Of a stretch of 64,000 nt of DNA, positions 1 through 64,000 are shown in pieces. This DNA is from Anderseniella sp. Lineage in GTDB: Bacteria > Pseudomonadota > Alphaproteobacteria > Rhizobiales > Aestuariivirgaceae. Within the stretch, counting starts at the first letter, position 1. Every line of letters begins with the position of its first letter. A program made the position numbers and the translations under genes. The stretch lies in NCBI GenBank assembly GCA_030626025.1, contig DAOUPT010000008.1, positions 1 to 64,000 on the forward strand. The letters are read 5' to 3'. A model generated the notes under the pieces. The model ran no database searches and was not told the DNA's origin. It saw only the letters and a list, made by a program, of their open reading frames with translations.

Positions 1-2
1 AA

Positions 3-140
3 GATCTCGACAATCAGCTGATTTTTGCCGGGCATAATGCCTATAAGGCAGGCGATGACCCGTTTTATCGCGATGAACACGGCAATGTGTTTATTCCCAC
101 CGTAAAGCAGCTAATCGAGCGCCTACTGACCGGCAACTAG
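3..140 (+). CDS. C-terminal end of an unidentified protein (cut by window edge)
   Basis: An open frame runs from the first bases of the window to a TAG stop, giving the last 45 residues of a protein that begins upstream. The tail is hydrophilic and ends in a probable amphipathic helix (VKQLIERLLTGN). I do not recognise the family from so short a piece. It converges on ackA, whose stop lies 9 bases away, so the two transcripts meet tail to tail. The frame is real as far as it can be seen because it has no internal stop and ends cleanly before the ackA stop. Confidence 0.55.
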   Translation, partial: DLDNQLIFAGHNAYKAGDDPFYRDEHGNVFIPTVKQLIERLLTGN

Positions 141-149
141 ATTCAACAT

Positions 150-1331
150 CTAACTCGCCAATGCTCGCGTCGCATTGGCAATCACCAGTTCTTCATTGGT
201 TGCCACCACATGGACACTAATCCTGGATCCGCCAGCACTGATCGTTTTCGCATGTTCGGCATTTGCAGTTTCATCAATTTCGATGCCAAGCCAAGAAAGC
301 TGTCGACAAATTTTCTGTCGTACCATTGCTGAATTCTCACCAATTCCGGCGGTAAAGACAATCGAATCCAAACCCTCCATCGCTGCTGCATGAGAGGCAA
401 ACTCAAGGGCGGCTTTATAGCAGAATAAGTCAATGGCTTCGGCAGCCCGTGGGTCGGGGCTCTCCTGCAACTCGCGCATGTTGTTGCTGATGCCTGATAC
501 ACCCAATAGGCCGGACTCGCGATAGAGCAGATGGTGGACTTCATCAACACTCATACCAAGTTGCTGAACCAGATGTAGCACCGCCCCTGCATCAAGAGTG
601 CCCGAACGCCGCCCCATCATCAAGCCGTGCAGGGCGGTAAATCCCATCGAGGTGGCAACGCTCTGGCGATTTTTCATGGCGCAAATACTAGCTCCATTAC
701 CAAGATGGGCGACAATTACCCTGCCCTCAGCCTTACAACCGGGAAGGTCAGTCAGCACACCAGCGATATATTCATAAGACAAGCCGTGAAAGCCATAACG
801 GATAATCCCGGCATCGCTTAACTTGTGCGGCAAACCAAACAATTGCGCCAAACGCGGCTGAGTCCGGTGAAAGCTGGTGTCAAAACAAGCCACTTGAACA
901 ATATCAGATGCCCGCTTTGAAATCGCCGTAACCGCAGCCAGATTATGCGGCTGATGCAACGGGGCCAGCGGCGTCAAATCTTCCATTTGTTTAAAGGTCT
1001 CAGACGTAATAACCACCGGCCCGTCAAACACCTGCCCGCCATGCACAACCCGATGCCCGACCGCGACAACGTTTAAACCACTGTGCTCACTGGCGAGCCA
1101 GTCAAGCAACCCCTGCACCAACTCCCCATGCCCGGCATCACCATCAAGGTTTTGCAATGCCGTTTCATCCAGCGCCGCACCAGCCGCATCAAAAGCCACA
1201 AAATCCGGCGCCCGCCCGATACCACTAACCTTGCCCCGAATAAGTGGTATTTCACCACCGGAACTCATCGGATAAAGCGCAAACTTTATACTTGATGAGC
1301 CAGAGTTAATTACCAGAACTGCGTCAGTCAT
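150..1331 (-). CDS. ackA: Acetate kinase
   Basis: Acetate kinase interconverts acetate plus ATP and acetyl phosphate plus ADP in the cytoplasm. The 393 aa length matches the family. Visible signatures are the N-terminal phosphate-binding NSGSSSIKF (residues 9-17), GHRVVHGG (92-99) with the substrate-binding Arg, FDTSFH (150-155) with the catalytic Asp, RYGFHG (178-183), AHLGNGAS near 208 and the GRRSGTLD motif near 242. The gene lies 23 bases downstream of leuC on the same strand, so it could be co-transcribed with it. No phosphotransacetylase or phosphoketolase is visible, but the partner may lie beyond the window edge. Start is the ATG after a GGGATGA-like ribosome site. Confidence 0.96.
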   Translation of the reverse strand: MTDAVLVINSGSSSIKFALYPMSSGGEIPLIRGKVSGIGRAPDFVAFDAAGAALDETALQNLDGDAGHGELVQGLLDWLASEHSGLNVVAVGHRVVHGGQVFDGPVVITSETFKQMEDLTPLAPLHQPHNLAAVTAISKRASDIVQVACFDTSFHRTQPRLAQLFGLPHKLSDAGIIRYGFHGLSYEYIAGVLTDLPGCKAEGRVIVAHLGNGASICAMKNRQSVATSMGFTALHGLMMGRRSGTLDAGAVLHLVQQLGMSVDEVHHLLYRESGLLGVSGISNNMRELQESPDPRAAEAIDLFCYKAALEFASHAAAMEGLDSIVFTAGIGENSAMVRQKICRQLSWLGIEIDETANAEHAKTISAGGSRISVHVVATNEELVIANATRALAS

Positions 1332-1354
1332 GGATCATCCCGATTTTTGCAGCC

Positions 1355-2758
1355 TCACTCCCAATCGCGAATATCGACAAACCGACCTTCCAGCGCCGCA
1401 GCAGCGGCCATGGCTGGGGATACCAGATGGGTGCGGCCTTTAAAGCCCTGACGGCCTTCGAAATTGCGGTTTGAAGTAGAGGCGCAGCGTTCGCCCGGCG
1501 CCAATTTGTCGGGATTCATAGCAAGGCACATGGAACAGCCCGGTTCGCGCCATTCAAATCCGGCATCGGTGAATATCTTGTCGAGGCCTTCTTCTTCAGC
1601 TTGCGCTTTGACCGGACCAGACCCCGGCACCACCATGGCACTGACACTGCCCGCAACCTTGCGACCACCGATCATTGCCGCTGCAGCGCGCAGATCTTCT
1701 ATACGGCCATTGGTACAGGAACCGATAAACACCCGGTCAATTTTTACATCACTGATATTTTCACCGGCATTCAAACCCATATACTCAAGCTTGCGTTCAA
1801 CTGCGGCCCGGCGGGTTTCATCATCAATGCTTGCCGGGTCCGGCACCTGACCGGTAATCGCCAGCACATCCTCAGGGCTGGTGCCCCAGGTCACCAGCGG
1901 TGGCAGCGCGCCTGCATCAAGGGTGATTTCCTTGTCAAAATGCGCCCCATCATCAGTTTTCAACGTTTTCCAATAAGCAACCGCCTTGTCCCAGTCAGCA
2001 CCCTTTGGTGATTTGGGTCGGCCTTTGAAATATTCAAAGGTTTTTTCATCAGGCGCAATCATTCCGGCCCGCGCTCCACCTTCGATGGTCATATTACAAA
2101 CCGTCATCCGTCCTTCCATCGACAATGCTTCAATCGCCTCACCAGCAAATTCGATCACATAACCGGTGCCGCCAGCGGTACCGATTTCACCAATGATGGC
2201 CAGAATGATATCTTTGGCTGTCACGCCTTCATGCAGCACCCCGTTAACAGTCACCCGCATGTTTTTCGCTTTGGTCTGAATAAGCGTCTGGGTCGCCAGA
2301 ACATGCTCAACTTCCGAGGTGCCAATACCGTGAGCCAGCGCCCCGAACGCCCCGTGAGTAGAGGTATGACTGTCGCCGCAAACAATAGTCGTTCCCGGCA
2401 ATGTAAAACCCTGCTCGGGCCCAATGATATGCACCACACCCTGACGCTCATCATGCTCGGAATAATACTCAATGCCAAATTCAGCCGCATTGGCCGCCAG
2501 CGCATCAACCTGTATTTTCGCCTCCGGATCAGAAATCCCGACGCTGCGGTCCGTGGTCGGCACATTATGATCAACCACAGCCAGCGTTTTTTCAGGCGAA
2601 TGGACCTTGCGACCAGACATCCGCAAACCTTCAAAAGCCTGCGGACTGGTCACTTCATGCACCAGATGGCGGTCAATATACAAAAGACAGGTTCCATCCT
2701 CTGCCTTATGAGCCAGATGATCATCCCAGATTTTGTCATAAAGAGTACGCGGCGCCAT
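1355..2758 (-). CDS. leuC: 3-isopropylmalate dehydratase large subunit
   Basis: Large subunit of isopropylmalate isomerase, which converts 2- to 3-isopropylmalate in leucine synthesis as a heterodimer with LeuD. At 467 aa it has the usual length. It carries the aconitase-family [12 protein letters not shown] motif and the three cysteines that hold the 4Fe-4S cluster, one in GSCTNGR (near 348) and two in GCSMC (near 408 and 411). leuD is not in the window; in related genomes it is often separated from leuC. The start is supported by AAAAGGACAG eight bases before the ATG. Location a few kilobases from the rplS-trmD block is typical of Hyphomicrobiales. Confidence 0.97.
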
Positions 2759-2875
2759 AAAACTGTCCTTTTGAAAAAACGTATTGTCAGCATCATTTAG
2801 CGCGTATCAAAACAAAACAAAAGCCTTTCATTGCCCCATCACATTACCGCCGCTTTTAGCGCTGAAAAACAACCC

Positions 2876-3646
2876 ATGAAAATCATCACCACATCCGCCC
2901 TGGCCGCTCTCACACTGCTTTCAGTTTCACCCGCCAGGGCTGCTGCCAGAGTTGCTGCCAGGGCTCCTGATTGTCAGCAAATAACTTTCGAGCTAAATCG
3001 CTACATCATTTGCACGGCAAATCTTAAAACCGACCGACTCGAGCTTCATCTCAAAGATGACAAGCAACAGGTTTTGGGCTCATTTTCAGCTTTGCAACAA
3101 CACCTGACCAAACGGGGCCGCAAACTGGTTTTTGCTTTCAATGCCGGTATGTATCATCCAGCCAGAAACCCCGTCGGCCTGTTTGTTTCAGAAGGCAAAC
3201 AAACCGCATCCATCAAAATAGGCTACGGCACAGGTAACTTTTCACTAAAACCCAACGGTGTATTTTATATTCAAAACAACAAAGCCGCAGTCGAAGAAAC
3301 CGGCACATTCGTTTCCAACAACAGAAAGCCAAACCTTGCCACCCAATCAGGCCCGATGCTGTTGATCAACAACAACATACACCCGAAATTTCAACGCGAT
3401 TCTTCTTCAAGAAAAATCCGCAATGGTGTCGGTGTAAGGCAAGACGGCAAAACCATACTCTTTGCCCTCGCCCTCAACCCGGTCAATTTCCACACCTTCG
3501 CCCGCCTCTTCCGCGATCAGCTAAAAACCCCAAACGCCCTTTATCTCGACGGCACAATTTCCCAAATCCATAGCCCGCACGTTGGGCGCAGCGATACGGG
3601 AACTCATATGGGGCCGATGATCGGGGTTACAGCACCACTCAACTAA
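2876..3646 (+). CDS. Secreted phosphodiester glycosidase family protein (DUF2233/NAGPA-like)
   Basis: A 256 aa protein with an N-terminal signal peptide (MKIITTSALAALTLLSVSPARA) followed by a phosphodiester glycosidase (NAGPA, DUF2233) domain. Family hallmarks are FNAGMYH, the NPVGLFV segment, KPNGVF, QSGPMLL, RNGVGV and LYLDGTISQ near the end. The mammalian relative uncovers mannose 6-phosphate; bacterial members are presumed to cleave sugar phosphodiesters in the periplasm, but the substrate here is unknown. The reading frame is open 45 bases further upstream, but the later ATG directly precedes a classic signal peptide and is preferred. It stands alone, converging on the cytochrome c'-like gene with 8 bases between the stops. 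Confidence 0.85.
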   Translation: MKIITTSALAALTLLSVSPARAAARVAARAPDCQQITFELNRYIICTANLKTDRLELHLKDDKQQVLGSFSALQQHLTKRGRKLVFAFNAGMYHPARNPVGLFVSEGKQTASIKIGYGTGNFSLKPNGVFYIQNNKAAVEETGTFVSNNRKPNLATQSGPMLLINNNIHPKFQRDSSSRKIRNGVGVRQDGKTILFALALNPVNFHTFARLFRDQLKTPNALYLDGTISQIHSPHVGRSDTGTHMGPMIGVTAPLN

Positions 3647-3654
3647 AACAGCAG

Positions 3655-4110
3655 CTACCGAATCCGGTAAGACCTGTGACAAGCATTGCAGTTTTCAGTT
3701 ACCTGCTGCAACGCCCGGTAGACTTTGCGTTGCGTGTCCTTGCCCGGATTAAGCTCAGCATCCTGTGCGACAATAATAAAACGGCTGGCTGCCCGGTGCA
3801 TTTGTGTCCCGATTGCCCCCATTTCTTTCGGCATAAATTTGCCCAAATGCGCCGCCCCATGCAGTGAAAGCGATGACATGCCAAGGCGTTTTTCAGCAAT
3901 TTCTGCCGCCTTGTCGCTTCTGCCTTCGGCCAACTCTTCAAGGATTTCTTCAAGCGCCACCAGATGATCGCGCATATTGGACAGCATGTGCTGCTGCATC
4001 ATCTCAGGCAACTTCACCAGTTCACGGACATCTTCCTGCGCCGCCACCGAGCCCGTTGCAAGAAGCATCCCCACAACCAACCCTGTAAACTTTTTTCCCA
4101 ATAGCCTCAT
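3655..4110 (-). CDS. Cytochrome c'-like periplasmic haem protein
   Basis: A 151 aa protein with a signal peptide (residues 1-24, ending SVAAQ) and a single CxxCH haem site at the extreme C-terminus (CNACH, 141-145). Placement of the haem motif at the end of a helical protein is the hallmark of the cytochrome c' / c-556 family, whose members bind NO, CO or O2, or carry electrons in the periplasm. The helical body (residues 30-130) is consistent with a four-helix bundle. It is transcribed divergently from a Crp/Fnr-type regulator 70 bases away, which suggests control by that regulator; this is inference. Sequence alone does not separate NO-binding c' from electron-transfer c-556. Confidence 0.8.
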   Translation of the reverse strand: MRLLGKKFTGLVVGMLLATGSVAAQEDVRELVKLPEMMQQHMLSNMRDHLVALEEILEELAEGRSDKAAEIAEKRLGMSSLSLHGAAHLGKFMPKEMGAIGTQMHRAASRFIIVAQDAELNPGKDTQRKVYRALQQVTENCNACHRSYRIR

Positions 4111-4180
4111 TATTTCTGGTCCTTTGACATTGTGCTACCTGCTGTAGGCCAGAGCTTGCCTCATCCAGCTCACTTGCTAT

Positions 4181-4729
4181 ATGATCACTATCATGTCGAC
4201 AAATTTCATCGAACAAATGCTCACAAAGGCCGTGCGCTGGCGCCCGATTGCTCAAGGATCTTTTCTGTTTCACCGCAATGATCTGGTCCGATACATTTTT
4301 GCAGTCGAAAAAGGCATCATTGAACTGGTCCGCACCCAATCAAACGGATCCCAAATCGTCCTGCAACGCGCCCATCATCACACGGTCCTTGCCGAAGCCT
4401 CACTCAATTCGCAAACTTATCACTGTGATGCGGTTGCCGTTGCACCTTCAGTGGTTTTCGCCTTACCCAAACCAGACTTCCTGAAGCACCTTCGTAATGA
4501 CAACTCATTTTCAGAACTCTGGTCTTCCCATTTGGCAGGGCAAATACAGGCCGCCCGATACCGATGCGAAATTCTGACGATGAAAACCGTTGCCGATCGT
4601 CTTGATGCCTGGCTGGATTGGCACAGTAATAACCTGCCCCCTAAGGGTGAATGGAAAAGCATCGCAGTCCAAATCGGCGTCAGCCCGGAAGCGCTCTATC
4701 GCGAACTGGCCAAGCGGCGATCACAATAA
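4181..4729 (+). CDS. Crp/Fnr-family transcriptional regulator
   Basis: A 182 aa protein with an N-terminal cyclic-nucleotide-binding-like beta-barrel (QGSFLFHRND ... VEKGIIELVR ... LAEASL) and a short C-terminal helix-turn-helix region (IAVQIGVSPEALYRELAKR). There is no N-terminal Fnr-type cysteine cluster, so it is not an Fe-S sensor of the FNR kind; two Cys lie in the barrel (near 83) and after it (near 129). A second ATG at 4193 (MSTNFIEQ) is an equally possible start; neither has a strong ribosome site. The imperfect dyad ATGAT-cact-ATCAT overlaps both starts and could be an autoregulatory operator. It is divergent from the cytochrome c'-like gene. Confidence 0.83.
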   Translation: MITIMSTNFIEQMLTKAVRWRPIAQGSFLFHRNDLVRYIFAVEKGIIELVRTQSNGSQIVLQRAHHHTVLAEASLNSQTYHCDAVAVAPSVVFALPKPDFLKHLRNDNSFSELWSSHLAGQIQAARYRCEILTMKTVADRLDAWLDWHSNNLPPKGEWKSIAVQIGVSPEALYRELAKRRSQ

Positions 4730-4757
4730 AAAAGGCCGGGGAAAATCCCGGCCTTTT
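4730..4757 (-). terminator. Rho-independent terminator of the rplS operon (bidirectional)
   Basis: An 11-bp perfect inverted repeat (AAAAGGCCGGG / CCCGGCCTTTT) with a 6-base loop lies between the converging rplS and Crp/Fnr genes. On the minus strand the stem is followed by a run of seven T, so it should stop the rplS operon; on the plus strand it follows the regulator stop immediately but has only four T. Confidence 0.9.
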
Positions 4758-4782
4758 CAAATCTACAATGTCAGACAAGCAT

Positions 4783-5451
4783 TTAGTCGTCTTTGGCAGC
4801 CTTATCAGCAGCTGCTTGATCGACTTTGGCCCGCGGTGCTTTACCGGCCATCAATTCTTTGGCTTGCTCAATCCACTCTTCGCGGTCGATACGGCCTTTA
4901 AGATCGAGTTTGGCGTCATAATCAGCAACATCATCGGCTGACCATGCAGCGATTTGTTTGAAGCTTTTGATACCTTCACCTGCCAGTTTTTTAGCCAGCA
5001 CATCACCAACACCTGAAATCAGGGAAATATCATCAACTGAAACTTCAGCGACAGTATCTTCAATAACCTTGGCATTGTCTTTTTTAACCTGACTGCGTTG
5101 CTTTTCAGCAATACGAGCACGTTTACCGGTCAGGGCACGAAGATAATACAACTTGGCCCGACGTACTTTGCCGTAGCGCAGAACAGTTACGCCTTCAACA
5201 AGTGGAGAATAGACCGGAAATACCCGTTCCACACCTTCACCATAAGACATTTTGCGCACTGTGAAGTTTTCATGGATGCCACCGCCTGAGCGGGCAATCA
5301 CAACGCCTTCGTAATTTTGCACCCGTGAGCGTTCGCCTTCACGAATACGCACAGCAACAACAACCGTGTCACCGGGACCGAAGTCTGGAAGTTCGCGTTG
5401 GGCATTGATTTTGGCAGCCTGTTCGGCTTCCAATTGGCCAATAATATTCAT
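4783..5451 (-). CDS. rplS: 50S ribosomal protein L19 with C-terminal helix-hairpin-helix extension
   Basis: The first 118 residues are a standard L19 ([59 protein letters not shown]). L19 sits at the 30S-50S interface. After a charged linker comes a second domain (140-201) starting [13 protein letters not shown] and ending in [16 protein letters not shown], the helix-hairpin-helix type seen in alphaproteobacterial L21 and NuoE, then an Ala/Lys tail. The total of 222 aa is nearly double the usual length of about 115-130. The start is the ATG at 5451, nine bases after AAGGA; the frame is open further upstream but the extra residues do not match L19. It is the last gene of the ffh-rpsP-rimM-trmD-rplS block. 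Confidence 0.96.
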
Positions 5452-5570
5452 CGTCTCATGTCCTTGGAATAAATCTTTGCGCGCTTTGTAACGCTTTTGG
5501 GGAAAATTGCAACTGTTGTCTTGGTTTTGTGACATTTTACTTTCCAGCATTTTGTCACACAGTAAACCGT

Positions 5571-6269
5571 TTATTCTTTACTTTTTTCAATCAAATCGGG
5601 TCTGCGCCGAGCTGTTAATTCCTGCGATTTCTCTTTTCGCCATTTTTCAATCGCGCCATGATCACCAGACAGCAGAACCGGGGGAATTTCTCTTCCCTCC
5701 CATTCGCGTGGTTTGGTATAATGCGGGTGTTCCAGCATTCCATTTTCAAAACTCTCATCCAGCTCAGAAAGATCAGAGCCCATAACACCGGGCAACAGCC
5801 TGATAATCGCATCGAGCAAAACAATTGCTGCCGGTTCACCACCAGAGAGCACATAATCGCCAATGCTGACTTCCTGCAAGCCACGCGCCTCAATCACCCG
5901 CTCATCGACGCCCTCAAACCGCCCGCAGACAATGACCGCACCGGGACCCAGAGCCAGATCACGCACCATTGCCTGATCAAGCTGTTTTCCGCGCGGTGAC
6001 ATAAGTAGTTTTGGCCGCTCATCGGCCTTAGGGTCATCGGCAACTTCGTCAATTGCCCTGGCCAGAACATCGGCTTTCAACACCATGCCCGGACCACCAC
6101 CCGCGGGCGTATCATCAACCACATGATGCTTGCCAGTGGCAAAATCGCGGATTTGATGCACATCCAGTGCCCAGTCACCACGTTCTAATGCACGCCCGGC
6201 AAGAGACACCCCAAGGGACCCGGGAAACATTTCCGGATAAAGCGTTAAAACACTGGCGCGAAAGGACAT
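5571..6269 (-). CDS. trmD: tRNA (guanine-N1-)-methyltransferase
   Basis: TrmD methylates G37 at N1 in tRNAs reading CNN codons and so prevents frameshifting. The protein is 232 aa from the ATG at 6269, in [17 protein letters not shown], which matches the usual N-terminus; the frame upstream overlaps rimM and is not used. The SPOUT-family knot that binds S-adenosylmethionine is seen as [16 protein letters not shown] and [16 protein letters not shown], and the C-terminal [14 protein letters not shown] motif holds the catalytic Asp region. It starts 4 bases after the rimM stop, so translation is probably coupled. Confidence 0.97.
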
Positions 6270-6273
6270 GTAA

Positions 6274-6831
6274 CTATTCCTCTTTGCCACTAGTGGCATC
6301 ACCATTAGTGGTATCGGCCAACAGCCAGTCTGGTGGGTCAATCACCACAAAGCCACCGACCATATCAACCACCGGCACCGTTGCCTCATTGAACGCCAGC
6401 AACTCGGTCTTTTTGCGCCCGTCAAATTCGATTTCCAGCAAATCACCAGCACCAAAATTGACCACATCAACCACTTTACCGATGACGACATCATCATCGC
6501 GCTTTACCGCTAAACCGACCAGGTCAGCAAAATAGAACTCGCCATCTTCAGCCTCAGGCAATACTTCGCGCTCGATTTTCAGCTCAAGCCCCTTGAGGGC
6601 CTCAGCCGCATCACGACCCGAAACACCTTCAAACCGCACCAGAAAGACATCCTTGTGCGGTTGCAATTGTGTTATCTCCAGCCGCTTTCCCGTTTCGCCC
6701 AGCAACAACGGACCATAATCGCCAATCGCATAAGGATCTTGGGTAAAGCTTTTGACTTTCACCATGCCGCCAACACCATGAACGCCGGTGATAACACCAA
6801 GCACCACCAGCCGTTCACTTTGTTTACTCAT
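6274..6831 (-). CDS. rimM: Ribosome maturation factor RimM
   Basis: RimM binds S19 in the 30S head and helps maturation of the small subunit. The 185 aa protein has the two expected beta-barrel domains: N-terminal [21 protein letters not shown] and a PRC-barrel ([12 protein letters not shown] ... [20 protein letters not shown]). The ATG at 6831 (MSKQSERL) is preferred to an in-frame TTG six bases earlier. It lies between rpsP (12 bases upstream) and trmD (4 bases downstream), the usual order. Confidence 0.96.
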
Positions 6832-6843
6832 GGCCAAAAAGCC

Positions 6844-7317
6844 TTAGCTTGCTGCTTCTTCAGTCGCAGCTTCTTCAGCAGGGGCCTCTTCGGCCGGAGC
6901 CTCTTCAGCAGGTGCATTGGCAGCTTCTTCGGCAGCAGCTTTTGCAGCTTCTGCTTCGGCAGCGGCTGCTTCTTCCGCTGCAGCTTTGGCATCAGCCGCC
7001 GCAGCTTCACGATCCAGACGTTTCTGGCCAGGCTTGCCCTTGTTGGGGTTATTGCGAGCTTCGCGCTTCATCAGGCCTGCAGCATCAAGAAAACGTGCAA
7101 CCCGGTCGGTTGGCAACGCACCAACGCTGAGCCAATGCTTGACACGGTCTTCGATCAAACGCACCCGGTTTTCATCATCTTTGTTGAGCATCGGATTGTA
7201 AGTACCGACTTTTTCCACATAACGACCATCGCGTGGTGAAGTCACATCAGCCACAACAATGCGATAATAAGGACGTTTTTTAGAGCCGCCACGGGCCAGT
7301 CTGATTTTAAGTGCCAT
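6844..7317 (-). CDS. rpsP: 30S ribosomal protein S16 with Ala/Glu-rich C-terminal tail
   Basis: Residues 1-100 are ordinary S16 ([47 protein letters not shown]), a protein needed early in 30S assembly. Residues 102-157 form a low-complexity Ala/Glu tail with PAEEA repeats, which makes the protein 157 aa rather than about 80-90. Alphaproteobacterial S16 often has an acidic Ala-rich tail, so this is an extended family form and not a fusion. GGAGA lies ten bases before the ATG. The tail is repetitive in DNA too and gives long false open frames on the other strand. Confidence 0.96.
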
Positions 7318-7357
7318 TTTATTTAGTTCTCCAATTAAATTTAGTAGTGTTCAGATC

Positions 7358-7867
7358 TCAGATTTCAGCAGGATTTGGGTGCCGGTAAACACCAGCCTCC
7401 TCACCCCACAAAATTATGTTTCGTTCGTGTGTCGCACCCAGTCGTTCCGCAACTTTTTTGGATGCAAAATTCTTTTTAGAAATCAGGCTGATCGCTGTGT
7501 CCCAACCCAAATCCTCATAAGCATGCTTGCGAACCCGCAAAGCAGCTTCAGTTACAAACCCTTTACCAGTCGCAGCGGGTAAAAGCGTCCAACCAATTTC
7601 GCGTTCAGGCCAACCTTCGGGAAACCATAAACCTGTCCAGCCAACAAAACCGCCAGTTGCTTTTTCTTCCACTGCAAAAAAGCCATAGCCACGCAAGAAC
7701 CAATGACCTGCCAGCGCCGCAAACCGCCGCCATGCAGTATCACGATCACAGGTCCCGCCAATAAAACGCATGTGCTCTTCATCGCACATCATTTCAGCCA
7801 GCGGCTCAAAATCTTCGTTGCGAAATTGACGAAGCTTCAAACGATCTGTTTCAAGTTCGGTAATCAT
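7358..7867 (-). CDS. GNAT-family N-acetyltransferase (RimJ/RimL-like)
   Basis: A 169 aa acetyltransferase of the GNAT fold: LETDRLKLRQF at the N-terminus, GFVGWTGL, EREIGWTLLPAATGKGFVTEAA (the acetyl-CoA pyrophosphate loop is near GKGFVTEA) and NFASKKVAERLGA near the end. The pattern is that of the RimJ/RimL group, which acetylates protein N-termini or small molecules. Its ATG overlaps the ffh stop by 4 bases and it precedes rpsP by 40 bases, so it is inside the SRP/ribosomal operon. A ribosomal or SRP substrate is possible but unproven. Confidence 0.88.
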   Translation of the reverse strand: MITELETDRLKLRQFRNEDFEPLAEMMCDEEHMRFIGGTCDRDTAWRRFAALAGHWFLRGYGFFAVEEKATGGFVGWTGLWFPEGWPEREIGWTLLPAATGKGFVTEAALRVRKHAYEDLGWDTAISLISKKNFASKKVAERLGATHERNIILWGEEAGVYRHPNPAEI

Positions 7868-9447
7868 CGCTTCTTTTTGCCTCCCCCAGAACCACCAAGG
7901 CCGGGAAGACCTTTAGGCAAACCACCGCCAAGACCGGGCAGTCCACCCAATCCGGGCAAACTTCCACCACCAAGCCCCGGCAACCCTTTGGGTGCAGAAA
8001 CCCCTTTAGCCATATCTTGTAATTCCGGCGGTAAACTGGCCGGATCCATGCCGCCAAGTTCAGCCTGCATTTTTTCAAGTTCAGCCGGACTGGGCATACC
8101 GCCGCCACCAAGACCAAGGCCGCCCATCATACGAGACATCATGCCTTTGCTGTTGCCCATCTTTTTCATCATTACAGACATTTGCTTGTGCATTTTAACC
8201 AGCTGGTTGATTTCCTGCACCTTGGTACCAGAACCCGCAGCAATACGCTTTTTGCGCGATGCATTGAGCATTTTAGGAAATTGGCGTTCTTTGGCTGTCA
8301 TCGATGATATAATCGCCAATTGATGAACCAGAATGGAATCATCCAGATTGGCACCATCCATCTGCTTTTTGATTTTGCCCATGCCCGGCAACATGCCCAT
8401 GACGCCTGACATGCCGCCAAGTTTTTGCATTTGCTTGAGCTGTTCGGCCAGATCTTCAAGGCCGAACGTGCCCTTCTTCATCCGGGCAGCAATTTTGTTG
8501 GCTTTATCAACATCAATGGTCTGGGCTGCTTTTTCAACCAGCGAAACCACATCGCCCATGCCTAAAATACGATTGGCAATCCGTTCCGGGTGAAAGTCTT
8601 CAAGCCCTTCAAGCTTTTCACCGGTGCCCATCAACTTGATCGGCTTACCGGTTACCGCCCGCATGGAAAGCGCCGCACCACCGCGACCATCACCATCAAT
8701 CCGGGTCAGCACAATACCGCTGACACCCACTTGCTCGTTAAAGCTCTTGGCCAGATTAACTGCATCCTGTCCAGTCAGAGCATCAGCCACCAGCAGGGTT
8801 TCATGGGGCTTGGCAACTTCACGGATCGCCTCAACCTCGGCCATCAATTCTTCATCAATATGAAGACGGCCAGCGGTGTCGAGAATGATCACATCATAGC
8901 CACCAGTCCGGGCTTCTTTCATCGCCCTGACGGTAATTTCTACCGGTTTTTGACCGGCAACAATCGCAACCGTGTCAACGCCGATTTGCTCACCCAAAAT
9001 CGCCAATTGTTCCTGCGCGGCAGGCCGATAGACGTCAAGCGACACCATCAAAACTTTTTTGTTGTCACGCTCTTTCAAGCGTTTGGCGATTTTGGCAGAG
9101 GTGGTTGTCTTGCCTGAACCCTGCAAACCAACCATCAAAATCGGCACCGGCGGCTCGGCATTCAGGCTCAGCGGTTCAGCGTCACCACCAAGCACCTCGA
9201 CCATCACATCATTGACAATTTTAACAACCATCTGGCCCGGGGTGACAGATTTCACCACATTGCGACCAATCGCTTCTGCTTTTACCCTCTCAACAAAGCC
9301 GCGCACCACTTCAAGGGCCACATCGGCCTCAATCAGCGCCCGTCGCACCTCACGCATGGCCGCATCAACATCACTTTCACTAAGCGCACCACGCCCGGTA
9401 AGTGAGTCAAATATGCCAGAGAGGCGGTCTTGTAAGGTTTCAAACAT
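7864..9447 (-). CDS. ffh: Signal recognition particle protein Ffh
   Basis: Ffh is the GTPase subunit of the signal recognition particle and delivers ribosomes making membrane proteins to FtsY. The 527 aa protein has the N domain (residues 1-90), the G domain with GLQGSGKTT near 107, DTAGRLHIDEE near 190 and TRIDGDGRGGAAL near 248, and a Met-rich M domain from about 330. The C-terminus (about 480-527) is a Gly/Leu/Pro tail with repeated GLPGLGG and a GGGKKKR end, common in alphaproteobacterial Ffh. FtsY is in the same window at 13.1 kb. It is the first gene of the operon running to rplS. Confidence 0.97.
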   Translation of the reverse strand: MFETLQDRLSGIFDSLTGRGALSESDVDAAMREVRRALIEADVALEVVRGFVERVKAEAIGRNVVKSVTPGQMVVKIVNDVMVEVLGGDAEPLSLNAEPPVPILMVGLQGSGKTTTSAKIAKRLKERDNKKVLMVSLDVYRPAAQEQLAILGEQIGVDTVAIVAGQKPVEITVRAMKEARTGGYDVIILDTAGRLHIDEELMAEVEAIREVAKPHETLLVADALTGQDAVNLAKSFNEQVGVSGIVLTRIDGDGRGGAALSMRAVTGKPIKLMGTGEKLEGLEDFHPERIANRILGMGDVVSLVEKAAQTIDVDKANKIAARMKKGTFGLEDLAEQLKQMQKLGGMSGVMGMLPGMGKIKKQMDGANLDDSILVHQLAIISSMTAKERQFPKMLNASRKKRIAAGSGTKVQEINQLVKMHKQMSVMMKKMGNSKGMMSRMMGGLGLGGGGMPSPAELEKMQAELGGMDPASLPPELQDMAKGVSAPKGLPGLGGGSLPGLGGLPGLGGGLPKGLPGLGGSGGGKKKR

Positions 9448-9688
9448 GGAATTCTCGCGTAATTATTTTCGACTTCCGATCGACTATACACCAATGGCAC
9501 CCGTGGGCGAAACTCGCTGACGGATGGAGACTTCCTTACCTCCCGCTCACAACTATTAAAGATGAGATTGTGTAAGGCTGCCCAAAGACGTGATGTGTCA
9601 TTTGGAAATCGCGGTGTTCATAGGCTTTTTAGGGGTTGGTGTCAATGGCGCCTCAAGCTACACTGTTCGCCAATACATTTCAAACCAC
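9448..9688. other. Intergenic region upstream of ffh
   Basis: No credible gene was found. I looked for the SRP 4.5S RNA (conserved GGAAGCA tetraloop arm), which sits near ffh in some genomes, and did not see it. The stretch presumably contains the ffh operon promoter on the minus strand, but no clear -35/-10 pair can be named. Confidence 0.4.
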
Positions 9689-9721
9689 AAAAAAAGCCGC
9701 CCTCATCACGAAAGCGGCTTT
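9689..9721 (-). terminator. Rho-independent terminator of the cold-shock gene
   Basis: On the minus strand an 8-bp stem (AAAGCCGC / GCGGCTTT) with a 13-base loop ends in seven T. It lies 46 bases after the stop of the cold-shock gene and should end its transcript. Confidence 0.85.
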
Positions 9722-9766
9722 CTTTAATTCACATCAGCTAACCGGCGAACCGGTTGCCAAAAGGCG

Positions 9767-9976
9767 TTATGCTGCTGAGATGTTGTCTACAGCAGTTTTG
9801 CCTGAGCGTTCGTCAACTTTTGTGTCGTAAGATACTTTTTGACCTTCTGACAGGCTGCTCATGCCGCAGCGCTCAAGCGCAGTTGCGTGAACAAAAACAT
9901 CGTTGCCACCAGCTTCTGGTGCAATAAAGCCGTAGCCTTTTTGATCGTTGTAGAACTTAACAGTACCGGTTTCCAT
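9767..9976 (-). CDS. Cold-shock domain protein (CspA family)
   Basis: A 69 aa single cold-shock domain protein that binds single-stranded nucleic acid and acts as an RNA chaperone. The RNA-binding motifs RNP1 (KGYGFI) and RNP2 (VFVHAT) are intact. The reading frame extends upstream, but the ATG in METGTVKFYND fits the family and has AAAAAGGAA eight bases before it. The gene is monocistronic with its own terminator. Its 5' leader appears long (over 100 bases to the next plausible boundary), as in other csp genes, which hints at post-transcriptional temperature control; that is inference. Confidence 0.94.
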   Translation of the reverse strand: METGTVKFYNDQKGYGFIAPEAGGNDVFVHATALERCGMSSLSEGQKVSYDTKVDERSGKTAVDNISAA

Positions 9977-10208
9977 GGAGAAATTCCTTTTTGTTTCCAT
10001 GTTATACATAAAGACCTGACCCTGCATTGGCGCAGGAAAAAGCCCAATTTGTCGATTTTGAAGGAAGTTCTAAACGTGCGTCTAATAGTTCAAGGCGTAG
10101 TGGCATAGGTAGTCCGACGAAATTCGATTGCATGCACATAGCCTTTTTTTGACCAAATGACAAGGGCCAGCCTGCAAACAGCCTTAAAACTCACATTTAC
10201 ACCGAAAC

Positions 10209-10670
10209 TCAGGCCCGGTTAAACCCACGCAAAATATACGTTGTGATCATTGCCAGCAGAAAAATAATCAGGGCAATAGCCGCGATCGGGAACAGGCCCG
10301 ATGACAAAAAATCGCCCACTTTCGGACCACAAACAGTAAAAAGTTCCTTGATCGGTCGCCAGAGCCAGGCCACAAGAAACCCGACGATCAGCCCGGTCAG
10401 CAAGCGACCGGTGCCGCGCGAGGAAAGCTCTTCTTTACCGCCATAGGGTGAAAACATGATGCCCGCTCCCCAACCCAGCACGGCGGCGGTTGTGCCGGCC
10501 AAAAGCAGGGCCGGGCGCACTTGGGCTGGCATGCCTGAAACGAAATAACCGATTGCCAGCACCGCCCCTGTGACCATCGCCAGTGTCAACCAGACATCCA
10601 GCCAACCAGTACCAGATCGGCGCCTAACCGCCATTTTTCGAGAGTCGTTTGCGTCCCCGGATTGCGACAT
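10209..10670 (-). CDS. Small four-helix membrane protein of unknown function
   Basis: A 153 aa protein with a charged N-terminus (MSQSGDANDSRK, then RRR) and four probable membrane helices: about 23-45 (WLDVWLTLAMVTGAVLAIGY), 52-72, 90-108 (LLTGLIVGFLVAWLW) and 125-148 (LFPIAAIALIIFLLAMITTYIL). I do not recognise the family. The start at 10670 is chosen because GGGAG lies eight bases upstream; another ATG is 6 bases earlier. It is isolated between the cold-shock gene and the divergent dapF operon. Confidence 0.65.
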   Translation of the reverse strand: MSQSGDANDSRKMAVRRRSGTGWLDVWLTLAMVTGAVLAIGYFVSGMPAQVRPALLLAGTTAAVLGWGAGIMFSPYGGKEELSSRGTGRLLTGLIVGFLVAWLWRPIKELFTVCGPKVGDFLSSGLFPIAAIALIIFLLAMITTYILRGFNRA

Positions 10671-10920
10671 ATCCATGTCTCCCAACCATTATTCTGTAAA
10701 ACTCGGATCCGCATCCACTTGTAATACTAACGGTAAAACACGCTTGTGTTGAGTCAATTTTTCCGCAATTGCCATTAGCGTTAACGCCGCAAAATTCAGT
10801 GGAGAATACACCGAAAAATACCGCGGAGAAGTGTCGGAGAACAGCCTGGAGCAGGCGGAATAGCTGCTGGAACAACAACAACTATGGCATTTATTCCGCA
10901 AAACCACTATATAGCAGCCC

Positions 10921-11793
10921 ATGAACAACTCGATTACACATTTTCGCAAAATGAACGGTCTCGGCAATGATTTTATTGTCCTTGATCACCGCATTAACGG
11001 CTTCAAAATCACCGACGATTTTGTCCGCGCTGTGGCTGATCGCGACACCGGTATCGGTTGCGACCAATTGATTATCATGACCCCGTCTAAAGTTGCCGAC
11101 ACCCGGATGCGCATCTGGAACAATGCCGGTGGCGAAGTGGAATCCTGTGGCAATGCCACCCGCTGCATCGCCGATATTCTGTTCAAGGAAACCGGCAAGG
11201 ATACTGTGCTGGTTGACACCACCGGCGGCCTGTTGATTTGCACCACGGCTGAAAATGACATGATCACCGTTGATATGGGAGAGCCCAAATTCGACTGGCA
11301 GGACATTCCCTTGTCCGAGGAGTTTTACGACACCACCGGCATTGAATTGCAAATCGGCCCGATTGATGATCCATTGCTGCATACCCCCTCTGTGGTCAAT
11401 GTCGGCAACCCCCATGCTATTTTCTGGGTCGAAGATGTTGAAGGCTATGACCTGGCCCGCACCGGCCCGCTGCTGGAGATGCATCCGATCTTCCCTGAAG
11501 GGGCAAATATTTCACTGGCCAAAGTTACCAATACTGAACAGGGTGATCACATCACCTTAAAAGTCTGGGAACGCGGCGCCGGTTTGACCCGGGCTTGTGG
11601 CACCGGCGCCTGCGCTGCAGCAGTGTGTGCTGCACGCAAGGAACTCACCGATCGCAAAGTCACGGTCTCACTTCCCGGCGGTGATCTGGAAATCGAATGG
11701 CGCTCCCATGACGACCACATCCTGATGACCGGCCCGGTGACCTATGATTTCGAAGGCTCCCTGCCCGATCATTTTTTCACCAGCGCGGCCTGA
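10921..11793 (+). CDS. dapF: Diaminopimelate epimerase
   Basis: DapF converts LL- to meso-diaminopimelate for lysine and peptidoglycan synthesis without a cofactor. The 290 aa protein has MNGLGNDFIV near the N-terminus and both catalytic cysteines: Cys76 in ESCGNATRC and Cys226 in RACGTGACAA. It opens a four-gene operon with mtaB (4 bases later), ftsY and yciB, the usual order in Hyphomicrobiales. Confidence 0.97.
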   Translation: MNNSITHFRKMNGLGNDFIVLDHRINGFKITDDFVRAVADRDTGIGCDQLIIMTPSKVADTRMRIWNNAGGEVESCGNATRCIADILFKETGKDTVLVDTTGGLLICTTAENDMITVDMGEPKFDWQDIPLSEEFYDTTGIELQIGPIDDPLLHTPSVVNVGNPHAIFWVEDVEGYDLARTGPLLEMHPIFPEGANISLAKVTNTEQGDHITLKVWERGAGLTRACGTGACAAAVCAARKELTDRKVTVSLPGGDLEIEWRSHDDHILMTGPVTYDFEGSLPDHFFTSAA

Positions 11794-11796
11794 ATA

Positions 11797-13071
11797 ATGG
11801 CCGGCTCGCAAGTCATAACCTTTGGTTGCCGTCTCAATTCATTTGAATCAGAGATCATGCAAAACCATGCCCAAAATTCTGACATGGATAACACCATCAT
11901 TTTCAACACCTGCGCTGTAACCGCTGAGGCCCAGCGGCAGGCCCGGCAGGCCATTCGCCGGGCAAAACGTGAAAACCCTGACGCCAATATCATCGTCACC
12001 GGCTGCGCTGCACAAATTGATGCCACAAGCTTTGCTGAAATGACCGAGGTCAATCTGGTTCTCGGCAATGAAGAAAAACTGCAAGCCCAAAGCTATAGCC
12101 AAATCGATTTCGGTCTCGACAATGAGGAAAAAATTCAGGTCAACGACATTATGTCAGTTACCGAAACCGCGCCGCAACTGATTGACGGTTTTGGCGAACG
12201 CTCCCGGGCTTTCGTCCAAATTCAAAACGGCTGCGATCACCGCTGCACCTTTTGCATCATACCGTTCGGTCGCGGTAATTCGCGTTCGGTGCCATCGGGT
12301 GAAATTATCGCCCAGATCAATCGTCTGGTCGACAACGGCTATAAAGAAGTCGTGCTGACCGGTGTCGACATAACCGCTTACGGGTCCGACCTTCCCGGTA
12401 ATCTGACATTGGGCAAGCTGGTGCAAAAACTGCTCAAAGCGGTTCCCGACCTTGCCCGCCTGCGCCTGTCCTCAATCGATTCTGTAGAGATTGATGATGC
12501 CCTGATCGATGCCATCAGTAATGAACAACGGCTGATGCCCCATATTCATTTGTCATTGCAAGCCGGTGACAACATGATCCTCAAACGGATGAAGCGCCGC
12601 CATTCCCGCGAGCATTCACTGGAATTCTGCCAGCAATTGAAAAAGGCCCGCAAAGACATCGTTTTTGGTGCCGATCTGATTGCCGGTTTCCCGACCGAAA
12701 CCGATGAGATGTTTGAAAACACCCTGGCACTTGTCGATCAATGTGACCTGACCTATTTGCACGTCTTTCCCTATTCGCCACGCCCGAACACCCCGGCAGC
12801 CCGTATGCCACAAGTCAACGGACGCATCATTCGCGACCGCGCCGCCCGCCTTCGTGCTGCCGGTGCGCTACGGCTGGAGCGATTTCTTGAACGCCAGACC
12901 GGCACCATTTGCTCGGCCCTGATTGAAACAGAAACGACCGCCCGCAGCGAACATTTCGCCCCAATCAAACTACAAGATGAAAACCTTCCCTCTAGCGCGG
13001 TTGGCGCTATTTTAAATGTCAAAATCACCGGCACGGCAAACGGCAAATTACAAGGTCATGCGGCACCATGA
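11797..13071 (+). CDS. mtaB: tRNA t6A37 methylthiotransferase MtaB
   Basis: A radical-SAM enzyme that adds a methylthio group to t6A37 of ANN-reading tRNAs, giving ms2t6A. In 424 aa it shows the UPF0004 N-terminal domain with three cluster-binding cysteines (Cys11 in FGCRLNS, Cys39 in FNTCA, Cys70 in VTGCAAQ) and the radical-SAM CxxxCxxC at 146-153 (CDHRCTFC), followed by a C-terminal TRAM-like region. GCRLNS is typical of MtaB rather than MiaB. It overlaps the ftsY start by 4 bases. Confidence 0.94.
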
Positions 13072-14378
13072 GTGAAAAGAAAAAAGGCGGCTTTTTCAAA
13101 CGCCTGTTCAACCGGATAAAAGGCAAACCGGCACAAGAAGAAACAGATGAGACAATTCCTGAGGACCAGGCAGCACTGGAAGCACCACAGGAACAAGACA
13201 CATCGCTGACTACTGAACAATTGCCGGAACCCGAAGTTCAGCCCGAACCAGAGCCGGAACCCGAGGTTCAACCCGAGCCAGAGCCGGAACCCGAGGTTCA
13301 ACCCGAGCCAGAACCGGAACCTGAGGTTCAACCCGAACCAGAGCCGGAACTTGAGGTTCAACCCGAACCAGAGCCGGAACCCGAGGTTCAACCCGAGCCA
13401 GAACCAGAGCCGGAACCTGAGGTTCAGCCAGAACCGGAACCTGCCGCATCAAGCAAAAAAGGTTGGTTTGGCCGCCTTCGCTCCGGCCTTGCCAAATCCT
13501 CAAATGCCCTAACCAGCGGCATTACCAGTGTTTTCACCAAGCGCAAGCTTGATGCCGATACCATTCAGGATTTTGAGGACATTCTCATTCAGGCCGATCT
13601 TGGCATTGATATGGCCACGCGGATTACTGAAAAAGTTTCCAAGGGACGTTTTGACAAGGAAATCGACCCACAGGAAATCAAACAGATTCTGGCCGATGAA
13701 ATCACCGCTGTGCTTAAACCGGTTGAAATTCCCTTCACCTTTGATGAAAGCCAAAAACCCTTCGTCATTCTGGTGGTTGGCGTTAACGGGGCTGGCAAAA
13801 CCACAACCATCGGCAAGTTGGGTGCCATTGCAACCAATGAGGGTTTTTCCGTTACCGTGGCCGCTTGCGACACCTTCCGGGCCGCCGCCGTTGAGCAACT
13901 CAAAGTCTGGGGTCAGCGTATCGGTGCTGACGTTGTATCAGCGCCAACCGGAGCCGATGCTGCCGGTCTTGCCTTTGATGCCCAGAAACAGGCTACACAA
14001 TCGGGCAGTGACATTTTGATCATTGATACCGCCGGTCGCCTGCAAAATAAAGCCGACCTGATGGCCGAACTGGAAAAAATCGTCCGGGTTCTAAAAAAAC
14101 AGGATGATGGCGCTCCCCATGCGGTGCTTTTGGTACTCGATGCCACAACCGGTCAGAATGCAGTGACCCAGACCGAAATATTTGCTAAAATCGCCGGGGT
14201 GACCGGCATCATCATGACCAAGCTTGATGGCACTGCTCGCGGTGGTATTCTGGTTGCCATTGCCGAGAAATTCAAACTGCCCATCCATGCCATTGGCGTT
14301 GGTGAACAAATTGACGATTTTCAACCCTTTGACGCGGACGCCTTTGCCCGCGCAATCGCAGGACTCGATGACGAATGA
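13068..14378 (+). CDS. ftsY: Signal recognition particle receptor FtsY
   Basis: FtsY is the SRP receptor GTPase at the inner membrane. The 436 aa protein has a basic start ([17 protein letters not shown], a possible lipid-binding helix), an acidic linker (about 28-126) made largely of [10 protein letters not shown] decapeptides, and the NG domain from about 131 with the P-loop [10 protein letters not shown] near 240, [26 protein letters not shown] and [13 protein letters not shown]. An acidic N-terminal A domain is normal for proteobacterial FtsY; the regular repeat is the oddity. It overlaps mtaB by 4 bases upstream and yciB by 4 bases downstream. Confidence 0.97.
13224..13445 (+). repeat. 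30-bp tandem repeats coding for [10 protein letters not shown] in ftsY
   Basis: About seven imperfect 30-bp units code for decapeptides of Pro-Glu dipeptides broken by a Val-Gln step (residues 53-126 of FtsY). The units differ by synonymous changes and one Pro-to-Leu change, and the last unit has an additional PE. Such a tract is prone to slippage in multiples of 30 bp, which would keep the frame. Confidence 0.9.
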
Positions 14379-14968
14379 ACCAATCGGCTGAACAAATAAG
14401 CGCTGAACGAAAAATGCCCGGTGGCCTCAAAGCCCTACTCGAATTTGGCCCATTACTGGCGTTTTTTGTCGCTTTCAAATTTGCTGATATTTTTACCGCC
14501 ACACTGGTCATCATGATTACCACACCAATTGCCCTGGCAATAACCTGGTTCATCACCCGCAAACTGTCGATCATGCCGATTGTTACCCTGGTTCTGATTG
14601 CAGTATTTGGCGGATTGACTTTGTATCTGAAAGACCCGGTATTTATCCAGATCAAAGTCACCATCATCAATTGCCTGTTTGCCGCAATACTGCTTGGCGG
14701 TTGGCTGGTCAAAAAACCATTGCTGAAATTTGTTTTTGGCGAAGCCATGAACCTTGATGAAACCGGTTGGCGAAAATTGACCCTGAACTGGGGATTGTTC
14801 TTTTTGGCCATCGCGATCGCCAATGAGATCATCCGACAATATGTCAGCATGGACACCTGGGTGACCTATAAAACATTTGGCATTCTACCTCTGACTTTCA
14901 TTTTTGCCATGTCGCAAATGCCTCTCATGCAGCGCCATATGATACCCGAAGATGAAGAAAAAAGCTAA
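14375..14968 (+). CDS. yciB: Inner-membrane-spanning protein YciB (septation protein A family)
   Basis: A 197 aa polytopic inner-membrane protein of the YciB/IspZ family, linked in enterobacteria to envelope and division integrity. Hydrophobic segments lie near 24-42, 46-66, 73-90, 99-120, 132-150 and 160-180, with [21 protein letters not shown] close to the family N-terminus. The C-terminal [10 protein letters not shown] fits the family. It overlaps ftsY by 4 bases and closes the dapF operon. Confidence 0.9.
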
Positions 14969-15179
14969 ATTCATCACTGCTCAGGTCAGGGCCTGTTGAC
15001 AATTCTGGTCACATTCTCACAAAATGTCAAAAAATCATTTGAACAATCTTCCACAACCTTTACGGTAGCGTCGGTAATTCGGGGAAGAGAGAACACTATT
15101 CGCAACCAGTAAGAGTTAGGTCTTCATTGGCGCGTAAGCCATGTCCCCAAAGTGATGCGAACAAAACGATGTGGTACAA

Positions 15180-15623
15180 ATGGTAGAATCAACAATCGTC
15201 AAGCAACTCGAACGCTCGACATATCACTTATTGAAACGAGCCGCCAAACACGCAGCCAATCTGCACGGCGATAAAGTCGGCAAACACGGTCTTACACAAC
15301 GCCAGTTTGCTGTGCTGATTGCCGTCGATGAAAATGAAGGGCTTAGCCAAACCATGCTGGTAACCCTGACCAGCATTGACCGCTCGACCATGGCCGACCT
15401 TGTCGGTCGGTTGATCGCACAAGGCTATATCCGGCGAAAGCGCGACAAAACTGATGGCCGCAGAAATGTCCTAAAGATGACAGCTGCCGGCAAACGCGCC
15501 CTGCAAACCGCCGGTCCCGGCATCGCCAGTGTAGACCGCAAGCTCACCAGCCTGATCCCAAAAGAACACCGAAAATCATTTCGGGCAGCGCTGAAAATTT
15601 TAGCCCAGCAAGCAGCGAGTTGA
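15180..15623 (+). CDS. MarR-family transcriptional regulator
   Basis: A winged-helix regulator of about 147 aa: TQRQFAVLIAVDENEGLSQTMLVTLTSIDRSTMADLVGRLIAQGYIRRKRDKTDGRRNVLKMT is the MarR DNA-binding core with the wing (RDKTDGRRN). Family members repress neighbouring genes and release DNA on binding phenolic or other ligands. A GTG nine bases earlier is an alternative start. No partner gene is obvious; it stands between the dapF operon and a convergent transaminase gene, so its target is unclear. Confidence 0.88.
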   Translation: MVESTIVKQLERSTYHLLKRAAKHAANLHGDKVGKHGLTQRQFAVLIAVDENEGLSQTMLVTLTSIDRSTMADLVGRLIAQGYIRRKRDKTDGRRNVLKMTAAGKRALQTAGPGIASVDRKLTSLIPKEHRKSFRAALKILAQQAAS

Positions 15624-15624
15624 C

Positions 15625-15678
15625 CGGGGCATATTCGTTACCCCCGGTCGTGTAGGGCGTGATGCATTGCGCCCTACA
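15625..15678. terminator. Double hairpin between converging genes
   Basis: Two inverted repeats follow the MarR stop: CCGGGGC-atattcgtta-CCCCCGG (imperfect) and a perfect 9-bp stem TGTAGGGCG / CGCCCTACA with a 10-base loop (15651-15678). They lie between converging genes and may act as a bidirectional terminator, though neither is followed by a strong T run. Confidence 0.5.
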
Positions 15679-15705
15679 AAATTGTATTGTTTTCAGTTCG
15701 CCCGC

Positions 15706-16575
15706 TCAACCGGCAACCTTGATCACCGCATTCTCTCTGGCATTGTCCAGGTACAGCGCCCGCAATTGCCGGTAGACCTTGCCCGGTTTGCCATCACCAA
15801 TCATCTGACCGTCAATTTCAACCACCGGCAGCACCGAGCAGGAAGCTGCTGACATCAACGCTTCATCAGCCTCCAACGCTTCTTTTATGGTGAACGGGCG
15901 TTCTTCAATTCTGATCTGGTGTTCTGCTGCCAGTTTGAGCAATAATTTACGCCTGATCCCGGCCAGTATTAAATTTGACAGCGGCCGGGTGATCAGCACA
16001 CCGTCTTTGACAATATAGGCTGATGACGAGGTTCCCTCGGTGACAAAACCATCCTCAACCATCCAGCCTTCATAGCCGCCCTTTACATTGGCCGCCTGTT
16101 TGGCCAGACATTGGGCCAAAAGCGCGATGGATTTGATATCACGGCGCTTCCAGCGGATATCATCGACGATAGCTACCTTGATGCCCGATTCGGCCAATGG
16201 ATTATCGCGATGGCGCACCACCTGGGTAAAGGCCATCAGGGTTGTCGGGGTATCTTCGGGAAAACCAAAACTGCGCTGGGGCACCATCCCGCGCGTTACT
16301 TGCGAATATATCATGCCTTCGCTCAGATCATTGCGATCAATCAACTGGCGATGCATCTCAAGGTACTCTTCTTTGCTGCACGGCCAGTCAATCTGCAATT
16401 CACTCAAACTGTTTTCAAGCCGGACCAGAAACGGCTCAACATCCACCATCAATCCGTCCATCACCGGCACCACTTCATAAGCACCATCACCAAACAGAAA
16501 CCCGCGATCAAATATCGAAACCTTTGCCTCACCTTCGGGCAAATACTCCCCATTCAAATAAACAGTTCTGCTCAT
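15706..16575 (-). CDS. dat: D-amino-acid transaminase
   Basis: A PLP-dependent fold-type IV transaminase of 289 aa. YLNGEYLPEGEAKVSIFDRGFLFGDGAYEV at the start, the catalytic Lys in RRDIKSIALL (near 148), EGTSSSAYIV and LAGIRRKLLL near the C-terminus fit D-alanine/D-amino-acid aminotransferase, which swaps the amino group between D-amino acids and 2-oxo acids. Branched-chain transaminase is the main alternative, but the RDIKSIALL context favours the D-specific type. ATG at 16575 is preferred to an adjacent GTG. Confidence 0.86.
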   Translation of the reverse strand: MSRTVYLNGEYLPEGEAKVSIFDRGFLFGDGAYEVVPVMDGLMVDVEPFLVRLENSLSELQIDWPCSKEEYLEMHRQLIDRNDLSEGMIYSQVTRGMVPQRSFGFPEDTPTTLMAFTQVVRHRDNPLAESGIKVAIVDDIRWKRRDIKSIALLAQCLAKQAANVKGGYEGWMVEDGFVTEGTSSSAYIVKDGVLITRPLSNLILAGIRRKLLLKLAAEHQIRIEERPFTIKEALEADEALMSAASCSVLPVVEIDGQMIGDGKPGKVYRQLRALYLDNARENAVIKVAG

Positions 16576-16692
16576 CACTTTATCCTTTTAATCACAGGTG
16601 AATCGATCTGGCTTTTAGCACCGCAAACCTATTCTTAAATTTCACCACGGTCCAGTCTTGAAATAATCATCACAAAAGGTTATTTGCCAATT

Positions 16693-17688
16693 ATGGCCAA
16701 CAAAAACACCAACCCCTATTATCAGGGACCGCCCAGCGACCATTTTGACGGCACCCGATTTTTTTTGCCCCGTCATACCAGGTCAAATGGTTTTAGCGGC
16801 TTTCTGAAATGGAAGTTTTCCGGCAAGAAACAAAAATGGCCCAAAAACATCGAAAACCGTCACCATGCCGGACCGCCACAGCGCCATGATGCCGGGGATT
16901 TTTCAGCAACCTTTATCGGCCATGCCACGGTACTGCTGCAAATTGATGGCTTGAACATCATTACCGACCCGTTGTTTTCTGACCGCACCAGCCCGGTAAC
17001 CTATGCCGGACCCAAAAGAGTCCGGGCGCCCGGCATTGCTCTCGATAGCCTGCCGCCGATTGATTATGTGCTGCTCAGCCATAATCACTACGACCATCTT
17101 GATCTGGTCGCTTTAAACCAACTCCATGATCGCTTTGAACCGGTAATCATCACCCCGCTCGGTAACGGCACCATCATTACCAAATCCGGCCTGCCCCATC
17201 AGATTGCTGAAGCGGACTGGGGCGACACGATTATGCTTAAAGACGATGTGAAGGTCACCCTGACCCCGGCCCTGCACTGGTCAAAACGCACCTTCAGGGA
17301 TCGCAACATGGCCTTGTGGTGTGCGTTCCTGCTGCAAACCCCTTTCGGCCCGATTTATTTCGCTGGTGACACCGGCTATGGCAATGGTGATCATTTCCGC
17401 GCCATCAGGCAAGAATTTGGCCCGCCGCGATTATCATTCCTGCCGATTGGTGCCTATGAGCCACGCTGGTTCATGAAAGGCCAGCACATGAACCCCAATG
17501 ATGCCGTAAAGGCCCATCTCGACCTCGAAAGCCATCAGTCAATCGCCATCCACCACGGTACCATCCAGCTCACCGATGAGGCGGTGGAAGCCCCGTTAGA
17601 GGATCTGGCTACGGCACTGGAACATAATGGCGTTGACCCTGAACGTTTTCATGTGCTTGAGTGCGGGCAGAGCAGAAAATACAGATAG
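16693..17688 (+). CDS. MBL-fold metal-dependent hydrolase (NAPE-PLD / UlaG-like)
   Basis: A 331 aa metallo-beta-lactamase-fold protein. Metal ligands are seen in ATFIGHATVLLQIDG, SHNHYDHLD, PALHW, FAGDTGYGNGD and AIHHGTIQLTDE. The combination of GHATVL, LSHNHYDHLD and an IHHGT end is that of the NAPE-phospholipase D/UlaG-like branch; bacterial members have diverse or unknown substrates. An in-frame TTG lies 9 bases before the ATG used. It is followed 31 bases later by a thiolase-like gene on the same strand. Confidence 0.86.
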   Translation: MANKNTNPYYQGPPSDHFDGTRFFLPRHTRSNGFSGFLKWKFSGKKQKWPKNIENRHHAGPPQRHDAGDFSATFIGHATVLLQIDGLNIITDPLFSDRTSPVTYAGPKRVRAPGIALDSLPPIDYVLLSHNHYDHLDLVALNQLHDRFEPVIITPLGNGTIITKSGLPHQIAEADWGDTIMLKDDVKVTLTPALHWSKRTFRDRNMALWCAFLLQTPFGPIYFAGDTGYGNGDHFRAIRQEFGPPRLSFLPIGAYEPRWFMKGQHMNPNDAVKAHLDLESHQSIAIHHGTIQLTDEAVEAPLEDLATALEHNGVDPERFHVLECGQSRKYR

Positions 17689-17719
17689 AAAAAGATAGAA
17701 ATTAAAAGGACATTCCCTC

Positions 17720-18880
17720 ATGACCTCAATTATCGGCTGGTCACACAGCAAGTTCGGCAAACTGGAAGATCAAGACCTCGAAGACTTGATTCCAATGGCT
17801 GCCAAAAACGCTGTTATGGATGCCGGACTGGAGTTTTCTGACATTGACGCCATTTATGTCGGTAATTTCGGTGGTTTTGAGAAACAATCATTTCCCGCCG
17901 CCTTTGCCCTTGATGCCGATGAGGGCCTGCACTTCAAACCGGCCACCCGGGTCGAAAATGCCTGCGCCACCGGATCGGCAGCGATGATGATGGGGGCCAT
18001 GGACATCGAAGCCAAACGTAGCCGCTTTGTACTGGTCATCGGGGCTGAAAAAATGACCGTCGCCAGCGGTGCAGATATTGGTGACATTTTGCTCAATGCC
18101 TCACACCGTAAAACTGAAGCCGATACGCCCGGCGGCTTTGCTGGTGTTTTCGGCCAAATCGCCAATTTGTATTTCCAACGCTATGGTGACCAGTCCGCCG
18201 CCATGGCCGCCATCGCTGCCAAAAACCACCATAATGGCGTCGAGAACCCCTATGCCCAATTGCGCAAGGATTTCGGCTTTGAATTCTGCAACACGGTTTC
18301 TGACAAAAACCCACTGGTCATCGGCCCGATCCGCCGCACCGATTGCTCGCTGGTCTCAGACGGCGCTGCGGCCATCATATTGACCGACGATGAAACCGCT
18401 GCCGGTTTCGACAAGGCCGTGCGCATTCGCAGTGCCGCTCACGTCCAGGATTATCTGCCGATGGCCAAGCGCGAAATCATTGATTTTGACGGTTGCCGAG
18501 AGGCCTGGGCCAGAGCCCATGAGGCCGCAGGCACCAGCCTTGATGATTTGTCACTGGTTGAAACCCACGATTGCTTCACCATCGCCGAGCTGATCGAATA
18601 CGAAGCCATGGGACTGACTCCAAAAGGCCAGGGCGCCCGCGCCATCCATGAAGGCTGGACCAAAAAAGACGGCAAACTGCCGGTCAACCCTTCCGGCGGT
18701 CTCAAATCCAAAGGCCACCCCATCGGTGCAACCGGTGTTTCCATGCACATCATGGCCGCCATGCAATTGATGGGACAGGCCGATGGTATGCAGATCAAGG
18801 ACGCCGAACTGGCCGGCATTTTCAACATGGGCGGTGCCGCCGTGGCCAATTATGTTTCGATACTTGAACGTCTCAAATGA
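17720..18880 (+). CDS. Thiolase-family acetyl-CoA acetyltransferase-like protein
   Basis: A 386 aa thiolase-superfamily protein. The nucleophile region is VENACATGSAA (Cys82), followed by HDCFTIAELIEYEAMG near 283 and GGLKSKGHPIGATG with the catalytic His near 335. The N-terminal GWSHSKFGK and the HDCF motif are typical of the SCP-x/thiolase-like group, whose members often act in lipid or aromatic breakdown and sometimes lack condensing activity. An AAAAGGA site precedes the ATG. It shares strand and close spacing with the MBL hydrolase, but no fatty-acid oxidation genes are near. Confidence 0.86.
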   Translation: MTSIIGWSHSKFGKLEDQDLEDLIPMAAKNAVMDAGLEFSDIDAIYVGNFGGFEKQSFPAAFALDADEGLHFKPATRVENACATGSAAMMMGAMDIEAKRSRFVLVIGAEKMTVASGADIGDILLNASHRKTEADTPGGFAGVFGQIANLYFQRYGDQSAAMAAIAAKNHHNGVENPYAQLRKDFGFEFCNTVSDKNPLVIGPIRRTDCSLVSDGAAAIILTDDETAAGFDKAVRIRSAAHVQDYLPMAKREIIDFDGCREAWARAHEAAGTSLDDLSLVETHDCFTIAELIEYEAMGLTPKGQGARAIHEGWTKKDGKLPVNPSGGLKSKGHPIGATGVSMHIMAAMQLMGQADGMQIKDAELAGIFNMGGAAVANYVSILERLK

Positions 18881-18940
18881 GGCATGAAGTGAGACATTCT
18901 GCCTCTTTTTTCAGGCCAACATCAGCCCCATTTTAAGCGG

Positions 18941-19345
18941 ATGGAAAAAGCATCAACAATTACCCCGGAACTGATCGAAAAACTGGTTTACACCTTTTAT
19001 GACCAGATTCGTCAGGACGCCCTGCTCGGGCCGATTTTTGCCGCCGAGATTAAAGACTGGGATCATCATTTACCCAAAATGGTCGCCTTCTGGTCTTCGA
19101 TCACCCTCAAAACCCGCAGCTATAACGGCAGACCGGTCCCCGCCCACGTCAAACTTGAAGGCCTGACTGCGGCCCACTTTGACCATTGGCTGGAATTGTT
19201 TGAAAAAACCGCACACGATATTTTCACCCCTGAACCGGCAAACACCTTCACCAGCCGCGCCCACCAAATCGCCAACAGCCTGAAAATGGCCATTGACGTA
19301 CAACGCGGCATGCTACCGGGAATGGAAGGGGCTCTCTGCGCCTGA
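18941..19345 (+). CDS. Group III truncated haemoglobin
   Basis: A 134 aa haem protein of the TrHb3 class, which binds O2 or NO and is thought to help in nitrosative stress or microaerobic growth. Residues fit the class: Tyr20 as B10 (TFYDQIR), His69 as the proximal F8 ligand (VPAHVKL) and Trp83 as G8 (HWLELFEKT). Assignment of these positions is by comparison from memory with the Campylobacter protein. It lies 60 bases after the thiolase-like gene and may be co-transcribed with it. It converges with a small secreted protein gene 4 bases away. Confidence 0.9.
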   Translation: MEKASTITPELIEKLVYTFYDQIRQDALLGPIFAAEIKDWDHHLPKMVAFWSSITLKTRSYNGRPVPAHVKLEGLTAAHFDHWLELFEKTAHDIFTPEPANTFTSRAHQIANSLKMAIDVQRGMLPGMEGALCA

Positions 19346-19349
19346 GGTT

Positions 19350-19676
19350 TTAACGTGAGGTTACCGCAAAGCCGCTGCTTTGAGCATTAAACACGATGGT
19401 ATATTCGTTACCACCGCGAAATCCGTTAAAGTGATACTGCGCCCCGGAACACTCGGTGGCAAAAACATGGGTAAAACCGGCAGTCGATAAAACCTTTTCA
19501 CCATCGGTGCAATCAACAACTGATAGCCGCGGCTTCACCGGTTGTTCGACTAAAGCATCAACCCCCAAAACTCTGCTCAGCTTGGCCTGCACATTGGTCG
19601 CCATGCCAACCGACACCAAAGCCAAAACCGCGCCCAACCCGACAACAAAGTTTTTAAAAACAAGATTTCCAAACAT
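19350..19676 (-). CDS. Small secreted protein of unknown function
   Basis: A 108 aa protein beginning MFGNLVFKNFVVGLGAVLAL with a signal peptide that probably ends at VQA (near 31). The mature part has two cysteines (VVDCTDG and ATECSG), which could form one disulphide, and no recognised motif. The ATG at 19676 is chosen over an upstream in-frame start because GGAGA lies 8 bases before it and the signal peptide then starts at once. I do not recognise a family. Confidence 0.65.
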   Translation of the reverse strand: MFGNLVFKNFVVGLGAVLALVSVGMATNVQAKLSRVLGVDALVEQPVKPRLSVVDCTDGEKVLSTAGFTHVFATECSGAQYHFNGFRGGNEYTIVFNAQSSGFAVTSR

Positions 19677-19823
19677 GACATCTCTCCGACAAACAGCACC
19701 CCCCACCTAACCATGAGTCACAATACCACCACCCCAATGAACACACCCGTAACCCGTCGTTCATTTTGGGTTCATATTTTACAGAAGGTAAATTTTATAA
19801 ATTAATGTCTTTACCCCAGCCGG

Positions 19824-19841
19824 TCATGCAGTACTGCATGA
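19824..19841. promoter_or_regulatory. 18-bp perfect palindrome
   Basis: TCATGCAGT is followed directly by its reverse complement ACTGCATGA with no spacer. It lies 15 bases past the end of the TadG-like relic and about 150 bases from the start of the small secreted protein gene. It could be an operator for a dimeric regulator, or a leftover of the relic gene; nothing else supports either reading. Confidence 0.3.
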
Positions 19842-19856
19842 ACTCTGGCTAAACCC

Positions 19857-20087
19857 TCATTCACTCAGGCGAGGTGTTAGCCTCGTTTCGAGAATTGCTT
19901 GAGGAACAGGCACATCGCTGGCGCTGAAATCGCTTCGTAATGTGATGCCCGTTGAGCCATCAAACGAAACCGTACGCGCAATCAAAACAGTATAATTGGC
20001 AGGTAACAATGCTGAAGAGCTGCCTGAAAAGGTCAGGTCATGGTTTGGAAGATATATGGTCCCTTCAATATCGAGACTATTGGAGGG
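19857..20087 (-). pseudogene. Relic of a second TadG-like pilus protein gene (C-terminal piece)
   Basis: On the minus strand a 76-residue frame without an ATG runs from just after an in-frame TGA to a stop. It contains GTIYLPNHDLTFSG, NYTVLIARTVSFDG and SDVPVP. These align in order with GTIYLPNGILKVNS, AYTAIVVRRLELS and TDVPVPEG at the end of the TadG-like gene at 20.4-21.6 kb on the opposite strand. The two are therefore homologous, and this copy has lost its N-terminal part. Similarity is seen by eye in the translated sequence; divergence is large, so the duplication is not recent. Confidence 0.65.
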
Positions 20088-20353
20088 TCACCCGTTACCG
20101 AAATGGCAGGGTTCCCATTAAAATGGCGCGCATGCATTGAAATGTGACTTTTTGCACTAACCCGATACCATTGCATCCGGCTTTTTAATATCAATTATGC
20201 AACTACCGCAATCATGAAAACTACGCGATTATAATAAGAGCAGAGTCAAATCGATCAATATTTTAATAAAATTTATATATAAAGCTTTAAGAGTATTTTC
20301 GTGATTTTCTACTATAACAATCGAACGTCCCGTGATGCAATTGAGTTTGTAAA

Positions 20354-21606
20354 ATGTCTTTATTGACGAAAATTACGAAATTTTTTCACAACGAACACGC
20401 AAGTGTCGCTGTTATATTCGCGTTTTCGCTTCCCGCAATGGCTATGGTTGCCGGATTGGCTACAGATTATGTAGCCATGACAAATCAGCAGTCGAAACTG
20501 CAATCAATTGCTGATGCTGCTGCTGTTGCTGCAGCAAAAGAATACTCGCTAGCCAATTCAGATGCTGCACTGATCATCGAGGTAGCCAAACGGTTTGCCA
20601 ATCAAAGACAAACAGGAGGCACCAGCGCCCCATTGGAAGTCACTGTTTCTGTCGACGACAAGAAGGCAGCAATTAGTGTCACGCTGATAAAAAAGTGGCG
20701 CCCCTTTTTTCTGCACTACTTGACTGACGGCGTAACACCCATAGCTGCCCGCGCAACGGCCCGTGTGGTGGGTTCAGAAAAAATATGCGTACTTGGGCTT
20801 GATAAAACCGCACCGGCAACAATTTCCCTGACCCAAAAAGCACAACTGCAAGCTACAAATTGCGGGGTATATTCAAACTCCTCAGATACTGGCGGTGTCT
20901 CAGCAACCAAGCTCTCAATGCTTCAAACACAATTGACATGTTCAGTCGGCGGGGTTAACGGAACATCTGACCATTTTACTCCACAACCGATTACAGACTG
21001 CCCGGTAATTGCAGATCCTCTTGTCGATCGTTCACCGCCAAATGTTGGCCATTGTGATTTCAACGACACCAAAATTGAGGATTCAATTGTTACCCTCAGT
21101 CCGGGCGTTTATTGCGGCGGACTGGCTGTGAGAAATAGGTCGCAAGTTACATTTGCCCCAGGCATTTACATCATTAAGGATGGCGAGTTTCGCATTGACT
21201 CCAACGCATCTGTAAAGGGTGAATATGTCGGGTTCTACTTTACTGGCAAAGATTCTACCCTCAGACTTGCCAGCAATGCATCAGCAAGTCTGTCGGCGCC
21301 AAAAACCGGCGCAATGGCCGGGCTTCTTATGTTTGAAGACCGTGCCGCCCCCCCTTGCAGGTACACTCGATCCAGAGCAACAATGCAAGGGTATTGCTCG
21401 GAACGATATATTTGCCAAATGGAATTTTGAAAGTTAACTCATCTCGACCGGTGGCTGATAGGTCAGCCTACACAGCCATAGTTGTTCGGCGGCTGGAATT
21501 ATCTGTCCAGCCCAAATTGGTGATTAATGCCAACTATGATCAAACCGATGTCCCTGTACCAGAAGGCTTAAGCAATCTGGGTGGGGAAATAGTATTGTCC
21601 AAGTGA
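20354..21606 (+). pseudogene. TadE/TadG-like pilus assembly protein, frameshifted at a C tract
   Basis: The N-terminus (HNEHASVAVIFAFSLPAMAMVAGLATDYV) is the TadE/TadG-type membrane anchor, followed by an Ala-rich helix (ADAAAVAAAKEYS) and a repetitive beta-rich secreted part. The frame reads to FEDRAAPP, then shifts at a run of seven C (21348-21354). One more C would join it to the next frame (SIQSNNARVLLGTIYLPNG ... TDVPVPEGLSNLGG) and give about 418 aa. As read, it stops at 21430 with an unrelated tail. TadG-like proteins act with Flp/Tad pili at the cell surface; no tad genes are nearby. It may be a true lesion, a phase-variable tract or a sequencing error. Confidence 0.75.
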
Positions 21607-21682
21607 CATAGTTCGCTGAGTTTTAGCGATATGCTTTTACCGGTGCTGACCAGCGCAATTCAATTCAATACTTCCGCAAAGA

Positions 21683-22237
21683 TTACGCCGCAACCGCAAG
21701 GACCTGATTTTCATAGGGCCTGTCGCAAGCAAGCCATTGAGCGTAAGTCATCATTGGCAAACCGATCAAAGCGTAATTAACGCTGTAATATCCACCCGCG
21801 TCAACGCTGACAGCTTCGGGAATCACCGCCAACACCTCTTGCGCCATGACGCCGACAAATTCAACATCACTCCAGAGATACTTGAACCGGTAGAGAGATA
21901 ACCCGCCCGGCAGGCAACCAATGACACAAAGGCCACGTTTGAGGCGCCGGTCAGAACGGTTCCCGCCGCCAGGTCCCCCACCCTCAGGTGGGTCACGCCC
22001 TTCACGTCGGTCAAGAAAGTGCTCGTTTTGATCCGGTGGGAACCTGCGACGCCAACGCCGCTGGTCTACCCCATCGCAGTAAAAACGAAAAAACCGCCGG
22101 GTCGGCTTGCCGCCAATACGACGGCAATAAACGCGCATGATTTCGTCACGTTTATACGCGGCCATTACTGATGATGAGCCTGCAAAGTACGCAGCACTCG
22201 CTAATAACAATAACTTCCTTCGAGACAGATAATCCAT
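21683..22237 (-). CDS. Short exported protein with C-terminal S74 (tail-fibre chaperone-like) domain
   Basis: A 184 aa protein with a signal-like N-terminus (RRKLLLLASAAYFAGSSSVMA), a middle rich in Arg/Gly, and a C-terminal intramolecular-chaperone-like domain: SDRRLKRGL, LYRFKYLWSDVEFVGVMAQEVLAVIPEAV, YYSVNYALIGLPMMTY. In phage tail spikes this domain trimerises and cleaves itself off; the short signal-peptide versions in Hyphomicrobiales have no assigned role. The ribosome site is very strong (AGGAGG five bases before the ATG). A phage origin is possible, but no other phage gene is present. Confidence 0.75.
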   Translation of the reverse strand: MDYLSRRKLLLLASAAYFAGSSSVMAAYKRDEIMRVYCRRIGGKPTRRFFRFYCDGVDQRRWRRRFPPDQNEHFLDRREGRDPPEGGGPGGGNRSDRRLKRGLCVIGCLPGGLSLYRFKYLWSDVEFVGVMAQEVLAVIPEAVSVDAGGYYSVNYALIGLPMMTYAQWLACDRPYENQVLAVAA

Positions 22238-22364
22238 TGAGACCTCCTACTAGTTACCCCCAACGCCTATTATGTAAACGGTAGGAGGAAATCAGTAGAT
22301 TGTCTTTGATGCAGATTAACTTGTGTTTCAGAGTTGTGGTTGGAGTTCCGCCAGGCACCTCACC

Positions 22365-24020
22365 CTACCGCGAAAACTGCTTGTATTTGATCCGTTTTGG
22401 AATAATCGAATCTGCTCCCAGGCGGCGCATTTTGTCAGCTTCGTAGTCCTGGAAGTTACCTTCAAACCATTCCACATGACTGTTGCCTTCGAAGGCCAGA
22501 ATGTGGGTGGCCAGACGGTCAAGGAACATCCTGTCGTGCGAGATCACCACGGCGCAACCGGCATAGCTTTCCAGCGCCTCTTCAAGCGCTGCCAGGGTTT
22601 CGGTATCCAGGTCATTGGTCGGTTCATCAAGCAGCAAAACGTTGGAGCCCTCTTTAAGCACTTTGGCCAGATGCACCCGGTTACGCTGACCACCTGATAG
22701 CGAGCCAACTTTTTGCTGCTGGTCACCGCCTTTGAAATTAAACGACGAGGTATAGGCCCGGCTGTTGACCTCGCGCTTGCCGAGATAAAGAATTTCATTG
22801 CCTTCGGAAATTTCTTCCCAGACGGTTTTGTTAGGGTCCAGCGCATCGCGTGACTGGTCCACATATCCAAGATCAACCGTATCGCCAAACCGCACCGTAC
22901 CCGCATCAGGTTGCTCCTGACCGGTCATCATTTTGAACAAGGTGGTTTTACCGGCCCCGTTCGGCCCGATAATACCAACGATACCACCAGCAGGCAGTTT
23001 AAACGACAAATCATCAATCAGCAGCTTGTCGCCAAAACCTTTTTTAACACCTTCCAGTTCGATCACCAGATCACCCAGACGCGGCCCCGGCGGTATCAGA
23101 ATTTGGGCGCTGTGCGACTTCATCCGTGCTTCATTTATTTTCACCAGTTCATCATAGGCACTAACCCGGGCTTTGGATTTGGATTGACGCGCCTTGGGAG
23201 ACGCCGAAATCCATTCGCGTTCACTGGCCAGTGATTTTTCACGGGCTTTATCTTCAGATTTTTCTGCCGCAAAGCGCTTGGCTTTTTGCTCCAGATAGGC
23301 TGAATAATTGCCTTCATAGGGAATTGAGCGACCACGGTCGAGCTCCAGAATCCAGCCCGTTACATTGTCGAGGAAATAACGATCATGGGTCACAATCAAA
23401 ATCGCCCCCCGATATTCACGCAAATGATGTTCAAGCCAGGCCACTGATTCCGCATCAAGGTGGTTGGTTGGTTCATCGAGCAAAATCAGTTCGGGCTCTG
23501 ACAGCAACAACCGCGTCAGGGCCACCCGGCGCTTTTCACCACCGGACAAATGCTCAACGCTGGAATCACCGGGAGGACACCCAAGCGCTGCCATCGATTG
23601 CTCGACCTGAGACTCCAGATCCCAAAGGTTTTGCGCATCAATAATATCCTGCAACTCGGCCCCCTCATCGGCGGTTTCATCACTGTAATTCATCATCAGC
23701 TCGTTATAGCGATCAAGAATGGCTTTCTTTTTCGCCACCCCCTCCATCACATTGCCCAGCACATCCTTATCAGGATCAAGTTCTGGTTCCTGCGGCAAAT
23801 ATCCCGCTTTTGCGCCCTCGGCAATCCACGCCTCACCGGTAAAATCCTTGTCAATCCCGGCCATAATCCGCAGCAGGGTCGATTTACCCGAACCGTTGGG
23901 ACCCAGCACACCAATTTTCGCATCGGGATAAAAGGATAGATGAACATTATCCAGAACCTTCTTCCCGCCGGAATAAGTTTTGGACATGCCACTCATATGA
24001 TAGATAAATTGCCGTGCCAT
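22365..24020 (-). CDS. ettA: Energy-dependent translational throttle protein EttA (ABC-F ATPase)
   Basis: EttA is an ABC-F protein without membrane domains that binds the ribosomal E site and gates the first elongation step by ATP/ADP state. In 551 aa it has two ABC cassettes: P-loops GPNGSGKST (near 40) and GPNGAGKTT (near 350), signatures [15 protein letters not shown] and [15 protein letters not shown], and Walker B regions ending [10 protein letters not shown] and [10 protein letters not shown]. The N-terminal [16 protein letters not shown] and the linker between cassettes fit EttA rather than Uup. Confidence 0.96.
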
Positions 24021-24112
24021 CAGCTTGCCTCTGTAAAAACCAGTATCAAATTTGAAATCAGAAATTTTGGGAAATCTGACAGGCTTTTAGCGCAAGCAGG
24101 CAGCGATAGCAA

Positions 24113-25162
24113 TCATTCTGCTGATTTAGGGGGAGCGACATTTTCAGCTTTAAAGCAGGCATAATAAGCCGTCTTGTCTTTATCTGCCTTTTCAGCGCAT
24201 TCGCTGAACACAACCAATTCACTCTCATGGGAAAAATACAAATACGGTGCCACAAGAACCCTGCTCTTGCCAGCATCTGTATTACCAAACCGGTCAATCT
24301 GACCGGCAAGCTCAGGGCTTTCATCAATCAGCGCCTTTTGCAATTGGTCACCTTTGAGAAAATTGTCCGGCAACTGGTCAAACGGCCCGTCAAAATAATT
24401 ATTGACCATAGAATTACCATCATAAACTCCGATCAGGATCAGCCGGTCAAGAAACTTGTCTTTGTAAAAAGCAAAGCCCGTGCGCCCGCCAATCTGAACG
24501 CTTTGCGCAGAACGCCCGGCTGAAAACTGGTCAGGCACAGAACTTGTCTGGTTCAAAATATAATGGAACAGCTTGGAGTTCTTGTTGTAGGTGAGGAAAA
24601 ATTGAAGACCGGACTCATCATAAACCGGCCCGATATACTCTTCCCAATCATTGATCAAACCCTTGGACGGTTGCACATCAGAAAGGTCATTGAGATGAAA
24701 AACAACCGATTTATCCTTGACCGTAACCCGATAGCGCAATTTGCCAAGTTGCTTGATTTTAACACCATCTGCCACAGTAAGCTGTCTGTATTCGCTGGTT
24801 GTTTCTTCATTCCAGCGGGTAAATGCATTGAAATAGGCAAAGTGTAAAACGCCCTTGTCCCGGTCAAATGCATCAAGTCTCATATTACCGGCAAATTTTA
24901 TGCCTTCGTGATAAAAACTGAAATAGTAGTAGTTTTCAGTCGGATAGACCCGCACATCCGGCGAAAGAGCATTAAACGCGAACGAAAAGACCGCCTTGAC
25001 ATCTTTTATATCCAGGCCACCTGCCCGATTGAGTTCCTCAAGCTGTTTTTGATTGGTTTCAAACTTCGGCAACCCGGCAGCATGTCCCTGCGTTGCAGGC
25101 AGCACCATCATCCATACAACGAAAACCCGCGCTACCGCGCGAAATGTCACCAGCAAATTCAT
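24113..25162 (-). CDS. Secreted protein of unknown function, partner of the Ser-His repeat protein
   Basis: A 349 aa protein with a signal peptide (MNLLVTFRAVARVFVVWMMVL ending near GHAAG, residue 29). The mature part has no motif I can name. It is rich in aromatic residues (ENYYYFSFYHEG, HFAYFNAFTRWNEE) and ends with two cysteines in SECAEKADKDKTAYYACF, which probably pair. It begins 42 bases after the stop of the Ser-His repeat gene on the same strand, so both are likely made from one transcript and act outside the cytoplasm. A plain ATG start directly precedes the signal peptide. Confidence 0.7.
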   Translation of the reverse strand: MNLLVTFRAVARVFVVWMMVLPATQGHAAGLPKFETNQKQLEELNRAGGLDIKDVKAVFSFAFNALSPDVRVYPTENYYYFSFYHEGIKFAGNMRLDAFDRDKGVLHFAYFNAFTRWNEETTSEYRQLTVADGVKIKQLGKLRYRVTVKDKSVVFHLNDLSDVQPSKGLINDWEEYIGPVYDESGLQFFLTYNKNSKLFHYILNQTSSVPDQFSAGRSAQSVQIGGRTGFAFYKDKFLDRLILIGVYDGNSMVNNYFDGPFDQLPDNFLKGDQLQKALIDESPELAGQIDRFGNTDAGKSRVLVAPYLYFSHESELVVFSECAEKADKDKTAYYACFKAENVAPPKSAE

Positions 25163-25204
25163 AATCGTTTACTCTTTTGTATTCACAAATAAAACCAAGC
25201 AGCC

Positions 25205-27754
25205 TCAGCCACCCCTTTCTACATTAGGGTCTGGCACAGAATGCCTCACCCTTGATATGGCTCTATTGTGAGACCTTGTGCGTGCATGCGAGCGTTTCTT
25301 GTTATGGGAACCCTTCCGCAAGTGCGAGCGCTTCTTATTATGGGAACCAATCCGCAAGTGCGAGCGCTTCTTGTTATGTGAGCCGGTCCGCAGATGCGAG
25401 CGCTTTTTATTATGGGAACCAAGCCGCTGATGCGAAATCCGCTTGTTATGTGAGCCGGTCCGCAAATGCGAGCGCTTCTTGTTATGTGAGCCGGTCCGCA
25501 GATGCGAGCGCTTCTTGTTATGGGAACCAATCCGCTGATGCGAAATCCGCTTGTTATGTGAGCCGGTCCGCAAGTGCGAGCGCTTCTTGTTATGCGAGCC
25601 AGTCCGCAGATGCGAGCGCTTCTTATTATGGGAACCAATCCGCTGATGCGAAATCCGCTTGTTATGCGAGCCAGTCCGCAAATGCGAGCGTTTCTTGTTA
25701 TGCGAGCCAGTCCGCAGATGCGAGCGCTTCTTATTATGGGAACCAATCCGGCGGTGCGACTTCAACTTGTTATGCGAGCCATACTTCAGATGCGACTTGC
25801 GCCTGTCGTGAGAAGAGTAGCGCGAATGTGATTTTCTACGTTGATGCGACCACAAACGATAATGGGATTTTTTCCCATTGTGCGAACCATACCGCAAATG
25901 CGATTTGGAGCGGTTGTGTGAAGCATAGCGTCCATGCGACTGCCTGCGCTGATGCGACCACAGACGGTAATGGGACTCAAGCCTGGCATGAGAACCATAT
26001 CTCAAATGAGATTTATTAAGGTTGTGAGATGCCCTGCGGTAATGGGACCGCGACCTTGCATGAGAACCGTATTTATTATGGGACCGCCTGGTTGAGTGCT
26101 TAAAAACCGGTGGTGGTAATACAATCCCGTATCCACCTTCTGGGCTTCCGGCCCGACGAATTTCGATATCACCAACTTTGCTGTCATCATTTTTCGTTGC
26201 CTGAAAGCGATCAATCTGCCCGAATTGATTGACATTCAAATCTGTATCAATCTTGTAGCTATTGGCAAGATTACCTTCCAGCAGATCAGCCGGGCGACCT
26301 TCAGCACCAGTGACATGATCGCGATCTGTCACCGCATTGGTTTGGGGGTCATAACAGGCGCCAAGCTGCGAGCAAAGGCTATCACCAGTGACCCATACAA
26401 ACTCATCAACTTTGGCCAAGTCAATATTTCCGGTACTGTCATAACCATAACCCCAGGCAACACCACCGGCAGCGTTATTATAACTGTCACGCTGGTTTTC
26501 GTTGGCACCGTTTAAATTGCCCACACCATAAGGGCCTTCCAGCAACCAGTTTCCCTGGTCGTCTTGTCTAAATTTTAAAACCCGTGAAATTGCCGGTTGG
26601 GTAAACGGACTTTCCGGATCACCTTTCAGGTTCCGCATTCCGCCGCGTTCAGCCACCAGCATGACGCCTTCAACAGAAAAAGCAATATCACTTGGTGCAG
26701 ACAAAATCTTGCCATAAGCGTTCTCTAACGCCGGTAATGCCACTTCGCGGCGCACATCATTAACATCAAAGCCACCATCGGCTCTAATACCAACCGACCA
26801 AATCCAATTGGCTTGATCGTCTGTTTCACCCGTAAGCGAACCCCAGCTTGCATAAAACAACCGGGTGGCACCATCTGTTCCCGTGCGCACACCAAGTCCC
26901 CATACCCGACGCTTGTGAGGCGATATATTCCAGCACGAAGGTGTCCCTTCAAAGTCGGTTTCACAGCTATCAACACGCGCCCGGCTCGATGCTGAAAACG
27001 GTTCGCGTGACAACGACAATGTTTCGCCGGTTGCAACGTCAACAAAATTACCGCGACCATCTACACCATGATTAAAAACCCCTGTTTCACGGCCGGTCTC
27101 GATATCCAGCCGGTGGATCATACCAGTTTCCATATCAGAAACAAAAAGCTGCCTGTGTGCCTTATCGTAGGCGACATTACCCAAAGCAGCGCCGGTATTC
27201 TCACGACCATTCAATGTTATATCAGCAAATATTTCCGGTTGATAATTATTACGTGCATTGAGTTTGTAGATCGTACCGGGACCACCACCAGCACCCCACA
27301 TACCATTGGCCCAGTCACTGTTATCGCCACTTCGGTGCAATCCAAATGCCGCCGTTGCAGATACATAAATGTTGGCAGGTTCAGCATCATCAATCGCAAT
27401 ACCAAAAATCTGTCCGGTATCACGGGCAAAAACCGGGTATTTTTGCGGTTCATTTCTCCAGTGCTGGCCGACGGCTCTTTGACCGGGATTACGAACATCA
27501 ATGACACTGCCTGTTACACCATCCTCATCAATAACCTCGACTTCTTCACCGTTTTGCCCCGCCTCAACTTTTGTCCCTGAAAATCTGGTAACATAGGCTT
27601 CACCGGGTGCTATGCCTGCTTCCTGAGCAACAACGTGAACACCTCCAGCAAATAAAAATGCACAAACAAACAAAACCAACCCCAAAAAAGAAGGCGCATG
27701 ACGTTTTGCTGTACAAGATGAACCGGGGTATAATGGAAAAGCGGGGGTTTTCAT
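25205..27754 (-). CDS. Large secreted propeller-like protein with 46 Ser-His hexapeptide repeats
   Basis: An 849 aa exported protein. Signal peptide about 1-43 (SFLGLVLFVCAFLFAGGVHVVA). Residues about 60-530 look like a beta-propeller of the NHL/TolB kind: repeated strands such as IFGIAIDD-IYVSATA, LFVSDMETGMIHRLDI, RRVWGLGVRTG, LFYASWG, PSDIAFSVEGVMLVAERGG. Two cysteine pairs (SCETDFEGTPSC, LCSQLGAC) may be disulphides. A PPP linker (near 550) leads to residues 558-833: 46 units of SHxxxx without a break, very rich in Lys/Arg, then a 16-residue acidic-ended tail. The repeat could bind metals through His, or polyanions through its charge; neither is known. The start has AAAAGG eight bases upstream. 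It leads a two-gene operon and is divergent from the lactate dehydrogenase-like gene. Confidence 0.85.
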   Translation of the reverse strand: MKTPAFPLYPGSSCTAKRHAPSFLGLVLFVCAFLFAGGVHVVAQEAGIAPGEAYVTRFSGTKVEAGQNGEEVEVIDEDGVTGSVIDVRNPGQRAVGQHWRNEPQKYPVFARDTGQIFGIAIDDAEPANIYVSATAAFGLHRSGDNSDWANGMWGAGGGPGTIYKLNARNNYQPEIFADITLNGRENTGAALGNVAYDKAHRQLFVSDMETGMIHRLDIETGRETGVFNHGVDGRGNFVDVATGETLSLSREPFSASSRARVDSCETDFEGTPSCWNISPHKRRVWGLGVRTGTDGATRLFYASWGSLTGETDDQANWIWSVGIRADGGFDVNDVRREVALPALENAYGKILSAPSDIAFSVEGVMLVAERGGMRNLKGDPESPFTQPAISRVLKFRQDDQGNWLLEGPYGVGNLNGANENQRDSYNNAAGGVAWGYGYDSTGNIDLAKVDEFVWVTGDSLCSQLGACYDPQTNAVTDRDHVTGAEGRPADLLEGNLANSYKIDTDLNVNQFGQIDRFQATKNDDSKVGDIEIRRAGSPEGGYGIVLPPPVFKHSTRRSHNKYGSHARSRSHYRRASHNLNKSHLRYGSHARLESHYRLWSHQRRQSHGRYASHNRSKSHLRYGSHNGKKSHYRLWSHQRRKSHSRYSSHDRRKSHLKYGSHNKLKSHRRIGSHNKKRSHLRTGSHNKKRSHLRTGSHNKRISHQRIGSHNKKRSHLRTGSHNKKRSHLRTGSHNKRISHQRIGSHNKKRSHLRTGSHNKKRSHLRTGSHNKRISHQRLGSHNKKRSHLRTGSHNKKRSHLRIGSHNKKRSHLRKGSHNKKRSHARTRSHNRAISRVRHSVPDPNVERGG
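25256..26083 (-). repeat. 18-bp coding repeats (46 units), with 108-bp higher-order copies
   Basis: Read on the minus strand, 828 bases code for 46 consecutive SHxxxx units. Units 20-37 (25418-25741) form three copies of a 108-bp block coding for SHNKKR SHLRTG (twice) then SHNKRI SHQRIG; the third ends QRLG. Units 38-44 keep the alternation of SHNKKR with SHLRxG. The N-terminal 18 units are far more varied (YRLW, GRYA, NRSK). This points to an old array extended at its 3' end by recent tandem duplication. Confidence 0.95.
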
Positions 27755-27944
27755 AAAATCAACCTTTTATGTATATACGTATCTGGCACAGGTGCTTGCC
27801 CTAACGCCCGCCCGCGCCAACAAACACATGATATAATTACCAAAACACATTTTGCGATCAAATTCAAACAATAAATTGTCGTGAGGGAATATTAAGGGTC
27901 GCAATACGCCATCATCAGCAGATTTAATATGTAAAGAGTAAACA

Positions 27945-29117
27945 ATGAACACCAAAAACACATATGAACTATTGCACCAAAAACTTGATCGCCGTTTTGC
28001 CTCCATCGCTGACCTAGAAAAAGCGGCAAAAAAGCGGATGCCGAAATTTGCCTTTGATTATCTGCACGGCGGTATCGGACGTGAAACAGCTCTGGACCGC
28101 AACCGCGCCGCCCTTGATGCCATTTGTTTGCGCCCCCAGCACATCACCAAGGGCTTTGAACCGCAATTGCAAACCGAACTTTTCGGTCAAACCTATGCGG
28201 CCCCTTTTGGCATTGCTCCCCTTGGCCTGTCTGGCGTGATTTGGCCTGATGCAGCAACCCTGCTGGCCCGCACTGCTCACAAGGCAAACATTCCATTTGT
28301 CTTGAGCACCGTTGCCACCACCAGTCTGGAAGACATCGCCAACACCGCGCCGCAAAACGCTTGGTTTCAACTTTATATGCCCAATGATGACACCGTAAAC
28401 CGCTCTCTCATCAAGCGGGCAATAACGGCTGGATACAAGGTATTGGTGGTAACTGTCGATGTGCCGTCTCTGGGTCGTCGCGAGCGCGATATCCGCAACG
28501 GCCTTTCAGTACCGCCCAAAATAAGCCTGAAAAACGTCATCGAGGCGGCCCTGCATCCGTCATGGTCGTTACAGACGCTCCGCAACGGGATGCCCGATTT
28601 CGCCAATCTCAGCCCCTATGTGCCAAAAGATGCCGACATGCGCACCGCCGCTGGTTATATCTCATCGCTGGCCCGCGGCCATGTGGGCATCGAAAGGTTA
28701 AAACAAGCACGCGACCTGTGGCCCGGCACACTGATTGTCAAGGGCATCATAAACCAGCAGGACGCCAAAGCGGCAAAAGACATCGGTTGCGATGGCATCA
28801 TCGTTTCAAATCACGGTGGGCGACAACTTGATGCAGTACCCTCCACCGCCCAATCGATCGCAGAAATTCGAAAAACCGTCGGTAAAAAATTCCCACTCCT
28901 GATCGACAGCGGCGTCAGAAGCGGCCTTGATATCGCCCGCCTGCTGGCCAGCGATGCCGATTTCGTTTTCCTTGGCCGCGGCTTTGCCTATGGCGTTGCC
29001 GCCCTTGGCCAGCGCGGCACTGACCACGCCAATTATATCCTCACCCAGGAATTGAAAAACACCATGTCCCAACTGGGCTGCCCGACCCCGAACCTGCTGG
29101 CCCGGACACTGGTTTAG
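27945..29117 (+). CDS. lldD: FMN-dependent alpha-hydroxy-acid dehydrogenase (L-lactate dehydrogenase-like)
   Basis: A 390 aa flavoenzyme of the LldD/glycolate-oxidase family that oxidises L-lactate or another 2-hydroxy acid and passes electrons to quinone or oxygen. Seen are FAFDYLHGGIGRE near the N-terminus, FGIAPLGLSG, WFQLYMPND, VTVDVPSLGRRERD, VKGI with the FMN-contacting Lys, the active-site SNHGGRQLD (near 286) and DSGVRSGLDIARLL. The substrate cannot be fixed from sequence; the symbol is for the family. It is monocistronic and divergent from the Ser-His repeat operon, with 190 bases between. Confidence 0.86.
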   Translation: MNTKNTYELLHQKLDRRFASIADLEKAAKKRMPKFAFDYLHGGIGRETALDRNRAALDAICLRPQHITKGFEPQLQTELFGQTYAAPFGIAPLGLSGVIWPDAATLLARTAHKANIPFVLSTVATTSLEDIANTAPQNAWFQLYMPNDDTVNRSLIKRAITAGYKVLVVTVDVPSLGRRERDIRNGLSVPPKISLKNVIEAALHPSWSLQTLRNGMPDFANLSPYVPKDADMRTAAGYISSLARGHVGIERLKQARDLWPGTLIVKGIINQQDAKAAKDIGCDGIIVSNHGGRQLDAVPSTAQSIAEIRKTVGKKFPLLIDSGVRSGLDIARLLASDADFVFLGRGFAYGVAALGQRGTDHANYILTQELKNTMSQLGCPTPNLLARTLV

Positions 29118-29286
29118 CCAGCAACCTACATACTCGTCACACTCGGGCTTGACCTTAGGATGACAAATTAGGGATGGTTTCGTTTAAACGCTCTCTTACT
29201 AGGGCAGCAAGTGTTGCCCCGGCGCCACTGCGCCGCGCCAGTGCAGGCCCGAACGTAGTGAGGATATGCCGTGAACGAAATAAAAC

Positions 29287-29319
29287 TAGAGTGATTCAGG
29301 CGTAGCCGGAAATGCTCTA
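29287..29319 (-). repeat. 33-bp TAGAG...CTCTA element at the stop of the PAS kinase gene
   Basis: Read on the minus strand the element starts TAGAGCATTTCC and ends CACTCTA, so its ends are inverted (TAGAG / CTCTA). Its first three bases are the TAG stop of the PAS kinase. The same TAGAGCATTT start is found at 33142, 33728 and both ends of the element at 47838-47942. Confidence 0.6.
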
Positions 29320-31425
29320 GTCGATGATCTCTTCACCAAGGGTTTCTGCAATCACCCTGCGCAGCTCATCACGGCGGAACGGTTTGGAGATCAGATTGTC
29401 TTTCAAACGCGGTTCTTCCTGATGCACCATGGCGCCTTTGGGATAGCCTGAAGCGTGAATGATTTTCAGGTCCGGGCGGATTTGTTCAGCCGCCTGTGAC
29501 AGGTCAAAACCGTTCATACCGCCGGGCATAACAACATCGGTAAACAGCAGGACAATGTCAGGCTGGTCCTGCAGAATTTGCAAAGCTTCAACCCCGTTGC
29601 AGGCCTGCACAACTTCATAACCAAAGCTTTCAAGAAAATCGACCGCCACCATACGCACAGCTTCCTGATCTTCGGTAACCAGAATTTTTTTCTTGGCCGA
29701 AACAGCCGGTTTTTCTTCTTTAACCTCTTCCTCGACCACATCAAGTCGCGGCAAATAAAGTTTAAACGAAGTGCCGTGGCCTTCCTCGCTATAAACCCGC
29801 ACATGACCACCTGATTGCTTGATAAAACCAAAAACCATCGAAAGCCCCAGACCGGTGCCCTTACCCACTTCCTTGGTGGTAAAAAACGGCTGGAATATTT
29901 TATCCATCACATGGGGCGTAATACCAGACCCCGTGTCTGAAACAGCAATCAGGATATAGTGCCCTGGCACCACCTCTTCATGCTCGCTGGCATAGGCTTC
30001 ATCAAGATAGGCAGGCGAGGTTTCAATCGTCAACCGACCGTTCTTGTCCATCGCATCACGGGCATTGATGGCAAGGTTTAGAATCGAACTTTCCAATTGC
30101 GTCGGATCTGCAGAAATAACCGGTGCGCCGTCCATCAAATCAACTTTCAGCTCAACCGACCCGCCAATTGACCGGGACAACATCGATCCCATATTCTCGA
30201 TAAGCTCATTGACCACAACATCCTGTGGAGCCAGCGGTTGGCGACGGGCAAAGGCCAGAAGCTGACGGGTCAGTTCAGAACCCTTGGTTGCAGCATCAAT
30301 AGCATCACGGGCCCGTTTGCTGGCTTTTTCATTACCTTCAAGGGCCTTTTCCACCAATTGCAGATTGCCGATCACCACGGTCAGCAAATTATTGAAATCG
30401 TGTGCGATGCCACCGGTTAGCTGACCAATTGCTTCCATTTTTTGCGCTTTGCGCAAATGCTCTTCAGCCCTGTGCCGGGTGGTCAGATCAACCACTTGCA
30501 CGATCAATTGCTCAATCTTGCCAAACCGGTCCCGCACACCTGAAATACTGGTCAATCCGTGAATGGACTTGTCATCGGCGCCTTTGAATCTCAGTTCAGC
30601 GTTAACCCCGGCATGCTGGCCTGACATCACCCGCGAAAACATCGCCTGCAATTTGTCCTGATCCGCATCGCTGACAAGTTCGGCCAGCCGTTTGCGTGAC
30701 AATTCCAGCTCACTTTGATTAAGCAACTCGGTCATCGCAACATTAGCTGCGGCAACGCGCCCGTCGGCGGTTAAAATCGCCATGCCGTGAGCTGCAGATT
30801 CAAACGACTCGCGAAACCGCTGTTCGCTCTGGCGTAACGCTGCCTGTGCTTCGGCCCGTTGCGACATGTCGGCAAACACCACGATAGATTTATCAACCCG
30901 CCCGGCGGCATTCTTATGGGCAACCGAGGACATCAGCATCTCAATTGTTTCGCCGTTTTTCTTGACCAGCTCAACATCGATATTCATAAATCGCCCGGTT
31001 TTAAACATATTCGGCAAGACATTTTCTTTTAACATCGCCCGCGATGACGATGTCAAAAGGTCAAGCGACGGCATACCGGCAATTTCCGCTCCAACATAAC
31101 CAAGCACATCAAGCACCGCTTGATTGGCATTGATAATCTTTCCCTCACCATCAATCGCCATCACCATCATTGGCAATTCAAACAGCAAATGTTCAAAAAC
31201 CGCTCGCGAATCCCGGGGGAAAAACTGTGCCAGTCCACTGCTGGTTCCATCACTAATGGCATCGGCAAAAGTATCGCCTGAGTGATTTGAGGTTTTATCA
31301 AAAACCGACGGTATTTCCTTTTCGGTGAACGGCACCCCGTAATCATTTACCTTCGGTGTTTCCTGACCGGTTTGCTCACTCGAAAACGAAACCACTCCAG
31401 AATCTTTACCAATTGTCCAAGTCAT
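29317..31425 (-). CDS. PAS-domain hybrid sensor histidine kinase with receiver
   Basis: A 702 aa cytoplasmic sensor without membrane segments. Two PAS domains lie near 90-205 (AIDGEGKIINANQAVLDVLGY) and 210-330 (ILTADGRVAAANVAMTELL), then a kinase core of the HWE-free type with His342 in GGIAHDFNNLLTVV, the N-box NLAINARDAMD and GTGLGLSMVFGFIKQSGG. A C-terminal receiver (about 575-700) has EDQEAVR and LLFTDVVMPGGMNG. The AHDFNN type often works with attached receivers as a self-contained relay. The ATG at 31425 is preferred to a TTG 24 bases earlier. The stop codon lies in a TAGAGCATTT element. Ligand and output are unknown. Confidence 0.9.
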   Translation of the reverse strand: MTWTIGKDSGVVSFSSEQTGQETPKVNDYGVPFTEKEIPSVFDKTSNHSGDTFADAISDGTSSGLAQFFPRDSRAVFEHLLFELPMMVMAIDGEGKIINANQAVLDVLGYVGAEIAGMPSLDLLTSSSRAMLKENVLPNMFKTGRFMNIDVELVKKNGETIEMLMSSVAHKNAAGRVDKSIVVFADMSQRAEAQAALRQSEQRFRESFESAAHGMAILTADGRVAAANVAMTELLNQSELELSRKRLAELVSDADQDKLQAMFSRVMSGQHAGVNAELRFKGADDKSIHGLTSISGVRDRFGKIEQLIVQVVDLTTRHRAEEHLRKAQKMEAIGQLTGGIAHDFNNLLTVVIGNLQLVEKALEGNEKASKRARDAIDAATKGSELTRQLLAFARRQPLAPQDVVVNELIENMGSMLSRSIGGSVELKVDLMDGAPVISADPTQLESSILNLAINARDAMDKNGRLTIETSPAYLDEAYASEHEEVVPGHYILIAVSDTGSGITPHVMDKIFQPFFTTKEVGKGTGLGLSMVFGFIKQSGGHVRVYSEEGHGTSFKLYLPRLDVVEEEVKEEKPAVSAKKKILVTEDQEAVRMVAVDFLESFGYEVVQACNGVEALQILQDQPDIVLLFTDVVMPGGMNGFDLSQAAEQIRPDLKIIHASGYPKGAMVHQEEPRLKDNLISKPFRRDELRRVIAETLGEEIID

Positions 31426-31604
31426 AGATAAAATCCAATATTTCCCCAATAAAGTTGGTTAATAAACTATCGCGCATTGGTAAATAGAGGGTTGTTAAAG
31501 TCGATAGAGTTACGTTGATCTGTTGTTAACCGCGTTTGATTGGGTTTATGGTAAACATCGGGTTAACAAAGACTCACCCCTCACGGCTTAATGGAGCACC
31601 ACCC

Positions 31605-33074
31605 ATGATAACCTACGCCATGTCTGTTCTGGCAGTCCTCTTCATTTGCGTCATTGGTCTGGCAGTCGCTGTAATAATCGTGATGTTCTTCATCGATAAA
31701 AACCAGACCAAAGACACGGTTCGCGCCAATTTTCCTGTCATCGGCCGCTTTCGTTCGTTTTTTTCATTCCTCGGTGAATTTTTCCGACAATACTTTTTCG
31801 CCATGGACCGCGAGGAAATGCCCTTTAACCGGGCCGAACGCGATTGGGTTTATCAATCAGCCAAGGGTGAGGACAATACCCAGGCTTTCGGCTCAACCCG
31901 CTCCCTATCGCCAGTCGGCACACCGATTTTCGTCAATGCCGCATTCCCGCCTCTTGATGATCATCTCGACCATGCCCATCCAGTTGTCATCGGCCCCTAC
32001 GCCAAACACCCCTATGAGGCCAAATCGATCATCAATATTTCGGCCATGAGTTTTGGTGCCCTGTCGCGCCCGGCGATCACCGCCCTGTCCAAAGGAGCCA
32101 AGCTGGCCGGCTGCTGGCTCAACACCGGCGAAGGTGGTATTTCACCCCATCATTTGAGCGGTGGTTGCGACATTGTTTTTCAGCTCGGCACGGCAAAATA
32201 TGGCGCCCGCGACAAGGACGGCAATCTTGATCCGGCAAAACTCAAAGCCATCGCTGACAAGCCAGAAGTGAAAATGATCGAACTGAAACTGGCCCAGGGT
32301 GCCAAGCCCGGCAAAGGCGGCATCCTGCCGGCCAGCAAGGTGACAGAAGAAATTGCCGACATTCGCGGCATACCGGCTGGTGAGGCTTCCATCTCTCCCA
32401 ACCGCCATCTTGATGCGGCAAACCTTGTCGAACTGCTCGACCTGATTGATCACATGCAGCAGGTGTCAGGATTGCCGGTCGGCTTTAAAACCGTTATCAG
32501 TTCGAAAACCTGGTGCGATGATCTGTGCATCGCCATCAAGCAGCGCGACATCAAAATGGCGCCTGATTTCATCACCGTTGATTCAGGCGATGGCGGCACC
32601 GGCGCTGCCCCAATGCCACTGATGGATAGCGTCGGTCTGCCAATCAGCGAAAGTCTGGTCATGCTGGTTGATGCCCTCAACAAACACGGGCTTAAAGACC
32701 GCATCAAGGTCATTGCCTCGGGCAAGCTGATCACCCCGGCGCAGGTTGCCTGGGCCTATTGTGTTGGCGCTGACTTTGTTAACTCAGCCCGTGGCTTCAT
32801 GTTTGCCCTTGGCTGCATCCAGGCCCTTAAATGCAACAAAAACACCTGCCCGACCGGCATCACCACCCATGACGCCCGCTTGCAGCAAGGGCTTGATCCA
32901 GAGAACAAAGCTGAACGGATCAAACGTTATGTCGGCAAAATCCGCTACGGCACCGGCATCATCGCCCACTCCTGCGGTGTTGACAATCCGCGCTCACTTG
33001 AACGCAAACATGTCCGGATCGTCCAGCACGATGGGAAATCGCTTCCCTTGGACGAGCTTCATCCCCCACAATAA
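31605..33074 (+). CDS. Membrane-anchored FMN-binding glutamate-synthase-like protein
   Basis: A 489 aa protein with an N-terminal membrane helix (MITYAMSVLAVLFICVIGLAVAVIIVMFF) and a domain like the FMN/Fe-S synthase domain of glutamate synthase: INISAMSFGALSRPAITALSKGA, NTGEGGISPHH, GAKPGKGGILPASKVT, VDSGDGGTGAAP, and CIQALKCNKNTCPTGITTH with cysteines for a 3Fe-4S cluster. It has no glutamine amidotransferase domain. Such stand-alone proteins are widespread, and the ammonia source and reaction are not settled. GGAG lies eight bases before the ATG; the frame upstream lacks a good start. Confidence 0.87.
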   Translation: MITYAMSVLAVLFICVIGLAVAVIIVMFFIDKNQTKDTVRANFPVIGRFRSFFSFLGEFFRQYFFAMDREEMPFNRAERDWVYQSAKGEDNTQAFGSTRSLSPVGTPIFVNAAFPPLDDHLDHAHPVVIGPYAKHPYEAKSIINISAMSFGALSRPAITALSKGAKLAGCWLNTGEGGISPHHLSGGCDIVFQLGTAKYGARDKDGNLDPAKLKAIADKPEVKMIELKLAQGAKPGKGGILPASKVTEEIADIRGIPAGEASISPNRHLDAANLVELLDLIDHMQQVSGLPVGFKTVISSKTWCDDLCIAIKQRDIKMAPDFITVDSGDGGTGAAPMPLMDSVGLPISESLVMLVDALNKHGLKDRIKVIASGKLITPAQVAWAYCVGADFVNSARGFMFALGCIQALKCNKNTCPTGITTHDARLQQGLDPENKAERIKRYVGKIRYGTGIIAHSCGVDNPRSLERKHVRIVQHDGKSLPLDELHPPQ

Positions 33075-33316
33075 GTTTACCGTCCAGTATAGTCGGAAGC
33101 AAAACAGTGCAGCATGAATTATAGACACGCTTTCGGAATAATAGAGCATTTTTATCAATATAAACCATATATTTTCTGACTGAATTGCAATTTAAAATTT
33201 ACAATTCCCCAACAAACACAATTTCGCCCGATATTTTTAACAATGTTTACAAATTAAGTTACCTTGACGATTCGCGCTTAATTTCGGACCATTTTTACAT
33301 TAACGAGGGAAAAATC

Positions 33317-33730
33317 ATGACCAGTAAACTTCCGTCAGTATTATTGCTTGGCCTTGGCCTTGCGGCATTACCAATTTCCATTCCTGTTGATCTATCAACA
33401 GATGGCTTCACCATGAAAGCATATGCCCAAGGCGCTAGTGGCGGTGCTGGTGGAAATAGTGGCGGCGGCGGCGGTGCTGGTGGAAATAGCGGCGGCGGTG
33501 CTGGCGGCGAAAGTGGTTCAGGTGGAAACAGCGGCGGCGGCGCTGCCAATGCATCAGATGCTGGAATTGCGGGAGCTGATCACGCCTCAGAGTCTGGAAA
33601 GGCTCATGCAAGCGAAAATTCTGCTGTTGCCGGCCGCCCGGCAGCTGACCCTGAAGCTGAAGAAAGCACTGCCGCATCACCCGCCCCGATAGGTGAGCCA
33701 ACAAACATCATTCCTGGCGCAACTGACTAG
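33317..33730 (+). CDS. Gly-rich small secreted protein
   Basis: A 137 aa protein starting MTSKLPSVLLLGLGLAALPI, with a signal peptide and then a Gly/Ser/Asn low-complexity stretch (NSGGGGGAGGNSGGG, about 38-76), an Ala/Glu/His-rich middle and a Pro/Ala end. GAGGGA lies just before the ATG, which decides the start. I do not recognise a family; similar Gly-rich secreted proteins are often surface or matrix components. Its TAG stop is the first codon of a TAGAGCATTT element. Confidence 0.6.
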   Translation: MTSKLPSVLLLGLGLAALPISIPVDLSTDGFTMKAYAQGASGGAGGNSGGGGGAGGNSGGGAGGESGSGGNSGGGAANASDAGIAGADHASESGKAHASENSAVAGRPAADPEAEESTAASPAPIGEPTNIIPGATD

Positions 33731-33792
33731 AGCATTTTGGGTTCAGAATGAACACGAAATGCCTGTCTAACGAATTGACAATGTTGCGTTCA
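33728..33792 (+). repeat. Copy of the TAGAGCATTT dispersed element
   Basis: About 65 bases match the right half (reverse complement) of the element at 47838-47942 with 9 mismatches by eye (about 86 percent). The match begins at TAGAGCATTTTGGGTTCAG and fades after GCGTTC. The left base triplet is the stop codon of the Gly-rich gene. The second terminal repeat is not visible, so this copy is truncated or decayed. Confidence 0.7.
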
Positions 33793-33887
33793 AACGGCTT
33801 CACAAATCTCGGTCCTTCATCACCGGTACAAGGCTGGTGGTGAGGGGCGAGTAATGAACACAACCAAGCGCAAAATAACATGGCACA

Positions 33888-35600
33888 CTACCCCGCGCCA
33901 GATAAGCCTTCTAAACGGGGCATCAACTCAAGCAAGTGACGCGAATAATCTGTTTGCGGGGCTTCAAACAGGTCTTCGGTATCAGCCACCTCCACCAGCT
34001 TGCCATCACGCATTACCGCCACCCGGTCACAGACCTGACGAATGACCGGCAGGTCATGGCTGATGAACAGCATGGTCAGGGAAAGCTCTTCCTGCAAATC
34101 CTTGAGTAAATTTAGCACCTGCGCCTGAATGGACACATCAAGCGCCGATGTCGGCTCATCGCAAATCAAGAACCGCGGTCGGGTTGCCAATGCCCGGGCG
34201 ATAGAAATCCGCTGACGCTGACCGCCGGAAAATTCATGCGGGAATTTTTTCGCCGCAATGGCCCCCAGTCCCACATGATCAAGCAGATCATTGACGATGG
34301 ATTTTACTTCGGCATTGGATGACGCCAATTTATGAAACTTGATCGGTTCGGCAACAATATCACCCACCCGCATGCGCCCGTTAAGCGATGAGAACGGGTC
34401 CTGAAAAATCATCTGCATCTGGCGCCGGTAATGATTGGCAACTCTGCGTGATCCAAGAGCAGTCAGATCGGTGCCATCAAAAATCACCTGACCGCCAAAC
34501 GGTTTGTAAATTCCGCAAATTAACCGGGCAACCGTAGACTTGCCAGAACCCGATTCGCCCACCAGCCCAAAAACTTCACCTTCGCGAATATCAAACGACA
34601 CATCATCAACCGCCCGCAGATATTTGCGTTTTGATTTAAACACCGAATCGACAGTCAAAAACCGCATCTCAAGGTTTTTGATACTTATCAAATGATCACT
34701 TTTAGGCTTGTCAAAATCACGCGCCTGACCCAGCCAATGGGTTTTGATATCAATCGGCTTGTAGGGCACTCCGGCTTCTTCAATATATTCAACCAGCGGA
34801 AACCGATGCAAGCGCTTGTCCGGTCGCGGCACCGCCGAAATCAGACTGCGGGTATAGGGATGATCAGGATTGCCAAGAATTTTCCGGGTCGGCCCGATTT
34901 CAACCACATCACCACGATACATCACCATAACTCGATCACAAACATCCGATATCACCCCCATATCATGGGTAATGATGATCATCCCAACCCCGGTTTCCTT
35001 AACCAGCTTGCGCATCAAATCAAGAATTTGCGCCTGAATGGAAACATCCAGCGCCGTGGTTGGCTCATCAGCCAAAATTACATCAGGTTCAGCGCACAGC
35101 GATAACGCAATTACCACCCGCTGACGCATGCCGCCGGAAAACTGATGCGGATAATGCTTGATGCGAATGGCCGGTTCGGGAATGCCGACCTTTTCAAGCA
35201 TTTCAATTGACCGTTCCAGCGCCTGTTTATTGTTCATCGGCAAGTGGGTTGTGATCGTTTCAACCAATTGCTCTTGAATGGTTTGCAGTGGATTGAGTGA
35301 GGTCAGCGGGTCCTGAAAAATCATCCCAATCCGCTTGCCACGAATTTTGCGCATCTGCTCAAGCGACAAACCGTCAATGCGCTCACCTTCAAGAAACACT
35401 TTGCCTTTCGGCATGATCCCCGGCGGGTCAAGCAAATCAAGAACCGCATTGGCAATGGTTGATTTGCCAGCCCCCGACTCGCCCACAATGCCTAAAATCT
35501 CACCTGAAGCCAGTTCAAGATTAACATCTTTTGCAGCCACCACAGACCCGCGCCGTGATGGAAACTCAACCCGCATACCCTCAATTTTCAGCAACGTCAT
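33888..35600 (-). CDS. Peptide-type ABC transporter, two fused ATPase domains (DppD-DppF type)
   Basis: A 570 aa protein with two complete ABC cassettes. The first has GESGAGKST, FSGGMRQRVVIALSL and LADEPTTALDVS; the second (from about 290) has GESGSGKST, FSGGQRQRISIARAL and CDEPTSALDVS. Each is followed by an oligopeptide-type C-terminal motif (MVMYRGDVVEIGPT, AVMRDGKLVEVAD). Peptide/nickel importers normally use two separate ATPases, so this is the fused form. The ATG at 35600 lies 5 bases after the upstream permease stop; the longer frame starts inside that gene and is not used. It is the last gene of the transporter set. Confidence 0.93.
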   Translation of the reverse strand: MTLLKIEGMRVEFPSRRGSVVAAKDVNLELASGEILGIVGESGAGKSTIANAVLDLLDPPGIMPKGKVFLEGERIDGLSLEQMRKIRGKRIGMIFQDPLTSLNPLQTIQEQLVETITTHLPMNNKQALERSIEMLEKVGIPEPAIRIKHYPHQFSGGMRQRVVIALSLCAEPDVILADEPTTALDVSIQAQILDLMRKLVKETGVGMIIITHDMGVISDVCDRVMVMYRGDVVEIGPTRKILGNPDHPYTRSLISAVPRPDKRLHRFPLVEYIEEAGVPYKPIDIKTHWLGQARDFDKPKSDHLISIKNLEMRFLTVDSVFKSKRKYLRAVDDVSFDIREGEVFGLVGESGSGKSTVARLICGIYKPFGGQVIFDGTDLTALGSRRVANHYRRQMQMIFQDPFSSLNGRMRVGDIVAEPIKFHKLASSNAEVKSIVNDLLDHVGLGAIAAKKFPHEFSGGQRQRISIARALATRPRFLICDEPTSALDVSIQAQVLNLLKDLQEELSLTMLFISHDLPVIRQVCDRVAVMRDGKLVEVADTEDLFEAPQTDYSRHLLELMPRLEGLSGAG

Positions 35601-35605
35601 TTCGC

Positions 35606-36535
35606 TTACCTCAACTTCGGATTTAGCGCATCGCGCAGCCAGTCGCCAAGGATATTGACGGCCAGAACCAGAATAACCAGTGCCAGTCCCGGAAATACCG
35701 TTATCCACCACTCACCGGAAAACAGATAATCATTACCAACCCGGATCAACGTTCCAAGCGATGGCGAGGTCGGCGGCACCCCGACACCAAGAAAACTCAA
35801 TGTCGCTTCGGTGATAACCGCCAACGCCAATTGTATCGTTGCAATCACCAACACCGGCCCCATGACATTGGGCAGGATGTGGCGCAGCAGGATCAGTGGT
35901 TGCGGCAGGCCGATAACCTGGGCTGCCTGCACATATTCCTTGGTCCGCTCAACCATCGTCGATGACCGCACCGTGCGGGCATATTGCACCCAAAAGCTGA
36001 GCGCAATAGCAACAATCAGCACATAAACAGCCAGTTCATCATGACTGCCTTTGGGCAGAATTCCGCGCACAATCCCGTCAACCAGCAGAGCAATCAAAAT
36101 GGCCGGGAAGGACAATTGCACATCAGCAATCCGCATCAGCACCGCATCAACCCAACCACCCGAATAACCGGCAACCAGACCAACCACAATACCAATAATC
36201 ATCGCAAAAATTACCGACAGAAAACCAACCAGCAACGATACCCGGCTGCCATACAAAATCGTTGACAGCACATCACGGCCCTGATCATCGGTTCCCAGCA
36301 AAAATTTGCTGGTGCCATCTTCCATCCATACCGGTGGTTTGAGATTGTCCATCAAATCAAACTGGGCCAGATCAAACGGATTAAAAGGAGCCACATAAGT
36401 CGCAAACACCGATGAAAAAATCATAATGAATGTAACAATAGACGCTACAACGACCAGCGGAGAGGATTTGAAACTCCACCAGATATCACTGTCAAAAAAC
36501 CGCCGCCAAAAGTCTTTAAAGTATTCTGGCATCAA
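35606..36535 (-). CDS. Peptide-type ABC transporter permease (DppC-like)
   Basis: A 309 aa inner-membrane permease. It has a cytoplasmic N-terminal tail, a first helix near 27-50 (PLVVVASIVTFIMIFSSVFA), a periplasmic segment with FLLGTDDQGRDVLS typical of DppC/OppC, and five more helices. The EAA loop that contacts the ATPase is near EYVQAAQVIGLPQPLILLRHILPN. It overlaps the other permease by 4 bases, so they are translationally coupled. Confidence 0.93.
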   Translation of the reverse strand: MMPEYFKDFWRRFFDSDIWWSFKSSPLVVVASIVTFIMIFSSVFATYVAPFNPFDLAQFDLMDNLKPPVWMEDGTSKFLLGTDDQGRDVLSTILYGSRVSLLVGFLSVIFAMIIGIVVGLVAGYSGGWVDAVLMRIADVQLSFPAILIALLVDGIVRGILPKGSHDELAVYVLIVAIALSFWVQYARTVRSSTMVERTKEYVQAAQVIGLPQPLILLRHILPNVMGPVLVIATIQLALAVITEATLSFLGVGVPPTSPSLGTLIRVGNDYLFSGEWWITVFPGLALVILVLAVNILGDWLRDALNPKLR

Positions 36536-37497
36536 TCCATCCTCAATCGTGGATCAATGGCATAATACAAAACATCAACCACTAAATTTATAAGAACAAA
36601 AACAAAAGCAATCAGCAGCAAATATGCCGACATAATCGGAATATCAACTTCCTCAATGGCTTGAATAAACAGCAACCCCATGCCCGGCCACTGGAACACG
36701 CTCTCGGTAATAATTGCAAAAGCAATCAGCGAGCCGATCTGCAAACCGATAATGGTAATCACCGGCACCAGGGTATTTTTAAGCGCATGGGAAAAGCTGA
36801 TTGAGCGTTCCCGCAAGCCGCGGGCCCGGGCAAATTTGATATAGTCAGAACGCAGCACCTCAAGCATCTCGGCTCTTATCAGCCGGACAATCAGTGTCAT
36901 CTGGAAAATCGCCAGCGTTATCGCCGGCATGATCAGCGACTTCCAGCCGCTGATGGTTAAAAACCCCGTCGTCCACCAGCCCAGATCAACCACGTCACCG
37001 CGCCCAAAGGTCGGTAACCATTGCAGCATCACACCAAAAAACAAAATTAGAAAAATACCAATCAAGAAAGTTGGCAGCGAAATCCCGATCAGTGACAGGG
37101 TCATAAACCCTTGCGCTAACCAGCTGTCACGCCTGAGGGCCGTAAAAACCCCCATCGGAATGCCAACCAGCAAAGCAAGAAATGCCGATAACAGGGACAA
37201 CTCCAGCGTCGCTGGAAACCGCTCGGCAATCAGTTCCCTAACCGGTTTGCGCAACCGGTAAGAACGACCGAACTCGCCCTGCACGGCATTTTTAACAAAA
37301 TGGCCAAACTGGGTAAAAATACTGCCATTAAGGCCAAGGTCTTCCTTGAGTTGTTCCCGCTCGGCCAAAGATGTATCCTGACCGACCATATTGGCAATTG
37401 GATCACCGACAAACTGAAACATTGCAAAGGCAATAAGCGCAACAGTCAGCATAACCATTGCAGCCTGAAACAACCTTCTGCCGATAAACAAAAACAT
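36532..37497 (-). CDS. Peptide-type ABC transporter permease (DppB-like)
   Basis: A 321 aa permease with six probable helices, N-terminal FIGRRLFQAAMVMLTVALIAF, the DppB-typical FGRSYRLRKPVRELIAERFPATLELS and an EAA loop in YIKFARARGLRERSISFSHALKN. It forms the channel with the DppC-like protein. It begins 70 bases after the substrate-binding gene, with a hairpin between. Confidence 0.93.
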   Translation of the reverse strand: MFLFIGRRLFQAAMVMLTVALIAFAMFQFVGDPIANMVGQDTSLAEREQLKEDLGLNGSIFTQFGHFVKNAVQGEFGRSYRLRKPVRELIAERFPATLELSLLSAFLALLVGIPMGVFTALRRDSWLAQGFMTLSLIGISLPTFLIGIFLILFFGVMLQWLPTFGRGDVVDLGWWTTGFLTISGWKSLIMPAITLAIFQMTLIVRLIRAEMLEVLRSDYIKFARARGLRERSISFSHALKNTLVPVITIIGLQIGSLIAFAIITESVFQWPGMGLLFIQAIEEVDIPIMSAYLLLIAFVFVLINLVVDVLYYAIDPRLRMD

Positions 37498-37509
37498 GAA
37501 AAACCCGAA

Positions 37510-37553
37510 AAATTGAAAAAGAAAACCTGCCCTCCCAAGTCAGAAGGACAGGT
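37510..37553 (-). terminator. Hairpin between binding-protein and permease genes (attenuator-like)
   Basis: On the minus strand, a 9-bp stem with one mismatch (ACCTGTCCT / AGGGCAGGT) is followed by a T-rich run. It follows the substrate-binding protein stop and precedes the permease start. Partial termination or 3'-end protection here would give more binding protein than permease, as in other ABC operons; this is inference. Confidence 0.6.
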
Positions 37554-37567
37554 GTTTTGTCAGGTTT

Positions 37568-39172
37568 TTATGGCATTACCACATCGCGATAATCGAGCAC
37601 ATTATCGGCCCGTTGCGCTACGTTTACGCCATCACGCACACCCCATGAAAGAGGTTGCTGGTGCAGCGGCAGATAGCCAACTTCGTCTTGCAGGATTTTG
37701 GCTGACTCATCAATTGCCGCCTGACGTTTTGCAACATCAGTTTCACTGGCAACAATTGCTGTCAATTCGGTAATCCGGCTGTTGCAATACCCGCCAAGAT
37801 TAAAGGCGCCAGCCTTTTTCTCTTTGTTCTGACATGCAATCAGGCTGTTAAATACGTTATAAACATCCATTGAGCCGGGCGTCCAGCCAAGCAGGTAAAA
37901 CGATGTGTTGTAACCACCCTGGGCCAAAACTTTAGCAAAGTATTTCGACTTGGGTTGTGCCAGAAGATCAATCTTCACACCAACTTTTGCCATCATACCC
38001 GCGACCGCCTGACAGATTTTTTCATCATTGACATAACGGTTGTTGGGGCAATCCATTGTCACAGTGAAACCATCACCGTAACCGGCATCGGCCAAAAGTT
38101 TTTTCGACATCGCCGGATCATATTTGTAAGGCGTGTTAGAAGCTGCATTAAACCCCTGAATTTGCGGTGCCCACATCAAACCTGAGGGTGTTGCAGCGCC
38201 GCGCATAATGGCTTTTTTAATCGCATTCAAATCAATCGCATGAGCAAAAGCCTTGCGGACACGAATGTCTTTAAACGGGTTTTTGCCTTTCACTGATGAG
38301 TGCAGCAATTCATCACGCATCTGATCCATGCCAAGAAAAATTGTCCGCGCTTCAGGACCAGCCAACGCTTTGACGCCCGGTGCTGAGTTCAAACGTTTCC
38401 AGTCTTGCACCGGCACTGGATAAACCAGATCAATCTGACCTGAAAGTAATGCCGCAACGCGGGTCGCTGCCTGTTTAATCGGGGTAAACTCAACCCGGTC
38501 AACATTGGTGGCAATATTCTTGTTCCAGTGATCTTTGTAACGAACAAAAACCGTTTTTACGTCAGGCTGACGTGATTCAACTATAAAGGGTCCGGTGCCA
38601 TTTTCATGGGTGGTTGCATATGAACCATCACGACCGGCATCTTTCGGGCTGGATGATTTTGTCGCGTTATTTTTTACGGCCCACTCCTTGTCCATGATGA
38701 ACATATTAGTCATTTCATTAAGAACAGTCGGATTTGGCACCGGTGTTTCAATCATCAGGGTGAAGTCATCAACCTTGGTCATTTTCGAGATCAGACCAGC
38801 GCGGGCTTTTTGGTCAGAACCTTCTGAGCCCATCCGTTCCCAGGTAAAAATCACATCATCAGCGGTAAAAGCATTACCATTATGAAACTTAACGCCCTGG
38901 CGCAGTGTGAACTTCCATTTGGTTGGCGAAACCGCTTCCCATTTGGTTGCAAGACCAGGAATCTTCTTCATGTCCTTGTCGTAATCGATCAAAGGCTCAT
39001 AGACATTGCCCAGCATGCCGAGGGTAAATGTTTCATTCAATGAATGAGGGTCAAGCGATTGTGCATCGCCCTGAAAAGCAAATTTAAAAGTCTTGGCCGA
39101 AGCAGGCACTGCCGCCACCGCGCTCAAGGCCAATGCGGACACACCGGCAATTACAAGTGATTTCATTTTCAT
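37568..39172 (-). CDS. Periplasmic substrate-binding protein of the peptide-type ABC transporter
   Basis: A 534 aa solute-binding protein of family 5 (DppA/OppA type). Signal peptide MKMKSLVIAGVSALALSAVAAVPASA with no lipobox cysteine, so it is free in the periplasm. Family features are FAFQGDAQSLDPHSLNE, YEPLIDYDKDMKKIPGLATKWE, FTLRQGVKFHNGNAFTADDVIFTWER and IRVRKAFAHAID. GGGAGAC lies 8 bases before the chosen ATG; the frame upstream is leader. The ligand may be a peptide or another amide; the nearby M20 amidohydrolase hints at acylated amino acids or dipeptides. Confidence 0.93.
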   Translation of the reverse strand: MKMKSLVIAGVSALALSAVAAVPASAKTFKFAFQGDAQSLDPHSLNETFTLGMLGNVYEPLIDYDKDMKKIPGLATKWEAVSPTKWKFTLRQGVKFHNGNAFTADDVIFTWERMGSEGSDQKARAGLISKMTKVDDFTLMIETPVPNPTVLNEMTNMFIMDKEWAVKNNATKSSSPKDAGRDGSYATTHENGTGPFIVESRQPDVKTVFVRYKDHWNKNIATNVDRVEFTPIKQAATRVAALLSGQIDLVYPVPVQDWKRLNSAPGVKALAGPEARTIFLGMDQMRDELLHSSVKGKNPFKDIRVRKAFAHAIDLNAIKKAIMRGAATPSGLMWAPQIQGFNAASNTPYKYDPAMSKKLLADAGYGDGFTVTMDCPNNRYVNDEKICQAVAGMMAKVGVKIDLLAQPKSKYFAKVLAQGGYNTSFYLLGWTPGSMDVYNVFNSLIACQNKEKKAGAFNLGGYCNSRITELTAIVASETDVAKRQAAIDESAKILQDEVGYLPLHQQPLSWGVRDGVNVAQRADNVLDYRDVVMP

Positions 39173-39270
39173 TATTTTTAGTCTCCCTATACTAACATCA
39201 GTTTTCTGATTTTTAATTGTGCGCACTTTGGACCGTTTGATCAAAAACGTCCAGTAGGTTTTTTGATTTT

Positions 39271-40437
39271 TCAGGTTGGCATGGACTTATGCACCAATTC
39301 AGCAAAGAACGAGATGCCATGAGGGATGGCCTCATCATTAAAATCATAAGCCGGATGATGTAGCCCGGCGCTGTCACCATTGCCCACATAAATAAAGGCC
39401 CCCGGACGCGCTTCGAGCATAAAGGAAAAATCCTCACCGCCCATCACCGGTGGTGTATCCATATCAACATTGGCCTCACCAACCACCGATTTGGCAATTT
39501 CACCGGCAAACCGTACCTGCTTTACATGATTGATTGTCGGTGGATACATCCGGTCGTAATTGACCTCAGCCGTACAACCATGAGCCAGCGCCACATGGGT
39601 GGCAATCTCGGTAACCCGCTTTTCAACCAGGGTACGAACCTCCTCATCAAGACAACGCACTGTGCCTGAAAGATGAGCTTCCTGTGGAATAATGTTAAAG
39701 GCTGTGCCCGCATGAAATTGGGTAATCGAAACTACTACAGAGTTCAGCGGGTCAACATTTCTCGACGCAAAAGTCTGAATGGTCTGAATAATTGCAGATC
39801 CCGCAACAATGGGATCAATACAACCATCGGGCTTGGCCGCATGACCGCCTTTTCCTTTAACGGTAATTTCCAGCATGTCAGCCGAGGCCAGCAACGTTCC
39901 TTCGCGCATGGCAAATTGGCCAACCGGCAGTTTTGGCATGTTGTGCATACCGTAAACTTCGGTGATGTCAAACCGGTCCATCATGCCGTCATCAACCATG
40001 GCCTTGCCACCAGCGCCACCTTCTTCAGCCGGTTGAAAGATCAGCGCCACCCTGCCATTAAAATTGCGGGTTTCACTTAAATATTTCGCTGCCCCCAGCA
40101 ACATCGCCGTATGTCCATCATGACCACAGGCATGCATTTTGCCTTCAACCTGTGAGGCATATTCTTTGCCGGTTTCCTCGCTCATCGGCAGGGCATCCAT
40201 ATCGGCCCGCAAACCAATGGTCTTACCGCTGTCATTCTTGTTGCCGTTAATAATACCGACCACACCGGTTTTGCCAACGCCGGTAACAATTTCATCAACC
40301 CCGAATTCCTCAAGCAGTCCGGCAACTTTGGCAGCAGTTTCATGCACATCATACAACAGCTCAGGATTACTGTGAATTTCTCGTCGCCATCCTGTAACTT
40401 CGTCATGAAGTTCTGCAACACGGTTAAGCACGGGCAT
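39271..40437 (-). CDS. M20-family amidohydrolase (hippurate hydrolase-like)
   Basis: A 388 aa metal-dependent amidohydrolase of the M20D group. Metal ligands are in HACGHDGHTAMLLGAAKYL, the catalytic Glu pair in FQPAEEGGAGGKAM, and MHNMPKLPVGQFAM and a C-terminal GGEDFSFML with the last His/Glu are typical. The family cleaves N-acyl amino acids (hippurate, N-acetyl amino acids) or indole-acetyl amides. It directly precedes the ABC transporter genes on the same strand, so the transported compound is probably its substrate. Confidence 0.9.
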   Translation of the reverse strand: MPVLNRVAELHDEVTGWRREIHSNPELLYDVHETAAKVAGLLEEFGVDEIVTGVGKTGVVGIINGNKNDSGKTIGLRADMDALPMSEETGKEYASQVEGKMHACGHDGHTAMLLGAAKYLSETRNFNGRVALIFQPAEEGGAGGKAMVDDGMMDRFDITEVYGMHNMPKLPVGQFAMREGTLLASADMLEITVKGKGGHAAKPDGCIDPIVAGSAIIQTIQTFASRNVDPLNSVVVSITQFHAGTAFNIIPQEAHLSGTVRCLDEEVRTLVEKRVTEIATHVALAHGCTAEVNYDRMYPPTINHVKQVRFAGEIAKSVVGEANVDMDTPPVMGGEDFSFMLEARPGAFIYVGNGDSAGLHHPAYDFNDEAIPHGISFFAELVHKSMPT

Positions 40438-40448
40438 GTCTGTCTACC

Positions 40449-41183
40449 TTAATATAATTTTATGAAAAACACGGCTGACATGGTCAAACCGACAGCGATG
40501 ATGAAACCACGAATAATATGTTTCGGCAAGGCCTTTGCCACATGCGCTCCGGCATACCCCCCGACCGTTGAGGCAATCATCATCACCCCGGCCTCAGACC
40601 AGTAAATTATCCCGGCCACCGCAAATGTCGCCACCGATATGGCCGACAATACAAAGGACAGCCCGGCTTTAAGCCCGTTCATCTGGTTAAGATCACGCAT
40701 GCCAAGGGCTGAAAACAGCGACAATAAAATAATCCCCAACCCGCCGTTAAAATATCCACCATAAGTCGAAACCACCATCAAGGCGGTTTTTTCCGGCAAA
40801 TTCATATGCGATAGCCGATCACGGATTTTATCCCCAAAGGCAAACAACAAAGTCGCCGCCAACAACAACCACGGCACAATCGCACTAAACAACCGGTCAG
40901 AAGTCGCCAGCAAGATCAACGACCCAACCAACCCGCCAATCAGCGCGATAATCACATAGCGAATAACCATCGCGCGCGGTACTTTAGCAAGGTCATTCTT
41001 AAACCCAACCGCACTACCCAAATACCCCGGAAACACCGCCAGCGTACTGGTAGCATTCGCTGCAACCGGTGGCACCCCGGCAAAAATCAATGCCGGAAAA
41101 GTAAGAAACGACCCACCACCAGCAAGAGCATTAAGAATACCGGCAAAAAACGCGGCAACAGTAATTACAATATATGAAGACAT
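40449..41183 (-). CDS. TauE/SafE-family membrane transporter
   Basis: A 244 aa membrane protein of the sulfite exporter TauE/SafE family with about seven or eight helices; FFAGILNALAGGGSFLTFPAL and ATSTLAVFPGYLGSAVGF mark the first half and LGIILLSLFSALGM the second. Members export small anions such as sulfite or sulfoacetate, but many have unknown substrates. The ATG at 41183 is preferred to a TTG 12 bases earlier. It lies 11 bases upstream of the M20 gene, so it belongs to the same operon. Confidence 0.88.
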   Translation of the reverse strand: MSSYIVITVAAFFAGILNALAGGGSFLTFPALIFAGVPPVAANATSTLAVFPGYLGSAVGFKNDLAKVPRAMVIRYVIIALIGGLVGSLILLATSDRLFSAIVPWLLLAATLLFAFGDKIRDRLSHMNLPEKTALMVVSTYGGYFNGGLGIILLSLFSALGMRDLNQMNGLKAGLSFVLSAISVATFAVAGIIYWSEAGVMMIASTVGGYAGAHVAKALPKHIIRGFIIAVGLTMSAVFFIKLY

Positions 41184-41222
41184 GAAATTCCACAAAGCGG
41201 CAAACTAAAATTCACCAATTTA

Positions 41223-41837
41223 TTAAGCCGCTTCCTGCTGGTCAATAAAAGGTACAACAACAGAAAGAGCATGAGTTGTAAGCCTGTCTCTTTCCCCGAC
41301 AGGTGCAACATATGACAACGCAGCATGAGCTGCTTCTACACCTGCAAGCTTGGCTATCACCCACGAGGCCAGATACTGGGAAGCCAGACAACCTCCAGCC
41401 GTGGCAACATTATCCTTGGCAACGAATGGCTGATTAAGAACTGTTACCCCGGCATCAATGACCCACGGCTTTGTCGTTAAGTCCGTACAAGCGGGCAAAT
41501 CACCAAGCAAGCCCAACGTTGCCAGCAGCAATGTCCCGGAGCATTGAGCCCCAACAAGCTGTTTCGATGTATCGATACGCAACCGATCCAAAATCGCTTC
41601 ATCCTTGGCAATATCGCGCGTATAAATCCCGCTGCCAAAGAGAACAACATCAGCTTCATTGGCAAACTCCAGCGGTTGTTGCGCTTCAACCACCACGCCA
41701 TTCATCGAAGTCACCGTTGCAGAGGGACACGTTATCTGGACGTTCCAGCCCTTGGTTTTCATCCGGTTCAAAATCCCCAGGGCAATGAATGAATCCAGTT
41801 CGTTAAAACCCTCAAAAGTAAGTATCGCTAAATCCAT
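41223..41837 (-). CDS. DJ-1/PfpI-family protein
   Basis: A 204 aa protein of the DJ-1/ThiJ/PfpI superfamily. The reactive cysteine elbow is seen in GAQCSGTLLLATLGLL, preceded by DVVLFGSGIYTRDI, with TAGGCLASQYLASWVIAKLAG later. Members act as isonitrile hydratases, glyoxalases or regulators; without an AraC domain it is likely an enzyme. Start at 41837 (MDLAILTFEG) fits the family; the longer frame adds a basic leader with no match. It lies 39 bases upstream of the TauE gene. Confidence 0.83.
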   Translation of the reverse strand: MDLAILTFEGFNELDSFIALGILNRMKTKGWNVQITCPSATVTSMNGVVVEAQQPLEFANEADVVLFGSGIYTRDIAKDEAILDRLRIDTSKQLVGAQCSGTLLLATLGLLGDLPACTDLTTKPWVIDAGVTVLNQPFVAKDNVATAGGCLASQYLASWVIAKLAGVEAAHAALSYVAPVGERDRLTTHALSVVVPFIDQQEAA

Positions 41838-41941
41838 AACTTCAAACCCATTCTTTCTACGCACCGATCGCGTGAACAATAAAACCTGTCAATCACCTTT
41901 CACACCAAATCAGATAAATTGCAAGCTCAGTCCCTTCACCC

Positions 41942-44386
41942 TCACATCTTGACCCGCTCACCCTTTGGATCATAAGCCGCCCGGAACGATACCTCGGCCT
42001 CAAACTCCTCACCGGCTACCAGCACGCTATAACTGCCAGCTTCCATGAGTTCCTTGGTCACCCCGTCAGCATGTTTCAGCCAACCCATGCCAACCGACGC
42101 GCCGACGAAATGGCCGTAGGCGCCCGAGGTTACATAGCCAGCCACCTCGCCATCACGCAGCAGGGGTTCGTGGCCGATCAACAACGGTTCAGGGTTTTTG
42201 AGTTTGATTTGCACCAGCCGTTTGGGTTTTGGTGCCGCTTTGGCTTTTTCAGCCGCTTCGCGACCGATAAAATCACCGGCATCGAAGTTACAGACAAAAC
42301 CCAATCCGGCATCAAATGGCGTTTCATCTTGTGAAACTTCATGGCCGAAATGGCGATAGCCTTTTTCAATGCGGCAGCTATCCAGCGCATGCAACCCACA
42401 CAATTTCAGACCGAACGCCTTGCCAGCTTCTTCCAATTGCTCAAATATGTGACAAGCAAACTCGCTGGCAATATGAAGCTCCCACCCCAGTTCGCCAACA
42501 AAAGTCACCCGCATCGCCTTCATCCGCGCATAGCCAATTTCAATATCAACCCAATGCGAAAACGGGCACGCTTGGTTAGACAGATCAGCGCCACTAAGAC
42601 CTTCTAGAAGGTCGCGCGATTTCGGCCCGAACACCCCGATTATCGCAATCGCCGATGAGGCATCAAAAACCTCAACCCGCGCATCATCTGGAATATGCCG
42701 TTTCAACCAATCCATGTCGCGCTGGGCCACCGCACCACCGGTCGTCACCTGATAGCGATCCCCCGCCATTCGCGACACGGTCAAATCCGCCTCAACACCC
42801 GCTAGCGGGTCTAGCCAGTGGGTGTAGACTATTCGGCCGACCGGCACATCAACATTGGCGCTTGAGATGTTTTGCAGCACCTTCATTGCATCGGGTCCCT
42901 GCACGATGAATTTGGCAAAGCTGGTCAGGTCAATCAGGCCGACATTTTCGCGAAAGGCCATATGCTCGACCTTTGAATGCTCAAACCAGTTCTGACGTTT
43001 AAAGCTGTATTCATAAACCGGCTCAACACCCTCAGGCGCAAACCAGTTAGCCCGCTCCCAGCCACCGGCAACGCCAAAACAAGCCCCGCGCGCCTTGAGG
43101 TGTTCATGCAATGGCGAGCGCCGCGCGCCGCGTCCGGTAGCAAACTGGCGATAGGGGAAATGGTTTTCATACAAAAGCCCCAGCGTCTCGCTGACCCGCT
43201 CGGACAAAAATGCTTTGGTATTCTGATAAGGCTCATTGCGCCGCACATCCATAGCATGAAGATCATAAGGCGCGCGACCATCAACGATCCAATCCGCCAG
43301 CGCTTTGCCATAACCGGGCCCGGTTTGAATGCCAACCGAATTGGCCCCGGCGCACATATAAAAGCCTTCGATGCCAGGCGCTTTACCCATCTGGATTTGA
43401 TCATCGGGGGTAAAGCTTTCCGGCCCGCAAAAAAACTTGCGCATCCCCAATTCACCCAACAATGGCACCCGCTTGACCGCCGCTTCAAACACCGACATGA
43501 ACTGATCAAAATCGCCAGCCAGTTCTTCAAAACTGAAATTGTCCGGCAGGCTGGCCGGATCAACCGGGATTGATTTTTTCTCAAATGCACCGAGCAAAAT
43601 CGATCCTGCATCTTCTTTGTAATAAGCTTCATTGGATTGATCACGCATCACCGGCAGATTGGTTGGCACCTGATCAGACTTTTCCGTCACCATGTAATAG
43701 TGCTCACAAGGGTAAAGCGGAATATCAACGCCCACCATTTTGCCAATCTCACGCGCCCACAACCCGGCACAATTGACGACAAAATCCGTTTCGATCATAC
43801 CCTGATCGGTTTCAACACCGCTCACCCGGCCCCTATCAGTGATGATGTTGGTAACTTTTATCCCCTCAAGAATTGAGCCACCGCGCTGGCGCACCCCTTT
43901 GGCAATCGCCATGGTGAAATCAACCGGCGAGGCCCAGCCTTCAGACGGGGCAAACATGCCACCGACCAGGCCCGTTTTATCAATCAGCGGATAATGCTTT
44001 TCGATTTCATCGGCGGTTAAAAGATGCGTCTCCGGGCCCCAGATTTTAGTTACATCATGCAACCGGCGAATTTCTTCAAACCGTTCTTCATCTTCGGCAA
44101 TCCACATCGATCCGACTTGTTTAAAGCCAACTGACTGTTCGGTCTCAGCCTCAATCATCGGAATAAAATCAAGGCAATATCCAGCCAGCGTTGCCAGCGT
44201 CTGACTGGCCCGCGTTGTGCCAATCAATCCGGCTGCATGCCAGGTCGTGCCGCAGGTAAGTTGCGAGCGCTCCAGCACCACAACATCGCTCCAACCGCGT
44301 TTGGCCAGATGATAAGCCACCGAGCAACCAATGACGCCGCCGCCAATAACAACAATCTGGGTTTTTTGAGGGAGTTGAGAAGACAT
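41942..44386 (-). CDS. Dimethylglycine/sarcosine dehydrogenase-family flavoprotein with GcvT domain
   Basis: An 814 aa oxidoreductase. The N-terminal half is a DAO-fold FAD domain (VVIGGGVIGCSVAYHLAKRG) with TTWHAAGLIG; His50 matches the residue that carries covalent FAD in dimethylglycine dehydrogenase. The C-terminal half is a folate-binding aminomethyltransferase (GcvT) domain (VGLIDLTSFAKF, MRVTFVGELGWELHI, RIEKGYRHFG, DETPFDAGLGF). Such enzymes oxidise N-methyl groups and pass the one-carbon unit to tetrahydrofolate. The exact amine is unknown; other family members use sarcosine, dimethylglycine or methylglutamate analogues. It lies 17 bases downstream of the PuuE-like gene. Confidence 0.9.
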   Translation of the reverse strand: MSSQLPQKTQIVVIGGGVIGCSVAYHLAKRGWSDVVVLERSQLTCGTTWHAAGLIGTTRASQTLATLAGYCLDFIPMIEAETEQSVGFKQVGSMWIAEDEERFEEIRRLHDVTKIWGPETHLLTADEIEKHYPLIDKTGLVGGMFAPSEGWASPVDFTMAIAKGVRQRGGSILEGIKVTNIITDRGRVSGVETDQGMIETDFVVNCAGLWAREIGKMVGVDIPLYPCEHYYMVTEKSDQVPTNLPVMRDQSNEAYYKEDAGSILLGAFEKKSIPVDPASLPDNFSFEELAGDFDQFMSVFEAAVKRVPLLGELGMRKFFCGPESFTPDDQIQMGKAPGIEGFYMCAGANSVGIQTGPGYGKALADWIVDGRAPYDLHAMDVRRNEPYQNTKAFLSERVSETLGLLYENHFPYRQFATGRGARRSPLHEHLKARGACFGVAGGWERANWFAPEGVEPVYEYSFKRQNWFEHSKVEHMAFRENVGLIDLTSFAKFIVQGPDAMKVLQNISSANVDVPVGRIVYTHWLDPLAGVEADLTVSRMAGDRYQVTTGGAVAQRDMDWLKRHIPDDARVEVFDASSAIAIIGVFGPKSRDLLEGLSGADLSNQACPFSHWVDIEIGYARMKAMRVTFVGELGWELHIASEFACHIFEQLEEAGKAFGLKLCGLHALDSCRIEKGYRHFGHEVSQDETPFDAGLGFVCNFDAGDFIGREAAEKAKAAPKPKRLVQIKLKNPEPLLIGHEPLLRDGEVAGYVTSGAYGHFVGASVGMGWLKHADGVTKELMEAGSYSVLVAGEEFEAEVSFRAAYDPKGERVKM

Positions 44387-44403
44387 TTTATTCCACCGCT
44401 AAT

Positions 44404-45300
44404 CTAATCCACAGGATGAGTTTTAATCCAGTGCCGGGCAATATCAATCCGCCGAGGCACCCATACATCTTCATGACTCAAAACATAATCGACGAACTGT
44501 TCAAGAGCGGCAACCCGGCCCGGTCTTCCGACCAATCGACAATGCAGCCCGACATTCATCATCTTTGCCGCGCCCTCACCCCCTTCGCGATAAAGCACAT
44601 CAAATGTATCTTTAAGGTAGGCAAAGAACTGATCACCCGAGTTAAAACCCTGCGGCGTCGCAAAGCGCATATCATTACAATCAAGGGTGTAGGGAATAAT
44701 CAATTGCTTGCCCATCCAATAGGGCAAATCATCGGCATAGGCATCCGACAAATACAAAAACCCGCCTTCCTCGCAGCCCAGATCAAGGGTGTTGATACTC
44801 GAACGCCCCGTATACCAGCCAAGCGGTCGCTGACCGGTAAGTCGGGTATGAATTGCAATCGCCTCAGCCATATCAGCCCGCTCGTCTTGTTTGGAAAAAT
44901 CCTTGTATTCAATCCACTTCAAGCCATGCGAGGCAATCTCCCAATCAGCCTCAAGCATCGCGGCAAGCTGCTCGGGCGAGCGCTCAAGCGCTGTCGCCAC
45001 GCCATACACCGTTGGCTTAATGCTGCGCGAGGTAAACAGCCGGTGCAAACGCCAAAACCCGGCCCGCGCCCCATATTCATAAATCGATTCCATATTCATA
45101 TGGCGCTGGCCCGGCCACGACGCCGCCCCGACAATCTCGGACAAAAAGGCTTCCGACCCGGCATCGCCATGCAGAATACAGTTCTCCCCGCCCTCTTCAT
45201 AATTAACCACAAATTGCACCGCAATTTTAGCCCCATCCGGCCATTGAGCATCAGGCGGATTGGCACCATAACCGGTCAGGTCGCGCGGATAATCAGACAT
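44404..45300 (-). CDS. puuE: PuuE-like polysaccharide-deacetylase-fold protein (allantoinase family)
   Basis: A 298 aa protein of the PuuE branch of the polysaccharide-deacetylase superfamily: RDLTGYGANPPDAQWPDGAKIAVQFVVNYEEGGE, YEYGARAGFWRLHRLF, EIASHGLKWIEY, RPLGWYTGRSS and MNVGLHCRLVGRPGR. PuuE proteins are cofactor-independent allantoinases that open allantoin to allantoate. No other allantoin gene is near, so the substrate may differ. AGAGG lies seven bases before the ATG. It heads the run of minus-strand genes to 33.9 kb. Confidence 0.85.
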   Translation of the reverse strand: MSDYPRDLTGYGANPPDAQWPDGAKIAVQFVVNYEEGGENCILHGDAGSEAFLSEIVGAASWPGQRHMNMESIYEYGARAGFWRLHRLFTSRSIKPTVYGVATALERSPEQLAAMLEADWEIASHGLKWIEYKDFSKQDERADMAEAIAIHTRLTGQRPLGWYTGRSSINTLDLGCEEGGFLYLSDAYADDLPYWMGKQLIIPYTLDCNDMRFATPQGFNSGDQFFAYLKDTFDVLYREGGEGAAKMMNVGLHCRLVGRPGRVAALEQFVDYVLSHEDVWVPRRIDIARHWIKTHPVD

Positions 45301-45401
45301 AGAAAAACCTCTGCTTTTTTCAGCAAAGTCTAATCAGCCAATTTTAAAATAGCAACTTCATTCAACATCCAGCAATGCCAAACCGGATCATGTGGGCTAG
45401 G

Positions 45402-45593
45402 TTACTCTGTCTCAGAATCCACATCACCTTCTTCTTCGGTCGGCACTTTATAGTGCCCTGAAAGCCAACGATTAAGGTCAACATTGGCGCAATGGCTTGA
45501 GCAAAATGGGTGATATTTTTGCACCGATATCTTCTTGCAAATCGGACAAGGTGTTGGTTGGCGCAGGCGAATTGGTTTATTGGTTTCAGTCAC
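45402..45593 (-). CDS. yacG: DNA gyrase inhibitor YacG (zinc protein)
   Basis: A 63 aa protein with four zinc-binding cysteines: CPICKK, then CSSHC. YacG binds zinc and blocks gyrase by contacting GyrB. RRLSGHYKVP-like RWLSGHYKVP after the second pair and the acidic tail (EEEGDVDSETE) are family features. The start codon is GTG, 11 bases after the maf stop, and the order infA-maf-yacG is usual for the group. Confidence 0.92.
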   Translation of the reverse strand: MTETNKPIRLRQPTPCPICKKISVQKYHPFCSSHCANVDLNRWLSGHYKVPTEEEGDVDSETE

Positions 45594-45604
45594 AGGTTCA
45601 CGGC

Positions 45605-46240
45605 CTAATCAATCGATTTTGCATTCATCCAGGTATGGTAAACCGGATATCCCGCACCATCGAGCATTGATACTGTTTCATATAACGGCAGGCCGACCAC
45701 GGCTGAGTAAGAGCCGCTCATATAGCGGACAAAAGCCCCGGCCCGACCTTGAATCGCATAAGCTCCGGCCTTGCCACGCCATTCATCACAAACCAGATAG
45801 CTGTCAATATCTTCACGCGACAAACGTTTAAAGCGTACTTTTGTGTCCACAATTCGTGTTTTCTGCGAACCGCGCGGTGAAATAAGCGAGATAGCAGTAA
45901 AAACCTTATGCGCCCGGCCTGACAACAATTGCAACATTTCGCTGGCTTCTTCGGCCGTTTCCGGTTTGCCAAGCACCCGTCGGCCCAACGCCACCACCGT
46001 ATCGGCAGCCAGCACAAAAACGTCACCAGCCAGTGCCTCAACCTGAGGCATGGTTACAGCTTTTTGGGCTTTTTCTTTGGCCAGCCGGGCAACCAGCGAA
46101 CGCGGTGTTTCGCGCTTGAGCGGGGTTTCATCAATATCGGCAGGATTAAGCAAATCAGGTTCCAGCCCGGCCTGACCCAACAGGGCCAACCGCCTTGGTG
46201 AGGCACTGGCAAGCACAAGTTTGACCCGCTCATCACTCAT
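45605..46240 (-). CDS. maf: Maf-family nucleoside triphosphate pyrophosphatase
   Basis: A 211 aa house-cleaning pyrophosphatase that hydrolyses modified or canonical nucleoside triphosphates to monophosphates. N-terminal LVLASASPRRLALLGQ, then IDETPLKRETPRSLVARLAKEKA, VLAADTVVALGRRVLGKP and YAIQGRAGAFV are the family core. The ATG at 46240 (MSDERVK) is used rather than the adjacent GTG. It follows infA by 19 bases. Confidence 0.94.
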   Translation of the reverse strand: MSDERVKLVLASASPRRLALLGQAGLEPDLLNPADIDETPLKRETPRSLVARLAKEKAQKAVTMPQVEALAGDVFVLAADTVVALGRRVLGKPETAEEASEMLQLLSGRAHKVFTAISLISPRGSQKTRIVDTKVRFKRLSREDIDSYLVCDEWRGKAGAYAIQGRAGAFVRYMSGSYSAVVGLPLYETVSMLDGAGYPVYHTWMNAKSID

Positions 46241-46259
46241 CACGGCAAGCTTTCAAGAT

Positions 46260-46478
46260 TTATTTAAAACGATAAGTGATCCGACCTTTTGTCAGATCAT
46301 AAGGCGTCATTTCAACCGACACCCGGTCTCCGGCCAGAACCCGAATACGGTTCTTGCGCATTTTGCCCGCAGTGTGAGCAATAATTTCGTGGTCATTATC
46401 CAGTTTAACCCGGAAAGTGGCATTGGGCAGCAATTCGCTGATAATACCTTCAAATTCCAATAATTCTTCTTTAGCCAT
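46260..46478 (-). CDS. infA: Translation initiation factor IF-1
   Basis: A 72 aa OB-fold protein that occupies the 30S A site during initiation. The whole length matches IF-1: [67 protein letters not shown]. It lies between a structured 360-bp intergenic stretch and maf, and starts the infA-maf-yacG run. Confidence 0.97.
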
Positions 46479-46499
46479 GCGGCATTTTCCTTAATTTCG

Positions 46500-46842
46500 A
46501 ACAGATGCGCGAGGTTGACCATGTTACGGCGCGAAAATCAAGGATTTTCGTGCTTGTTTTATACCCCTCGCGGCTATTCCTCACTTCGTTCGGGCCTCCG
46601 GGAGGGCGGCCTGACCGACCGGGGTCCTCGGGACTAGTCCCTCGTCCGGCTGCGGATTCTCAAGTTCGTTATGAATCCGCAGCGGACGAGCGTAGCGAGG
46701 ACTAGCCGCGACTGCGGCTCGGCGCTTAATAGCGCCGCCCCCGCGGAGCATTTTTGCAAAGCAAAAATTTGCGTGAGCGCACCCCAAACCTCCCCGTATT
46801 CACCTTCCCCAACCCAAACCTCCCCGTATAAATCCCCAAAAC
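46500..46842. other. Highly structured, GC-rich intergenic stretch upstream of infA
   Basis: No convincing protein or known RNA is seen. The stretch is packed with inverted repeats: CGAAAATC-aag-GATTTTCG at 46532-46550; a large nested palindrome at 46635-46704, with arms TAGTCC / GGACTA, CTCGTCCG / CGGACGAG and CTGCGGATTC / GAATCCGCAG; and ATTTTTGC-aaa-GCAAAAAT at 46750-46768. A 30-bp tandem repeat follows. Composition differs from neighbouring genes. Open frames here are made by the palindromes and lack ribosome sites. It could be a dispersed palindromic element, the leader of infA, or an RNA gene. Confidence 0.6.
46783..46829. repeat. Two direct copies of a 17-bp motif, 30-bp period
   Basis: CCCAAACCTCCCCGTAT occurs at 46783-46799 and again at 46813-46829. 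A weaker third start (CCCCAAAACTCAC) follows before the phosphatase stop. On the minus strand it reads as ATACGGGGAGGTTTGGG. Confidence 0.8.
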
Positions 46843-47289
46843 TCACACCCCCCGCGCTGCCAGCGTCCCAAATCTCTCCTTCAACCGAACAATCGTCGCA
46901 TCGCGCACCGACCGGTAACTATCCATAATCTGTTCGCGGCTGCCCATCACCACCGACGGGTCCATTGTCGGCCAGTATTCGACCTCTATGGCCATTGTCC
47001 GAGTCATCTCCATTGCCTTGTGGTGGGCGCACGGTGACATCGAAACAACCAGATCAAAATTGCTATCTTCCAAATCCTCAAACGCTTTGGGAGCAAAATT
47101 GGTCATATCAATGCCCATCTCATCCATAACCGCATGAACAAAGGGGTCATTCTCTCCCGGCAGCACCCCGCACGAGGCCACATGCACCCGGTGCCCGTAA
47201 AAATGGCGCATTAAACCTTCAGCCATCGGCGAGCGGATACAATTCTGGCCGCAGGCAAACAACACGGCCCCAGGCAGATCTTCACTCAT
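46843..47289 (-). CDS. Low-molecular-weight protein-tyrosine phosphatase / arsenate reductase-like protein
   Basis: A 148 aa protein of the low-Mr phosphatase fold. The phosphate loop C-x5-R is seen at 13-19 (CGQNCIR) followed by SPMAEGLMR, with an Asp-Pro later (MDPSVVMG) that could be the general acid. It may be a tyrosine phosphatase or a thioredoxin-type arsenate reductase; the neighbourhood (UPF0262, infA, maf) is a conserved housekeeping block, not an arsenic operon. It starts 25 bases after the UPF0262 gene. Confidence 0.85.
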   Translation of the reverse strand: MSEDLPGAVLFACGQNCIRSPMAEGLMRHFYGHRVHVASCGVLPGENDPFVHAVMDEMGIDMTNFAPKAFEDLEDSNFDLVVSMSPCAHHKAMEMTRTMAIEVEYWPTMDPSVVMGSREQIMDSYRSVRDATIVRLKERFGTLAARGV

Positions 47290-47314
47290 TGATTGCCTCG
47301 CCCTTCACCCGCAC

Positions 47315-47812
47315 TCACCCTCTCCAGTGCAGCACGCAAATCAACGTGAAAAGCCGGCGGGCCGTATTAAAATCGGTTTCGATTTTGCCATCAAGTCGGG
47401 CCAGCACCAAATCAGACCCCTCATTGTGCAAGCCGCGCCGGGCCATATCGATGGTTTCAATCTGACTCGGTGTCGAATTGCGAATGGCCTGAAAATAACT
47501 GTCACACATAAAATAGTAGTCTTTGACAATCCGCCGGAACGGCGACAGCGACAGTCCCACGATTGTTACCACCTCGCCATTGCTCAACGCCACTTCCCAT
47601 ACCAGCCGCTTGTCAACAATTGACAAGTTAAGCACATAGGGACCATCAGCCTTGTCAATCACCCTGAAGGTATTTTCTTCAACCAGATCATAGATTGCCA
47701 CCTGCCGTTCATGCTCGGCATCAGGGTTTGGCAACGCACCAATACTCGCATCCAGCTTAACCTCTATAAGCCGGTGTGGCGATTTCTCAGCACTGTCATT
47801 TTCTGTCGTCAT
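47315..47812 (-). CDS. UPF0262 family protein
   Basis: A 165 aa protein matching UPF0262, a family of unknown function found in alphaproteobacteria: [67 protein letters not shown] and the conserved end [21 protein letters not shown]. Its place before the low-Mr phosphatase and infA is the usual one. No signal or membrane segment is seen. Confidence 0.9.
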
Positions 47813-47837
47813 AATTTTGCGACCTTAAAACACAAAT

Positions 47838-47942
47838 TAGAGCATTTCTGGTTTAGTTTGAATCACAAACTCAATCAGAAACGCCACAATGTCAATTGCT
47901 TAGACTGGCATTTTGCGTTCATTCTGAACCCGAAATGCTCTA
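47838..47942. repeat. 105-bp element with inverted ends (MITE-like)
   Basis: The element begins TAGAGCATTTCTGGTTT and ends AACCCGAAATGCTCTA, so its terminal 11 bases are perfect inverted repeats (TAGAGCATTTC / GAAATGCTCTA) and the next bases also match in part. It is bounded by TA on both sides and has no coding capacity. A diverged partial copy lies at 33728-33792. Size, ends and TA borders suggest a non-autonomous transposable element; no transposase is in the window. Confidence 0.75.
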
Positions 47943-48032
47943 AAAAGCACAAACTGGTTTTCACATAAATTTCCCTACTAAATTGCGATAGCAAACGGTA
48001 TGCTAAATCAGTCGTATAAAATGAGATAAAAA

Positions 48033-48287
48033 ATGAAAATTCTATATTTTGCCTGGATTCGTGAACGGGTTGGTTTTTCGCAAGAAGAAATCGATTTACC
48101 ACCACAAGCCCAAACCGTCGAAACCTTCCTGACCTGGATGAAATCACGCGGCGAAGAATTTGATTACGCCCTTGAAAAGGACGGTGCAGTACGCATTGCC
48201 CTTGATCAGGAACATTGCAATGACTTCTCCTGCTCTCTTGAAGGCGTTAGCGAAATCGCCCTGTTCCCGCCGATGACCGGAGGCTAG
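48033..48287 (+). CDS. moaD: Molybdopterin synthase sulfur-carrier subunit MoaD
   Basis: An 84 aa ubiquitin-fold protein ending in the required Gly-Gly (PPMTGG). MoaD carries the thiocarboxylate sulfur that MoaE inserts into precursor Z to make molybdopterin. N-terminal MKILYFAWIRERVG is typical of alphaproteobacterial MoaD. It lies 8 bases before moaE. Its stop lies in TAGAGCCTTTC, one base different from the dispersed element ends; this may be chance. Confidence 0.92.
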   Translation: MKILYFAWIRERVGFSQEEIDLPPQAQTVETFLTWMKSRGEEFDYALEKDGAVRIALDQEHCNDFSCSLEGVSEIALFPPMTGG

Positions 48288-48295
48288 AGCCTTTC

Positions 48296-48772
48296 ATGAC
48301 CAATGACACAAAAGGTCCAATCGTGCGCATTCAGTCAGAAGATTTCGACACCGCGCAAATTCTCCAGCAGGCCACCAAAGACAATTCCAACATTGGCGCT
48401 GTCGTAACCTTCACCGGCCTGTGCCGCGATGAAGGCGGAAAGCTGGCAGCTCTTGAACTGGAACATTATGCCGGTATGGCCGAGGCTGAAATCACCCGCA
48501 TCGCTGAACGGGCCTTTGCCCATTGGCCACTTGATCAATTGATCGCCATTCATCGTCACGGCAAAATCGCCCCCGGTGAAAACATTGTACTGGTCATTGC
48601 CACCTCTTCCCACCGTCAGGCCGCCTTTGAAGCAGCATCCTATCTGATGGATTTCCTCAAAACCAAAGCCCCGTTCTGGAAAAAAGAACACCTGATCGAT
48701 GGCACCTCAAGCGACTGGGTGGACGCAACCGATAAGGATGATGAGGCCCTTAACCGCTGGAAAGACATTTAG
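48296..48772 (+). CDS. moaE: Molybdopterin synthase catalytic subunit MoaE
   Basis: A 158 aa catalytic subunit of molybdopterin synthase. The family core is clear: GAVVTFTGLCRDEGG, LELEHYAGMAEAEI, IHRHGKIAPGENIVLV, SHRQAAFEAASYLMDFLKTKAPFWKKE, where the last Lys pair contains the catalytic residue. It is co-transcribed with moaD and converges on gloB 13 bases later. Confidence 0.95.
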   Translation: MTNDTKGPIVRIQSEDFDTAQILQQATKDNSNIGAVVTFTGLCRDEGGKLAALELEHYAGMAEAEITRIAERAFAHWPLDQLIAIHRHGKIAPGENIVLVIATSSHRQAAFEAASYLMDFLKTKAPFWKKEHLIDGTSSDWVDATDKDDEALNRWKDI

Positions 48773-48785
48773 GAAAAAGCAGCCC

Positions 48786-49556
48786 TTAAAAACTGTCTTT
48801 GCGCTGTCTGATTTCGGCAAAAACGGCAACATCGTCCGCATCTGCCATCCCCAGCACTGCCCGAATTCCCGCATCACCGGCCCGCAAAAACGGATTTGTT
48901 GCTTTTTCTGCACCGATGGTTGTCGGCAGGGTTGGCAGGCCTTTGGCGCGCAATTGGTCTATTTCGTTAGCCCGGGCCCGCAATTGCTCATTTTCAGGAT
49001 CAACCGACAGGGCAAAAGCAGCATTGGATTGGGTGTATTCATGCCCGCAGTAAACCACGGTTTCATCCGGCAATGCTGCCAGTGTGTTCAGGCTCTGCAA
49101 CATCTGCCTGGCACTGCCCTCAAACAAACGACCACAGCCAAGAGAAAACAAGGCATCACCGGTAAACAGCAATTTTTGTTCGGCAAAATGGATGGCTACA
49201 TGGCCAATGGTGTGGCCCGGCGTATCAATAAATCGCACTTCATGCGCACCGAACTGAAAAGGTGAACCACATTTAACAGTCAGATCAATTTCCGGCAAAC
49301 GGGCTGCATCAGCCTCATTGCCGACAATAACCGCGCCCCATTTTTTCTTTAGCGCCGCATTGCCATCCACATGATCATAATGATGGTGGGTCAGTAAAAT
49401 GTGACTCAGGGTCCAACCCTTTTCTTCAAGCGCCTGATTAATCGCATCACCATCAGGTGTATCAATTGAAGCCGTGACACCTATTTCAGGATCATGAACC
49501 AACAGTCCAAAATTATCGGGCCGGCAGTTAAACTGATAGATTTCCAAGTTTGTCAT
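48786..49556 (-). CDS. gloB: Hydroxyacylglutathione hydrolase (glyoxalase II)
   Basis: A 256 aa binuclear metallo-hydrolase that splits S-lactoylglutathione to lactate and glutathione, the second step of methylglyoxal removal. Metal ligands are in THHHYDHVDG (56-65), DTPGHTIGHVA and FTGDALFSLGCGRLFEG; YCGHEYTQSNAAFA is the glutathione-binding region. It is 11 bases downstream of the antiporter gene on the same strand. Confidence 0.95.
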   Translation of the reverse strand: MTNLEIYQFNCRPDNFGLLVHDPEIGVTASIDTPDGDAINQALEEKGWTLSHILLTHHHYDHVDGNAALKKKWGAVIVGNEADAARLPEIDLTVKCGSPFQFGAHEVRFIDTPGHTIGHVAIHFAEQKLLFTGDALFSLGCGRLFEGSARQMLQSLNTLAALPDETVVYCGHEYTQSNAAFALSVDPENEQLRARANEIDQLRAKGLPTLPTTIGAEKATNPFLRAGDAGIRAVLGMADADDVAVFAEIRQRKDSF

Positions 49557-49567
49557 AAATTAACTTT

Positions 49568-50506
49568 CTAGGCTAATAGTGAAAAAACATAGGCCAGATA
49601 GCCCACCAAAAATGCTACACCGGTCAGCCGGGTTACCCCGTGCTGCCAGACGACAATACCAATCAGCACCACCGACATGACAATCAACAGCGGAATATCA
49701 ATGGTGCCCATATGGGTCGAAATCGGCACCGGCGTAATCGTTGCCGTCACGCCGCCAATACCGAAAATATTGTAAATATTCGAGCCCAGTACATTACCGA
49801 TGGCCAGATCGGTTTGTCGTTTGAAAGCGGCAATGATCGAAGTGGCAAGCTCTGGCAATGAAGTGCCAAGCGCCACAACCGTCAACCCGACGATGCTTTC
49901 TTCAATGCCGTAAACCTGGGCCAGCTCCACGGCGCCATCAACCAGAAATTTACCACCCAGCAGAACACCGGCAATACCGGCCAATAAAATCAAACTGTCA
50001 ACAAACACCGCAAACGAAAACAGGCTGATCCGCTCGACATTGTTTTCTTCATCCAGCGCGCTACGCTGTTTGTGATCATCGTGCAAAAGGAACCACAAAT
50101 AAGCAATCAAGACGACAATCAGAGCAATGCCGGTAAACCGGTTCAACTGGCCATACCAGGCGGCCAGTCCAAGAGCAACCGCCCCCAGCGCCCCAACACC
50201 ACCATCTCGAAAAACATGAGAGCGCTTGGTAGCGATCGGATAAATAATCGCCCCGGCGCCCAAAATCAACAGCATATTAGCCATATTGGAGCCAACGATA
50301 TTACCCATCGCAATGCCCGGTGCCCCCTGCAATGCCGCGCGAACCGAGGTTGCAAGTTCAGGCACCGAGGTGCCAAACCCGACAATGACAATACCGATAA
50401 CCAGCGGTTGAACGCCTAGTTTTTCAGCCAGATTGCTGGCCCCGCGTACCAGTAATTCACCGGCCAGAAACAGCAATACAAACCCACCGATTAAGGAAAA
50501 AACCAC
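49568..50506 (-). CDS. Calcium/sodium antiporter (YrbG/CaCA family)
   Basis: A 312 aa inner-membrane cation exchanger. Two inverted homologous halves show the alpha repeats: GFGTSVPELATSVRAAL with GNIVGSNMANMLLILG, and ALGTSLPELATSIIAAF with GNVLGSNIYNIFGIGG. The two PELATS motifs hold the ion-binding Glu residues. About ten membrane helices are expected. The start codon is GTG. It probably shares a transcript with gloB. Confidence 0.93.
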   Translation of the reverse strand: MVFSLIGGFVLLFLAGELLVRGASNLAEKLGVQPLVIGIVIVGFGTSVPELATSVRAALQGAPGIAMGNIVGSNMANMLLILGAGAIIYPIATKRSHVFRDGGVGALGAVALGLAAWYGQLNRFTGIALIVVLIAYLWFLLHDDHKQRSALDEENNVERISLFSFAVFVDSLILLAGIAGVLLGGKFLVDGAVELAQVYGIEESIVGLTVVALGTSLPELATSIIAAFKRQTDLAIGNVLGSNIYNIFGIGGVTATITPVPISTHMGTIDIPLLIVMSVVLIGIVVWQHGVTRLTGVAFLVGYLAYVFSLLA

Positions 50507-50600
50507 GCCCCAAAACGCCTTTCAAACTAAACACTCATAAATTAGTTCACTCTATGTAATGCTCGACCTGCCAAAAGCAAAGGGTTTTTAAGGGCTTTCC

Positions 50601-51236
50601 TCAGATATCCTGCTCAACTTTACCTGACAATCGCTTGATCGCCCGCCGCGCATCCTTGAGGTGGGGATGGATGGCCAGTGCCCGCCGAAACGCCGCCAGC
50701 GCTTTTTGCTTTTTGCCAAGGCGTTGATAAATCAGCCCCAGACCTGACAAAGCACCAAAATGCCGCGGTTCGCGATCAAGCACCTCGTTAATATCTGCAA
50801 TTGAGCGGTCAAAATCATTGCCGATGAAATAAGCCGTTGCACGCTTGTTCCAGGCTTCGGTAAAATCGGGATTCTGATCAATAATCGTCGATAATATCAA
50901 AATTGCAATGCGCTGCTCGCCGGCCTGCATCGCCCTTTCGGCCTGAATCAGCAACAAATCAGCGGTTGGACTGCCTGAGCGCCGCCAAATTCTCCAAATG
51001 GCCCCGGCCAATCGTTCGGCGTTTTTAGCCGACTTAATCCCGTGCAGCTTACCAAACAGGCTATCAAGAACCTCACGGGCCAGTTGCTGCTTGTCATGTT
51101 GCGACAACGACTTGCCGCCGCCATTTGTCAAAGCATCTGGTACAAGGGGTTGATTTTTGGGATGAATGTCGCGCGCGAACGCGCTTGCCGCAAAGCAAAT
51201 ACCAAGGATAACCAAAGCCAATACTGTCCGTTTCAT
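50601..51236 (-). CDS. Exported tetratricopeptide-repeat protein
   Basis: A 211 aa protein with a signal peptide (MKRTVLALVILGICFAASAFA) and at least three TPR units in the C-terminal half (AILILSTIIDQNPDFTEAWNKRATAYFIGNDFDRS, DINEVLDREPRHFGALSGLGLIYQRLG, ALAAFRRALAIHPHLKD). TPR arrays hold protein partners; the target in the periplasm is unknown. The ATG at 51236 starts the signal peptide directly. Confidence 0.83.
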   Translation of the reverse strand: MKRTVLALVILGICFAASAFARDIHPKNQPLVPDALTNGGGKSLSQHDKQQLAREVLDSLFGKLHGIKSAKNAERLAGAIWRIWRRSGSPTADLLLIQAERAMQAGEQRIAILILSTIIDQNPDFTEAWNKRATAYFIGNDFDRSIADINEVLDREPRHFGALSGLGLIYQRLGKKQKALAAFRRALAIHPHLKDARRAIKRLSGKVEQDI

Positions 51237-51292
51237 GACGAACAACCTATCATCGGTTAAACAAACTTAAAAATAAAAAATGCGTGAGTCGA

Positions 51293-51418
51293 TCAACCCT
51301 GACGGGCTTTAAACCGCTTGTTGGTTTTGTTAATAACCATAATACGGCCCTTGCGGCGGATTACACGATTATCACGGTGGCGTTTGGCCAAAGATTTAAT
51401 AGAACTGCGGACTTTCAT
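51293..51418 (-). CDS. rpmJ: 50S ribosomal protein L36 (zinc-free form)
   Basis: A 41 aa basic protein, [20 protein letters not shown] and onward to a FKARQG end, with [13 protein letters not shown] in the middle. It is the L36 form without the zinc-binding cysteines, the usual type in alphaproteobacteria. The start has GGTGGTTCTC upstream rather than a strong ribosome site. It is alone between the TPR gene and the receiver/kinase-like gene. Confidence 0.94.
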
Positions 51419-51537
51419 GAGAACCACCTGAGCAAAAAAAATTAGGGTGCAAAAAACACCCCTTCAATATGGCGCGCAACATAAGAGAAAAAGGGTATGG
51501 ATGTCAACAGCTAGCAGACTGTTTCACGCTTTAAAAA

Positions 51538-52767
51538 CTAAAGCACCGATGAACGCATTTTGGCAAATTCGAACACTTTATCCTTTGGAAAGAACACCCG
51601 GGCGCTTGTTCCACTGCCAACAGCGCTTTTTATACCAAGTTTTCCGCCAAGCAAATGGGCAATACGTAACGCTAATGGCAAACCAAGACCGGCACAAAAC
51701 GGGTCGACTTTCTGGCCGCCAATCTTTGCATCTCCTACCCGCCCGAACGGTGCCATTGCCACGGCAATCTGATCATTGGCAATACCCGGCCCGTGATCAT
51801 TGACCTGCAACCATAAATCACTCTTTTCATCCATCCGGGCACTAACGCTGACCCGTCCGCCAGGAAAAGAAAATTTTACTGCGTTTGAAATCAGATGATC
51901 AAGAATTGCAACAAAAAGCGCCCCGTCATTCTGAATAACCGGAATGTTCTCATCAACACTGACTTCAATAACCAATTGCTTGGCCGCAATTTCGCTCTGA
52001 TATCCGGCAAGAGCGGTTTGAATAGCATCAGCAAGGGCAAAATCTGCGATGTTCACCAGCTTGGTCCCGGCTTCCAGGTTACCCAGCTCACCGATTTGTT
52101 GCATATTGCGCAACATCCGTGTGCAACCCGATGCAATACCACGGGCACAGGTAGAATACTGCTCATTGCCCATCGGCCCGAACTTCTCTTGGGCCATCGT
52201 ACCGGCCAATTGCACCAGAGTGGCAAAGTGTTGACCCAGTTCACCGCCCATACGGGTTAAAAACTCGGTTTTTGATTTACTGGCCAGTTCAGCCTGCTCC
52301 TTGGCTTTGCCCAGCTCTTGCAACATCTGATAACGTTCATTTTCCATAAGAACTTTTTCAGCCGCCCGCTCAGTAACTTTCAACAATTGATCCGGCTGAA
52401 ACGGTTTAACCAGATAATCATAAACCCCTTGCCGCAAAGCGCTGATAACCACCGATGAATCCGAATTGCCGGTTTGCACAATACACAACAGACTGGGATA
52501 TTCCTTGTGCAGGGCCGCGATTACATCCAGCCCCCACTCATCTTTCAGTCGCAAATCAACCAGTGCCACATCAGGAGCCATCATTTGGGCTGCCTGCAAT
52601 GCAGATTGCTGGTCATGGGCAATACCGACAATATGACCCTCAAGCTCCAGAATGTCCTGAACGCCTTCTGCCGCAGAAATCTCATCATCAATGACTAAAA
52701 CCCGCACCCGCTTTGATGCCTGATTGGCCAGTTGGCCAGATTCTGCATTACCATGCTGCATACTCAT
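51538..52767 (-). CDS. Receiver plus histidine-kinase-like ATPase protein lacking the usual phospho-acceptor His
   Basis: A 409 aa cytoplasmic protein with a complete N-terminal receiver (DD at 27-28, phospho-acceptor Asp71 in LVDLRLKDEWG, Lys121), a coiled linker and a kinase module. The dimerisation helix reads EFLTRMGGELGQH (168-180). The canonical SHELRTP His is Gly here and the only His nearby sits at the Pro position (180). The ATPase domain keeps HLISNAVKFS, NDHGPGIAN and CAGLGLPLALRIAHLLGG. It may therefore bind ATP and a partner without autophosphorylating in the usual way. It is divergent from a double-receiver gene. Confidence 0.85.
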   Translation of the reverse strand: MSMQHGNAESGQLANQASKRVRVLVIDDEISAAEGVQDILELEGHIVGIAHDQQSALQAAQMMAPDVALVDLRLKDEWGLDVIAALHKEYPSLLCIVQTGNSDSSVVISALRQGVYDYLVKPFQPDQLLKVTERAAEKVLMENERYQMLQELGKAKEQAELASKSKTEFLTRMGGELGQHFATLVQLAGTMAQEKFGPMGNEQYSTCARGIASGCTRMLRNMQQIGELGNLEAGTKLVNIADFALADAIQTALAGYQSEIAAKQLVIEVSVDENIPVIQNDGALFVAILDHLISNAVKFSFPGGRVSVSARMDEKSDLWLQVNDHGPGIANDQIAVAMAPFGRVGDAKIGGQKVDPFCAGLGLPLALRIAHLLGGKLGIKSAVGSGTSARVFFPKDKVFEFAKMRSSVL

Positions 52768-52948
52768 CGGTTTTCTCTTTTTCCCCTAAATGACCCGGCC
52801 CGATATTCTTACCCGACTAGCGTTAAAGAAGCCTTTCCATTTAGTTCGGATTTTACCTATTATTCCGCACCCTGTAAATCGAATGTTAATCAGCGCTGGT
52901 GCATATTGCAGCCAGTTTGGCAGATACAATCCTCAGGAGAGACCCGTC

Positions 52949-53692
52949 ATGGCTGAAAAAAGCTTAAAAATCCTCATCGTTGACGACGATGCTGACGCGG
53001 CCGACTCACTGGCAGAATTATTCGAAATGGAAGATCACGACGTCACCGTGGCCTATTCCGGCGAAGAAGCTATACAGGCCTACCAGACGGTCGATTTCGA
53101 CGTTGCCTTTATGGACATTATGATGCCGGGTAAAAACGGCGTTGAAAGTTTTTTTGAAATCCGGAAATTAAAACCCGACGCTCAGGTTTATATGATGACC
53201 GGCTACAGCGTAGAACAACTGGTCAAACAGGCAATCGATCACGGTGCCCTGGGTGTTTTGGGCAAGCCGGTTGATCCACGTAAAGTTTTATCCATGCTTG
53301 ATGAAGTCAAACCCGGCGGCATCGTTTTGATCGCCGAAGATGATCCCGATTTTGGTCCGCAGCTGGAAGAAATCATCGAACACTCCGGCTTTCAGTGCAA
53401 ACTGGTGAAATCGGGCGATGAAGCCCTCAAAACCGTCAGTGAACAATCTGTTGATGTCATGATTCTGGATCTCAATCTTCCGGTCATTGACGGCATAGAA
53501 GTTTACACCAAGCTTCAGGAAGAAAACCGTAACATTCCAACAATTATCATTACTGGTCATGCAGCCGAACATGCTGAATCGCTGTCCTCCATGCGCGACA
53601 TGGCAATTACCGGTATTTTGAACAAACCCTTTGATCCCTCCATCCTGCTTTCCAAGCTGGAAGAGCTGGGCAACGTCCCTAAAGCTGCCTGA
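52949..53692 (+). CDS. Protein with two receiver domains
   Basis: A 247 aa protein made only of two response-regulator receivers. The first (5-118) has VDDDADAAD, Asp56 in FMDIMMPG and Lys106; the second (125-245) has IAEDDPDFG, Asp174 in ILDLNLPVIDG and a Lys in NKPFDPS. There is no output domain, so it may act as a phosphate sink or relay or by protein contact. CAGGAGAG lies 8 bases before the chosen ATG; the longer frame adds an unmatched leader. It is divergent from the receiver/kinase-like gene, which suggests a pair. Confidence 0.9.
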   Translation: MAEKSLKILIVDDDADAADSLAELFEMEDHDVTVAYSGEEAIQAYQTVDFDVAFMDIMMPGKNGVESFFEIRKLKPDAQVYMMTGYSVEQLVKQAIDHGALGVLGKPVDPRKVLSMLDEVKPGGIVLIAEDDPDFGPQLEEIIEHSGFQCKLVKSGDEALKTVSEQSVDVMILDLNLPVIDGIEVYTKLQEENRNIPTIIITGHAAEHAESLSSMRDMAITGILNKPFDPSILLSKLEELGNVPKAA

Positions 53693-53763
53693 TATCACTG
53701 TATTTAAGCACTGGTCTTCACGGCACTATTGTAATTAGTCCAACTAATCGATATTTTAAGCCC

Positions 53764-54507
53764 ATGAAACTTGATCAGCAAAAACGCCAGGTGGCGACAG
53801 CTTGGGCTGTGCACGCCTTTACCGCCTCCGGTATTGTCCTTGGCTTTCTGGCCCTCATTGCCATTTTGGAAGGTGATCGCATTGCCGCTTTCATGTGGCT
53901 CGGTCTTGCCCTGTTTGTTGACGGCATTGATGGAACGCTGGCGCGCGCTGCCCGCGTTAAAGAGCTGACACCGCAATTTGATGGTACAACCCTTGATAAT
54001 GTCATCGACTATTTCACCTATGTAGTGGTGCCGGCCATGATGGTTTACTGGTTCGGCATTGTCCCGCAAGGCTGGGAATTACCGGTTGCCGCCGGTATTC
54101 TGGCCGTTTCCCTTTATACATTTGCCAACACCGGCATTAAAACCGAAGATTATTACTTCACCGGATTTCCAGCCCTGTGGAATCTTTTGGTGCTGTATTT
54201 TCACGTCATGCAATCATCACAATGGACCAATCTGGTGATCATCATCATTTGCGCTGTCCTGACATTTGTTCCAATAAAATGCGTCCACCCCCTGAGGGTT
54301 CGCAAATTACGCCATTTAACCCTGCCAATCACCGTCCTGTGGGCCGCCACCTCTATGAGGTTGGTGCTGATCTCACCGGAAGTCGAAAAAGCCCAGGAAG
54401 CATCGCCAGTAATTTTCTGGCTGTGGGTACTGGCATCGGCTTATTTCTTTGGCATTTCTCTAATGCGTACCTTGCGCCCCGAGCCCGACGAAGAAGCAAC
54501 CGAATAA
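53764..54507 (+). CDS. pcs: Phosphatidylcholine synthase
   Basis: A 247 aa membrane enzyme that makes phosphatidylcholine directly from CDP-diacylglycerol and choline, the route used by rhizobia and relatives. The CDP-alcohol phosphotransferase motif is present as DGIDGTLARAARVKELTPQF followed by DGTTLDNVIDY. About eight hydrophobic segments follow the family pattern (WNLLVLYFHVMQ, FVPIKCVHPLRVRKLRH). It is the main marker for a Hyphomicrobiales-type membrane in this window. Confidence 0.94.
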   Translation: MKLDQQKRQVATAWAVHAFTASGIVLGFLALIAILEGDRIAAFMWLGLALFVDGIDGTLARAARVKELTPQFDGTTLDNVIDYFTYVVVPAMMVYWFGIVPQGWELPVAAGILAVSLYTFANTGIKTEDYYFTGFPALWNLLVLYFHVMQSSQWTNLVIIIICAVLTFVPIKCVHPLRVRKLRHLTLPITVLWAATSMRLVLISPEVEKAQEASPVIFWLWVLASAYFFGISLMRTLRPEPDEEATE

Positions 54508-54586
54508 AGCGCTTGAAAGCTATAATATTTGAATATGTTCATGCAATAGGCTAGTCTCTCAGCGATATGAGGGAAAAGGGCTGACA

Positions 54587-54895
54587 ATGATGAAAGTTAA
54601 ATGCGACGCATGCGAGCAGGAAGTTGACCTTGTCATCGAAGGTCCGACCGACCTGAAAACCGCCATGCCAAAAGGCTGGCGTCCGCGCCGCATTGATGGC
54701 CATGTCTATAATCTATGCGATGTCTGCGGCAACATCCGCCATTTTTGCGGTGGCTTGTCAGCTTACCTGCAAGATCGCCTGAACCTGCCCAACCATGTTG
54801 AATTTGATCATCCAGAAGAAAATGACCTGTCATTCTGGACCCCTCGCATGCCTGAGTATTCAAATGTAAAAGAAGCCTTGAAAGACAAGAGTTAA
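54587..54895 (+). CDS. Small cysteine-rich (zinc-ribbon-like) protein
   Basis: A 102 aa protein with KCDACEQEVDL near the N-terminus and LCDVCGNIRHFCGG near 44-58. The two CxxC pairs could hold one zinc ion. A HVEFDHPEEND segment is acidic, and no membrane or signal segment is seen. I do not recognise a named family. It lies between pcs and a FAD oxidoreductase on the same strand (18 bases to the latter), so it is probably co-transcribed. Confidence 0.65.
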   Translation: MMKVKCDACEQEVDLVIEGPTDLKTAMPKGWRPRRIDGHVYNLCDVCGNIRHFCGGLSAYLQDRLNLPNHVEFDHPEENDLSFWTPRMPEYSNVKEALKDKS

Positions 54896-54913
54896 TTGGC
54901 ATAAGTTTCGCTG

Positions 54914-56020
54914 ATGGAAACATCAAGCGACATCATCATTATCGGTGCCGGCATTGCGGGCGCATCGCTGGCAAGCGAACTTTCGAGCGATCACAATGTT
55001 ACCCTGCTTGAGCGCGAAGACCATGCCGGATATCACGCCACCGGACGTTCAGCCGCTATCTTTTTGCCCACCTATGGTCCGCCGGTCATTCAGGCATTGA
55101 CCCAGGCCAGCAGCGATTTTTTCCACCACCCTCCACAAGGTTTTTGCGACACCCCTTTGCTCTCACCACGCGCAATGATGATGATTGCCAAATCTGCCGA
55201 CGAAGAACACATCAAGGAAGCCCTTGACATCGGCATGCATGAAGTCGAAATGAGCGAGGCTTCGAACCGCATTCCTGCGCTCAATACCGAGATCTACATC
55301 AAGGCAATGGTCGACGACGACACGGCCGATATCGACGTTGACGTCTTACTCCATGCCTGTCTCAAAAAAGCAAAACAAAATGGTGGAACACTTTTCCGCC
55401 GGGCCGAAGTAAAACAGATTGAAAAAACTCGTGGCGGCTGGAGGGTGCATTGCAAGGACCATATTTACACTGCGCCAATCATCGTCAACGCTGCTGGTGC
55501 CTGGGCTGATGAAATCGCCGTCATGGCAGGCCTGCCCGGCTGCAAGCTACAACCCAAAAGGCGCTCTGCCGCATTGATTGATGTTTCCGACAAATGGGAT
55601 GTCACCAATTGGCCGCTGACCGTTGGTGCCGGTGACACTTTCTATTTCAGGCCGATGGGCAACAAATTGATGATCTCTCCGGCCGATGAAACCATTGTCG
55701 AACCACATGATGCCTGGGCCGATGATTTTGCTCTGGCTCAGGCGATGGAGTTGTTTGGTGAGGCAACCGGCTTTGAGGTCAACCATGTGGAACACACCTG
55801 GGCCGGGCTGCGCACCTTTGCTCGCGATGGCAACCCGGTTGTCGGTTTCGATACGCAAACAGAAGGGTTTTTCTGGCTGGCCGGACAAGGCGGTTACGGC
55901 ATCCAAACCTCACCAGCCCTCTCACGCCTTGCCGCAGCATTGGTCCAGCAAAGGCAAATTCCTGGCGACATTGCAAAATTTGGTGTTGAAGTACAAACCT
56001 TGTCACCAAACCGTTTCTAA
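54914..56020 (+). CDS. FAD-dependent D-amino-acid dehydrogenase-like oxidoreductase
   Basis: A 368 aa flavoprotein of the DAO family. The FAD-binding start is IIIIGAGIAGASLASELS, with LLEREDHAGYHATGRSAAIFLPTYGP (a form typical of D-arginine dehydrogenase-like enzymes), IVNAAGAWADEIAVMAG, FYFRPMGNKLMISPAD and the C-terminal FAD contact WLAGQGGYGIQTSPA. It probably oxidises an amino acid to its imino acid; the substrate is not fixed. Confidence 0.85.
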   Translation: METSSDIIIIGAGIAGASLASELSSDHNVTLLEREDHAGYHATGRSAAIFLPTYGPPVIQALTQASSDFFHHPPQGFCDTPLLSPRAMMMIAKSADEEHIKEALDIGMHEVEMSEASNRIPALNTEIYIKAMVDDDTADIDVDVLLHACLKKAKQNGGTLFRRAEVKQIEKTRGGWRVHCKDHIYTAPIIVNAAGAWADEIAVMAGLPGCKLQPKRRSAALIDVSDKWDVTNWPLTVGAGDTFYFRPMGNKLMISPADETIVEPHDAWADDFALAQAMELFGEATGFEVNHVEHTWAGLRTFARDGNPVVGFDTQTEGFFWLAGQGGYGIQTSPALSRLAAALVQQRQIPGDIAKFGVEVQTLSPNRF

Positions 56021-56088
56021 TTCCCACTTGCTGTATTTTTCCATCCGCACTACGGTGCAGAAAAAATGCCCTTTGGTGAGGTAATCAG

Positions 56089-58263
56089 TTGCAAAAGAGA
56101 TCATTCGTGTCATCGATAATCACTACACTAGGAAAAATTCTGTTTCGACTTTTCTATCGTGTCGAGGTTAAGGGCCTGGAAAATTATCAGGCCGCCGGCG
56201 AGCGGGTGGTGATCATTGCCAACCATATGTCAAAGTTAGACATGGCCCTTATTGGCTCTTATCTTCCTGAACGGGCGATGTTTTCAGTTAATGTCAATGA
56301 AGTAGATAAATGGTGGGTAAAAATAGCCCGCCACTTTTTTGATATCATTCCCTTTGATCCCACCAACGCCATGGCCGCCCGGACCCAAGTAGCCGAGGTG
56401 AAAAAAGGCCGCAAACTGGTGATGTTTCCAGAAGGCCGGATTTCGGTCACCGGTGCCCTGATGAAAATTTATGAGGCTCCCGGCACTATTGCCCATCTGG
56501 CCGACGCGCAGGTTTTGCCTTTATGCATTGACGGCACGCAGTTCTCAAAATTCTCCAATATGCGCGGCATTTTGCGCTGCAAACTGTTCCCTAAAATCAC
56601 CCTGACATTTCTCCCGCCCATTAAATTTAAAGCGCCCGCCGAACTGAAAGGCAGCGCCCTGCGCACTCACATTGCCCACAAATTGCACGATACAATGACC
56701 AAAATGATGTTTGATACCTCAAACATTGATCGCACCCTGATCGATACCCTGCTGTCAGCCCGCAAGGTATTTGGCAGCAAGCGCAAAATTCTTGAAGATA
56801 TCCAGCGCGACCCGATTTCATATAACAAGCTGATCATTGGCATTTTCGTTTTGGGTCGCAAGCTGGCCAACATGACTCCAGGCCAAAAAAACGTTGGCGT
56901 TTTGCTGCCAAATGCCAATGCCTGCCTCGTGACCTTTTTCGGCCTGCAGGTTTTCGGTCGCGTCCCCGCCATGCTGAATTTTTCCACCGGTGCGGTAAAC
57001 ATGGGTGCCGCCTGTGCCGCAGCTCAGATCAACACCATCATCACCTCACGCCGTTTCATTGAAGAAGGCGAGATGGAAGATGACCTTGCCTTGCTGGCAA
57101 AACAGGCCAAAATTATTTTCCTCGAAGATGTCCGCGAAAAAATTTCCTTTGGAGAAAAAATGCGTGGCCTGTTGTCGGCCAAATTTGCCCGCACCGCACT
57201 GTCAATGATCGGCACTGACACCGACCCCAATAAACCAGCGACAATCTTGTTCACCTCAGGCTCCGAAGGGGTGCCAAAAGGCGTTGTGCTCTCCCACCGC
57301 AATCTGCAAGCCAACATGAAGCAAGTGGCAACCCGCATACCGGTAAACTCAACCGACGTCATGTTTAACGCCCTGCCAATTTTCCACGCTCTTGGCCTGA
57401 CGCTCGGCGCCCTGATGCCATTAATGAATGGCTTGCGCATATTCCTCTATCCGTCCCCCTTGCATTACAAAATCGTCCCTGAATTGTGCTACGCCACCGA
57501 TGCCACCGTGCTGCTTGGCACCAACACATTCCTGGCCGGTTATGCCCGTAACGCCCACCCCTATGATTTTTACAATGTCTGGCTCTGCGTTGGTGGTGCG
57601 GAAAAAGTACGCCAGGATACTCGCGACATTTATATGGAGAAATTTGGCGTCCGCATTGTTGAAGGCTACGGGGCCACCGAATGCGCCCCGGTTCTTGCTG
57701 CCAACACCCCGATGCACTTCAAATCAGGCACCGTCGGACGCATATTTGATGGCATCCAATACCGGATCGACCCGGTTGAAGGCATTGATGTCGGTGGCGA
57801 GCTGGTGGTCAAGGGACCAAACATCATGCTTGGTTACCTGCGCGCCGATAACCCCGGCGTGCTTGAGGCTCCCGAACAAGGCTGGTACGCCACCGGCGAT
57901 ATCGTTGATATTGATGAGGAAGGCTATGTCACCATCATCGGCCGGGCCAAACGCTTTTCCAAGATCGCTGGAGAGATGGTTTCCTTAACCTCGGCCGAAA
58001 CCTACATTTCAGAAGCATTCCCTGATCGCGACCATGCCGTTGTCGCCGTACCCGACAAGAAAAAGGGCGAAAAACTCATTCTGTTCACCACCGATAAATC
58101 CATCAATCGAAAAACGCTGGTTAGCGGATTAAAGAAAACCGATTCCATCGACATGATGACCCCGAAAATCATCATCAACATCGATGAGATTCCGGTTTTG
58201 CGCACCGGCAAAGTCGACTATGTTACCATCAACAAAATGGCCTGCGAGCAAATACAGGAATAA
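56089..58263 (+). CDS. Acyltransferase fused to acyl-[ACP]/acyl-CoA synthetase (Aas-like)
   Basis: A 724 aa two-domain protein. Residues about 1-200 are a lysophospholipid-type acyltransferase with NHMSKLD (45-51) and FPEGR (113-117). The rest is an AMP-forming ligase with FTSGSEGVPKG (388-398), GYGATECAP near 526 and YATGDIVDIDEEGYV near 603. The layout equals Aas, which re-acylates 2-acyl-lysophospholipid. There is no ATG near the start; a TTG at 56089 with GGTGAGG seven bases upstream is used, and a GTG at 56107 is possible. It lies 6 bases before the truncated CysN-CysC gene. Confidence 0.87.
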   Translation: MQKRSFVSSIITTLGKILFRLFYRVEVKGLENYQAAGERVVIIANHMSKLDMALIGSYLPERAMFSVNVNEVDKWWVKIARHFFDIIPFDPTNAMAARTQVAEVKKGRKLVMFPEGRISVTGALMKIYEAPGTIAHLADAQVLPLCIDGTQFSKFSNMRGILRCKLFPKITLTFLPPIKFKAPAELKGSALRTHIAHKLHDTMTKMMFDTSNIDRTLIDTLLSARKVFGSKRKILEDIQRDPISYNKLIIGIFVLGRKLANMTPGQKNVGVLLPNANACLVTFFGLQVFGRVPAMLNFSTGAVNMGAACAAAQINTIITSRRFIEEGEMEDDLALLAKQAKIIFLEDVREKISFGEKMRGLLSAKFARTALSMIGTDTDPNKPATILFTSGSEGVPKGVVLSHRNLQANMKQVATRIPVNSTDVMFNALPIFHALGLTLGALMPLMNGLRIFLYPSPLHYKIVPELCYATDATVLLGTNTFLAGYARNAHPYDFYNVWLCVGGAEKVRQDTRDIYMEKFGVRIVEGYGATECAPVLAANTPMHFKSGTVGRIFDGIQYRIDPVEGIDVGGELVVKGPNIMLGYLRADNPGVLEAPEQGWYATGDIVDIDEEGYVTIIGRAKRFSKIAGEMVSLTSAETYISEAFPDRDHAVVAVPDKKKGEKLILFTTDKSINRKTLVSGLKKTDSIDMMTPKIIINIDEIPVLRTGKVDYVTINKMACEQIQE

Positions 58264-58269
58264 TTTTAA

Positions 58270-59454
58270 ATGATCAGTGTTAACACCAAACCCTTTCGCC
58301 TGCGCGTTGACAGCATCGGAAAAGGCGTCACTGGTATCATCTCCTCAGGTCGTATCGCAGTTACCGATTCTGTAAAAATTTTACCAGCAGCCCAAAACAC
58401 AAAAATATCTGCACTTGTTTGCAATGGACAAAATGTCGATGCTGCTGAAATTGGACAAACAGTGGAGCTGTTTCTAGACTCATCAGCCGGGATTGAAGTT
58501 GGCGCGGTAATTTGCGCCAGAGACAATCCGGTAGAAGCTGCTGACCAGTTTGAAGTACACATCAATTGGCAGGCCAAAGAACCCTTATTGGCTGGTCGAC
58601 CTTACATTTTCCAGTTTGGGAACTTGCAAGCGTCTGGCTCGGTCACCAACATCAAATACAAACTGCAAGGCAACAAACAAACTCACCTTGCCGCCACCAC
58701 GCTGGAAGCAGGCGAGCACTGTGTTGCCACCATTTCCATTCAGCAACAGGTTGCATTTACCCCTTATCAAGAAGACAATCCCCTCGGCTCATTCAATATC
58801 ACAGAGCACGATAACGGCAATTTATTAGGCGTCGGGAAAATTGAATTCGCCCTGCGCCGGGCCAGCAATATCCACCGCCAGGCCCTTGATCTTGACCGCC
58901 ATGCTCATGCATTCCAGAAAAAACAGAAACCGTGCGTCCTGTGGCTGACCGGACTTTCCGGTTCGGGAAAATCAACCATTGCCAATGTCCTTGAAACGCA
59001 ATTGCACGATCAGGGCCGCCACACTTTTCTGCTTGATGGCGACAACGTCCGTCATGGTCTGAACCGCGATTTGGGCTTTACCGATGCTGACCGGGTTGAA
59101 AACATCAGGCGCATTTCAGAAGTTGCCAAATTGATGGCTGATGCAGGGTTGATCGTTATTACCTCTTTTATCTCGCCCTTTAATTCAGAACGCCAGATGG
59201 CCCGCGAACTTATGCCCGATGGTGAGTTTTTTGAAATCTTCATTGATGCCCCTTTGGAAGTATGCGAAAAGCGCGATGAAAAAGGGCTCTATGCAAAAGC
59301 CCGGGCCGGTCAAATTAAACATTTCACCGGTATCGACTCTGCATATGAACCGCCGGAAAAACCAGAAATTTCCATCGATACAACCAGATTATCGCCGGAT
59401 GCGGCAGCTATTGAAATTGTTGAATTTTTGAAAGAGAAAGACCGCCTGACATGA
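58270..59454 (+). CDS. cysC: Adenylylsulfate kinase fused to a CysN lacking its GTPase domain
   Basis: A 394 aa protein. Residues 1-200 match domains II and III of CysN, the EF-Tu-like barrels ([13 protein letters not shown]-like [58 protein letters not shown]). Residues 218-394 are a full APS kinase: P-loop GLSGSGKST (228-236), [15 protein letters not shown] (256-270), FISPF (300-304), GLYAKARAG and FTGIDSAYE. The GTPase domain of about 210 aa that opens every full CysN-CysC is missing. AGGAA lies nine bases before the ATG, so the start is real. APS kinase makes PAPS for sulfation or reduction. The gene overlaps the epimerase gene by 4 bases. Confidence 0.9.
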
Positions 59455-60437
59455 AAGAAAGCCACCAATATTTGATCACCGGCGCCGCTGGCTTTATCGG
59501 TTTCTTTCTAATCCAGCGTCTGATCGCCGATGGTCATACAGTTGTCGGTGTGGATAATATGAATTCTTATTACGACACCGATCTCAAAAATGCCCGGCTG
59601 GCTGTGTTGCAAAAGCTGGATGGCTTTACCTTCATCAAGGCTGACCTGTCAGACCGCCAGGCGGTCGAAACCATTTTTGCCGACAACGCTTTTTCCCGCG
59701 TCGTTCATCTGGCCGCACAGGCCGGTGTCAGGTTTTCGCTGACCGACCCGCACGAATACATCCCGGCCAATCTGTCAGGATTTTTCAACGTGCTGCACGC
59801 CTGCAAAGAGGCCAACCTCAAGCACTTTGTCTATGCCTCATCCAGTTCAGTTTATGGCGCAAACTCCAAAGTACCTTTTGAAGAAACCGACGCCACCGAC
59901 CACCCGGTCAACCTGTATGCTGCAACCAAACGTTCAAACGAACTGATGGCCTATTCATACGCCCATATTTATGGTCTGCCCTGCACTGGTTTGCGCTTTT
60001 TCACCGTCTATGGCCCATGGGGCCGCCCTGACATGGCTTATTTCCATTTTACCAAGGCAATACTGGCCGGCCAAACCATCCGGGTTTTCAACCACGGCAA
60101 CATGAAGCGCGACTTTACCTATATCGATGACATCATTGAGAGCATCATTCGCATTGTCGAAATTGTTCCCTCCCGCGACAGCACCGGCGCACCGTGGAAA
60201 GTTTTCAACATCGGCCGCAATAAACCTGAAAACCTGATGAAGATCATCTCGGTTCTCGAAGACGCCATCGGCATAAAGGCCAAAATGGAAATGCTGCCAA
60301 TGCAACCGGGCGAGATGCTCGACACCTATGCCGACAGCACACCGCTGATCACTGAAACCGGCTTTGAACCCTCAATAAATATTGAAGAAGGTATCGCTAA
60401 ATTCGTCAAATGGTATAAAGATTTTTACCCGACCTGA
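59451..60437 (+). CDS. UDP-glucuronate 4-epimerase-like nucleotide-sugar epimerase
   Basis: A 328 aa extended short-chain dehydrogenase. NAD is bound by [14 protein letters not shown], the catalytic Ser/Tyr/Lys are in YASSSSVYG and YAATKRSNE, and [23 protein letters not shown] is typical of UDP-glucuronate epimerases (the GRPDMA motif). It would convert UDP-glucuronate to UDP-galacturonate for surface polysaccharide or lipid A-type modification. It overlaps the APS kinase gene by 4 bases, and its 3' end overlaps the converging hybrid kinase gene by 13 bases. Confidence 0.88.
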
Positions 60438-63208
60438 AGCTGCCTGATCTCAACCAGAGCCTCATTCATCGTTGCCGAAATTTCAGCAATCGCTGCGCCC
60501 ACATCAATTTCCTGCCCGGTGCGAACCGCCAGTTCCAGCACATGACAGGCAGCTGCTGCTTTGGCCGCCCCGATATTGGCGCACATGGATTTTAGCGCAT
60601 GGGCTGCATCGGCAAGGGCTTGCTTATCTTCATCGGTTGAAGTTTTTTTGATATCTTCAAACGAGGCCGGGGCATGATCTGTGAACAATTGCAACACCCG
60701 CTTGATCAAGCTGTCTGAACCACCACCAGACTCCGCCAAATCCGCCAGCACGTCATCATCAAGAACCGGCAGTTCATCCTCCTGTGCTGCCGATACCACC
60801 TCAACGACCTGAACAGGAACAGCAACCGGTTCAACAACTTGCGAAAGGTCAGGCCCTTCAGTCGGTGCACTTTCGGGCAACAGCAATCCCATCCGCTCGG
60901 CAATGGTTTTAATCGTGAACGGCTTGGTGATAAAATCATCCATCCCGGCATTACGCCATTTTTGCGCATTATCACCGGCGATGTGCGCTGTCAGGGCAAT
61001 AACCGGAGTTCTCTTTTTGGCCAACGCCTTTTCCATCTCGCGAATTTTTACCGTGGCCTGATAACCATCCATCACCGGCATCGAACAATCCATAAAGATC
61101 AGATCAAACTCATTGCGTTGCCAGACTTCAACCGCCTCAATACCATCCTTGGCCACCTGCGCCTTGACACCCAATTGCCTCAACACTTCAATGATCACCT
61201 CGCGGTTGACCGCATTATCATCAGCAATCAGTATCCGCGCTGAAGCAAACTGCGGCAGCGCTGCGCGTTTTTGAGTTGCCTGGGTAACCGCATTAATGCC
61301 TCGTGGCACCCCCCGGGCCAGACGTGCAATCATGTCAAACATCTCAACGCGCCCGACCGGCCGCATAATCAGATCATCCGCCTCACCCCGCCGCACAAGA
61401 TCTTCGGCGCCAACATCTCCCAATTGTGAAACAGCAATAACAAATGGCCTGTCTTTAGGCGGCAAGCTGCCATGCAATTTTTCAAGCGCTTGCGAGCATG
61501 AGAAAACCGCATCAATCCGGCTGAAATCGGCCTCTGAAATTTTCGCCGGATGCACCTGGGAAACTTCTACATTATTAGCATGCAAATAACTCATCAACGA
61601 TTGCTTGGAGGCCAGACCATCCAGCGCCACAATCGCTCTGCTCATCTTGCTGCCAGCGCAATCAATCATCGCCGGTGCAGTTTCAACCACCTCTACCGGG
61701 ATATTGAAGTAAAACCGCGACCCCTTGTACAAAACACTTTCCACATCCACATGACCATCCATCGCCGCAACAAGTTTTTTACAAATCGACAAGCCCAGCC
61801 CGGTACCGCCAAACTGTCTGGTGGTTGTCTGATCCGCCTGGGTAAATTCCTGAAACACCGTCGATATTTTATCGGCCGCTATACCAATGCCGGTATCTAT
61901 AACCGAAAATTCCAGATTACTTTGGCCGGTAGACACATTCTTGATGGTCTTGACTGAAATGGCCACATAACCGGTTTCAGTAAACTTCAGCGCATTGTTG
62001 ACCAGATTGGACAACACCTGATTGAGCCGCACCGGATCACCAACAATCTTCGTCGGCACATCCTTGTCAACAAAAGAGGCAATATCAATACCCTTGCCCG
62101 CCGCCCGCTGCCAGAAAAGGCTCACAACATCATCAATAATGCCCGCCGGTGAAACCGGCACCTGCTCCAGTTCCAGTTTTCCCGCCTCGATTTTGGAAAG
62201 ATCAAGAATATCATTGATAATGGTCAGCAGACTTTGTCCCGAGCGCACGATAACCTCGGCATAGCGTTGCTGTCGGGGTAACAGATTTCCAGCCGCAAGC
62301 AGTTCAGCCATCACCATAACACCGTTCATCGGTGTACGAATTTCATGGCTCATGGTGGCCAAAAAGTCCGACTTCGCCATATTGGCTTCTTCCGCGACAT
62401 TTTTGGCAACCACCAGTTCTCTGGTGCGTTCCTCAACCGTTTGTTCCAGATTCTCCCGGTGCACGGCCAGGCTTTCATCACGTTGGCTGATCTGCGACAG
62501 CATTTCATTAAACGAATCAACTAGCTGACCGGTTTCATCGTCGCTTTCCCGTTTAACACGGGTGCTGAAATCATGAGTTTTTTGCACATTAGACATCGCC
62601 CAGGCAAGGTGTCTGATCGGTTTGGTGATTTTCCTTATCATCTTGGAGGCAATACTCATCCCGAGTACGCAGGCAATAACAACCGTAAGCAGGGCGATTA
62701 AAAACCCTTCCAGAAGACTTTTTCGCAGGTCCGAAACATCGGCCAGCAACAACAATGTTCCAACCTTTGCACCACTATTTATCACCGGCACACTGACCGG
62801 TAAAGTTGTAGAACGCAGTAGCGAAAAGACTGACTTTTTTTGCGAGAACCTGTCAGCAGCAGAATTGGCCTGCGGTTTTTCCTCATTTGTCAAAATAATT
62901 GCCGAACCCAGCACAGCCAGCGTCGAATTATCATTACGGGTAACGACTGCAAAGGGAATTGACGGCATTTTACCGATTGCCCTGAGCGCTATCAGCGTTT
63001 GGGTACGATCATTATTTTCCACGTGCTTTGAAATAACTGATGAAAACACATTCGCCACAGCAGTAAGTTGCTGGTGCCGAATCTCCAGAGCATCAGTTGT
63101 TTGCCGCCAAAGAAAAAAACCCGTGGCGCTGATAACCGAGGCAATGACAGCACTTAGCACTACAAAGGTGATTTTACGACCGATAGATTGTTTTTTCGCT
63201 ACACGCAT
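60425..63208 (-). CDS. Membrane hybrid sensor histidine kinase with receiver and Hpt
   Basis: A 927 aa BarA-type sensor. Two membrane helices (near 14-37 and 165-185) flank a periplasmic sensor of about 130 residues. A HAMP domain follows (KPIRHLAWAMSNVQ ... LVDSFNEML), then the kinase core with His288 in MSHEIRTPMNG, the ATPase with NLVNNALKFTETG and GTGLGLSICKKLV, a pseudo-receiver region (about 500-620), a full receiver (LIADDNAVNRE, FMDCSMPVMDG), and a C-terminal Hpt domain with His870 in AAHALKSMCANIGA. The signal is unknown. An ATG at 63208 is used; the frame upstream has only TTG. It is divergent from a response regulator gene. Confidence 0.92.
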   Translation of the reverse strand: MRVAKKQSIGRKITFVVLSAVIASVISATGFFLWRQTTDALEIRHQQLTAVANVFSSVISKHVENNDRTQTLIALRAIGKMPSIPFAVVTRNDNSTLAVLGSAIILTNEEKPQANSAADRFSQKKSVFSLLRSTTLPVSVPVINSGAKVGTLLLLADVSDLRKSLLEGFLIALLTVVIACVLGMSIASKMIRKITKPIRHLAWAMSNVQKTHDFSTRVKRESDDETGQLVDSFNEMLSQISQRDESLAVHRENLEQTVEERTRELVVAKNVAEEANMAKSDFLATMSHEIRTPMNGVMVMAELLAAGNLLPRQQRYAEVIVRSGQSLLTIINDILDLSKIEAGKLELEQVPVSPAGIIDDVVSLFWQRAAGKGIDIASFVDKDVPTKIVGDPVRLNQVLSNLVNNALKFTETGYVAISVKTIKNVSTGQSNLEFSVIDTGIGIAADKISTVFQEFTQADQTTTRQFGGTGLGLSICKKLVAAMDGHVDVESVLYKGSRFYFNIPVEVVETAPAMIDCAGSKMSRAIVALDGLASKQSLMSYLHANNVEVSQVHPAKISEADFSRIDAVFSCSQALEKLHGSLPPKDRPFVIAVSQLGDVGAEDLVRRGEADDLIMRPVGRVEMFDMIARLARGVPRGINAVTQATQKRAALPQFASARILIADDNAVNREVIIEVLRQLGVKAQVAKDGIEAVEVWQRNEFDLIFMDCSMPVMDGYQATVKIREMEKALAKKRTPVIALTAHIAGDNAQKWRNAGMDDFITKPFTIKTIAERMGLLLPESAPTEGPDLSQVVEPVAVPVQVVEVVSAAQEDELPVLDDDVLADLAESGGGSDSLIKRVLQLFTDHAPASFEDIKKTSTDEDKQALADAAHALKSMCANIGAAKAAAACHVLELAVRTGQEIDVGAAIAEISATMNEALVEIRQLQVG

Positions 63209-63379
63209 AGGTTTTGGATAATCGATTGCGGACAAATTGGTTCAGAATAAAATTAACTTTATCCATCATTGGTTAATGTAGCCCTTCCAAAAAATTCACT
63301 GCAAAACGCCAAAGCAAAAATATCAGCTTAACCTTTCAAGCTTATACTACCAGGTAATTTAGCTTTAAAATCAGAAACC

Positions 63380-64000
63380 ATGTCGCAAAGCCCTCTAAAG
63401 AAAATCCCAAACTCCCGTCGGCGCATCCTGGCTGCTGACGACGACCCGATCATGCGCGAAATGATGATGGCCCGTCTTGGTGATGAAATCGACGTCACTT
63501 GTGCAGAAAATGGAGAGATCGCATGGGAAAAGCTGCTTGCGGAAAAGTTTGACCTGGCCATCATTGATCTGGGCATGCCAAAGCTTGATGGTTTTGGCCT
63601 GATCCGTTATTTACGCCAAACACCCAAAACCGTGGACCTGCCGATCATTGTTGCAACCAGTCGCGGTGATCCCGAAGCCATTGAAAAAGCATTTGCATCC
63701 GGTGCCTCGGGTTTTGTTACCAAGCCGATAAATTGGTCCCTGTTTAAATACCATGTCCAGTTTGTGCTCAAAAACGGCTTGGTCGAGCGACAATTGCGGG
63801 CCAGCAAATCTGCTAGAGATATGGCAATTCGCACCAAAAACACGTTGCTGAACTTGATGTCCACAGCATTAGAGCGTCAAGCCTCAGCAACCGGCCAGAC
63901 AACGTCTGATGGCGCGTTGTCTGATGTTATAGAATTATCCCGGCTGTTGTCCGTAAACCCGACCAAAAATTTCAAACAGCACGATGTAAATGAAATTATC
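63380..64000 (+). CDS. Response regulator with N-terminal receiver (cut by window edge)
   Basis: The frame is open from the ATG at 63380 to the window end (207 codons, no stop). Residues 15-130 are a receiver: ADDDPIMRE with the acidic pair, phospho-acceptor Asp in IIDLGMPKLDGF, and Lys in FVTKPINWS. After it comes a helical region (LVERQLRASKSARDMAIRTKN) leading to an output domain that is not in the window. It is transcribed away from the hybrid kinase 171 bases off, so they may form one signalling pair. Confidence 0.85.
   Translation, partial: MSQSPLKKIPNSRRRILAADDDPIMREMMMARLGDEIDVTCAENGEIAWEKLLAEKFDLAIIDLGMPKLDGFGLIRYLRQTPKTVDLPIIVATSRGDPEAIEKAFASGASGFVTKPINWSLFKYHVQFVLKNGLVERQLRASKSARDMAIRTKNTLLNLMSTALERQASATGQTTSDGALSDVIELSRLLSVNPTKNFKQHDVNEII

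Follow-up and report, generated by a model that had tools for sequence, protein, structure and literature searches.

A candidate two-part exported system pairing arrays of the H-x4-S motif with a conserved neighbouring protein

The window, by which is meant the whole stretch of 64,000 nucleotides of Anderseniella sp. DNA that was analysed, contains an ORF with an ATG start whose product carries a long and regular His/Ser array, and is named here the carrier. The next gene, 42 bp downstream of the carrier ORF, encodes a second protein that was named the partner. The features of both genes are as follows.

25205..27754, minus strand: whole carrier ORF, 849 amino acids plus stop, comprising signal peptide, propeller, PPP linker and Hx4S array
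27626..27754, minus strand: putative signal-peptide-like N-terminus, residues 1–43, read by eye
26120..27625, minus strand: predicted six-bladed beta-propeller, residues 44–545 as modelled (AlphaFold2, Foldseek, VIA-align)
25256..26083, minus strand: 46 SHxxxx units, residues 558–833, every His with Ser at +5 (Hx4S)
24113..25162, minus strand: partner, a 349-amino-acid protein with a putative signal peptide (by eye), conserved beside Hx4S carriers

An earlier note on this DNA had described the carrier as a secreted, propeller-like protein that runs through a PPP linker into 46 unbroken Ser-His hexapeptides, and the present analysis agreed with it on each of these points. The start of the protein looks like a signal peptide by eye, the PPP linker lies between the propeller and the array, and SH was found at residues 558, 564 and so on up to 828 with a constant step of 6 and no slip. 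One extra Hx4S at H553 brings the number to 47 pairs in residues 546–849; across 20,000 residue shuffles of the same region the mean was 8.2 and the highest count 19. A 108-bp tandem unit (4.6 copies, 90% matches, 25286–25781) makes up the C-terminal part of the array, and some of the array's regularity is a result of tandem duplication. The first 18 units have diverged, and in these the S and H are invariant, the third codon bases vary (Ser codons TCG 7, TCT 5, TCC 4 and TCA 2; His codons CAT 14 and CAC 4) and the number of different residues at the four inner positions is 8, 4, 6 and 8. Because S and H are fixed despite silent codon change, the simplest account would be that selection acts at the protein level in this reading frame. 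That these units change their Ser and His codons only silently also ruled out the array as a frame artefact. The array has a pI of about 12 and a charge of about +83, and the charge of residues 1–545 is about -25. A promoter and terminator scan found sites no more frequently than in shuffles. A different kind of tandem repeat, the acidic EPEPEVQP, occurs at 13223–13441 of the window within an ORF at 13068–14378 on the plus strand, which presumably resembles FtsY.

The structure prediction and Pfam search that had been suggested for the propeller part gave a predicted fold and no Pfam family. The AlphaFold2 model of residues 44–545 reached a pLDDT of 87.1 and had 571 Foldseek matches with E ≤ 0.001. 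The VIA-align Z was 8 or more for 957 of the 976 compared chains, and the best match was nidogen (1npe_A; Z 25.0, rmsd 2.6, 261 residues aligned). The region is predicted from this model to be a six-bladed beta-propeller, and in its predicted fold it is similar to the YWTD/LRP, NHL and DFPase/SGL propellers (Z 22.1 for DFPase). It differs from them in having about 9–16% identity in the rows listed and in matching none of the Pfam families, including the YWTD, NHL and SGL sequence families, and a function is not implied by the fold. Among the propeller relatives, Reg_prop was matched in 2 of 31, with a best E of 0.052.

The alignment of 56 partner sequences contains 32 invariant columns, many of them polar (including E76, N93, R95, D182, S184, R227, R240, N254, D258, D262, Q263, N267, D290 and R301), as well as a Cys pair common to members. 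The rows of the sets A3 (56 rows) and A4 (31 rows) were selected by choice. When the 56 members were searched against Pfam and NCBIfam, nothing better than E 0.03 was obtained, each match being in one member, and no relative was found in the PDB by sequence. The partner model had a pLDDT of 87.5, and Foldseek gave a best E of 0.011 in the PDB and no match at or below 0.001 either there or in the viral structure library. The best VIA-align Z was 4.3, with an rmsd of 3.8 over 65 residues, in a comparison that covered mostly residues 52–158; a new fold is not claimed, as the C-terminal half was barely compared. The partner is taken as a conserved, putatively secreted protein without a recognised fold, nothing convincing having been seen in the PDB and viral structure libraries. 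No match to the partner was found on plasmids.

The partner was found in 5 of the 69 genomes of the GTDB family to which the window belongs, and in all five it adjoins a propeller protein with a His/Ser array. These arrays are SHxxxx in the window, mainly SWH heptads in G037, G040 and G059, and VHRPRGS in G039. A second copy of the partner in the genome of the window adjoins a 142-amino-acid HYYRRS-type protein with 8 Hx4S. Among 385 genomes drawn over the class, the partner was present only in the window's own genome and in G306. Scanning a species-genome collection by the partner alone confirmed 122 relatives, and the loci of 80 of these (L055–L134) were analysed; they are mostly labelled Hyphomicrobiales or other Alphaproteobacteria, plus one Legionella. 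The sets overlap, since L062, L076, L095 and L117 are apparently the same contigs as G059, G037, G040 and G039, respectively, and some of the 80 loci seem to share one genome (L087/L105, L111/L113 and L114/L116).

An ORF passed the strict array test if it had at least 5 Hx4S, over three times the expectation, with spacing 4 the best of spacings 0–9. Such an Hx4S-rich ORF was present at 42 of the 80 partner loci. When spacings 0–9 were compared in 4395 ORFs, such a peak fell at spacing 4 in 47 and at another spacing in 6; a few of the 47 read one array a second time, on the other strand or in another frame, and some loci hold two. A looser test on the remaining 38 loci added 7, giving 49 of 80. 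This locus test is the main evidence for the genomic coupling between the partner and Hx4S, which is well supported. At 31 of the 80 loci, no Hx4S-rich ORF was detected by the strict or the looser test. When 17 of these 31 were inspected, a small secreted-looking neighbour with two Hx4S was noticed at L105, L107, L113, L114 and L123, a signal that is only suggestive because two Hx4S also occur in unrelated ORFs of those loci. The array-less partner copies of L067, L068, L071 and L116 lie beside other gene types, which we take to be patatin-like, macro-domain-like or XdhC-like, and they are perhaps a partner branch with another role.

The spacing of His and Ser was measured in propeller tails beside partners, which were chosen by propeller similarity alone. 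Thirty-three loci had a propeller match and 32 were scored, the L130 tail (5 amino acids) being too short. Ser stood at +5 from 1025 of the 1171 His in these tails, 7.9 times the expectation, and spacings 1, 2, 3 and 5 were depleted (ratios 0.24–0.32). H-x4-S was the commonest spacing in 31 of the 32 tails; the exception was L060, where a separate 217-amino-acid Hx4S gene lies 64 bp before the partner. In the control, which consisted of 21 propeller tails away from partners, Ser stood at +5 from 5 of 68 His. The control loci were L002 and L008–L031 minus L027, which is beside a partner (L003 and L004 lie outside the set); they yielded 25 proteins, of which 21 had tails of at least 60 amino acids and were kept, some of the tails being cut because the loci are short. 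A wider set of 43 arrays was formed by leaving out the L060 propeller tail and adding 10 non-propeller carriers, the L130 fragment and the window. Here Ser was at +5 from 1185 of 1335 His, but this set was partly picked for richness, so the bias is smaller in the 1025 of 1171 of the propeller tails. Of the 150 His in the wider set that lack Ser at +5, Thr takes that place for 33 and His for another 33, which is only suggestive of a hydroxyl, and not Ser alone, being needed there.

The residues between His and Ser range from Lys/Arg to fillers such as HLPIGS, HNPALS, HWRWGS and HDKDES. In the 43 arrays, about 77% of the units have R, P or K at position +2 (Lys or Arg in roughly half), and roughly half have G or R at +4. 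The pitch of the units was 6, 7, 8, 9 and 10 in 327, 199, 283, 84 and 73 cases, respectively, often mixed within one protein, which points to a short motif rather than a regular solenoid. The number of Hx4S per carrier in this set varies from 5 to 72. Since the spacing is kept across unrelated fillers and variable pitch, Hx4S behaves as a short linear motif, and the strict hexad and the charge of the window array are a lineage style. The basic backbone emphasised in the earlier note holds for the window but fails as a general account, because in 42 related arrays the net charge per residue lies between -0.08 and 0.22, and the array of the window, at 0.28, is the extreme. Likewise, the SHxxxx hexapeptide stands for the window, but among relatives the unit is H-x4-S at a pitch of 6–10. 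Basic charge and strict hexad were both ruled out as conserved properties on these grounds. The neighbour of the remote G306 partner (L136, 6385–7299, plus strand) has a Mucin2_WxxW domain, one Hx4S and, by eye, mainly H-x3-S; the spacing may have shifted in this protein.

The motif is carried by proteins of several types. Besides the propeller tails, these include a propeller with DUF11 and peptidoglycan-binding domains (L103), small secreted-looking carriers of the HWRWGS type (L075, L081, L088, L092, L093, L096, L102, L106, L112 and L127) and, in Legionella gresilensis, a 216-amino-acid SHxxxx protein directly after the partner. The three carrier labels require 6 changes on a tree built from 84 partners; 33 rows of this tree have no label, and G306 and the second copy of the window's genome form long branches. 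The nearest row to the window partner is the Legionella partner, with 58% identity. The carrier type changes, then, while Hx4S stays. The remote partner of L136 is lipoprotein-like by eye. A paralogous propeller in the window's genome (L002/L039, 8172–11003, minus strand) has a Cys/Trp-rich repeat tail and no partner adjoining it. Legionellaceae genome G628 (L189, 3648–10287, minus strand) has the partner and then a propeller gene interrupted by an ORF at 6880–8136, presumably transposase-like; its C-terminal propeller piece contains 48 Hx4S, and a further ORF has 13.

Co-occurrence was also followed across whole genomes. The family of G464 has the partner in 29 of 119 genomes, and a profile (A5) built from ten small proteins that neighbour partners matched 34 of the 119, 10 strongly and 24 more weakly. 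The line for strong matches (E ≤ 1e-12) was drawn after viewing the list, at the gap between 1.4e-20 and 3.9e-12. All ten strong genomes were partner-positive (Fisher 1.9e-7; as the genomes are related, this and the p values below are rough and overstate independence), with match and partner no more than 3 kb apart on one contig in eight of them, and because the profile came from partner neighbours, five of the ten were included by construction. These donors of profile rows were G464, G481 and G499 by handle and G492 and G523 by sequence identical to L102 and L081. The strong genomes other than donors were partner-positive in 5 of 5 cases (p 2.9e-4), and G470, G471 and G475 among them had themselves first been reached through the partner scan. 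The small proteins of these five contain 5 Hx4S in G545, G471 and G475, 3 in G525 and 1, among six His, in G470. The weaker matches were not enriched, with the partner in 7 of 24 genomes (p 0.12). Of 30 partner genomes that were searched with A5, 26 had no array beside the partner; a match at E ≤ 0.01 was obtained in 16 of these, many of the matches being weak, and a plausible small protein with at least 3 Hx4S was seen only in L139, L140 and L151.

Among 102 Legionellaceae genomes, two have a full partner and the same two have Hx4S arrays (1 of 1 without the seed genome G480, p 0.01). A third, G649, has an 87-amino-acid ORF matching a piece of the partner (L191, 6114–6377, plus strand), which is likely a partner remnant. 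G672 matched the Legionella array in the search, but no array was present in the ORFs kept there. The congeners G050 and G051 have the same propeller gene beside the same oxidase gene, with no array in the visible tail and 0 and 2 Hx4S in the whole visible propeller proteins, and the partner was not found in either genome. A joint loss of array and partner is only suggestive here, since both contigs end inside the propeller ORF. The repeat alone matched 8 of the 385 genomes of the class, the window's own at E 3.4e-179 and the others at 1.9e-6 or weaker. No convincing Hx4S protein was seen at these other loci (L169–L179); L170/L177 has a frame rich in Thr, Ser and His with 18 Hx4S; this frame runs opposite a second long one, and its own count of H-x8-S is higher still (24).

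These results together would be best explained by a two-part exported system of which the window is one instance, and we give this explanation as a whole a probability of about 0.6. The first part would be a carrier on which H-x4-S (loosely H-x-[R/K/P]-x-[G/R]-S) is presented in repeated copies; in the window this would be the predicted six-bladed propeller with its tail of 46 units. The second would be the neighbouring 349-amino-acid, putatively secreted partner, for which H-x4-S would serve as a short linear recognition motif and which would perhaps modify or cross-link the His or Ser for surface or matrix assembly. It is very probable, from the gene neighbourhoods, that the partner and the Hx4S carriers work together, and the partner itself probably recognises the motif. 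That it changes the motif covalently is put forward tentatively. We infer that the system is located beyond the inner membrane; export, the propellers and the peptidoglycan-binding domain of L103 prompt the guess that it helps to assemble surface or matrix. Counted against the two-part explanation are the array-less partner loci, the non-enriched weak A5 matches, the exceptions of G470 and G306 and the lack of likeness of the partner to any known enzyme. As the earlier note had held, no described system was found to account for the locus: the literature covered, which excludes bioRxiv preprints and many subscription-journal papers, showed no description of Hx4S with this partner.

Hxs (His-Xaa-Ser repeat) radical-SAM modification systems have proteins with regularly placed His and Ser that are paired with dedicated genes, and the window resembles them in the regular His/Ser of its array and its dedicated gene. 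The spacing in the window is H-x4-S and not H-x-S, the Hxs spacing being taken from the family name, and H-x1-S was depleted in the 32 tails (36 observed against 129 expected, with 1025 H-x4-S). The NCBIfam models HxsA (TIGR03979), HxsA3 (NF038309), HxsA4 (NF038313) and HxsB (TIGR03978) were used for comparison. The carrier had a weak HxsA4 match (E 0.037; 14.9 bits, cut-off 55), and no HxsA-type model scored above its cut-off. Among ten relatives, the Legionella array (L055) matched HxsA4 at E 1.4e-6 with 29.0 bits against 55, L129 matched HxsA3 with 12.9 against 65, and L103 matched HxsA with 34.9 against 121.65, in its peptidoglycan-binding part. Of the 24 partner genomes in which HxsB was looked for, one scored above the cut-off (G510, locus L063; 593.6 bits), with HxsB on contig C29 and the partner on C1, and none was above it in the window's own genome. 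The sub-cut-off scores, the spacing and this absence ruled out Hxs membership, and a relationship to Hxs is very improbable. Equally improbable is that the array is a functionless low-complexity tail that drifts and is kept by duplication. The 108-bp repeat would fit such drift, as would the array-less tail of the contig-end propeller ORF in the two congeners, but the S and H of the diverged units show silent and no replacement changes, and the same spacing recurs in unrelated carriers.

The earlier note had not linked the partner and had proposed that the many imidazoles of the array capture metal, bind an anionic polymer or mineral, or give a pH-switched adhesion; on this reading the array would work alone and the partner would only share the operon. 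The high His content, the very basic array of the window and the frequency of Lys or Arg at +2 are consistent with this, and histidine-rich metal-binding proteins likewise have a high His density on an exported chain. Binding of metal or charge has no obvious need for the Ser at +5 that is kept in the propeller tails, however, and charge is not conserved among related arrays. The link to the partner persists through a change of carrier. The kept Ser and the dedicated partner gene, by which the locus differs from those proteins, are left unexplained, and we consider an array acting alone unlikely. A more serious alternative, although still doubtful, is a docking scaffold in which a partner binds each Hx4S without changing it and the array sets the number of partners on a carrier. 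Cohesin-dockerin and other motif-array scaffolds combine an exported chain that bears many small recognition units with a second, dedicated protein, and by inference the present genes share the multi-copy small unit and the dedicated protein; they differ in the six-residue motif and in a partner without a recognised fold. The wide range of motif number in carriers, the invariant columns of the partner and the lipoprotein-like remote partner would fit docking. Some small neighbours have only two or three Hx4S, however, and the many polar residues among the invariant positions would suit an active site too.

Within the two-part explanation, we lean first towards a modifying or cross-linking enzyme, with non-covalent docking close behind. 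As a possibility that we hold only tentatively, the partner may represent a new class of secreted enzymes whose recognition sequence is H-x4-S and which install a novel modification or cross-link on exported carriers, with the arrays as serial substrates and lineages swapping the carriers. Many genomes that bear the label Hyphomicrobiales have the pair, as do the two Legionellaceae genomes. That a His and a Ser stay five residues apart in dozens of arrays whose filler is unrelated, and that they go together with one conserved secreted protein, would be a rare signal of an exported recognition or modification system, and one that is directly testable. What appeared as a curious repeat becomes a question about two components.
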